Of a DNA stretch of 36,097 bases, positions 1 to 36,097 are shown in pieces. Where the stretch lies: NCBI GenBank assembly GCA_017436025.1, contig JAFSDX010000012.1:1-36097 (forward strand), given 5' to 3'. The position numbers were made by a program, and so were the translations under genes. Every line of letters starts with the position of its first letter. Positions within the stretch are counted from its first letter, which is position 1. The notes under the pieces were generated by a model. That model had not been told where the DNA came from. It made no database searches and saw nothing but the letters and a program-made list of their open reading frames with translations. This DNA is from Thermoguttaceae bacterium. Its GTDB lineage: Bacteria > Planctomycetota > Planctomycetia > Pirellulales > Thermoguttaceae.

Positions 1-708
1 ACGCCGGAAACGTTCGACAAAATTTGCGATCACGTCATTAACGACTATTTCAAGCAGCCGAACTATTGGAAAATCAACGGCGCGCCGTACTTCTCGATTT
101 ACGACCTGACGCAATTCGGGAACAGCTTCGGTTCCTTTGAAGCGACGAAAGCGGCGATCGAGCGGTTCCGCGAAAAAACGAAGGCCGCCGGTTTCCCCGA
201 CCTGCACCTGAACGCCGTTTATTGGGGCTATCCGAACATTCCGGGAGAGAAAAAGTTGACCGATCCGGTTAAGATTGTCGAAGCGTTGGGGTTCGATTCG
301 GCGACGTCTTACGTTTGGATTCACCACGTCCCGTTGAATCAACGCGAAGTCGATTTTAATTGGGTGCGCGACGAATATTTGAAACATTGGGATCGCGCCC
401 GCGACGGTTTTTCGATTCCGTACATCCCGAACGTCTCGATGGGGTGGGACTCGAGCCCGCGCGCGCACCAAGACGACCCCTTCGGCAATTACGGTTACCC
501 GTTCACGAACATCATCGTCAACAACACGCCGGAAAACTTTAAGCAAGCGCTCCAAATTACCAAAGATCGCATCCTCGCCGACCCGAAAGCGCCGCGTATT
601 ATGAATATCAACTGCTGGAACGAGTGGACGGAGGGAAGTTACCTCGAACCGGATACGACCGACGGCTTCAAATACCTCGAAGCGGTGCGCGACGTATTCG
701 GCGATTGA
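1..708 (+). CDS. WbsX/GH99-like glycan-processing protein (3' part)
   Basis: The reading frame is open from the first base to a TGA at 706-708, so the gene starts outside the window; 235 residues are visible. The C-terminal motif CWNEWTEGSYLEPD (near nt 610-655) is close to the hallmark of the WbsX family (glycosyltransferase WbsX / GH99-like domain), where the Trp-Asn-Glu-Trp and Glu-Gly residues lie at the end of a TIM-barrel-like fold. Members occur in polysaccharide gene clusters and in planctomycete glycan-utilisation loci. Whether this protein synthesises or hydrolyses glycans cannot be told from the fragment, and export is unknown because the N-terminus is missing. A hairpin terminator follows 52 bp after the stop, so this is the last gene of its unit. 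Family assignment is fairly sure; the reaction is not. Confidence 0.75.
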   Translation, partial: TPETFDKICDHVINDYFKQPNYWKINGAPYFSIYDLTQFGNSFGSFEATKAAIERFREKTKAAGFPDLHLNAVYWGYPNIPGEKKLTDPVKIVEALGFDSATSYVWIHHVPLNQREVDFNWVRDEYLKHWDRARDGFSIPYIPNVSMGWDSSPRAHQDDPFGNYGYPFTNIIVNNTPENFKQALQITKDRILADPKAPRIMNINCWNEWTEGSYLEPDTTDGFKYLEAVRDVFGD

Positions 709-760
709 CGCGACTCAACGCTTGCGCAATCGTTAAAATCGACTTACCTTGCCTTGGAAA

Positions 761-792
761 CCTCGACGGCGAACGAAAACCGTCGAGGTTTT
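761..792 (+). terminator. Intrinsic terminator of the WbsX-like gene
   Basis: A perfect 9-bp stem, CCTCGACGG (761-769) with CCGTCGAGG (780-788), is followed at once by TTTT (789-792). The T tract is also the first unit of the octamer array that follows. Confidence 0.8.
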
Positions 793-1004
793 CTCGTTTT
801 CTCGTTTTCTCGTTTTCTCGTTTTCTCGTTTTCTCGGTTTCTCGGTTTCTCGGTTTCTCGGTTTCTCGTTTTCTCGGTTTCTCGGTTTCTCGGTTTCTCG
901 GTTTCTCGGTTTCTCGTTTTCTCGTTTTCTCGTTTTCTCGGTTTCTCGGTTTCTCGGTTTCTCGGTTTCTCGGTTTCTCGGTTTCTCGGTTTCTCGGTTT
1001 CTCG
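789..1004. repeat. Tandem octamer array, 27 x KTTTCTCG
   Basis: Read directly: 27 consecutive 8-bp units with no indels. Every unit is (T/G)TTTCTCG; ten have T and seventeen have G at the first position. The first six units are all TTTTCTCG, and T and G types are mixed afterwards. A degenerate edge (GTTCTTTC) follows at 1005. The array starts exactly in the T tract of the preceding terminator. Because 8 is not a multiple of 3, all three frames stay open as FSRFLVFS-like strings; these look like by-products. It lies in the intergenic space before the ABC exporter, so copy number could vary without damaging a protein. Confidence 0.95.
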
Positions 1005-1147
1005 GTTCTTTCTTGCGTTTTTTTCTTAATCGTTAAAATTCCTCTAGCTCCAATGCGAAAAATTCGTTATACTGCAGACGAACGCTCTTTCGCGCGTTGA
1101 CAACGCGGCAAAATTCGAACGACGTAAAATTAAAAAAGAACGAAAAT

Positions 1148-3409
1148 ATGAAAAATTTTTGGCGAGCGCTTAAAGTAACGTTTAAGTATAAATGGAACAT
1201 TATCGGTATCGTTCTGTCGTCGCTCTGTCTCGCGCTTTGTTGGGGAGGGAACATCGCGACCGTTTATCCGCTCGTTCAGGTTTCCTTTCAAGGAGACACG
1301 GTTTCAAGCTGGCTTGAAAAAGAAGTTGTTAATCAAAAAGAGCGACTGGCGAAGTTGCGAGCCGAGCGCGACGCGATGAACGACGAAAGCGACGCCGCGC
1401 CAAACACGGCGGCTGACGCGCTGGAAAAATCGTCGCAAACGGAAAATGTGGAAAACTCGAGCGTCGAAACGGGGCAAATCGAGCGCGTTCCGTTCAATCC
1501 GCGTCGGGCGTCGCTTCTCGATTCGCAAATCGTCGAAGCGGAAAAGGCGCTCAAACGTTGCGAAACGGCGCTTCCTTACGCGCGCCGTTGGACGCCGAAC
1601 GATCCGTTTATAACGGTTGTCGCGTTGATGATATTTGTGATGATTGGAACGGCGGTGAAAGGGGGATGCACCTACGCGCACTCTCTTCTTTCAGCGCGAA
1701 TTGGGCAACTCGGCGCTTTTGAATTACGCGCGCTTTTCTTCCGCAAGTTGCTCGGATACGAAGTGAACCATTTTAGCCAACGCGGCGTTGCCGACGCGAC
1801 GAGTCGATTTACGTCCGATATGGGAGCGTTGACTAGCGGAATTGAATTGGTTTACGGAAAAACGATTCGCGAACCGTTAAAAATGCTCGTTTGCCTTGTC
1901 GGCGCGGCGTTGGTTAGTTGGCAACTGTTGCTTTTTACGTTCCTTTTTGTTCCGTTGGCGGCGGTTTCGATCCGTTGGTTGGCGAAGTCGCTCAAGCGCG
2001 TCGTTCGGAACGCGATGCTGGAAATGGCGCAACTTTACGGTCGGGTCGAGGAAACGTTTCGCGCCGTTCGCGTTGTTAAGTCTTTTAACCGCGAAGGTTA
2101 CGAGATGGCGAAGTTTCGCCGAACGAACAAACAGTATTTCAAGCGCGGAATGAAAACGGCGAAATACGGCGCGATGACGAGTCCGATTACGGAATGTTTA
2201 GGGATTATGATGCTTGTGCTGACGATTTTGGCCGGCGCGTATCTCGTCATTCACCAGCAAACGACGCTGTTCGGGATTCCTATGTCGTCGCGTCCGCTCG
2301 ATCTCGGCTCGTTGATTTTGTTTTACGGCTTTTTGATCGGCGCTTCCGACCCGGCGCGTCGTTTGTCCGATATTTTCGCCAACCTGCAAGGCGGGTGCGC
2401 CGCCGCCGACCGAGTTTTTGAAATTATCGATCGCGAACCGGCGATTAAGGATTGCGAAAAGCCGAAACGGTTGCAAAAATTTGAAAAATCGCTCGTTTTT
2501 GACGGCGTTTTTTACGAGTATCCGGTCGCCGAGGCTTGGGCTCCGGCGCCGCAACGAAAAAAGGTCAAGCCGCGCGACGCGATCAAGGCCGCCTGGAACG
2601 CTTGGAAGGAAAAAAGGAAGAGCGCCGGTAAAGACGTTGCGACCGTTAACGTCGACGCGGACGATAAAATCGGCGCAAACTCGCTGATTTCGGAAAAGGA
2701 ACGCGAAAATCGAACGGTTTTGAAAAACGTTTCGCTTGAAATTAAATACGGCGAAACGGTCGCGATCGTCGGTCGCAGCGGATGCGGGAAAAGCACGCTC
2801 TTGAGTCTTATTCCGCGTTTTACCGACCCGACGCAAGGACGCGTCCTCGTCGACGGAATACCGATGACGGAAATCAAAATCGCCGACGTTCGCGATCAAA
2901 TCGGCCTCGTCGCGCAAGACTCCGTCCTTTTCAACGACACCGTTTTTGAGAATATCCGTTACGGAAAACCGGGCGCGTCGCGAGAAGAGGCGATCGAAGC
3001 CGCGAAAAAGGCTTACGCCGACGAGTTCATCCGCGAAGAACTCGCCGACGGATACGACACGAACGTCGGCCCGGGCGGGGCGCTCCTCAGCGGCGGGCAA
3101 CGGCAACGCATCGCGTTGGCGCGAGCGATTTTGAAGAACCCGCGCATCCTTTTGCTCGACGAAGCGACGAGTCAAATCGACCTGCAGAGCGAGCGTTATA
3201 TCCACAAAGCGCTGAAAAATTACGTCGGTTCCCGCACGACGATTTTGGTAACGCATCGTTTGAGCGCGATCAAGTTGGCCGACCGCGTCGTCGTTATGCA
3301 AGACGGCGTCGCGCAGTTCGTCGGAACGCACGAAGAAGCGTTGAAAAATTCGCCGTTTTACGCGAATCTTTGGGCGACCGAGTCGGCCGACGACGATTTT
3401 GAGGACTGA
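1148..3409 (+). CDS. ABC exporter, fused permease and ATPase (MsbA-like)
   Basis: A half-transporter of 753 residues with membrane domain followed by ATPase, expected to pump a lipid, drug or peptide from the inner membrane as a dimer. The first transmembrane helix is near residues 17-45 and the membrane domain runs to about 410. The ATPase shows Walker A GRSGCGKST (542-550), signature LSGGQ (647-651), Walker B LLLDEA (D671, E672) and the switch His703. Two oddities: a charged, coiled-coil-like stretch of about 100 residues between TM1 and TM2, and an insertion of about 55 residues at the start of the ATPase before the VLKNVSL strand. I chose ATG 1148; an in-frame TTG at 1097 would add 17 residues but lacks a binding site. 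Upstream Shine-Dalgarno signal is weak for both. The substrate is unknown. Confidence 0.9.
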   Translation: MKNFWRALKVTFKYKWNIIGIVLSSLCLALCWGGNIATVYPLVQVSFQGDTVSSWLEKEVVNQKERLAKLRAERDAMNDESDAAPNTAADALEKSSQTENVENSSVETGQIERVPFNPRRASLLDSQIVEAEKALKRCETALPYARRWTPNDPFITVVALMIFVMIGTAVKGGCTYAHSLLSARIGQLGAFELRALFFRKLLGYEVNHFSQRGVADATSRFTSDMGALTSGIELVYGKTIREPLKMLVCLVGAALVSWQLLLFTFLFVPLAAVSIRWLAKSLKRVVRNAMLEMAQLYGRVEETFRAVRVVKSFNREGYEMAKFRRTNKQYFKRGMKTAKYGAMTSPITECLGIMMLVLTILAGAYLVIHQQTTLFGIPMSSRPLDLGSLILFYGFLIGASDPARRLSDIFANLQGGCAAADRVFEIIDREPAIKDCEKPKRLQKFEKSLVFDGVFYEYPVAEAWAPAPQRKKVKPRDAIKAAWNAWKEKRKSAGKDVATVNVDADDKIGANSLISEKERENRTVLKNVSLEIKYGETVAIVGRSGCGKSTLLSLIPRFTDPTQGRVLVDGIPMTEIKIADVRDQIGLVAQDSVLFNDTVFENIRYGKPGASREEAIEAAKKAYADEFIREELADGYDTNVGPGGALLSGGQRQRIALARAILKNPRILLLDEATSQIDLQSERYIHKALKNYVGSRTTILVTHRLSAIKLADRVVVMQDGVAQFVGTHEEALKNSPFYANLWATESADDDFED

Positions 3410-3520
3410 AAACGTCGGATTTAACGCCGAATTTGCCGATTAAAACGATTAAAACGTTTATGAATTTTGGAAAAACGACGCGGTTTTAGAACGCCGCGAC
3501 GAAAAATAAGGAGAAACGTA

Positions 3521-4117
3521 ATGAAAGCGAACGAAACCGCGATTATCTTTATCGAGTTTCAAAACGATTTTTGTAAAGAAGGCGGAAAACTGAACGGGTT
3601 GGTCCGCGACGAAATTGCCCGCAACCAAACGATCGAAAACGCCGTTCGACTCCTGAACGGAGCGCGCGAAAAGGGCGTCAAGATTATTCACTGCCCGTTC
3701 GTTCTCGATCGCAACTGGACGCTCGACAAGAACTTCGAAGGGATTTTGAAGGGCGTCGTCGACGGCGACGTCTTCGCGCCGGACAGCTGGGGCGGGGCGA
3801 TCATCGACGAGTTGGCGCCGCAAGCCGGGGAAACGGTTCTCGTCGGCAAACGCGCGCTCAACGGCTTCGTTCATACGAACCTTGCCGAAATTCTCGCCGA
3901 AGCGGGCGTTAAAAACGTCGGCGTCGTCGGTTTCTTGACGAACGTTTGCGCGCAAGCGACCGCTTGGGGCGCTTACGACTTGGGGTATCGGACGCGATTG
4001 ATTCCGAGCGCTTGCGGCGCCGCGACCCAAGCGATTCAAGAATACGTTGAAAACGAAGTTTGCCCGCTCTTCGGCGGCGCGCCGACGGTCGACGAATTTT
4101 TGGCGGAAATCGAATAA
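3521..4117 (+). CDS. Isochorismatase-family cysteine hydrolase
   Basis: A 198-residue protein of the isochorismatase-like fold, a family of small cytoplasmic hydrolases (nicotinamidase, isochorismatase, ureidoacrylate and N-carbamoyl amidases). The catalytic triad can be placed: Asp16 in FIEFQNDF, Lys110 in GKRALNGF and Cys143 in FLTNVCAQ. The hydrophobic-Thr-Asn-Val-Cys stretch before the nucleophile fits the family's cis-peptide turn. Length is typical. Start: ATG 3521 has AAGGAG at 3508-3513; an upstream in-frame start at 3467 has no such site. It follows the ABC exporter by 111 bp in the same direction and may be co-transcribed. Nothing in the sequence identifies the substrate, and the ordinary nicotinamidase metal-binding motif is not evident. 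Confidence 0.9.
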   Translation: MKANETAIIFIEFQNDFCKEGGKLNGLVRDEIARNQTIENAVRLLNGAREKGVKIIHCPFVLDRNWTLDKNFEGILKGVVDGDVFAPDSWGGAIIDELAPQAGETVLVGKRALNGFVHTNLAEILAEAGVKNVGVVGFLTNVCAQATAWGAYDLGYRTRLIPSACGAATQAIQEYVENEVCPLFGGAPTVDEFLAEIE

Positions 4118-4123
4118 ACGCGA

Positions 4124-4142
4124 AAAAAACGAGCCGTTTTTT
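4124..4142. terminator. Bidirectional A/T-flanked hairpin
   Basis: AAAAAACG (4124-4131) pairs with CGTTTTTT (4135-4142) over a 3-nt loop, 6 bp after the isochorismatase stop. The arms supply T runs on both strands, so it could end transcription of that gene and of the possible small gene converging on it. The stem is short in G/C pairs. Confidence 0.45.
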
Positions 4143-4171
4143 AGCGTCGACGCCGGATTTTCCTTCTTTAT

Positions 4172-4351
4172 TTAGCGCGAGGAACGTTCGGCGTCTTTTT
4201 TAAGTTTCGCTTTTTCGTCTTTGACGGCGCGTTGCTTTTTTCGATTGTCGTCTTGTTTTTTCGAAATTGTTGGATTCGGCGTTTTTCCGACGCGGAAAAC
4301 TTGCGAATCAAACGTCGATTTGTCTTGGTTTCGAACGCCGAGGGAGTCCAA
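4172..4351 (-). CDS. Possible small basic protein (59 aa), unrecognised
   Basis: Between the isochorismatase gene and the barrel protein, the minus strand has a frame ending in TAA at 4174-4172. Starting at TTG 4351 it gives 59 residues: an N-terminal part rich in Asp/Ser/Val and a strongly charged Lys/Asp/Glu/Arg C-terminal half that would be helical. The frame stays open upstream to about nt 4410. Codon choice (TCG, GAC, GAA, GCG, AAA) resembles the real genes here, and no other gene overlaps it. Against it: no clear ribosome binding site before TTG 4351, no recognisable family, and small size. It converges on the isochorismatase gene across the hairpin at 4124-4142. It may be a real small gene, a remnant or chance. 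Confidence 0.3.
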   Translation of the reverse strand: MDSLGVRNQDKSTFDSQVFRVGKTPNPTISKKQDDNRKKQRAVKDEKAKLKKDAERSSR

Positions 4352-4442
4352 AACGTCTTTAGGGCCCCGCGTGGTCGGGCGTTTTGTTAAAATTGTTAAA
4401 ATATTCCGATTTTATCGATTTTTTGGATTATTTTGTAAAAGT

Positions 4443-4470
4443 TTGACGGTTCGCGGTCGAAAAGAATAGT
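4443..4470 (+). promoter_or_regulatory. Candidate sigma-70-type promoter of the barrel gene
   Basis: TTGACG (4443-4448), a 16-bp spacer and AATAGT (4465-4470). The -35 is close to consensus and the -10 matches four of six. It would give a leader of about 185 nt before ATG 4662. Confidence 0.4.
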
Positions 4471-4661
4471 AACGACGCCTCGAGCTTTCGCTTCCGCCCG
4501 ACGTAAAACGAAAAAAGGGCAAACGCGAGCGACTCGACGGCTTCCGAAAAACGGTCGCCGAACATACGGCGCGGCCCGACGTTTTGAGCGTCGCGGCGAA
4601 AACTTATCCAACATTTGCGCCCCGTTCGCGGACGTCTTGTCGAAAAACGTTGAGGATGATT

Positions 4662-6482
4662 ATGAGCGATTTGAGAAATTGGGAAAAGAATAACGGTGAT
4701 AATGGGAATAACGGCGTTAAGGCGGCGCGTCGCGGCGCTTTGGAACTTTTGTCGAACCTTCTGAAGACGAAAAAAGCGGGCGCGGTCGGCGCTTGCGCGG
4801 CGCTCTTGCTCGCCGCCGGTTCGAGTTTCGCCGCCGAAAACGGGCGTTCCCGTTCGTCGAACAATCTCGATTCGATTCCAGTCGCTTCGTCGTCTTGGAC
4901 GAGCCCGAGCGGTCGCGCCATCGTCGATTTGAAAGCGAAATCGGCGGCCAAGGTCGGCAAGCGCGCTCAATATCCGATTCGTCAAACGCAAGCGTTGACC
5001 CCGGCGCCGGTTTCCTCGCCGGAATTTTCGGAACCGCTCCTCGACAACGGCGATTTGCTCGCGCCTCCCGCCGACCCGGAACCGCTCGCCGACCCGTCGA
5101 CGCTCGACGCGGGACTCGTCGACGCCGGGACGCTTGGCGAACCGCTCGCCCCTCCGGCTTCCCTTGACGCGCCGAACCTTGCGGAAGAAATTCCCGCGCC
5201 CGCGCCGTCGCCCGCCGAGCTTTCTTCCGGTACGATCGAAGAAATCCCGACCGCTCCGACGCGTCTCGGCGTTCCGAGCGAAACGTTGGTCGAAGAAACG
5301 ATTCCGGCGCCGACGAAACAAGAAACCGGGCTCGTTCCCGAACCGCTCGCTCCGGTCGCGCCTGTCGCGCCGTCTCCGGAACCGCGCGAAACCCCGTCGA
5401 TCGTCGCCGAAGACGTTCCGAAAGCGCCGGTCGCGACGCCGGGGCAAACGAGCCAAAACGGTTCGCAAAACGCGTTTTACGGCGGCGTTTCGGAACCGGC
5501 GCGCCCGTCGAACAATCCTTACGCTCGCATCGGGCAAGCGGAATATCATCCGAGCCAATTTTACGGCGGATACGCTCCGGTCGCCGGAAACGCCGCGCCG
5601 CCGACCGTCGCTTACGGGCAAAACCTTTGGGGCGAGCCGACGCCGAACGTCGATTGCCCGGGATACTGGGGTTGCTGCGGTTTCCTGCAAAACGTTCAGC
5701 TCGAAGCGGGCGCGTTTGCGATGCGCAATCCGCTCGACTTTGAAGACTCCGGCAACTTCGGCGCGCAATTCGCGCTCAACTGGGCGAGCGTTCGACCGCT
5801 CTTCTGCGGGCTGAACGTTCAAGCGGGCGCCCGGGCGACGCAACTCGACTTCAACGGAACGGAAGCGAACGGTTTCGTTACCGACGACGCGCGAACGCAA
5901 GTCTTTTGGACGGCGGGCGTTTTCTTCCGGGCTCCGGTCGGTTGCAACGGTTGGTCGGCGGGCGTCGTTTACGACTCGCTGATCGAAGATTACTATCGTC
6001 AATACGAGTTGAGCCAACTCCGCGCGGAACTGTCGTATTCGTTTGGCGGGCTCTTCGATCTCGGGTTCCGCGGCGCGTTCGCGCTCAACGAAGACGACTT
6101 CGACTTCCTGCGCCTCGACGACGAACTGACCGTCGAAGGGCAAGCGACCGCGACCTCCTATTATACGATGTTCCTGCGAACGAACTTCGACCAAGGCGCG
6201 CAAGCGACCGTTTTCGGCGGCGTTACCGAATGGAGCGAAGCGATCGTCGGCGCGACGTTGGAGTCTCCGTTGACCGAATCCTTAGCGATCAAAGGCGGCG
6301 CGACGTACATTATTCCGACCGAACGCGGTTTGGGCAACCTCCGCGACGAAGAAACTTGGAACGTTTCGGCCGGCGTCGTTTGGTACCTCGGCGGCGGGGC
6401 CCGCGCCAACGCTTGCGGCGAAACGCGTCCGCTCTTCGACGTCGCCGACAACGGAACGTTCCTGCAAAACTTCCTCCGCTAA
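4662..6482 (+). CDS. Exported beta-barrel-like protein with Pro/Ala-rich linker (planctomycete type)
   Basis: A 606-residue protein. A long polar N-region ends in the hydrophobic stretch AGAVGACAALLLAAGSSFA (about residues 39-57), a signal peptide. Residues about 100-280 are a low-complexity linker rich in Pro, Ala, Glu and Leu (repeats such as EPLAPP and PEPLAPVAPVAP). The C-terminal 250 or so residues alternate aromatic, glycine and polar residues as in an outer-membrane barrel (e.g. LEAGAFAMRNP, SAGVVWYLGGG), with paired cysteines near CPGYWGCCGF. It resembles uncharacterised planctomycete barrels (DUF6666-like); that assignment is from memory and tentative. Start: ATG 4662 has GAGG at 4652-4655; ATG 4656 and TTG 4584 fit worse. 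It is followed by three hairpins. Function is unknown; probably an outer-membrane or pore-like component. Confidence 0.7.
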   Translation: MSDLRNWEKNNGDNGNNGVKAARRGALELLSNLLKTKKAGAVGACAALLLAAGSSFAAENGRSRSSNNLDSIPVASSSWTSPSGRAIVDLKAKSAAKVGKRAQYPIRQTQALTPAPVSSPEFSEPLLDNGDLLAPPADPEPLADPSTLDAGLVDAGTLGEPLAPPASLDAPNLAEEIPAPAPSPAELSSGTIEEIPTAPTRLGVPSETLVEETIPAPTKQETGLVPEPLAPVAPVAPSPEPRETPSIVAEDVPKAPVATPGQTSQNGSQNAFYGGVSEPARPSNNPYARIGQAEYHPSQFYGGYAPVAGNAAPPTVAYGQNLWGEPTPNVDCPGYWGCCGFLQNVQLEAGAFAMRNPLDFEDSGNFGAQFALNWASVRPLFCGLNVQAGARATQLDFNGTEANGFVTDDARTQVFWTAGVFFRAPVGCNGWSAGVVYDSLIEDYYRQYELSQLRAELSYSFGGLFDLGFRGAFALNEDDFDFLRLDDELTVEGQATATSYYTMFLRTNFDQGAQATVFGGVTEWSEAIVGATLESPLTESLAIKGGATYIIPTERGLGNLRDEETWNVSAGVVWYLGGGARANACGETRPLFDVADNGTFLQNFLR

Positions 6483-6496
6483 TCGGAGCGGAACCG

Positions 6497-6530
6497 GCGG
6501 CGGTTTAACGAGTTAGCGTCGAACCGCCGC
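6497..6530. other. Hairpin directly after the barrel gene
   Basis: Perfect 9-bp stem GCGGCGGTT (6497-6505) with AACCGCCGC (6522-6530), 14 bp after the stop. It has no T tract, so it may stabilise the mRNA end rather than terminate. Confidence 0.5.
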
Positions 6531-6617
6531 GAAACGAAACCGCCTCGCCGCGCCGACGAGAAACCGAAATCGGCGCGCTTTCTCGAATCGAACTCAACGA
6601 AACGACAATCCTTCCGG

Positions 6618-6657
6618 AACCCCGCGACGCTTGCGAACGAGCGTCGCGGGGTTTCGG
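6618..6657 (+). terminator. Strong 14-bp hairpin, likely terminator of the barrel gene
   Basis: A perfect 14-bp stem joins AACCCCGCGACGCT (6618-6631) and AGCGTCGCGGGGTT (6640-6653) with an 8-nt loop. The T tract is short (TTT, then TTTC slightly downstream). Confidence 0.7.
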
Positions 6658-6822
6658 CGTTTCTTGACGGCGCGACGGGGAGGTCGCGACGGTCGAAGTT
6701 TCGGCGGAGGAGCGGTCGCGGCGTTTGCCGGGCGTTAGGAAGAGGCGGGGCGGATTAAGAAAACGGAAAGAGACGGTTGCGACGCAAGAAAAACGGCGCG
6801 AAAGGACGGCGGCAAGAAAGGG

Positions 6823-6859
6823 AAAACGGCGGCTTCCGGGAAGGGAACCGCCGTTTTTT
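6823..6859. terminator. Bidirectional terminator between barrel gene and topA
   Basis: AAAACGGCGG (6823-6832) pairs with CCGCCGTTTT (6848-6857); the plus strand ends in six T (6854-6859), and the minus strand in four. It sits between the convergent barrel gene and topA and can serve both. Confidence 0.75.
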
Positions 6860-6984
6860 ATTGGCGTTTCGGCAAAAAGGTTAAGACGGTTTGGCCGATT
6901 CTAACGGAGGGCGGGACGAAACGTTAAAACCGACAAACCGATGTTGACGGCGGCGCCGGTTTTAACGCTTCAACCGACGCGCCG

Positions 6985-9900
6985 TCAGTCGACGTCGAAC
7001 GGGACGTCGTTCGGGTCGAACGCGAAGTCTTCCGGTTTCAAGCGTTCCGGGACGGCGACCGACTTTTTCGTCGTCTTTTTCGCGGCGGTTTTCTTCGTCG
7101 CGGTCTTTTTGACGGTTTTCTTGGCGGCGGTCGTTTTCTTCGCGGCGCTCGTCGCGGTCGGCGCTTCGTCCGACGCGGCGGCTTTCGTCGCTTTTTTCGC
7201 GGTCGTTTTCTTGGCGGCGGTTTTCTTCGTCGCGGTTTTTTTGACGGCGGTTTTGCGCGTCGTCTTCTTGACCGGCGCTTCGTCCGAGTCGGCGTCGGTC
7301 GCGTCGGCTTTCGACGCGGCGGCCTTCTTCGTCGCTTTTTTGGTCGTCGTTTTCTTGGCGGCGGCCTTTTTCGTCGTCTTTTTCGCCGCTTTCTTTTTGC
7401 GCGACGTCGTCCCCTTCGCGGCGCGGTCGGCGAGAAGCTCGAGCGCCCGTTCGAACGTCAGCTCGTCCGTCGGCAGGTCGCGCGGGAGCGAAGCGTTCGT
7501 TTCGCCGTCGGTAACGTAAGGGCCGAAACGACCCGGCATTAGACGCACTTCGTTTCCGGTAACCGGCGATTTTTCGAAGAGACGAAGCGGCTCCGTCTTC
7601 TTCGCCGCGCCGCCGCGACCGCCGTATTTCGGCTTCGCAAGCAACTCGAGCGCTTGTTCGAGCGTTACCTCCAACGGCGAAACGTCCGCCGGGAGCGAAC
7701 GCGACTCCGTCCCGCGCTTGACGTAAGGTCCGAAACGACCGTTGCTAACGACGACCAGCTCGTCGCCGTTTTCCGCGTCGACGCCGAGCGTTTTCGGCAA
7801 GCTCAACAACGCCAACGCCGTTTCAAGGTTGACGTCGCCGACTTGCATTCCGCGAAGCAAAGACGCGTTTTGCGGTTTCTCGTCGTCGTCCGCGTCGCCG
7901 CGTTGAACGTAAGGGCCGAAACGACCGATTTTAAGGTAAACCGGTTTGCCGGTGTCGGGGCAAATTCCGAGCGGGTCGTCCGTCTTTTCGGCGTTCGCCA
8001 ACATTTCGAGCGCTTTGGCGAGCGTCAGTTCGTCCGGCGGCAGGTCTTCCGGGACGCTCGCTTGACGTTCGCCCTGTTGGAGGAACGGGCCGTATCGACC
8101 GACGCGCAAAACGACCGGGTCGGCGGGCGTTCCGTCGGCGTTCGCTTCCGGCGTTCCGATTTCAAATTGGCTGACGGCGCGAGCGTCGATTTCGTCGACC
8201 TTGCTTTGAATCAAGTTCTTTAATCCGAGCGCGAACGACGCCGGGAAGGGGAACGACGCGTCGACTTGCGCGACGCCGTTCGCGTCCGTCGTCGCCGCCG
8301 GGTCGCCGAAGTAGAACGCCTTCAAATAAGGGAGGCGCTCCCGTTCGCCGCGGCTGATCGCGTCGAGTTCGTTCTCCATATCGGCGGTGAAGCCGTAGTC
8401 GATCAGCTCCGGAAAATGCGTTTCGAGGAGACGGCAAACCGCGAACGCCGTCCAAGTCGGAACAAGCGCGCTCCCCTTCTTGAAGACGTATTTGCGGTTC
8501 AAAATGACGTCGATGATCGACGCGTAAGTACTCGGGCGACCGATCCCTTTTTCTTCGAGGGCGCGAGTCAGCGCCGCTTCCGAGTAACGCGGCGGCGGAG
8601 CGGTCGAGTGTCCTTGCGGCGTCAGCTCGTCGCAACGGAGCGACTCGCCGACTTTAACGTCCGGCAAAATCGTTTCTTGGTCGGCAAGCTCGGCGCTCGG
8701 GTCGTCTTTTCCTTCGACGTAAGCGCGGAGATAGCCCGGGAATTCGATCGTTTTCCCGCCGACTTGGAAGCGCGCGTCGTCGACCGCCGCGACGATCGTT
8801 TTGCGCTTGCCGCGAGCGTCCGTCATTTGGCTCGCGACGGCGCGCTTCCAGATGAGATCGTAAAGTTTGTATTCGTCGCTAGTTAAGACGCCGCGCAACT
8901 CTTCCGGCAACGCGAAGCGCGACCCGGCGGGACGGATCGCTTCGTGCGCTTCCTGCGCGTTTTTGACTTTCGTTTGATAATAACGCGGTTTGTCCGGCAA
9001 ATACTCCGGGCCGTAATGTTCGGCGACGAGGGCGCGCGCCGCTCTCAACGCCTCCTGCGAAAGGTTCGTCGAGTCGGTGCGCATATAGGTGATGCGCCCG
9101 TTTTCGTAAAGGCTTTGCGCGACGCTCATCGTGCGGCGCGCCGTAAAGTTCAGCTTGCGGTTCGCTTCCTGTTGGAGCGCGCTCGTCGTGAACGGCGCGT
9201 AAGGCCGCGTAACGTAAGGCTTTTCTTCGACCGACTCGACGACCGCGTCGCGATCTCGGAGCCGTTCGACGAGGGCGCGGGCCGCCGCTTCGTCGAGAAG
9301 CGCGAATTTCTCCGGCTTCGCGAGCTTCCCGGTCGCCGGGTTGAAGTCTTTTCCGACCGGAATCGCTTTGCCGCCGAGCGACGTTAACGTCGCGTTAAAC
9401 GGACGCTTGCCCTGCGGCGAAAAGACGCCGAGAACGTCCCAATAGTCGGCGCTGTTGAAGGCGACGCGCTCGCGTTCGCGGTCGACGACCAACCGCACCG
9501 CGACGCTCTGAACGCGACCGGCCGACAGATTATTTCGAATTTTGTACCAAAGCAGCGGCGACGCTTCGTAACCGTAAAGACGGTCGAGAACGCGGCGCGT
9601 TTCCTGAGCGTCGACGAGGCGTTCGTCGACGTCGCGGGGGTTCTCTAAAGCGTTCAAAATAGCCGTTTTCGTGATTTCGTGAAAAACGAGCCGCCGCACC
9701 GGAACGCGCGGTTTCAACGTTTCGAGCAAATGCCAACTGATCGCCTCTCCCTCGCGGTCTTCGTCCGTCGCGAGATAAAGCGACGACGCCGTTTTGAGGA
9801 GGCTTTTCAGCTTCTTAATCTGTTTCGACTTTTCGTCCGGAACGACGTAAATCGGTTCGAAATTCGAATCGACGTTGACGCCGAGACGCGCCCAAGTCTC

Positions 9901-10074
9901 CTTTTTGTATTCGTCCGGAATTTCCTTCGCGCCTTTGGGAAGGTCGCGGACGTGCCCGACGCTCGCCTCGACGACGTAACGGTCGCCGAGGTATTTTCCG
10001 ATCGTTTTCGCTTTCGCCGGGGACTCGACGATCACCAGCGCGATTCCGTCTTCGTCTTTTTTACTCTGAATCAT
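6985..10074 (-). CDS. topA: DNA topoisomerase I with lysine-rich tail
   Basis: Type IA topoisomerase of 1029 residues that relaxes negative supercoils. The TOPRIM domain has Glu17 (VIVESPAKAKT) and the DxDxE metal site Asp104/Asp106/Glu108 (ATDEDREGE). The catalytic tyrosine is Tyr330 in RITYMRTDST. Four Toprim_C-type repeats follow with cores GRYGPF/GRFGPY near residues 655, 711, 775 and 841. No Cys4 zinc fingers are seen, unlike the E. coli enzyme. Residues from about 885 to 1010 form a tail of Lys/Ala/Thr repeats (AKKTT, KKATKKAAA) broken by acidic DSDEAP segments, ending in an acidic peptide FDPNDVPFDVD. Such tails are known from actinobacterial TopA, where they aid DNA binding and processivity; the same role here is inference. 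Start ATG 10074. A good promoter lies at 10224-10252. Confidence 0.97.
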   Translation of the reverse strand: MIQSKKDEDGIALVIVESPAKAKTIGKYLGDRYVVEASVGHVRDLPKGAKEIPDEYKKETWARLGVNVDSNFEPIYVVPDEKSKQIKKLKSLLKTASSLYLATDEDREGEAISWHLLETLKPRVPVRRLVFHEITKTAILNALENPRDVDERLVDAQETRRVLDRLYGYEASPLLWYKIRNNLSAGRVQSVAVRLVVDRERERVAFNSADYWDVLGVFSPQGKRPFNATLTSLGGKAIPVGKDFNPATGKLAKPEKFALLDEAAARALVERLRDRDAVVESVEEKPYVTRPYAPFTTSALQQEANRKLNFTARRTMSVAQSLYENGRITYMRTDSTNLSQEALRAARALVAEHYGPEYLPDKPRYYQTKVKNAQEAHEAIRPAGSRFALPEELRGVLTSDEYKLYDLIWKRAVASQMTDARGKRKTIVAAVDDARFQVGGKTIEFPGYLRAYVEGKDDPSAELADQETILPDVKVGESLRCDELTPQGHSTAPPPRYSEAALTRALEEKGIGRPSTYASIIDVILNRKYVFKKGSALVPTWTAFAVCRLLETHFPELIDYGFTADMENELDAISRGERERLPYLKAFYFGDPAATTDANGVAQVDASFPFPASFALGLKNLIQSKVDEIDARAVSQFEIGTPEANADGTPADPVVLRVGRYGPFLQQGERQASVPEDLPPDELTLAKALEMLANAEKTDDPLGICPDTGKPVYLKIGRFGPYVQRGDADDDEKPQNASLLRGMQVGDVNLETALALLSLPKTLGVDAENGDELVVVSNGRFGPYVKRGTESRSLPADVSPLEVTLEQALELLAKPKYGGRGGAAKKTEPLRLFEKSPVTGNEVRLMPGRFGPYVTDGETNASLPRDLPTDELTFERALELLADRAAKGTTSRKKKAAKKTTKKAAAKKTTTKKATKKAAASKADATDADSDEAPVKKTTRKTAVKKTATKKTAAKKTTAKKATKAAASDEAPTATSAAKKTTAAKKTVKKTATKKTAAKKTTKKSVAVPERLKPEDFAFDPNDVPFDVD

Positions 10075-10223
10075 TGTGTCGAAAAGTTTCCGTTGTCGGT
10101 AAAATGGATAAACTGGTAAAATTAGGAAAACGGGGCGGGCGGGAAAAAGCCGAACGTCGAGACGACCGAAAAAGTCGCGTCGAACGGGGCCGTTTGGCTC
10201 GCGCGGCGCTCTTTGCGTATTTT

Positions 10224-10252
10224 TTCATACCCCGGGGCGCAAATTTTGTCAA
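10224..10252 (-). promoter_or_regulatory. Promoter of topA
   Basis: On the minus strand TTGACA (10252-10247), a 17-bp spacer and TATGAA (10229-10224). The perfect -35 and ideal spacing make this the best promoter candidate upstream of topA; the leader would be about 140 nt. The GC-rich spacer (GCGCCCCGGGG) is the sort of sequence that can make a promoter sensitive to supercoiling. Confidence 0.6.
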
Positions 10253-10537
10253 GAGCCCTCCGCAAGATTTCGTTAAAAAAAACGGAATTTGCCCAAAACG
10301 CGCGTCGTCGACGTTGCGAACGGCGAACGCGGCGACAATAAATAAGCGGAAAAAAGAGAAAATAATCGAATCGATAAATAATTTCCGGATAAAATTCTGA
10401 AATAAGGGACGATAAATCGGTATTGAACTTTGTCGGTTGCGTAAAATAGGGGAAATATGACGAGGGGGGACGGCGACGCGACGGCGGGCGTTTCGACGTT
10501 TTTCGCAAAAATGACGCAAGAAAGCGAACGCGGCCCT

Positions 10538-10564
10538 TTGAAATCGGGCGCGTTTCGATATACT
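10538..10564 (+). promoter_or_regulatory. Weak candidate promoter of rpe
   Basis: TTGAAA (10538-10543) and TATACT (10559-10564) with a short 15-bp spacer, 144 bp before the rpe start. Boxes are good but the spacing is suboptimal. Confidence 0.35.
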
Positions 10565-10707
10565 TAATAAAAAGGGCGTCGAACGGAGAGCGTTTCCGAC
10601 GTCGGCGGGCGTTTGAGCGCGACGCGTTTTCCGGCGTCGAGCGGGGCGTTGAAATCGACGATCGTTAAATGGGGAAAATTCGATAAAAACGGAGAGAGCG
10701 GAAGCCG

Positions 10708-11427
10708 ATGAACGAAACGACGACGAAACCCGAATCTTGGACGGCGGCGCTTGCCCGCGACGGCGCGACGATCGCTCCGTCGCTGTTGGCCGCCGACTTT
10801 GCGAATCTCGAACGCGAGGTTCGCCGTTTGGAAGCGGGGGGCGCGAAGGTTCTGCACGTCGACGTAATGGACGGGCGGCTCGTTCCGAACATCAGCGTCG
10901 GCGTTCCGGTCGTCGCGTCGTTGCGGAAAGTTACCGACCTCAAACTCGACGTTCACCTGATGATCGTCGAACCGGAAAAATATTTGGAGGCGTTCCGAAA
11001 CGCGGGCGCCGACTCGCTGTCGATTCATATCGAGGCCGCGCCGAATCCGACGCCGCTCCTGCGCCGCGTTCGCGAACTCGGCGCCGCGCCGGGGCTCGTT
11101 CTCGACTTGGGAACGCCGGTCGAGCGGGTTCTGCCGTTCGTCGACGAAGCCGATATTCTGCTGACGATGAGCGTTCAAGCCGGGTTTGGCGGGCAAAAGT
11201 TTTGTCCGCAAGCGCTCGACGTCGTTCGGAAGTTGCGCTCGGTCGCTCGTCCGGACGCGCTGATCGAGATCGACGGCGGAATCGACCCGACGACGATCGC
11301 CGCCGCCGCGGAAGCCGGAGCGAACCTCTTCGTCGCCGGAACCGGGGTCTTCAAGGCCGACGATTACGGCGAACGGCTCGCGCTCTTGAAACGGCTCGCG
11401 CTCGAAGCTCGCGGCGGGAACTCCTAA
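10708..11427 (+). CDS. rpe: Ribulose-phosphate 3-epimerase
   Basis: A 239-residue TIM-barrel enzyme interconverting ribulose 5-phosphate and xylulose 5-phosphate in the pentose phosphate pathway. Family signatures are clear: PSLLAADF (Ser25), HVDVMDGRLVPN (His50, Asp52), DVHLMI (His83) and EIDGGI (Asp189). The two acid/base aspartates and metal-binding histidines are present. Two usually conserved turns deviate: LDLGTP replaces the common INPGTP, and MSVQAGFGGQ replaces MSVxPGFGGQ. The N-terminus is about 15 residues longer than in E. coli. A GGAGAG lies at 10691-10696 and GGAA nearer the ATG. accD follows 215 bp downstream on the same strand. Confidence 0.95.
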   Translation: MNETTTKPESWTAALARDGATIAPSLLAADFANLEREVRRLEAGGAKVLHVDVMDGRLVPNISVGVPVVASLRKVTDLKLDVHLMIVEPEKYLEAFRNAGADSLSIHIEAAPNPTPLLRRVRELGAAPGLVLDLGTPVERVLPFVDEADILLTMSVQAGFGGQKFCPQALDVVRKLRSVARPDALIEIDGGIDPTTIAAAAEAGANLFVAGTGVFKADDYGERLALLKRLALEARGGNS

Positions 11428-11642
11428 CGACGCGGCGTTAAAACCGGCGTTAAAATCGGCAAGTTTTCGTCGACGCGATTCGTTAAAAGCGTTAAAAACG
11501 TTAAAATTGCGGCGACGGCGGAACGTCGGCGCGCCAAAAGCGTTAGAATCGCGGCGCGGGAAGGCGCGGGATAAAACGACGCCGAAAAAGAAAAACGCGG
11601 ACAAATTTTTAAAAACGAAACGTAATTTAGGAAAACGAACGG

Positions 11643-12473
11643 ATGAGTTGGCAAGATTCCAACGATACGAAAGATAAACGCGGCGTTCCCCAAGGTCTTT
11701 GGGTGCGGTGCCCCGGCTGTCAAGCGACGATCTTCCGCAAAGAGGCGCAGCGTCGGTTGGGAACGTGCCCCGAATGCGATTATCACTGGGCGATCACCGC
11801 GCAGGAACGGATCGCGCAAACGCTCGACGAAGGGACGTTCGAAGAGTGGGACGCCGATATGATCGCCTCCGACCCGTTGAATTTCCGCGATAGAAAAGCG
11901 TATAAAGACCGTCTCGTCGACGACCGCAAGGCGACCGGGCTTCGCGACGCGATCGTCTCCGGGTGCGGACGAGTGCGAGCGCGAAAAGTGGCGTTCGCCG
12001 TTACCGACTCCCGCTTCATTATGGGGAGTATGGGTTCCGTCGTCGGCGAAAAACTGACGCGGGCGATCGAACGGGCGCAAGAGCAAAACTTGCCGCTGAT
12101 CGTCGTTTCCGGCTCCGGCGGCGGCGCGCGGATGCACGAGGGGATTCTGTCGCTGATGCAGATGGCGAAAACGTCGGCGGCGCTGGCGCGCTTTCATAAA
12201 GCGGGCGGTCTCTTCATTTCCGTCTTGACGAACCCGACGATGGGGGGCGTCGCCGCGAGTTTCGCCGCCTTGGGCGACCTTGTCTTCGCCGAGCCGCGAG
12301 CGCTGATCGGGTTCGCCGGGCCGCGAACGATTAAAGCGACGATTCGAGCGGAACTTCCGGCCGGGTTCCAAACGAGCGAGTTTTTGCTCGAACACGGCTT
12401 CGTCGACCGCATCGTGCCGCGTCGCGATATGAAGAGCGAACTGGCCCGCGCCGTCGACTATTGCTGTAAATGA
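11643..12473 (+). CDS. accD: Acetyl-CoA carboxylase carboxyltransferase, beta subunit
   Basis: A 276-residue subunit that, with AccA, transfers the carboxyl group from carboxybiotin to acetyl-CoA, the first step of fatty acid synthesis. The N-terminal Cys4 zinc ribbon has Cys23, Cys26, Cys42 and Cys45 (CPGC...CPEC). The crotonase-like core follows, with [33 protein letters not shown] and GFAGPRTI, which line the CoA and biotin sites in this family. Length is normal. ATG 11643 is preceded by AGGAAAACGAACGG. No alpha subunit is nearby. The preceding 215 bp contain a cluster of GTTAAAA motifs (11436-11510) but no clear promoter. Confidence 0.95.
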
Positions 12474-12668
12474 CGCCGGTTTTGACGATTTTGCCGCCTT
12501 GGAGCGAAGGAAAACGCAAACGAAACAAGGCGGAAAATGGAAATAATCCTAAGGCGGAACGCGGCGAACGTTTGCGCGTTGATAAACGACGCCGGTTTTA
12601 GCGGCGCTAACGATGAACGGCGTTGGTTCGCGATTTGCGCGTTGGTAAATAACGCCGGTTTTGACGAT
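12473..12668 (+). repeat. Short direct repeats between accD and rsgA
   Basis: ACGCCGGTTTTGACGAT occurs at 12473-12489 (over the accD stop) and identically at 12652-12668; its ACGCCGGTTTT core is also at 12589-12599. A longer imperfect 33-bp repeat beginning TTTGCGCGTTG is at 12571-12603 and 12634-12666, period 63 bp (21 codons), which gives the CALxNxAGF peptide repeat if translated. CCGCCTT (12494-12500) can pair with AAGGCGG (12527-12533), the binding site of the alternative ATG 12537. Confidence 0.7.
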
Positions 12669-12710
12669 AATAACGGGACGTCCGAACGACGAAACGACGG
12701 AGAGTTTGAT

Positions 12711-13979
12711 TTGAGCGCGAAAAAACGAAAGGGCGGCGGGTCGGCGAAAATTCGCGTCGATTTCAAACGGAACCGCAACGACCGAACGCGGGTTGTCGAC
12801 TGGACGCGGCGTTATAACGAAAATCGCGACGCCGCCGAAACGTCGGGGGGCGACGTCGACGACGATTATAACGATTCCGCGCGTTTTAACGGCTCCGCGA
12901 ACGCCGTCGACGACGCGTCGAGCGGAGAGCGCGTCGTCGGGAAGAGCGAAGCGACGCGGCGGCGAACCGTCGTCGGAACGTTCGTCGGGGCGGAGAACCC
13001 GTCCGGCGAGGTCGGCGACTTCGCGGTGCTGCCCGACGTCGACTTGAGCGTTTGCCGCAAGGGGCGCGTCCTCCGGGTGCACGGGCTCGTTTCTTATGTC
13101 GAGGACGAGGAGGGGCGCGTTTATTCTTGCGCGACGCGGCGGATTTTGAAGACGCTCTCGACGAATCAACGGCAAGTCGTCGTCGCCGGCGACCGCGTTT
13201 ATTTCCGAGACGCGCAACTCCCGGACGGGCGCTTGGAGGGCGTCGTCGAACGGGTCGAACCGCGTCGGGGAACGTTGAGCCGAACGAGTTGGAAGCGCAA
13301 ACACGTCGTCGTCGCGAACGTCGAACAGGCGCTGATCGTAACGAGCGCCGCCGAACCGCGTTTGAAACCGAACCTGATCGACCGCTTGCTCGTTACTTGC
13401 GAGCGTTCCGGGATAAAACCGGTAATCTGTATCAATAAAATCGACTTGGTCGACCCGGCGTCCTTGCAGCCGTTGGTCGGCGTATACGCGAAAACCGGGT
13501 GCAAAACCGTTCTGTTCAGCGCGAAGACCGGGTTTAATCTCGACCGTTTGCGTCGCCTTTTGGTCGGGAAAGAAAGCGTCGTCGTCGGGCAAAGCGGGGT
13601 CGGGAAGTCGTCGGCGCTGAACGCGATCGACCCGAGCCTGAACCTGCGCGTCGGCGAGGTCAGCCGCGAAAATCATAAAGGGAAACATACGACGACGACC
13701 GCTCGGCTCTTGAAGTTGTCGTTCGGCGGTTACGTCGTCGACACTCCCGGTATTCGCCAGTTTATGCTCTGGGACTTCGACCCGGACGAGGTGGTCGGCT
13801 ATTACCGCGACTTGCGCCCGTATGAAAATCTGTGCAAATTTCCCGATTGCGCGCATATTTGCGAAGCGTCGTGCGCCGTCAAGGACGCCGTCGCCGACGG
13901 TCGGCTCGACGCGCGCCGGTACGAGAGCTATTTGGCGTTGCGTTCCGGCGAAATGGAAAAAATGGATAAATTGGAATAG
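12711..13979 (+). CDS. rsgA: Ribosome small-subunit GTPase RsgA
   Basis: A circularly permuted GTPase that helps late maturation of the 30S subunit. After an N-terminal OB-like domain come NKID (G4, near residue 241), SAKTG (G5), GQSGVGKSS (G1, near residue 292) and DTPG (G3, near residue 343). The zinc-binding module follows (CKFPDCAHICEASC, near 375-388). I prefer the TTG start at 12711 (422 aa): GGAGAG lies at 12699-12704, and the resulting N-terminus SAKKRKGG..KIRVDFKRNR looks like that of other planctomycete RsgA proteins as I remember them. ATG 12537 would add 58 residues coding two CALxNxAGF repeats; it has its own AAGGCGG. A stretch of about 60 acidic, low-complexity residues (DVDDDYND and so on) precedes the OB fold, more than in the E. 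coli enzyme. Confidence 0.93.
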   Translation: MSAKKRKGGGSAKIRVDFKRNRNDRTRVVDWTRRYNENRDAAETSGGDVDDDYNDSARFNGSANAVDDASSGERVVGKSEATRRRTVVGTFVGAENPSGEVGDFAVLPDVDLSVCRKGRVLRVHGLVSYVEDEEGRVYSCATRRILKTLSTNQRQVVVAGDRVYFRDAQLPDGRLEGVVERVEPRRGTLSRTSWKRKHVVVANVEQALIVTSAAEPRLKPNLIDRLLVTCERSGIKPVICINKIDLVDPASLQPLVGVYAKTGCKTVLFSAKTGFNLDRLRRLLVGKESVVVGQSGVGKSSALNAIDPSLNLRVGEVSRENHKGKHTTTTARLLKLSFGGYVVDTPGIRQFMLWDFDPDEVVGYYRDLRPYENLCKFPDCAHICEASCAVKDAVADGRLDARRYESYLALRSGEMEKMDKLE

Positions 13980-14237
13980 GCGCGGAAGGCGTTTTGACCG
14001 ACTTTCGGCGGACGGCGGCGTTTGACGGCGGGCGGGAAAGCGTTGCAAAATCGGGGCGTTTGATTTGTTTGATATTTGGTTTTGAAATAAAGAAATCAAA
14101 CGCGCGGTCGCAAAGAACGGCGGAGGACGGCGGCGCTAAAACGAACAAAAATCGAAAACGACGCGGAGTAAACGCCGAGTCCTTCGCCTTTTATTGGTCT
14201 TTTTGAAAATAAAATTAAACGCAACGGGAGCGAGAAA

Positions 14238-15221
14238 ATGAACCGAAATTCGACGCGACGCGCTTTTTTAGGGACTTTAACCGGGGGAATCGGGGCCGCC
14301 GCGTTGGGCGTTTCGACCGTTTCCGGAACGGCGACGGCGCAAGAAACCGCTTCGACGAACGCGGAAAAAGCGAACGCGCCGAAATTGGACGCGAGCAAAG
14401 TTCGTTTCTGTCTGAATACCGGAACGATTTTGTCGTATAATCTGCCGCTAATGGAAGAGCTGAAAATCGCCCGCGACGCCGGGTACCGCTCGGTCGAAAT
14501 TTGGCTAATGCGCCTCCAAGCGTATTCCGACAATTACTCGCCGGCGAAGTTGGCGGAGTTGCGCAAATGGTTGGACGGCGAGGGGATGCGCGTCGAGGGC
14601 GGAATCGGGTTCGCGTCTTGGATCGTCGACGACGCCGACCGTCGCGCCGCCGGTTTGGAGCAATTGAAGCGCGAAGCGGAGGCGTTGGCGGCGATCGGAT
14701 GCGCTTGCGTCGCGGCGCCCGCGTCCGGAGCGAACGAAAAAATCCCGGTCGAAGCGGTCGCCGAACGGTACCGCGCCGTTTTAGAACTTTGCGAGCCGAT
14801 CGGGGTGAAGCCGCTCCTCGAAACTTGGGGCGCCTCCGCGACGCTCGGGAAACTCTCCGACGCGTTGGCGATTTGCGCCGAAACGGGGCGTTCCGACGCC
14901 GCGCTTCTCCTCGACGCCTATCACCTGTACCGCGGCGGCAACTCCTTCGCGGGCTTGAACTTAATCGACGGCAAAGCGCTCCCGATCTTCCATCTGAACG
15001 ACTACCCGGGAACGCCGGAGCGCGAAAAGTTGAACGACTCCGACCGCGTTTTCCCGGGCGACGGCGTCGCGCCGCTTCGCGACATTTTGGCGACGCTCTT
15101 GGCGAACGGGTTCGACGGCGCGGCGTCGCTCGAACTCTTTAACCCGAATTACCGCAAGGAGATGAGTCCGCTCGAACAAGCGAAGGTCGGCTTGGAGAAG
15201 ATGCGGGCGCTCTTTGCTTGA
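14238..15221 (+). CDS. Tat-exported sugar isomerase/epimerase-like TIM-barrel protein (AP endonuclease 2 fold)
   Basis: A 327-residue protein. The N-terminus STRRAFLGTLTGG (Arg7, Arg8) followed by a weakly hydrophobic Ala/Gly stretch to about residue 35 is a twin-arginine signal, so the folded protein goes to the periplasm. The mature part fits the xylose isomerase-like TIM barrel family (PF01261): ARDAGYRSVEIWL, KPLLETWG, LLLDAYHLYRGG, FHLNDYPGTP and the terminal PGDG...FDGAASLELFN. The Glu, Asp, His and Glu residues in these strands are the usual metal ligands. Family members isomerise or epimerise sugars; some relatives act as lyases on 3-keto-glycosides, which would fit the oxidoreductases further on. 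Exact reaction unknown. GGGAGCG stands before the ATG. Confidence 0.85.
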   Translation: MNRNSTRRAFLGTLTGGIGAAALGVSTVSGTATAQETASTNAEKANAPKLDASKVRFCLNTGTILSYNLPLMEELKIARDAGYRSVEIWLMRLQAYSDNYSPAKLAELRKWLDGEGMRVEGGIGFASWIVDDADRRAAGLEQLKREAEALAAIGCACVAAPASGANEKIPVEAVAERYRAVLELCEPIGVKPLLETWGASATLGKLSDALAICAETGRSDAALLLDAYHLYRGGNSFAGLNLIDGKALPIFHLNDYPGTPEREKLNDSDRVFPGDGVAPLRDILATLLANGFDGAASLELFNPNYRKEMSPLEQAKVGLEKMRALFA

Positions 15222-15333
15222 TTGGAACGCGAAAACGGTTGAGTCGAGCGAAACTGGGCGCGTCGCGAGTCGGCGCGGTAAAACGGCGGCGTCTTGATTC
15301 GACGACTTGGCGAGCGTTGGAAGTAATTGGGAA

Positions 15334-15367
15334 AACGTCGTTTCGGGTTGCGGAACGGCGTTTTTTT
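15334..15367 (+). terminator. Terminator of the TIM-barrel gene
   Basis: AACGTCGTTTC (15334-15344) pairs with GGAACGGCGTT (15352-15362) in an 11-bp stem with two G-U pairs, and the T run extends over 15361-15367. Confidence 0.7.
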
Positions 15368-15379
15368 CGTCGACTTTTC

Positions 15380-15413
15380 GCCCCGATTCGCTTCGCGTCG
15401 AAACGGGGCTTTT
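15380..15413 (+). terminator. Second hairpin terminator in tandem
   Basis: GCCCCGATTCG (15380-15390) pairs with CGAAACGGGGC (15399-15409), with one internal mismatch, followed by TTTT (15410-15413). It lies only 13 bp after the first terminator. Confidence 0.65.
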
Positions 15414-15558
15414 GATTTTTGACGTTTTGTTGCAAAAATGTTTTCTCGAACGATAAGACGGCGCGTCGTAAAGACGCCGCGAACCGGCGAATTGAGAACG
15501 ATAATTAAAAAAAACGGCGAAAAGTGCGGGCGACAAGCGCGAGCGGCGGCGCCGGGTC

Positions 15559-15586
15559 TTGACAATTAAAATTTGAAACCTAAAAT
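15559..15586 (+). promoter_or_regulatory. Promoter of the duplicated-domain membrane protein
   Basis: TTGACA (15559-15564), a 16-bp A/T-rich spacer and TAAAAT (15581-15586). Both boxes are near consensus. The leader would be about 110 nt. Confidence 0.7.
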
Positions 15587-15701
15587 ATTTTTTGTCGAGC
15601 GGTTGCGTTTGAAGGTCGACGTGAATAACGGCGACGAATAATATTAAAGTGGCGCCGCCGGAAAAACAAACGTTAAACGCTTGGAAAAAACGGAGGTTCC
15701 G

Positions 15702-16871
15702 ATGAGCGACGACGGCGCGCCGCGCAAAGTGGCGCTGGAAGAAAATGGGAAAAAGAGGATTATTTCGCTTGCGGAACTCCGAAAGGCGGCGGCAAACGCT
15801 TCGATTTCTTCGGACGCGAAAGTTTGGATGGACGGTCGCGCCTATCCTTGGGCGGAGGCGAAAAAAATGTTGTCGCTCGCCGCCGCCGAGGACGCGAACG
15901 TTTCGCCGTCGAAAACGAACGGGCCGAACGCCGCCGTTTCGACGAGCGACGACGGCGCGCCGCGCAAGGTGGTGTTGGAAGAAAATGGGAAAAAGAGGAT
16001 TATTCCGCTCGAGGAACTCCGGAAGTCGGCGGTAAGCGCGTCGATTTCTCCGGACGCGAAAATTTGGATGGACGGTCGCGCCTATCCTTGGGCGGAGGCG
16101 AAAAAAATGTTGTCGCTCGCCGCCGCCGAGGACGCGAACGTTTCGCCGTCGAAAACGAACGGGCCGAACGTCGCCGTTCCTTGGCCGTCGCAAGCGATTG
16201 AAAACGCGAAAAAAAAGGCGAGCGTCGACGCGAAGAAACGGAAAACGCTCCTTTGGGGCGGCGTCGGAGCGAGCGCGTTTCTTTTGGTTCTTCTCGTCGC
16301 GTCGGCGTTGCTCGTTGTCGGGAGCGGCAAGAAAAAAGGAAGCGAGACGCGAGAAACGTCCCGAACGGAGCAAAACGCCGCCGAGGCGAATCGGGCGTCG
16401 GAAGTCGACGCGTCGATCGCAACCTCTGAAAAATCGGAAGACGGAGACGCCGGTTCGACCGACAAAGCGGGGAAAGATTCGGAAAACGGCCCTTCGGAAC
16501 AAACGTTAGGGGCGGAAACGTCGAACGAAACGGACAAGACGAACGAAGAGAATGGGAAAGCTCGGGAAGCCGAGGACGCCGGAGAGCAAAACTTTGCGCT
16601 CGACCTGTTTGAGCCTGAAACGACGGAGGGCGCGCCGAATTATCCCGGGCACGACGACGGCGAAACTGGAGAAATTTTTGGAAAGTCCGACGTCTCCGAG
16701 GAACCGTCGCTCGACTCTGAGTTCGCTTCGGAGGAAAACGTTTCAAGCGGCGCGTTCGAAACGAACGTCGAGGAGCCGCAAATCGAGTACGAAAGCGGAA
16801 TTGAGCGCGAAGAAATATGGCGAAATTTGGACGCGATGCAAAACCTGAAGGGACGAGCGTCGGAGGATTGA
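15702..16871 (+). CDS. Single-pass membrane protein with two near-identical 80-residue repeats (GYF_2/DUF4339-like)
   Basis: A 389-residue protein. Residues 2-81 and 82-161 are two copies of an 80-residue unit, each with KVxLEENGKKRII, a LxELRK helix and a closing motif WMDGRAYPWAEAKKM. The pattern (strand, Leu-rich helix, 'x-W-x-[DE]-G' then a Trp) resembles GYF_2/DUF4339 domains, which are peptide-binding or tethering modules; this is a tentative match. A positively charged stretch KKKASVDAKKRK precedes one transmembrane helix (about residues 184-206). The rest (about 180 residues) is acidic and disordered-looking, rich in Glu, Ser, Asn and Thr. The repeats probably face the cytoplasm. GGAGG at 15692-15696 decides ATG 15702. 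Function unknown. Confidence 0.75.
   Translation: MSDDGAPRKVALEENGKKRIISLAELRKAAANASISSDAKVWMDGRAYPWAEAKKMLSLAAAEDANVSPSKTNGPNAAVSTSDDGAPRKVVLEENGKKRIIPLEELRKSAVSASISPDAKIWMDGRAYPWAEAKKMLSLAAAEDANVSPSKTNGPNVAVPWPSQAIENAKKKASVDAKKRKTLLWGGVGASAFLLVLLVASALLVVGSGKKKGSETRETSRTEQNAAEANRASEVDASIATSEKSEDGDAGSTDKAGKDSENGPSEQTLGAETSNETDKTNEENGKAREAEDAGEQNFALDLFEPETTEGAPNYPGHDDGETGEIFGKSDVSEEPSLDSEFASEENVSSGAFETNVEEPQIEYESGIEREEIWRNLDAMQNLKGRASED
15705..16184 (+). repeat. 240-bp tandem duplication within the gene
   Basis: Two units at 15705-15944 and 15945-16184, period exactly 240 bp. The segment 15823-15930 is identical to 16063-16170 over 108 bp; the first halves differ at scattered sites. Confidence 0.95.
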
Positions 16872-16934
16872 CGCGCCGACGTTAAGTTTTGGCGAGGGCG
16901 ACGAGCGTCGAAAGATTGACGCGCCGACGTTAAG
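16852..16934 (+). repeat. 35-bp direct repeat across the gene's stop codon
   Basis: A 35-bp unit starting GACGAGCGTCG and ending CCGACGTTAAG occurs at 16852-16886 and 16900-16934 (period 48 bp) with two mismatches. The first copy contains the TGA stop of the preceding gene. Confidence 0.9.
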
Positions 16935-16979
16935 CCTTTGCGAACGGCGAATAGAAGGATAAGGCGGAAGGCGGAAGGC

Positions 16980-17011
16980 GCCGTCGCGACGCGTTGAAAC
17001 GTCGCGACGGC
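16980..17011. other. Perfect 12-bp hairpin between convergent genes
   Basis: GCCGTCGCGACG (16980-16991) and CGTCGCGACGGC (17000-17011) with an 8-nt loop. No T tract on either strand. It lies between convergent genes and may act as a transcription or mRNA-end barrier. Confidence 0.5.
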
Positions 17012-17060
17012 AAAGAAAGCGCGCGTCAAAACCGCCGCCGACGTTTCGGACGAACGCCGT

Positions 17061-17978
17061 TTAGCGCAACGGAAGCGTCGCGATTTTGGCGTTTAGCGTC
17101 GCGAGATACGCCGGAACGTCTTCGACCGGCTTGCGCGTGTGCCAGCCCGGCAGGAGGTAAGCGTCGATCGTCGGCGTGAAAATCGCGTTCTTTTCGGTCA
17201 AATTGAGCGTAACGAAACCCATATCGCCCCAGTGCCCGATCGACGGAAAACAAACGGTCGGAACGTTTTCTTGCGTCTCAATCGTCCACCAATGCCAATG
17301 CCCGAACAGGTAGCCGGAGAATTTCGGGCAAGCGAGGAGCGTTTCGGCCAACCGCGTTTCGGAGATCGGGTGATGGCAGCCGACGAAAACCGGTTTGTCG
17401 ACGTATTTTTTCAGCGTTTCGGCGAGCCATTCGCGTTGCGCCGGGTCGATTTCGCCGCGTACTTCGCCCTTGAGGTACGAGTCGAGCAAAATGAAGTCGG
17501 CGCGCGGCGTTTCGACGATATTAATGTAGCGGTTTTCGAGAATCGGCGCCTTTTCGAAACGCTCCGGAAAAACGGCGCGATAATTTTCGAGGCGGTCGTG
17601 ATTCCCCATCGCGACTTCCCAGCGGATTCCGGCCTTTTCGAGCGGCTCGACCATTCGGCGGAAAATCTTGTAATCTTCGGGTTTGCCGGCGTCGTAAGCG
17701 ACGTCGCCGTAAATCAGGAGAGTCGCCGGACGCGGGTTCATCGCTAAAACTTGCGCGACGCTTTTAATAAAACGCGACGATTGTTGCGACGAGTCCGGCT
17801 CCCGAACGTGAATGTCGGAGAAAATCGCGACAAGATTCGGATCGAGCGGCGTCGGTTCTTCGGCGGCGAGCGCGAGCGCGGCGAACGGGTCGCGCGCCGA
17901 ACCGGCAAAAACGGCGGAGAGCGCGGCGAAGGCGGTCGTTTGCAGGAAATCGCGGCGGTTCATCGAACGAAATTTCAT
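17061..17978 (-). CDS. Tat-exported calcineurin-like metallophosphatase
   Basis: A 305-residue protein. MNRRDFLQTTAFAALSAVFAG is a twin-arginine signal. All five metallophosphoesterase motifs are visible: FSDIHV (Asp55, His57), YGDVAYD (Gly91-Asp92), GNHD (125-128), GCHHP and GHWHW, which bind the two metal ions. It would hydrolyse a phosphomonoester or diester in the periplasm; the substrate is unknown. Start: ATG 17978 has AGGAG at 17989-17993; a longer frame to 18050 lacks a site. It lies 214 bp downstream of the Gfo/Idh gene at 18193-19554 in the same direction, so it may be the last member of the DUF1080-Gfo/Idh unit. Confidence 0.92.
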   Translation of the reverse strand: MKFRSMNRRDFLQTTAFAALSAVFAGSARDPFAALALAAEEPTPLDPNLVAIFSDIHVREPDSSQQSSRFIKSVAQVLAMNPRPATLLIYGDVAYDAGKPEDYKIFRRMVEPLEKAGIRWEVAMGNHDRLENYRAVFPERFEKAPILENRYINIVETPRADFILLDSYLKGEVRGEIDPAQREWLAETLKKYVDKPVFVGCHHPISETRLAETLLACPKFSGYLFGHWHWWTIETQENVPTVCFPSIGHWGDMGFVTLNLTEKNAIFTPTIDAYLLPGWHTRKPVEDVPAYLATLNAKIATLPLR

Positions 17979-18192
17979 TTTGATAAATCTCCTAAAATAA
18001 CGGGTTGCGTCGTTTGCGGTCGAGCTTCGCCGACCTAACGGCGTTCGCAAACGCGGGCGAGCGTCGCGACGTTAAACGGCGACGTCGACCGTTAGTGTTG
18101 AAACGCGAAACCGGGTCGACGTCGGGAATAAAAGGAAAGTTCGCCCGCCGGTTCGCAAGCGCGAAACGGAATATCGGGCGATTTTCAAAAAA

Positions 18193-19554
18193 TCAAACGT
18201 TCGGGAGTTCCCAACCTTCGCGGCGCGGACGCGACAACATCGCGTTCCCTTCCGGCAGGTTGCCAAATTCCTCTTTTTCGGCGTCCCAGAAGATCGGTTT
18301 GCCGACCGGCGCCGTCGCGCGGACGATGTTGATCAACTCGCAAATCGTCGTCGAGCGTTGCCCGATTTCGACGTCGGCGTTGCATTTCGCGCCGGTCTTG
18401 ACGCACTCGGCCCAGTTTTCGACGTGGTAAATCGTTTCGTCGCGCTTGTTTTTCGCTTCTTCCGGCAACGACGCGGCCAACTCTTTCGGGTTCGACGCAA
18501 TCTTGTGACGGTTGATTTCGAGCTTGCCCTTTTCGCCGACGACGATGCAGCCGAGACCCGGCCCGCGGTCGCCGTCGAGTTCGAAACGAGCTTCGACGCC
18601 GTTCGGGAAGAGCGCCTTCACCCGAGCGCGCGGGCCGACGACCTTCGCCATATGGTAGTAAGCGGCGCCGGTTTCTTCTTCGGAGTAGGGGCGGTTCGTG
18701 AATTTGCCGGAGTCGCGGATTTCGCAGGGCTCTTCCAAAATGAGTTGCGTCGGGCCCGTAAGACTCGTGCCGATCGCCATTTGCATTTGGTCGAAGGAGT
18801 GCGTGCCCCAACCGGAAACGCCGAAGCAGAGGCCGCCGGCGTCGTAGTCGCCCCAGTTGCTCCATTGGTATTGGATTTCCGGAATGCAAGCGCGGAGTTT
18901 CGCTTGGTTCGTCCAAATATCCCACCAAGGTTCGCAGTCTTTCGGGTCGAGTTGGAAACGCGGGTCGTGATCCGGGACGACGTTCGGCCCGACGAAGTTC
19001 GGAACGAGAACCGTCTTAACTTTCCCGATCGCGCCGTTTGCGATTTGGTCGCAAGCCCAGCGGCAGAGCGGGAGCGAACGTTGTTGCGTCCCGACTTGCG
19101 TTACTTTCTTGAGCTTTTTCGCGGCGTCGGCCATCGCGCGCCCTTCTTTAATCGTCAGCGCCATCGGCTTTTCGATGTAAACGTGCGCCCCGCAAAGCAT
19201 CGAGTGGATCGCGACCCAAGCGCGTTGGTGCGTCGCCGTTTGGCAGCAGACGCCGTCGAGTTTTTCCGCTTCGATCATCTTGCGGAAGTCGTCGTAAGCC
19301 TTGAGTTGCGGGCGGTTCTTCGTGTAATTGTCGAGGCGCGGCTTGAAAATGTCGCAGACGGCGACGAGTTCGCAGTCTTTCGCTTGGGAAACGACGTTCG
19401 CGATGTACGTCCCGCGACCGCCGAGCCCGACGACGCCGATTCTAACGCGTTCGCTCGGGGCGGTTTGCGCGTCGAGACCAAGGACGCGTCCGGCGACGAG
19501 CAGAGGGGCGGCGACGGCGGTCGATTTCAACAAAGTTCTTCGAGTCAGTTGCAT
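18193..19554 (-). CDS. Tat-exported Gfo/Idh/MocA oxidoreductase
   Basis: A 453-residue protein. LTRRTLLKSTAVAAPLLVAG is a twin-arginine signal (Arg5, Arg6), so it is exported folded, presumably with NAD(P) bound, as known for Zymomonas glucose-fructose oxidoreductase. The Rossmann motif GLGGRG is at 43-48 and the family Glu-Lys-Pro motif at 128-130 (YIEKPMALT). The C-terminal domain (FGVSGWGTHSFDQMQMA) is of the long planctomycete type. Such enzymes oxidise or reduce sugar hydroxyls, often at C3. Start: ATG 19554 preceded by GAGGTTACT. The next gene upstream, 199 bp away on the same strand, encodes a DUF1080 protein, a common partner in 3-keto-sugar pathways. Substrate not known. Confidence 0.92.
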   Translation of the reverse strand: MQLTRRTLLKSTAVAAPLLVAGRVLGLDAQTAPSERVRIGVVGLGGRGTYIANVVSQAKDCELVAVCDIFKPRLDNYTKNRPQLKAYDDFRKMIEAEKLDGVCCQTATHQRAWVAIHSMLCGAHVYIEKPMALTIKEGRAMADAAKKLKKVTQVGTQQRSLPLCRWACDQIANGAIGKVKTVLVPNFVGPNVVPDHDPRFQLDPKDCEPWWDIWTNQAKLRACIPEIQYQWSNWGDYDAGGLCFGVSGWGTHSFDQMQMAIGTSLTGPTQLILEEPCEIRDSGKFTNRPYSEEETGAAYYHMAKVVGPRARVKALFPNGVEARFELDGDRGPGLGCIVVGEKGKLEINRHKIASNPKELAASLPEEAKNKRDETIYHVENWAECVKTGAKCNADVEIGQRSTTICELINIVRATAPVGKPIFWDAEKEEFGNLPEGNAMLSRPRREGWELPNV

Positions 19555-19753
19555 AGTAACCTCGATTCAATAATAACGGAAGGGAAAGGAATTAAACGAA
19601 ACGATAATATTGGGTTTCAAACGCGACGTTTTTTGAAATCGGCGCGTTTTTTAAGTTTTCAAAAGTCGCGAACGAACGGACGAAAGCTCCCGACGACGCG
19701 AACAAAGTTAAAAACGACTAACACCTCGCGCCGTCGAGCGATTAAAATCGACT

Positions 19754-20554
19754 TTAAAGTTTTTTCAAATAAATGTTTTTGTATTCGAAATGGGAGGGCG
19801 GGCCCGGATGGATTTGGAGCCCGAAAACGCCCGCTTTCGGCGCGTTCGGACGTTCGTCGACCAGCTCCGACGTTCTGACGCCGTTGATGTATTGGACGAA
19901 GCGATTCCCGCGCGCTTCAATTTTGTACGTGTTCCAACCGTTCATCTTGATCGACTTGGCGATTTCGGCGGCGTTCCCGAATTGTTCGATCGTCTTTTTG
20001 CCGTCCGGCGCGAAGCGGGCCGACTGGCCGCGCCAAGCGATGATTTCGCCGAGCGCTTCGCCGTAAAGAATCCCCATAATGTCGCCCGGGTTAATGTCCG
20101 CTTGATAACCGTTCAGCCCGAAATTCCGTTTCGGGTCGGCCCAAGCGCGGTACTCGATCCCGCTGTTCCCGGCGTGAACGCGGAAGTCGGCGTAAAGGTC
20201 GAAGTCGCCGACCGGCTCCCCTTGCCAAACGAGGTATTCGCTGTACGGAACCGGCGTTTCCGGCGTCGAACGTCCGACGATGGAACCGTTTTCGACCGTC
20301 CAAAACTTGGAGTCGCCCTTCCAACCGTTCAGCGTTTCGCCGTCGAAGAGCGCGACGCAACCTTCCGGCGGCGTCGTTTGAGCGGCGGTTTGCGGCTCGT
20401 CGGCGAGGCAATTTCCGGCGGCGACAAGCGCGGCGCAACCGACGGTTAAGTTGAAAAGCGTTCGAGAAACGTTCGTCGACGCGGCGCGAAGGGCGTCGGC
20501 GAGTCGAGCAAAGGCGTTGCGACGGGGGAACGAGGGGCGCGAAAAACGCTTCAT
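19754..20554 (-). CDS. Exported DUF1080 protein (3-keto-disaccharide hydrolase-like)
   Basis: A 266-residue protein. A long signal peptide with a basic N-region and core LFNLTVGCAALVAAGNCLA ends near residue 51. The mature part is a concanavalin-like sandwich of the DUF1080 family, with the familiar CVALFDGETLNGWKGD, WTVENGSIVG, DFDLYADFRVHAGNSGIEYRA and GWNTYKIEARGNRFVQYINGV. Characterised members hydrolyse 3-keto-glycosides or act as lyase/hydratases on them. It lies upstream of a Gfo/Idh oxidoreductase and divergent from an AraC regulator, which supports a sugar-oxidation role. GGAG at the usual distance precedes ATG 20554. Family certain; exact chemistry inferred. Confidence 0.92.
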   Translation of the reverse strand: MKRFSRPSFPRRNAFARLADALRAASTNVSRTLFNLTVGCAALVAAGNCLADEPQTAAQTTPPEGCVALFDGETLNGWKGDSKFWTVENGSIVGRSTPETPVPYSEYLVWQGEPVGDFDLYADFRVHAGNSGIEYRAWADPKRNFGLNGYQADINPGDIMGILYGEALGEIIAWRGQSARFAPDGKKTIEQFGNAAEIAKSIKMNGWNTYKIEARGNRFVQYINGVRTSELVDERPNAPKAGVFGLQIHPGPPSHFEYKNIYLKKL

Positions 20555-20900
20555 CGCGAAATTCTCCTTCGGGTAAAACGACGTCGTTTTTGAAAAAATG
20601 AATTTGAACGGAAATCGAAACGCCGCGTTGCGAACGGCGTTTGATTGTTCGATTATCGTTTGATAACAGCGCGCCGCTTGTCGAACGTCGCGGTTGGGGG
20701 CGTTCGCAAGCGTCGTCGACTTTGCGATCTATTTTCCCGATTTTCAAGCGAAATGCAAGGAAAATCTTGATCGGCGCGCTCATTATATTAAAAATTTTTA
20801 AAAAGGTCTTGTATTTTTTTCGCAAATTTTGGTAAAATATCGGCGTCAAATGAAGCGAACGGCGCGGCGCGTCGACGGCGAAAGCGAAGGAGGAGATTTG
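20555..20900. other. Divergent intergenic region, DUF1080/AraC
   Basis: Holds the overlapping promoters at 20782-20838 and A/T-rich runs at 20786-20830. The minus leader would be about 220 nt. An AraC binding site is expected here but I could not pick out an unambiguous direct repeat. No gene. Confidence 0.5.
20782..20838. promoter_or_regulatory. Overlapping divergent promoters of DUF1080 unit and AraC gene
   Basis: Plus strand: TTGTAT (20809-20814), 18-bp spacer, TAAAAT (20833-20838), leading to the AraC gene. Minus strand: a perfect TATAAT -10 (20787-20782), whose -35 (AAGACC, poor) would fall at about 20805-20810 and overlap the plus-strand -35. A weak minus-strand -35 is typical of an activator-dependent promoter. 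Confidence 0.55.
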
Positions 20901-21722
20901 ATGGGGGGGAACGTTAAGATCGAAACGTTCAAAACGGCGGCGTTTATGAGCGAGTTGGCGGCGGGGTTTCCGTTCGAGGCGCTTTTCGGGACGACGCCGA
21001 ACGTCTGCTTGTTTGTTAAAAATCGGGCCGGGCGTTTTCTTTGGGGGAACGCGTTTTTTGTCGAGTTGTGCGGGGCGGCGTCGCTCGACGAGATTGTCGG
21101 CAAGACCGATTTCGACTTTTTTCCGCGCGATTTGGCGCTCGATTACCGCCGCGAAGACGAAACGGTCGTCGCGACGGGGGCTCCGATCGTCGACCGACCT
21201 TGGCTCGTTTGCAACGCGAATAAAACGATCGATTGGTTTTTGTCGAATAAATGGCCTTTGCGGGGGCGAGCGCGGCGCGGCGAGGCGGTCGAAGCGGCGC
21301 CGATTCTCGGAGTCGTCGGCGCGATGCGGAATTATCGCCGTTTCGATAAAACGACGCCGGAACAAAATAACGATTTAAGCGACGTCGTCGATTTTATGTT
21401 GAGTAATTACGAGCGCAAAATCGAGACGCGGGAGCTGGCGGACTTGGCGTTTTTGTCGACGAGTCAGTTCGAGCGTCGGTTTCGCGCGATTTTTCGGATG
21501 ACGCCGAGCCGTTTTTTGGCGGAAATTCGCTTGCGAGCGTCGGCGCGGCTTTTGACGTCGACTGATTTGACGTTGGCGCAGGTGGCGAGTCGAACCGGCT
21601 TCTTTGACCAAAGTCATTTCGGGAAAGCGTTTAGGGCGGAATACGGGACGACGCCGAAAAGGTATCGAGCCGAATACGGGACGCCGCGTTGCGAGTCGGA
21701 CGACGACGGCGCTAAAGAATAA
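20901..21722 (+). CDS. PAS-AraC family transcriptional regulator
   Basis: A 273-residue regulator. Residues about 25-145 form a PAS-like sensor: FEALFGTTPNVCLFVKNRAGRF, then GKTDFDFFPRDLALDYRREDETVVATG, typical of PAS_4. The C-terminal 100 residues are the AraC double helix-turn-helix: ETRELADLAFLSTSQFERRF and LTLAQVASRTGFFDQSHFGKAF followed by YGTTPKRYR. It therefore binds DNA and probably senses a small molecule in the cytoplasm. Start: AAGGAGGAG at 20887-20895 points to ATG 20901; longer in-frame starts begin at or near the promoter. It is divergent from DUF1080-Gfo/Idh and 138 bp upstream of an esterase gene, so it probably controls both, and itself. Confidence 0.92.
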   Translation: MGGNVKIETFKTAAFMSELAAGFPFEALFGTTPNVCLFVKNRAGRFLWGNAFFVELCGAASLDEIVGKTDFDFFPRDLALDYRREDETVVATGAPIVDRPWLVCNANKTIDWFLSNKWPLRGRARRGEAVEAAPILGVVGAMRNYRRFDKTTPEQNNDLSDVVDFMLSNYERKIETRELADLAFLSTSQFERRFRAIFRMTPSRFLAEIRLRASARLLTSTDLTLAQVASRTGFFDQSHFGKAFRAEYGTTPKRYRAEYGTPRCESDDDGAKE

Positions 21723-21860
21723 CGAGAAAATTCGGCGGCGCGACTTGCAATTTGAACGCCGACGTCGATAATAGAGAGGGTTCGCGGGCGTCGGCGCGTC
21801 GAGGGTCGAGGTCGGCGGACGAAAAAAGTTGGGTTTTATTCGGTTTAAGGAGGAAGAGAA

Positions 21861-22748
21861 ATGCGATTTTTGACGCAAACGCGATTATTGTTGGCGTTGG
21901 CGACGGCGTTGGTCGCGTCGTCGGCGTTCGGGTTCGAAACGTTGAACGTTTGGCCGTCGACGCCGCCGGGGGATAAAGCGGAACAATATAAGGAAAACGG
22001 CGGCCCGTATTACACGCCGACGCTCGAATTTTGGGCGCCGAAAGCTCCGAAAACGGACGCCTGCTTAATTATTTGTTGCGGCGGCGCTTACAACGGCGTC
22101 GCTTACGACTACGAAGGCGTTATGCCGCGCGATTTCTTCGTCGAAAACGGCGTCGCGGTCGTGATGTTGCGCTATCGGACGCCGCGTCGCCCGGGCGTCG
22201 AGAAACACCGCGCCGCTTGGCAGGACGTCCAGCGAACGATCCGAATCGTTCGTTCGAAAGCCGAAGAATGGGGCGTTAACCCGGAAAAAATCGGCGTTAT
22301 GGGCTTCTCGGCGGGAGGACACCTGACGCTGATGGCCGCGACGACGAGTCAAACGCCGGCTTACGAACCGGTCGACGATCTCGATAAAACGCCGTGCCAT
22401 CTGAACTTCGCGGTTCCGATTTACCCGGCTTACGCGCTGAGCGACGGCGTCGACGGCGAAAACAAAAATCGCGGAAACGACGCGACGCTCGTCGCCGACT
22501 TCGCGTTCGACGACAAAACGCCGCCGATGTGCTTCATTCACGGCGACGGCGACGGGTACTCGCCCGCAGGCTCGGTCGCGGTTTATTTGAAACTTCGCAA
22601 GATGAATATTCCGGCGGAGTTGCATATTTTCGCCTTGGCCGATCACGCCTTCCGCAACCAACCGCAAGACGCGCCGATTCGCAAATATCCGAGCCGCGTT
22701 CTCGAATGGCTGCAGTCGATGAAAATCGTCGAAAAACCGGCGAAATAA
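21861..22748 (+). CDS. Exported alpha/beta-hydrolase esterase
   Basis: A 295-residue protein with a Sec signal peptide (MRFLTQTRLLLALATALVASSAFG, cleavage near 24). The alpha/beta hydrolase core shows an oxyanion strand ICCGGAYNGVA (a variant of HGGG), the nucleophile elbow GFSAGGH (Ser150), an acid in HGDGDGYS (Asp229 or Asp231) and His262 in ALADHAF. It belongs to the acetyl-esterase/lipase group often found near glycan-degrading genes, where it removes acetyl groups from sugars; the substrate is inferred. AAGGAGGAAGAG precedes the ATG. It follows the AraC gene by 138 bp and ends before a strong terminator. Confidence 0.9.
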   Translation: MRFLTQTRLLLALATALVASSAFGFETLNVWPSTPPGDKAEQYKENGGPYYTPTLEFWAPKAPKTDACLIICCGGAYNGVAYDYEGVMPRDFFVENGVAVVMLRYRTPRRPGVEKHRAAWQDVQRTIRIVRSKAEEWGVNPEKIGVMGFSAGGHLTLMAATTSQTPAYEPVDDLDKTPCHLNFAVPIYPAYALSDGVDGENKNRGNDATLVADFAFDDKTPPMCFIHGDGDGYSPAGSVAVYLKLRKMNIPAELHIFALADHAFRNQPQDAPIRKYPSRVLEWLQSMKIVEKPAK

Positions 22749-22814
22749 GGAGTAAGGCGCGGAGCGAGGGCGAAGCGCGAATCCAAAACGAGCGACGACG
22801 AACGTCGAACGGGC

Positions 22815-22860
22815 GGCGTCGCGACGCGGGCGAACAAGCCGAGCGTCGCGGCGCCGTTTT
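22815..22860 (+). terminator. Terminator of the esterase gene
   Basis: GGCGTCGCGACGC (22815-22827) pairs with GCGTCGCGGCGCC (22843-22855), a 13-bp stem with one G-U pair, followed by GTTTTGGTTTTC. Confidence 0.75.
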
Positions 22861-23104
22861 GGTTTTCTTGCGCGGTTTCGTTGAAGTAAAAAGACTGTTT
22901 TTGAAAAGTTTGAAAATCGAGCGGTTTTGTCGAGGCGCGATGTTTGAAAAGTTTGAAAAGTGTTTGAAATTAACGCCGGGCGTTCGCGTTGAGAACGACG
23001 GCAAATTCGACCGATTCGACGGAGCGCGACGCTTGAAAGTTAGCGCTTTCTAATAAAAACGGCGAAAAATTTGAAAAAAGCGAGGAAAATCGGGGAAAAG
23101 AGGC

Positions 23105-23133
23105 TTGTTTTTGCCGTCGCGTTCCTTTATAAT
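23105..23133 (+). promoter_or_regulatory. Promoter of the second exported oxidoreductase
   Basis: TTGTTT (23105-23110), a 17-bp spacer and a perfect TATAAT (23128-23133). It gives a leader of about 215 nt before ATG 23356. Confidence 0.75.
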
Positions 23134-23355
23134 AGACGTATTCAACGGAACGCTGTTTTGGGCGAAAACTGTGCGGCGTCGCTTGTCGTCGGCGAACGCG
23201 CAAAACGCCGCGGCGTTCCGACAACGTTTATTCGGTTTTTTAACGCCTTGTCGCGTTGGGATTTGCGCGTTTGGGTCGAGCGGTTCGAACGAACGGTTTG
23301 GGCGGCGACGAACGAGCGAGCGCGGTTTCGACGCGAGGCGGCAAAGGTTTTGACG

Positions 23356-24612
23356 ATGAAAAACAAGCAAACGAAACTCAATCGCCGCAAGTTCTTAGCG
23401 GCGTCGGCGAGCGCGATTTCGGCTCCGCTCTTCCTGCCGGGTTCCATCTTCGGTTATAACGGCGGCGTCGCCCCGAGCAACAAACTGACGACGGCGTTCG
23501 TCGGGATCGGGAACCGCGGGGGCGAGTTGCTCGGCGGTTTCCTGCACAACTCGAACTACCAAATCGTCGCGGTTTGCGATTGTTGGAAAGAACGCGTCGA
23601 CCGCGCCGCCAATCGCGTCAACGACCGTTACAAGAACGACGCCGTCGCTAAATTCCATCGTTACGAAGACCTTCTCGCCGACCGCGACGACGTCGACGTG
23701 ATCGTTTGCGCGACGCCGGACCACTGGCACACGAAGATCGCGATCGAAACCTGTATGGCGGGCAAAGATATTTATTGCGAAAAGCCGCTGACGTTAACGA
23801 TTGAAGAATCGCGACTTATCGTTAAAGCCGCCCGCAAATACAACCGCGTCTGCACCGGCGGCAGCCAACGCGTGATGGAAGACTACGGCTATATGGCGCC
23901 GATCCTCCAAAGCGGCGCGATCGGGGAAGTTAAGGAAGTTTACTGCGGTCTCGGCAACCCGCCGAAATACTGCTACTTGCCGGAACAACCGATTCCGGAA
24001 GGTCTCGACTGGGACCGTTGGCAAGGTCAAGCGCCGGTCGCGCCGTTCAACAGCGAACGTTGCTCGGGCAATTACGGCGGCGGTTGGCGCAATTACGGCG
24101 AGTATTGCACCGGTTTCCTTGCCGACTGGGGCGCTCACAAGTTCGGCGGCGCGATGTACTGCCTCGGCGTCGACAAAGAAGAGCCGGTCGAACTTTACCC
24201 GGCCGGTTACGAAGGTTGCGAATACGTTTGCGCCGTCTACAAGAACGGCGTCCGTTTCTATCACGCGTGGAACGGCCCGCACGACGTTACGTTCAAGGGA
24301 ACGGAAGGCGAATATCGCCATCACCAAACGAAGATGAACCCGCTCAAAGCGGTCGACGTTCGTCGCTACTCCGGCGGCGCGCGCAATATCGCCGACGATT
24401 TCGCGTTCTGCGTCCGCAACCGTTTGCGTCCGTTCCAAGATTTCGAGTACGCCGCCGCGACCGCGACGCTCTGTCAAATGATGGCGATTTGTCACAAAGT
24501 GAAGCGCCCGCTCAAATGGGACGCCGAAAAGATGGTCTTCGTCGGCGACCAAGAAGCGACCCGTATGGTTTCGCGCGTGCAACGCTATCCGTATACGATT
24601 CCGGAAGTTTGA
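23356..24612 (+). CDS. Tat-exported Gfo/Idh/MocA oxidoreductase
   Basis: A 418-residue protein. LNRRKFLAASASAISAPLFL is a twin-arginine signal (Arg10, Arg11). The Rossmann motif is GIGNRG (50-55), the Glu-Lys-Pro motif is in YCEKPLTLT, and ATPDHWHTKIAIE is typical of planctomycete and Bacteroidetes members. The C-terminal half has CTGFLADWGAHKFGGAMYCLG, a substrate-pocket Asp/His pair. Like the enzyme at 18193-19554 it should be a periplasmic sugar oxidoreductase with bound NAD(P). The long open frame upstream to 23071 includes the promoter, so ATG 23356 (AAAGG 9 bp upstream) is the start. Its own promoter and the preceding terminator mark it as a separate unit from the esterase. Confidence 0.93.
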   Translation: MKNKQTKLNRRKFLAASASAISAPLFLPGSIFGYNGGVAPSNKLTTAFVGIGNRGGELLGGFLHNSNYQIVAVCDCWKERVDRAANRVNDRYKNDAVAKFHRYEDLLADRDDVDVIVCATPDHWHTKIAIETCMAGKDIYCEKPLTLTIEESRLIVKAARKYNRVCTGGSQRVMEDYGYMAPILQSGAIGEVKEVYCGLGNPPKYCYLPEQPIPEGLDWDRWQGQAPVAPFNSERCSGNYGGGWRNYGEYCTGFLADWGAHKFGGAMYCLGVDKEEPVELYPAGYEGCEYVCAVYKNGVRFYHAWNGPHDVTFKGTEGEYRHHQTKMNPLKAVDVRRYSGGARNIADDFAFCVRNRLRPFQDFEYAAATATLCQMMAICHKVKRPLKWDAEKMVFVGDQEATRMVSRVQRYPYTIPEV

Positions 24613-24751
24613 AACGTCGGTTCGCGACGTTCGCCGGTCGACTCCGCCCTTTATTAATAAGCGCGGTTTTCGGCGACGCGGCGGTTTTCGGAATATTAAG
24701 TAAACGCAACTCGCTTAAAAAAGCGATTTAGAGAATATTGGAAACGGTAAA

Positions 24752-26485
24752 ATGAAATTGAATTGGAAAAAGTACGCGCTCTTGGCGGCGGCTCTCGTCG
24801 CTACTCCGGCGTTCGCTTCGACGTCGTTCGCGCAAGAAGCCGCCGCGAAATTGGCGGAATTCGCGCCGAAAATGACGGCTCAAAATATGGCCGACGGCGG
24901 TCAAGTCGGCGAAATGGAAAAGGCGCAACAAGGCTGGATGAATTACGTCCTCGAAACGGCGTCCGACAAACCGGAAACCCGCGCCGAAGCGAACAAAGCC
25001 GCGTTGGAAGCGTTGGCCGGCGACTATCCGGTCGTTACTAAAGCCTGGTTGCTGCACGTCTTGCAATGGACGGCGGACGAAACCTGCGTCGACGCGATCG
25101 CGCCGTTCCTGACGAACGAAGACGCTCGCCTCGTCGACGCCGCCTGCCGCGCGCTGGCGGAAATTCCGGGCGACGCGGCCCTGAAAGCGCTCGAAAAAGC
25201 CCGCGACGCCGCCGACGGCGACAAAAAAGCGGCGTTCGAATATTTCATCCGAACGCGCTCCGTCGACTGCTCGCCCGCCGTCGAAACCGAGACGATTCAA
25301 GCGCTTCCGTATGTTTCGGACGCGAAATTCGCCGAGTTTATGAACGGTTTCGACAAGTTGTCGACCGACGATAAAGCTCGCGCGCTCGGCGCTTTGCGCG
25401 TTCGCAAGGCGAAAGATTTTACCGCCGTCGCGGTGAAGGCGCTCGAGTCGGATTCGGTCGAAGTCAAGCGCGCGGCGATTCTTGCGCTCGAAAAAATCGC
25501 GACCGGCAAAGAGTTCGGCGTTCTTTACGAACAAATGAAAACGTTCGACCGCGGCCTCGTCGCCGACGCGATGAAGCGGATTCCGGGCGCCGATTTCGAC
25601 GCCGCCGTCGCCTCCGCGTTGAAGAAGGAAACGAACGGCGAAAACGCGGCGACTCTCGCCGATGTCGTTAGCGGTCGTTACTTGGTTTCCGAAGTTTCGT
25701 CGCTTCTCGATTCGGCGAAGAAAGGCGACTGCCCGATTCGTCTGCAACTCCTGACCGCGGCGGAACGTCTTGCGACGAAAGAACATATTGGCGATTTCGT
25801 CGACGCGTTCGTCGCGATTCCGGCGGGCGGCGACCGCGACCGCGCCGAGCAAATTATCGCTCGTCTTTGCGAAGGCGACGCGACTCCGGTTATCGCGAAG
25901 ATGAACAACGCCAACGGCGCGACGATCTTCCCCTTGCTTGGTCGTATCGGCGGCGACGCGGCGTTCGAGCAAATCGAACGCGGTTTGAAATCCGGAAACG
26001 CCGCGATGATCGCGCTTGCCGTTCGTTCGCTCTGCAACTGGCCGAACGCGAAAGTCGCGCCGCAACTTCTCGACGCGGCGAAGAACGAAGCGTATCCGGA
26101 AAATATGCGGATTCAAGCGTTGCGCGCTTATATTCGCGTCGTTTCGCTTCCGGACGACCAAGACGCCGTCGATATGTCCGGCGCCGACAAGTTGGCCGCG
26201 TTGAAAGACGCGTTTAAACTGGCGAACCGCGACGACGAACGCAACTTGGCGCTCGAACGCGTCGGCGCCGTTCGCGAGTTGGACTCGGTGAAGTTCGCGC
26301 TCGAACACGTCGACAATAAAGCGTTGCAAAATAAAGCGTTGAACGCCGTTCTCGACCTCGCGCACCAAGACTTCCTGCGCAAGAAGGACAAAGAGCTTTT
26401 CACTAAGGCGCTCGACGTCGTTCTCGAAAAGGGCGACCAAGGCCAAAAAGACCGCGCCGGTCGTTATAAGGCCGCGATGAAGTAA
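24752..26485 (+). CDS. Exported HEAT-repeat-like protein
   Basis: A 577-residue protein. A signal peptide (KKYALLAAALVATPAFASTSFA, cleavage near 27) is followed by an all-helical region. Repeated pairs of helices with Ala, Leu and Glu at regular spacing are seen throughout, e.g. DAACRALAEIPGDAALKALEKA, EVKRAAILALEKIATG and GNAAMIALAVRSLCNW, a pattern of HEAT repeats. HEAT solenoids bind other proteins; exported versions are common in planctomycetes but mostly unstudied. It follows the oxidoreductase by 139 bp in the same direction, with a small hairpin (TCGCTT/AAGCGA, 24711-24726) between. Highly regular codon use suggests good expression. No enzymatic motif visible. Confidence 0.75.
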   Translation: MKLNWKKYALLAAALVATPAFASTSFAQEAAAKLAEFAPKMTAQNMADGGQVGEMEKAQQGWMNYVLETASDKPETRAEANKAALEALAGDYPVVTKAWLLHVLQWTADETCVDAIAPFLTNEDARLVDAACRALAEIPGDAALKALEKARDAADGDKKAAFEYFIRTRSVDCSPAVETETIQALPYVSDAKFAEFMNGFDKLSTDDKARALGALRVRKAKDFTAVAVKALESDSVEVKRAAILALEKIATGKEFGVLYEQMKTFDRGLVADAMKRIPGADFDAAVASALKKETNGENAATLADVVSGRYLVSEVSSLLDSAKKGDCPIRLQLLTAAERLATKEHIGDFVDAFVAIPAGGDRDRAEQIIARLCEGDATPVIAKMNNANGATIFPLLGRIGGDAAFEQIERGLKSGNAAMIALAVRSLCNWPNAKVAPQLLDAAKNEAYPENMRIQALRAYIRVVSLPDDQDAVDMSGADKLAALKDAFKLANRDDERNLALERVGAVRELDSVKFALEHVDNKALQNKALNAVLDLAHQDFLRKKDKELFTKALDVVLEKGDQGQKDRAGRYKAAMK

Positions 26486-26495
26486 GTCGTTAAAT

Positions 26496-26522
26496 AACGC
26501 CGCTTAAGACGGCGGCGTTTGA
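26496..26522 (+). terminator. Hairpin after the HEAT-like gene
   Basis: AACGCCGC (26496-26503) pairs with GCGGCGTT (26512-26519), followed by a single extra T. Short, 10 bp after the stop. Confidence 0.5.
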
Positions 26523-26555
26523 CCGCGCTCGACGGTACGCGTCGGGCGCCGATTG

Positions 26556-26613
26556 AAACGTTTTTCGCGTTGGAGCGTCGATTTCGCTTCCGACGCGGGA
26601 AACGTTTTTTTTT
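26556..26613 (+). terminator. Two-part hairpin with long T run
   Basis: An outer AAACGTTT/AAACGTTT pairing encloses an inner GCGTCG/CGACGC stem, and nine T follow (26605-26613). It is the stronger terminator of the HEAT-like gene. Confidence 0.65.
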
Positions 26614-26643
26614 GTTTTTTTTCGATTTTACTCCTTGCGACGC

Positions 26644-26672
26644 TTGAATTTGCGGCGTTCGAGCGATATAAT
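26644..26672 (+). promoter_or_regulatory. Promoter of the DUF4139-like gene
   Basis: TTGAAT (26644-26649), a 17-bp spacer and a perfect TATAAT (26667-26672), 85 bp before ATG 26758. Confidence 0.75.
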
Positions 26673-26757
26673 TAAGGGCGAAAAGAAACCGTCGACGTCG
26701 AGGCGGTTGCGAACGAACGCGCGTCGAGCGAACAACTTGCGCCAAAAGGAGCGGGCG

Positions 26758-28911
26758 ATGAGGGGAAAAAAACAAATCGGGAAAAGGGACAAAATGGTCG
26801 CGGCGTTGGGGGGCGCGGCGCTTTCGACCGCGTTGTTCGGCGGCGTCTTCGTTGCGGCGCAAGAGTCGCAACCGCTTGCGAAGTCGGGAGTTGCGGCGAC
26901 GGCGCGAGCGGCGGGCGGCGGCGAGTCGGTTCGAAACGGCGACGCGCCGTCGAGGCCGGTTCCGGTCGTCGGCAAGATCGCGTCGCTCGGCGTTTTCAAG
27001 AACGGGATCGCGGTCGTCGAGGAGCGTTTCGAAGTCTCGGGGCCCGGGCGATACGCGACGTCGATGCCGCCGAGTCCGTTGCACGGGACGTTTTTCATCG
27101 AGAGCGACGGCGTCGTCGAGACGACTTCGACCGTCGACGACGTCGAGATTCCGATAGCCGAAGCGGCGGAAATCGATTGGACGCAAGATTTTAGCGGTTG
27201 CAAGGTGCGCGTCGTTTTGCCCGGCGAGTCGGAGCCGCGCGAGTTGCGAATCGTTCCGACGGGGCGTTCCGACGACGGCGAAACGGAGAGCGACGGCGCG
27301 AGCGCTTACGCGGCGTCGCGTTGGAACGGCGCGTTTTCGAGCCCTCTTTCGACGCAAGTCGTCGGCGTCGCTCGGTCGAACGTCGGCGGCGTTCTTTTCG
27401 CAACCGACGACGGCGAAACGATTTGGGTGAACGACGCGGCGGAGATTAAAGTTGTTTCGACCGCGCCCGGCGAAGGCCCGACGACCGTTTGGCGGAAGCG
27501 TCCGCGGCTGATTTTCGACGTCAAACCGAGCGGCGACGGCGCGGAAAAAGGGGAAACGGGAAAAAACGGCCCGACGACGATTCGACTCTTTTACTTGACG
27601 CGCGGGGCGACTTGGGCGCCGCAGTACCGCGTTCGTTTGCTCGACTCAAAAACGCTCGAACTCGAACAAAATGCGATACTTGCGAACGAATGGCGCTCGT
27701 TCGAAGGAACGCCGGTCGCGCTCTTTAGCGGGTTTCCGCAAATCGCGACTCGCGACGCGCTTTCGCCGATGGCGCCGAGCGTCGACTTAAACGGCTTTTT
27801 TACGTCGCTTACGTCGGGCGCGAACGGCGCGGCGGGCCTTTACGCTCGCGGAGGCGGCGCTTCGATTTTAACGCAGCAGGCGCTGACGCTAAACGCCGTC
27901 GCTCCAACGGGTTCCGGAACGGGCGGCGGTCTTGGCGCGGCGTCGGGCGACGAGGCGTCGTTCGGCGAAGGCGTCGACGTGTTCGCGCAAGCGGTCGGGC
28001 GCAAAACGTTGGCGAAAAACGACCGAACGCTCTTTTCGGTCGCCCGCAAAACGACGCCTTATCGCCGCGTCGTCTGTTGGGATATCGCCGATATTTGGGA
28101 TGAAAACGGACGGCGACGCGACCCGAGCGCTTTTTTAAACGGCGGCGCGTCAAGCGTTTACGGTCGAACGACTTCCGGCGAAAACTTGGTCGCGAACGGA
28201 AGCCGCTTCTCGGAACCTTGGGACGCGCTGCAGTTTGCGAATCCGTTCGACTTTCCGACGACGACCGGCCCGGCGACCGTCGTCGACGGCGCGCGGTTCT
28301 TGGGGCAAAATCCGATTTATTGGACGAATCCCGGCGAAACGACCTTACTGCCGATAACGAAAGCGCTTAGCGTTCGCGTTCGCTCCGTCGAAAACGAGCG
28401 TTCCGAATACGACGCGGCGTCGACGAACGAGGTCGAACCGCGCTCGAACGAACCGGAAAACCTCGACGGTTTGGTCGCGGAAATCGCCGCGCAAAGGGCC
28501 GCCGGAAACGTCGCGAACGGCGCAAACGCCGCGTCTAAACCCGGGAATAGCGGCGAGTTGCGTTGGAAGGACGTTCAAGAAATTCGGCGCGATCTTTGGG
28601 GCCGGGACGTCCGAGTCCTGCCTTGGGGAAACTGTTTTCGCGTCGCGGTGATCGACGCGGAAATCGAAATCGCCAACAATCGCGACGAGGAAACGACCGT
28701 TTTATTGAGTCGGCAATTCTCCGGCGTCGCGCTTCCGGAGTCGTTCGAGGGGTTCGACGAACCGCCGAAGACGACGGTAATCGGCGACGGCGCAAGCGGT
28801 TACGCGGCGAATCGCGTCAATCGACGGCAAGAAATGCGTTGGACGACGACGCTCAAACCGGGCGAAAAGCGGACGTTGAAATTCTCGTTTCAAACGTTGA
28901 TTTGGATTTAA
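26758..28911 (+). CDS. Exported DUF4139-like protein
   Basis: A 717-residue protein. The N-terminus has a basic stretch then MVAALGGAALSTALFGGVFVAA, a signal peptide cleaved near residue 34. Residues about 70-150 are a beta-rich domain (VFKNGIAVVEERFEVSGPGRY). Residues about 270-330 carry the pattern IRLFYLTRGATWAPQYRVRLL...LEQNAILANEWRSFEGTPVALFSGFP, which matches the core of DUF4139 proteins. The C-terminus ends in a strand-rich domain (EIEIANNRDEETTVLLSRQF, KPGEKRTLKFSFQTLIWI). The central 400-600 region holds Gly/Ala/Asn-rich low-complexity segments. The usual N-terminal DUF4140 part is not obvious. AAAGGAG precedes ATG 26758. DUF4139 proteins have no settled function; surface or envelope location is likely. 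Confidence 0.75.
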   Translation: MRGKKQIGKRDKMVAALGGAALSTALFGGVFVAAQESQPLAKSGVAATARAAGGGESVRNGDAPSRPVPVVGKIASLGVFKNGIAVVEERFEVSGPGRYATSMPPSPLHGTFFIESDGVVETTSTVDDVEIPIAEAAEIDWTQDFSGCKVRVVLPGESEPRELRIVPTGRSDDGETESDGASAYAASRWNGAFSSPLSTQVVGVARSNVGGVLFATDDGETIWVNDAAEIKVVSTAPGEGPTTVWRKRPRLIFDVKPSGDGAEKGETGKNGPTTIRLFYLTRGATWAPQYRVRLLDSKTLELEQNAILANEWRSFEGTPVALFSGFPQIATRDALSPMAPSVDLNGFFTSLTSGANGAAGLYARGGGASILTQQALTLNAVAPTGSGTGGGLGAASGDEASFGEGVDVFAQAVGRKTLAKNDRTLFSVARKTTPYRRVVCWDIADIWDENGRRRDPSAFLNGGASSVYGRTTSGENLVANGSRFSEPWDALQFANPFDFPTTTGPATVVDGARFLGQNPIYWTNPGETTLLPITKALSVRVRSVENERSEYDAASTNEVEPRSNEPENLDGLVAEIAAQRAAGNVANGANAASKPGNSGELRWKDVQEIRRDLWGRDVRVLPWGNCFRVAVIDAEIEIANNRDEETTVLLSRQFSGVALPESFEGFDEPPKTTVIGDGASGYAANRVNRRQEMRWTTTLKPGEKRTLKFSFQTLIWI

Positions 28912-28993
28912 AACGCAAGGAAACGATATGATGAAGCGTCGCCAAAAAAGCGACGGCGCGTCGTTAAAAAGCTGAAATCGAAAGGGAGAAACG

Positions 28994-30703
28994 TTGTCAA
29001 ACGGCGCGTTAGGACGGTTGTTGCGAGGCGCGGGATTCTCGGGCGGCGCGCTTCTTGTCGGGATTTTTTTCGGAATCTTTTTGACGCCGTATATGCTTGC
29101 GACGTTGGGCGAGCGCGCTTACGGGATTTACGTTTGCGCGTCGCTCTTCGCCGGGTGGTGCGGCTTGCTTGATTTCGGATTGACGACATCGACAAGTCGT
29201 TTTGTAACAAAGTATTACGCGCTTGACGATTGGGACGGACTCAACGAAATCGGCTCGACGACGCTCGTTCTTTTCGGCGCGCTTTCGGCGGCGGTCGTGT
29301 TAACGGCGCTCGTCGCTTGCGGCGTCGCGTCGCTTTTCGCGACCGGGCCGGACGCCGCGACGTTGGCGACCGCGCTTTTTTGTTCCGGCGTATCGTTTGC
29401 GATTTCAAAGGTTTCGGACGGCGTTTGCGGCGTGTTGCGCGGCGCGTTGCGACAAGAGTTAACCGGAGCGACCGTCTTTGTTTTTCGAGTGTTATTCGGC
29501 GTCGTCAACTTTGTTATTCTCTTTTTCGGAGGACGCGTTGTCGCGCTCGTCGTTGGAAACGCCGTTTTAACCCTTTTGCAACTCGGCGTTTACGTCGCGT
29601 TGACGCGGGCGGCGGTTCCGCGTTTTCGTTTTTCGCTTCGTTCGTTTCGACGCGGTCGGGTTCGCGAGTTGTTCGAATACGGCGTTTTCGCGTTTTTGGC
29701 GCAAGTCGGCGAAACGGCGGTCGACCGAAGCGACCTGTTGCTGATTTCGGCGTTTATGTCGCTAAACGACGTCGCGCGGTATAATTTGGTCGTTGTAACG
29801 CTTTGCAGTTACTTGGCTTCCTTTATTCGCGAAACCTCGACTTGGCAAACGAATTGGTTCGCGAAACTTGCCGCGTCGACGGAGAAAACGTCGAGAAACG
29901 ACGCGCCGTCGACGTTTAAAAACGACGCGGCGTCAACTTCGGAAAAAACGGAAAACGGCGACGCGCCGTCGTTGGATGCGATTGAAAAGAGAAAACGTTG
30001 TAAAAACAACGGTTGCGGCGTCGCGTTGAGCGCCGAATTTTTCGCGTCGCGAGCGGCGATTCACCGCGCGTCGATTTATTGGACGCTTTTTCTCTCCGGA
30101 GGCGTTTTGGCGTTCGGGCGAGCGTTTGTCGAGCGTTGGATTGGCGCGGCGTATTTGGACGTTTACCCGGCGCTTGCGCTTTGCGTTGTCGCAACCGCTT
30201 GGTATCGCGGGAGTTCCGAAACGAACGCGCGAGCGTTGCAGGGCGTCGCTCGACACCGCGTCTTGGCCGTCGGATCGATTTTACACGGCGTCGCTAACGT
30301 CGCGTTGAGCGTCGTTTTCATTTGTTGCGGGCTGGGGTTATACGGCGTCGCGCTCGGAACCGTTTTACCCGGCGTCGCGATTCATTTCGGTTGGCTTCCA
30401 AACGCGACGTGTCGGCTTCTCGGCGAGCGGCGGCGGACGTATTGGGCGCGTTGGACGAAGGCGACGGCGCTGGGCGTCGCGGCGTTGGCGGGGCCGTTCG
30501 CGGTCGTTTGGTGTTGCGTTAAACCGAATCATTACTCGATTTGCGCTTGGGGCGTTTTTTACGTCGTCTTGGGCGCGGCGGCTTTGTTCGCGTTGGGAAC
30601 GACCGGCGAAGAGAAACGAGCGTTTGGGCGTTGGATTCGAAAGCATTGCGGCTTGGCGTCGCATAACGGGGAAGAAAACGGGATAAAGCGCGACGTCGGG
30701 TAA
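28994..30703 (+). CDS. Polysaccharide flippase-like membrane protein (Wzx/MATE-like)
   Basis: A 569-residue polytopic protein with about 12-14 hydrophobic segments, beginning GGALLVGIFFGIFLTPYMLATLGERAYGIYV, the usual first helix and loop of Wzx-type oligosaccharide flippases. Such proteins move lipid-linked sugars across the inner membrane. A hydrophilic insertion (about residues 296-345), rich in Ser, Asn, Asp and Lys with repeated NDAPST/NDAAST and GDAPS peptides, splits the two halves of the bundle. Start: TTG 28994 has AAGGGAG at 28982-28988 and no nearer ATG. It lies 82 bp after the DUF4139-like gene and is probably in its unit. No glycosyltransferase cluster surrounds it. Confidence 0.82.
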   Translation: MSNGALGRLLRGAGFSGGALLVGIFFGIFLTPYMLATLGERAYGIYVCASLFAGWCGLLDFGLTTSTSRFVTKYYALDDWDGLNEIGSTTLVLFGALSAAVVLTALVACGVASLFATGPDAATLATALFCSGVSFAISKVSDGVCGVLRGALRQELTGATVFVFRVLFGVVNFVILFFGGRVVALVVGNAVLTLLQLGVYVALTRAAVPRFRFSLRSFRRGRVRELFEYGVFAFLAQVGETAVDRSDLLLISAFMSLNDVARYNLVVVTLCSYLASFIRETSTWQTNWFAKLAASTEKTSRNDAPSTFKNDAASTSEKTENGDAPSLDAIEKRKRCKNNGCGVALSAEFFASRAAIHRASIYWTLFLSGGVLAFGRAFVERWIGAAYLDVYPALALCVVATAWYRGSSETNARALQGVARHRVLAVGSILHGVANVALSVVFICCGLGLYGVALGTVLPGVAIHFGWLPNATCRLLGERRRTYWARWTKATALGVAALAGPFAVVWCCVKPNHYSICAWGVFYVVLGAAALFALGTTGEEKRAFGRWIRKHCGLASHNGEENGIKRDVG

Positions 30704-30756
30704 CAAGACAACGAAGAAGCTCGAATTCAAAAAATTCGAAATTTTTGAAAATTTGC

Positions 30757-30785
30757 TTGCGTTTGACGCGTCGCGGCGCTAAAAT
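30757..30785 (+). promoter_or_regulatory. Candidate promoter of the PHP gene
   Basis: TTGCGT (30757-30762), a 17-bp spacer and TAAAAT (30780-30785), 81 bp before ATG 30867. Confidence 0.5.
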
Positions 30786-30866
30786 GAGAGAAAGGCGACG
30801 CGGCTTTCGTCGGTAAAACGAAAACGCGTTTGCTTGTAAGCGATGTTTTTTAAAGGAGTTGCCGAA

Positions 30867-32204
30867 ATGAAACGCCGAGATTTTTTGCGCGCGACCGCCG
30901 CCGGGGCCCTCGCCGCTCCGTTTTTGCCTAATTTGTTAAACGACGTCGCGAAGGCCGCCGAGCCGACCGCGCGTTGGTACAAGGGGAATTTACACGCGCA
31001 TTCGCAGTGGAGCGACGGACAGGATTTGCCGGAGGTCGCGCTCGCCGAATACAAGAAACGCGGGTATAATTTCTTCGCGTTCACCGAACATAACGTTTTG
31101 CAGCGTAACGATTTCAAGTTCGACGGCAAAGACGCGAAACCGTTCGAGGGGGAAACGTCGTATTGGAAACGGTTGGCGACGCCGGGCGTTCGCTCTAATT
31201 TGACGGAAGATCGAGTTCGGAAAGCGCGCGAACTTTTCGGCGAAGACTCCGTCGTTTTGAAGGAAACCGCCGAGGGAACCTTTGTTCGTTTAAAGACTTG
31301 CGAAGAATTGCGACAACAATTTGGCGATAAGGAGAATTTCCTTCTTATGTCCGCGTTCGAGATGACGACGCCTTGGTCGCACCTCAACTTGATCAACGTC
31401 GACGAGAATTTTTACCTCGGCGACGAAAAAATCGGCGGCGTTATTTCGAAGTCTTACGACAAAGCGCGCGAAATGTACGACGGAACCGGCAAGCCTTGGC
31501 TCTTTATGGTCAATCATCCGCTTTGGCAATATTACAACGTGCAGGCGAGCGATCTCATTGCGCGACCGGAGGTTAGGTTCCTCGAATTTACCAACAACTG
31601 CACGTCGTATCCCTTTATTCCGGGCGCTTGGACGCCGGAGTCGCTTTGGGACGCGGTCAACGCTTACAGGGCGTCGCACGATCAAGATTTCCTTTACGGA
31701 ACCGGAACGGACGACTCGCACGGCGTTTTTAACACTAGCTTTGTCGCGTTTTACGGTTGGACCGGCGTCCGCGCGACGGAACTGACGCCGAAAGCGATTC
31801 TCGACGCGATGAATCGGGGCGACTCGTATATTTCGACCGGGCTTGAGTTGGACGACGTAACGTTCGACGGGAAAACGCTTTGCGTTAAAGCCAAACCGGA
31901 GAAAGAAGGGAAGTGGCGCGTCGAATTTTTCGGAACGAAAAAGGATTACGATCCGACGCCGAAGTACTTTGACGCGGAAGCGGGGCCGAAAATGAACCGG
32001 CGCATCGAAGGATACTCGGAGAAAATCGGCGAAAAATTGGCGACGTTCGACGGCGTCGAAGGTTCGTATACCTTGAAATCGGACGATTTATACGTTAGGG
32101 CGAGAGTAACGCGAGTCGACGCCGAACCGGTTTATTTGGGAACCGGAAAAGACAAGTCGCCGCTTCCGACCGACGCCGCTTGGACGCAGCCGTATCGCGG
32201 TTAA
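30867..32204 (+). CDS. Tat-exported PHP-domain metal-dependent hydrolase
   Basis: A 445-residue protein. MKRRDFLRATAAGALAAPFLP is a twin-arginine signal. The PHP-type metal site starts with NLHAHSQWSDG (His43, His45, Asp50) and FTEHN (Glu74, His75), and later GTGTDDSHG supplies further ligands. PHP proteins hydrolyse phosphate esters with two or three metal ions; exported single-domain versions are common in planctomycetes but the substrate is unknown. AAAGGAG at 30852-30858 decides ATG 30867 over the in-frame ATG 30843. The C-terminal 140 residues form a beta-rich domain (FDGKTLCVKAKPEKEGKW...YLGTGKDKSPLP). Confidence 0.9.
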   Translation: MKRRDFLRATAAGALAAPFLPNLLNDVAKAAEPTARWYKGNLHAHSQWSDGQDLPEVALAEYKKRGYNFFAFTEHNVLQRNDFKFDGKDAKPFEGETSYWKRLATPGVRSNLTEDRVRKARELFGEDSVVLKETAEGTFVRLKTCEELRQQFGDKENFLLMSAFEMTTPWSHLNLINVDENFYLGDEKIGGVISKSYDKAREMYDGTGKPWLFMVNHPLWQYYNVQASDLIARPEVRFLEFTNNCTSYPFIPGAWTPESLWDAVNAYRASHDQDFLYGTGTDDSHGVFNTSFVAFYGWTGVRATELTPKAILDAMNRGDSYISTGLELDDVTFDGKTLCVKAKPEKEGKWRVEFFGTKKDYDPTPKYFDAEAGPKMNRRIEGYSEKIGEKLATFDGVEGSYTLKSDDLYVRARVTRVDAEPVYLGTGKDKSPLPTDAAWTQPYRG

Positions 32205-32364
32205 TGTAAGCGACGCAATGTCGTTTCCGCGAGAGGCGCCGATAAAAAACGCTCGTCGTTTGTTAAAAAACGGCGAGCGGAGCGAGGATTCGGAGCCGGT
32301 TAAGCGCAATGTAAAAGAAGTTAACCGGCGATTTTAAATGAGTTAAGCGGTTGAAAAAAAACGA

Positions 32365-33414
32365 TCAACCGGCGATTTTGAGCGCGGGACGGAGCGTCGC
32401 GCTTCTGGCGGCGACGTCGCGAATGATCGCGTCGGCGACGGCGACGGCTTGCGCGGCGCGTTCGCCCGGGACGGTCGACGGCGTTCCGCGTAAAATCGAC
32501 GAAACAAAGTCTTGCATCTCAAGCGACAAGGCGTCGAACGGGTCGCGAACGAGTTCCTCCGTTTCGTATTCCTCCGACATAAAGGTCGGAACGCGCGACG
32601 CCATTTCGCCGAAGGTAACGCGGTTCGGGGAATAATCGCCGTTAAGGATCGATTTTTTCGGAGTTAAACGCTTAGCCGAGCGAGCCGCGAAGTCGATTTC
32701 GAGCGTTTGCGACGCGGAACGAATCGTCGTTTTGCGAATCGGCGCCTGTTCGACGCGAGAAGCGGAAAGTCTTGCGACGGAACCGTTTGCAAACTCCAAC
32801 GTCGCAAACGCGGCGTCTTCGCAACCGCCGAATTGCGAATAACCGAACGCCGAAACGCGTTCGACCGACGACGGAATCAGCGACAAAACAAGTTCTAAGT
32901 CGTGAATCATCAAGTCGTAAACGGCGCCGACGTCGGTCGAGCGGAACGTGTATCCGCTGCAACGCGTCGCGTCGATAAAGGCCGATTCGCGACCGGCTCG
33001 AACGTCGGTCAAAAACGTTTGCGCCGCTTGCCAAGCCGGATTGTATTGCTCGACGTGCCCGACTTGGAAAACGAGATTGCGCGACGCGGCGAGGCGAGCG
33101 AGTTCGAGCGCGGACTTGCCGGACGTCGTCGCCGGTTTCTCCATCAGGAGGTGCTTGCCGGCGTTCAGAACTTCGCGACCGATTTCCGCGTGTAAAACCG
33201 ACGGCGCCGCGACGACGACCGCGTCGACTCGGGGAAGGAGTTCGGCGACCGTCGCAAAGTCTTCAATATTCAGCTTTTCCGCGACGCGGCGGCGGTTCGA
33301 TTCCGAAACGTCGGCGACGCCGATCAGTTCGACTTCCGGGTTGGCCGCGGCTTTGTCCGCGTGAAAACCGCCGAGACGACCCGTCCCGACGACGCCTAAA
33401 CGCAATTTTTTCAT
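32365..33414 (-). CDS. Cytoplasmic Gfo/Idh/MocA oxidoreductase in lipid A neighbourhood
   Basis: A 349-residue protein without a signal peptide. Rossmann motif GTGRLG is at 10-15, Glu92-Lys93-Pro94 in LLMEKPATT, and VGHVEQYNPAW resembles the GHIExFNPA motif of the WlbA/GnnA-like subgroup that acts on UDP-linked amino sugars. It lies downstream of lpxC in the same direction. A possible role is oxidation of UDP-GlcNAc at C3 (as GnnA does) to allow 2,3-diamino lipid A; this is inference, and the aminotransferase partner is not in the window. ATG 33414 is preceded by AAAGGCG. A TATAAT at 33597-33592 may give it its own promoter. Confidence 0.88.
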   Translation of the reverse strand: MKKLRLGVVGTGRLGGFHADKAAANPEVELIGVADVSESNRRRVAEKLNIEDFATVAELLPRVDAVVVAAPSVLHAEIGREVLNAGKHLLMEKPATTSGKSALELARLAASRNLVFQVGHVEQYNPAWQAAQTFLTDVRAGRESAFIDATRCSGYTFRSTDVGAVYDLMIHDLELVLSLIPSSVERVSAFGYSQFGGCEDAAFATLEFANGSVARLSASRVEQAPIRKTTIRSASQTLEIDFAARSAKRLTPKKSILNGDYSPNRVTFGEMASRVPTFMSEEYETEELVRDPFDALSLEMQDFVSSILRGTPSTVPGERAAQAVAVADAIIRDVAARSATLRPALKIAG

Positions 33415-33728
33415 TGGTTCGCCTTTGGGTTGACGTCGACGATTTCTCCTTGCCTTAAAACGACTTAACGCGGAACGGCGCAAGTCGACGGCGCGGGAGA
33501 AACGTCGTTGATAACGCGAAAACGACCGCCGACGCGGACGGATTCGCCGAGTCGCGACGCGTCGCTAAAAGGCGCGTCGCCGTTTCGCTCTATTATAACA
33601 AAGTTTCCAATTTTGGGAATGTGGAAAATTCTGTGGATTGAAAGAAAAATGCGGATTTTAGCGATTTTTCTTAAAGTTTGGCGTTTTTACCGCTTGCGCA
33701 ACGGGTAAACGGGAAAAAAGCGACGGCG
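33415..33728. other. Intergenic region between lpxC and the oxidoreductase
   Basis: Contains the TATAAT at 33592-33597 and an A/T-rich patch at 33590-33685. No gene or clear terminator for lpxC seen. Confidence 0.5.
33592..33597 (-). promoter_or_regulatory. Perfect -10 box upstream of the lipid A oxidoreductase
   Basis: TATAAT on the minus strand. No good -35 lies 16-18 bp upstream, so it is a weak or activator-dependent promoter, or chance. Confidence 0.35.
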
Positions 33729-34682
33729 TCAACGAGCGATTTCAAGCGCTTTCGCCAACGCGTCGGCGTTTTGTTGGTGTCCGGTTTTGCAGGCTCGGAA
33801 CTCGCCGTCCCAATCGACCGGCGCGAGCGCGAAATCGCCGAACATATCGAGGATTTTATGGCGGGCGCACTCGTTTTCAAAACGGAGACGGTTTTCAATC
33901 GGGCCGTCGGCGCCGTAAACGAGAACGTCGCGCGGGCCGACTCGACCGCAAATCCCTTGTTCGCGGAGGTAATTCGCCTCTTCGAAGGTTAAGAAGGTGC
34001 GCGCCGGAGCGATTTCGCGGCGGAACGTTTCGGGAGTGAATTCAAATCGCGCCATTTGGTTGGGAATTGAACGCGGAACGTCGTAAATTAATCGATATTC
34101 GTAACAGGGCGACCCGAAATCATAAGCGCTTTTTTCGGCGGAATCGTTGGAAGCGTTAAAATCGGCGTTTTCGTTTGACACGTCGGTTTCCGGCGCGCTT
34201 GGAAGAACGTCGATATAGGCGGAATCGTCGCCGAAACGACCGGGGAAAACGACTTTAAGTCGAGTCCGTTCGCGGGTTTGCTCGACGACGCCGGCTTCGA
34301 GGAACGCTTCTAAAAACGGGGCGGCGGAACCGTCGAGGCCGGGCGCTTCGGGCGCGTCGACCAAGACGTCGCAGTTGTCGATTCCGGCGCCGCGAAGGGC
34401 GGAGAGAACGTGTTCGATCATATCGACTTGCGCGTCGCCGACGGCGAGGCTCGTTTGGCGCGGTTTCCGGATTCGATTGGCGACGAGGGCCGGAATCGGC
34501 GCGGAGTTCGGGAGGTCGACGCGGAAAAACCGGACGCCGGAATCGTCGTCGGCGGGAAGGAAGGAAAAGACGACGTCGCGACTCGTCCAAAAGCCGAAAC
34601 CGGCGACGTCGACGCGGCGCGCTAACGTTCGTTGGCGGCGCGTCGATTCGACGCGAACGATTTCGGGAAGCGAAAAGGTCAA
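33729..34682 (-). CDS. lpxC: UDP-3-O-acyl-N-acetylglucosamine deacetylase
   Basis: A 317-residue zinc enzyme that commits UDP-acyl-GlcNAc to lipid A synthesis. The zinc ligands are visible: His91 in MIEHVLSAL (with general base Glu90), and His275 and Asp279 in HKILDMFGD; His302 in KTGHQQN matches the second catalytic histidine. DGSAAPF (117-123) and APARTF (225-230) are also family motifs. An acidic insertion of about 28 residues (162-190) lies in the second domain. Start: no ATG is available; TTG 34682 is preceded at 7 bp by GGAG. Its presence argues for an outer membrane with lipid A. Confidence 0.95.
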   Translation of the reverse strand: MTFSLPEIVRVESTRRQRTLARRVDVAGFGFWTSRDVVFSFLPADDDSGVRFFRVDLPNSAPIPALVANRIRKPRQTSLAVGDAQVDMIEHVLSALRGAGIDNCDVLVDAPEAPGLDGSAAPFLEAFLEAGVVEQTRERTRLKVVFPGRFGDDSAYIDVLPSAPETDVSNENADFNASNDSAEKSAYDFGSPCYEYRLIYDVPRSIPNQMARFEFTPETFRREIAPARTFLTFEEANYLREQGICGRVGPRDVLVYGADGPIENRLRFENECARHKILDMFGDFALAPVDWDGEFRACKTGHQQNADALAKALEIAR

Positions 34683-34899
34683 GGGATGTCTCCGGCGGCG
34701 GTTCGCTCGGTCGAGCGCTCTTGCGAGGGGCGGAAAAAGGGCAAACGCGGAATCGTCGCGTTGCGAACGCTCCGTCGGCTTGGCGAGACGCGAGGCGACC
34801 GGAGCGGAGGAAAAGGGGCGAAAATCAGCTTGAACGAGCGTTAAATTGGTAAGGCGGCGCCGGTCGAAGCGATTTTAACGCCGTTTTATTAAGGGCGCG

Positions 34900-34931
34900 A
34901 AAAAAGCCGTCGATCGAAACCGGCGGCTTTT
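34900..34931. terminator. Terminator of the Skp-like gene
   Basis: AAAAGCCGTCG (34902-34912) pairs with CGGCGGCTTTT (34921-34931), one G-U pair. On the minus strand it ends in six T, just after the Skp gene stop, so lpxC probably has its own promoter. Confidence 0.75.
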
Positions 34932-34953
34932 ACAAGAGCCCGAGGCGAAAAAC

Positions 34954-35754
34954 TTAGCGGCGCGGCGCGGCGGTCGGAGCGGAGGCGGCGCGAGTCGCGT
35001 TCGGAGCGGCGGCGCGAGGAGCGACCGGAGCGGCGGCGGCTTGCATCGCTTGTTGACCGACGTTCGAAAGGGCGGTTTGCGCCGGAGCGGCTTTCGTTTG
35101 CGGTTCGCCGACTTTCGAGGCAAGTTGTTTGATAACCGCGTCGGTAATGTCGCATTCCGGACGGTTCCAAACGATCGGGTTTTGGTCGGCTTCTTGGAGC
35201 GCGACAACTTCTTCCGGAACCTTGCCCGCGGCGTCGAACTTGATCTTCGAGTGAACGATCAAAATGCCGTATTGTTGCGCGACGGTCTTGATGGCGTCTT
35301 GGACGTCGGTATACGCTTGGTAAAGGATTTTGGTGCGTTCGGCGACGATCGCTTCTTGCGCTTCTTGCGCTTCGAAACCGGCGGCGGTGAATTTTTCGCG
35401 AGCGGCGCGAGTACGGTCGGTATATTCTTGCGAACCGACTTCAAATTCCGCTTGGATTCCGGCGATTTCTTTGTCGGCGCTTTGACGCGCTTGCATCAGT
35501 TTGGCTTCTTCGGCTTGGAGCTTTTTGACAAGTTCCGGCATTTTGTCGGCGACGCCCGGATGGCGTTCGAGGACGGAGCGCATATCGATGACGCCGACGA
35601 GGAGCGCGGTTTGGCGAGCCGGTTGAGCGGTCGCTTGAGCGGCGGCGCGCGGAGCGGCTTGACGAGCGGCGGGTTGTTGAGCTTCGGCCAAACCGCAAAC
35701 CAAGCAGAGCGAGGCGCAAAGAAGCGAGCGGGTAAGCGTGCGAACGTTTTTCAC
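34954..35754 (-). CDS. Periplasmic Skp/OmpH-like chaperone
   Basis: A 266-residue protein. VKNVRTLTRSLLCASLCLVCGLAEA is a signal peptide. After an Ala/Gln/Pro-rich segment, the core (LLVGVIDMRSVLERHPGVADKMPELVKKLQAEEAKLMQARQSADKEI) is the OmpH pattern: a short strand then a long coiled-coil of about 90 residues, then a C-terminal strand (YGILIVHSKIKFD). The final 60 residues are an Ala/Pro/Arg-rich low-complexity tail. Skp chaperones carry outer-membrane barrels to BamA. Start GTG 35754 has AAGGAG at 35763-35768. lpxC lies 271 bp downstream, as in many outer-membrane biogenesis clusters; bamA, lpxD, fabZ and lpxA are not seen. Confidence 0.88.
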   Translation of the reverse strand: MKNVRTLTRSLLCASLCLVCGLAEAQQPAARQAAPRAAAQATAQPARQTALLVGVIDMRSVLERHPGVADKMPELVKKLQAEEAKLMQARQSADKEIAGIQAEFEVGSQEYTDRTRAAREKFTAAGFEAQEAQEAIVAERTKILYQAYTDVQDAIKTVAQQYGILIVHSKIKFDAAGKVPEEVVALQEADQNPIVWNRPECDITDAVIKQLASKVGEPQTKAAPAQTALSNVGQQAMQAAAAPVAPRAAAPNATRAASAPTAAPRR

Positions 35755-36097
35755 TTTGAGTTCTCCTTGATACGTCGATAATCGAGGCGGGCCGCGGTCG
35801 GAGACAAAAACGTCCGACGGACGAGGGCGCCGAAATTTGTTCGTTAAGAAACGCGGGTCGCGCCGATTTTGACGAACGTCGACGGCGAAGCGTCGGCGAA
35901 GCGTCGGCAAAAAAGGGACGCGAAATTGGCGAACGCGACCGAACGGGGCGCGACGCGTTTCATCGTTGGGCGGATATTGACGATTTTTCCGGTTTATGTA
36001 AAGAGCATTTTGGCGTTTTTAGGGAGTCTTGGGCGTTTTTTTTAAGAAAATTTTTCTCAAAATCGAAAATTTTGCGCGACGGGGGAAAGCGCGAGAG
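35755..36097. other. Region upstream of the Skp-like gene
   Basis: The window ends here. A TTTACA on the minus strand near 36000 followed about 17 bp later by a TCAATA is a weak possible promoter. No gene seen. Confidence 0.4.

Follow-up and report, generated by a model that had tools for sequence, protein, structure and literature searches.

A probable young slippage expansion of an octamer repeat upstream of an ABC exporter gene in a Thermoguttaceae-type genome

The window analysed here (36,097 nucleotides; contig C101 of G000, a Thermoguttaceae-type draft genome of 4.3 Mb in 281 contigs) carries a tandem KTTTCTCG array of 27 units on its forward strand, at positions 789-1004. With a probability of about 0.8, this array represents a long simple sequence repeat (LSSR) in intergenic DNA, a young and species-specific expansion by slippage from a short TTTCTCG-type seed, most likely near-neutral and variable in length. 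One genus relative of the window, G015, corresponds to the public entry 'Thermoguttaceae bacterium RGIG9010' (JAGBDD01) from water deer rectum. Since this relative is a rectal record, the window is attributed to a gut Planctomycete belonging to the same genus.

The array and its spacer

The sequence-only reading had reported a perfect 27-copy octamer array in which only the first base varies. This was confirmed by the exact unit count, 27.0, K being T in 10 units and G in 17, in the order T6 G4 T G5 T3 G8. The repeat as delimited by TRF (790-1007) includes a partial unit, GTT (1005-1007), which merges into the conserved box downstream. A two-unit pattern has 26 matches in the window versus 0.00 in shuffles, and the T and G variants of the first base are clumped, with 6 runs versus 13.6 expected (z -3.2). 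The RNA fold of the array is no better than that of shuffles (z 0.3), and no second array of at least three KTTTCTCG-type units was found in the 4.3 Mb genome. Elsewhere in the window, a tandem pair of 240-base units, 93% matching, lies within a long open frame (15696-16180).

The array sits in a non-coding spacer, with the terminator of a WbsX-like gene on one side and the conserved promoter region of an ABC exporter gene on the other, all on the forward strand. The upstream gene is represented by the 3' part of a member of the WbsX-like glycosyltransferase family (1-708; PF14307, Pfam E 1.9e-22), with a stop codon ending at 708. It is followed by an intrinsic terminator hairpin, GGAAACCTCGACGG..CCGTCGAGGTTTTC (756-793; predicted fold -23.1 kcal/mol, z -4.2), which is conserved in the alignment with the sister species G009, G015 and G017. 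The first unit of the array had been equated with the T tract of this terminator. The equation holds in part, as the unit does contribute to the tail, but TTTTC (789-793) is paired in the 3' arm of the predicted hairpin, so that the unit is part stem and part tail.

At its 3' end the array abuts a conserved block, TTCTTTCTTGCGTTTTTTTCTTAATCGTTAAAATTCC (1006-1042), which is almost identical in G009, G015 and G017. A putative -10 element of the exporter promoter, TATACT (1068-1073), is conserved in the same three species and lies about 60 bp downstream of the end of the array. A scan for consensus sigma-70 promoters gave no match and no consensus -35, and the promoter assignment therefore rests on conservation. 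The exporter gene (1148-3409) encodes the PF00664 and PF00005 domains. Its ATG at 1148 was set by position in the sister alignment, and its best NCBIfam model is MsbA, below the cut-off. A coding repeat was considered and rejected: the frames across the array are open, but the upstream gene has already ended at 708, the exporter does not begin until 1148, and the sister species are without the array.

The same spacer and a second locus in sister species

The exporter spacer was compared in four sister species, G009, G010, G015 and G017, whose exporter DNA is 85-89% identical. The spacers of G009, G010 and G017 contain neither the array nor a TTTCTCG pair. That of G015, also without the array, contains TTCTTTCTCGTTTCTCGTTTCTTTCTTGCG, in which two tandem TTTCTCG heptamers, reading TTTCTCGTTTCTCG, adjoin a conserved box. 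This pair is situated at the opposite end of the spacer from the terminator, beside the conserved TTTCTTGCG box. Because the exporter spacers of all four sisters are without the array, it would have arisen, or been kept, in the window's species only.

Octamer arrays of the same family are found in two sisters at a second locus, the gap that separates a glutamate dehydrogenase-family gene from a short-chain dehydrogenase gene. G015 (contig C73) carries 13 units there (T8 G5) and G017 (contig C2) about 16, mostly ACTTCTCG but ending on one side in three ATTTCTCG. The matching flanking sequences identify these two arrays as orthologous, and their unit spellings differ. At the same place G009 has CTTCCTCGGCTTCTCG, which resembles a two-unit seed, and neither the window's species nor G010 has an array. 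The G015 array is located 138 bp beyond a terminator-like hairpin, and a TATAAT follows about 120 bp downstream of it. Its purine strand is the coding strand. Such expansion of one octamer family at two places in different species, with two sisters spelling the unit differently at one of them, is the mark of arrays that grow and turn over locally. The proposal that the window's array grew from the terminator's T tract is doubtful, given the promoter-side position of the G015 heptamer pair and this distance of 138 bp at the second locus. On the evidence of these alignments, the seed was probably situated at the end of the spacer next to the promoter and not in the terminator tail.

The occurrence of the octamer family at two loci within the genus might instead reflect a dispersed functional or mobile family of arrays, such as protein-binding sites scattered over several loci in the manner of the cyanobacterial STRR. 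A 9-mer, (CCAACYCAA)n, is indeed present on at least seven G000 contigs. However, no genome carries the octamer array at both loci, its orientation relative to the downstream gene is opposite at the two, and the seed-like sequences found at the loci point to an origin in place. The STRR-like arrangement, one unit at many loci per genome, is shown by the 9-mer, which is unrelated to the octamer; the octamer forms one array in G000. Dispersal is thus a very unlikely explanation of the exporter array.

It has also been suggested, in the sequence-only reading, that the array could affect termination or make exporter expression phase-variable. As a contingency locus, it would tune or switch the exporter through changes in copy number upstream of the promoter. 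The idea seems legitimate by analogy with promoter repeats in other bacteria: in Mycobacterium tuberculosis, promoter repeat number is reported to be phase-variable, including upstream of the efflux gene efpA (PMC12817950), and in both cases a tandem array stands upstream of a transporter gene, here about 60 bp upstream of a conserved -10 element. In M. tuberculosis, however, the promoter element itself is repeated, in units of 54-58 bp, and variation has been observed (PMC12817950), whereas the promoter in the window is not part of the array. Positive evidence for either effect was not found: the array leaves the hairpin intact and the spacing of the downstream promoter unchanged, it is missing from this promoter in four sister species, and the sisters' octamer array is near an unrelated gene pair. 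A contingency locus would be expected to alter a reading frame or the promoter spacing and, as part of a core phasome, to stay with one gene throughout a group of relatives. The octamer unit is outside the reading frame of either flanking gene, the array is non-coding and upstream of the putative promoter, whose spacing is conserved in the sisters, and none of G009, G010, G015 and G017 has kept an array at the exporter. Such control of the exporter therefore appears unlikely. A wider proposal, that the 8-14-base arrays peculiar to this species, whose units vary by single bases, together form a genome-wide pool of hypervariable expression-tuning sites, the exporter array being one member, some lying between terminators and promoters and some in dispersed families such as (CCAACYCAA)n, is quite improbable.

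Repeat arrays across the genome and in known systems

In 712 kb sampled from G000, 19 arrays were found (units of 8-14 bases, at least 2.9 exact copies) versus 0 in Markov controls, and 11 of them were called intergenic. The samples from sister species (118-241 kb) contained 0 to 2 arrays and are too small to prove a real difference from G000; those with second-locus arrays were partly picked for those arrays, and coding and intergenic labels were left out for the G017 sample (called coding fraction 0.33). TTTCTCG is present in 99 copies in the intergenic DNA of G000, versus a mean of 21, and ranks 305th of 7092 heptamers. The abundance of this word in intergenic DNA would thus supply seeds.

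Eight of the 19 arrays are no more than 250 bp away from the end of a contig, versus 3.4% of bases (p about 1e-7), and assembly thus tends to break at such arrays. In a draft of 281 contigs, this failing of the assembler lends some weight to the view that the exporter array is an artefact, or has a wrong copy number, of short-read assembly. Against this, repeated substrings in and around the array reach 66 bases at most, so that a graph with k >66 can resolve it and a short-read assembler run at larger k can put the variants in order, and arrays of this octamer family are also present in two independent genomes, G015 and G017. An artefact is extremely improbable; the existence of the array is safe and its unit order credible, the exact number of 27 being less certain.

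Arrays of other units were also recorded. The (CCAACYCAA)n family is found on G000 contigs C19, C22, C47 (L149:20-218), C108, C126, C204 and C276, at least four of these seven carrying the array at a contig end, and at one place each in G010 and G003. Arrays of another 9-mer, (CAACGCAAA)n, are present in G000 (C25:33-115, L127; C157:10212) and in G003 (C311:5979-6185), the unit being common to two species of the genus. An 11-mer, ACGAATCGGAA, is repeated about 27 times at the very start of contig C5 of G017 (L162:1-302), and was absent from the 22 relatives searched, which did not include G017. On G000 contig C20 (L097:1483-1563), nine exact copies of GGCGAACGG, called coding, form an in-frame three-residue repeat. 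As regards the octamer itself, a unit private to the genus is ruled out by NTTTCTCG arrays of 3 to 10 units in unrelated bacteria, which indicate that it has no private meaning in the genus. A viral origin was likewise rejected, viral contigs having given one 3-unit match, unrelated.

The array is a new example within the known class of LSSRs, repeats of 5-11 nt units in bacterial genomes described by Mrazek and colleagues, for which slippage is the proposed origin (cited in PMC4679880 and PMC11868660). As outlined there, LSSRs share with the exporter array a pure head-to-tail arrangement, here of 8-nt units, an intergenic position, a unit length that is not a multiple of three and an explanation by slippage. 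They differ in that heptamers are said to dominate most genomes, whereas the unit is of 8 nt here and of 9-10 nt elsewhere in the genome. Units of the array, at no more than 11 nt, are perfect, head-to-tail and repeated beyond chance (27 x 8 nt; 26 versus 0.00). Rapid turnover between close relatives, typical of the class if not strictly defining, is also seen: four sisters are without the array at the exporter locus, and at the second locus one unit has given way to another between G015 and G017.

Units of 6-9 nt are said to have been reported rarely (PMC4692102). The GGGAATC heptamers of Xanthomonas and the GGGGA(C/T)T heptamers of Nostoc are likewise intergenic and vary in length and sequence between close relatives, and the Nostoc unit also has one variable base; they differ from the octamer, which occupies one locus and is not G-rich, in occurring at many loci per genome and in forming G-quadruplexes (PMC4692102). 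The tandem repeats of Borgs are comparable in being fast-evolving, of independent origins and sometimes missing at the same place in a close relative, with partial repeats in their flanks as possible seeds. They are, however, pervasive in archaeal extrachromosomal elements, with units of 18-21 nt in the aligned Borg region (PMC9879509).

Origin and significance

Recent slippage, already put forward in the sequence-only reading, is well supported by the absence of the array from the same spacer in four sisters, by the clumping of its variants, by short seeds at both loci and by the expansion of the same octamer family at the second locus in two sisters. Replication slippage at a short TTTCTCG-type seed in the terminator-promoter spacer probably produced the tandem array, with unequal recombination between units perhaps contributing to its growth. 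The T and G variants of the first base would have arisen in single units and then been copied in blocks. With a terminator upstream and a promoter downstream, the spacer would tolerate changes in length, and the array is most likely selectively near-neutral and length-variable. The comparisons show the arrays, the seed-like sequences and the array-free spacers; slippage as the mechanism, the direction in which the change ran, neutrality and variability at the present day are what we infer.

Two observations run counter to slippage alone. The arrays of both loci are situated between a terminator and a promoter, a possible hint of regulation, although bacterial spacers between co-directional genes often run from terminator to promoter. 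Moreover, finding the same octamer family at two unlinked loci is more than one might expect if the slippage events were fully independent; the heptamer is, however, common. Independent recent expansions of common intergenic words remain the best reading.

Together, the two loci in five related species offer a comparative snapshot of the birth of a long-unit microsatellite in bacteria, in absent, seed-like, expanded and re-spelled states. As arrays coincide with draft-genome breaks in this group, their number and lengths are probably underestimated. Should the length of the exporter array prove variable, it could be used as a strain-typing marker for this uncultured gut lineage.
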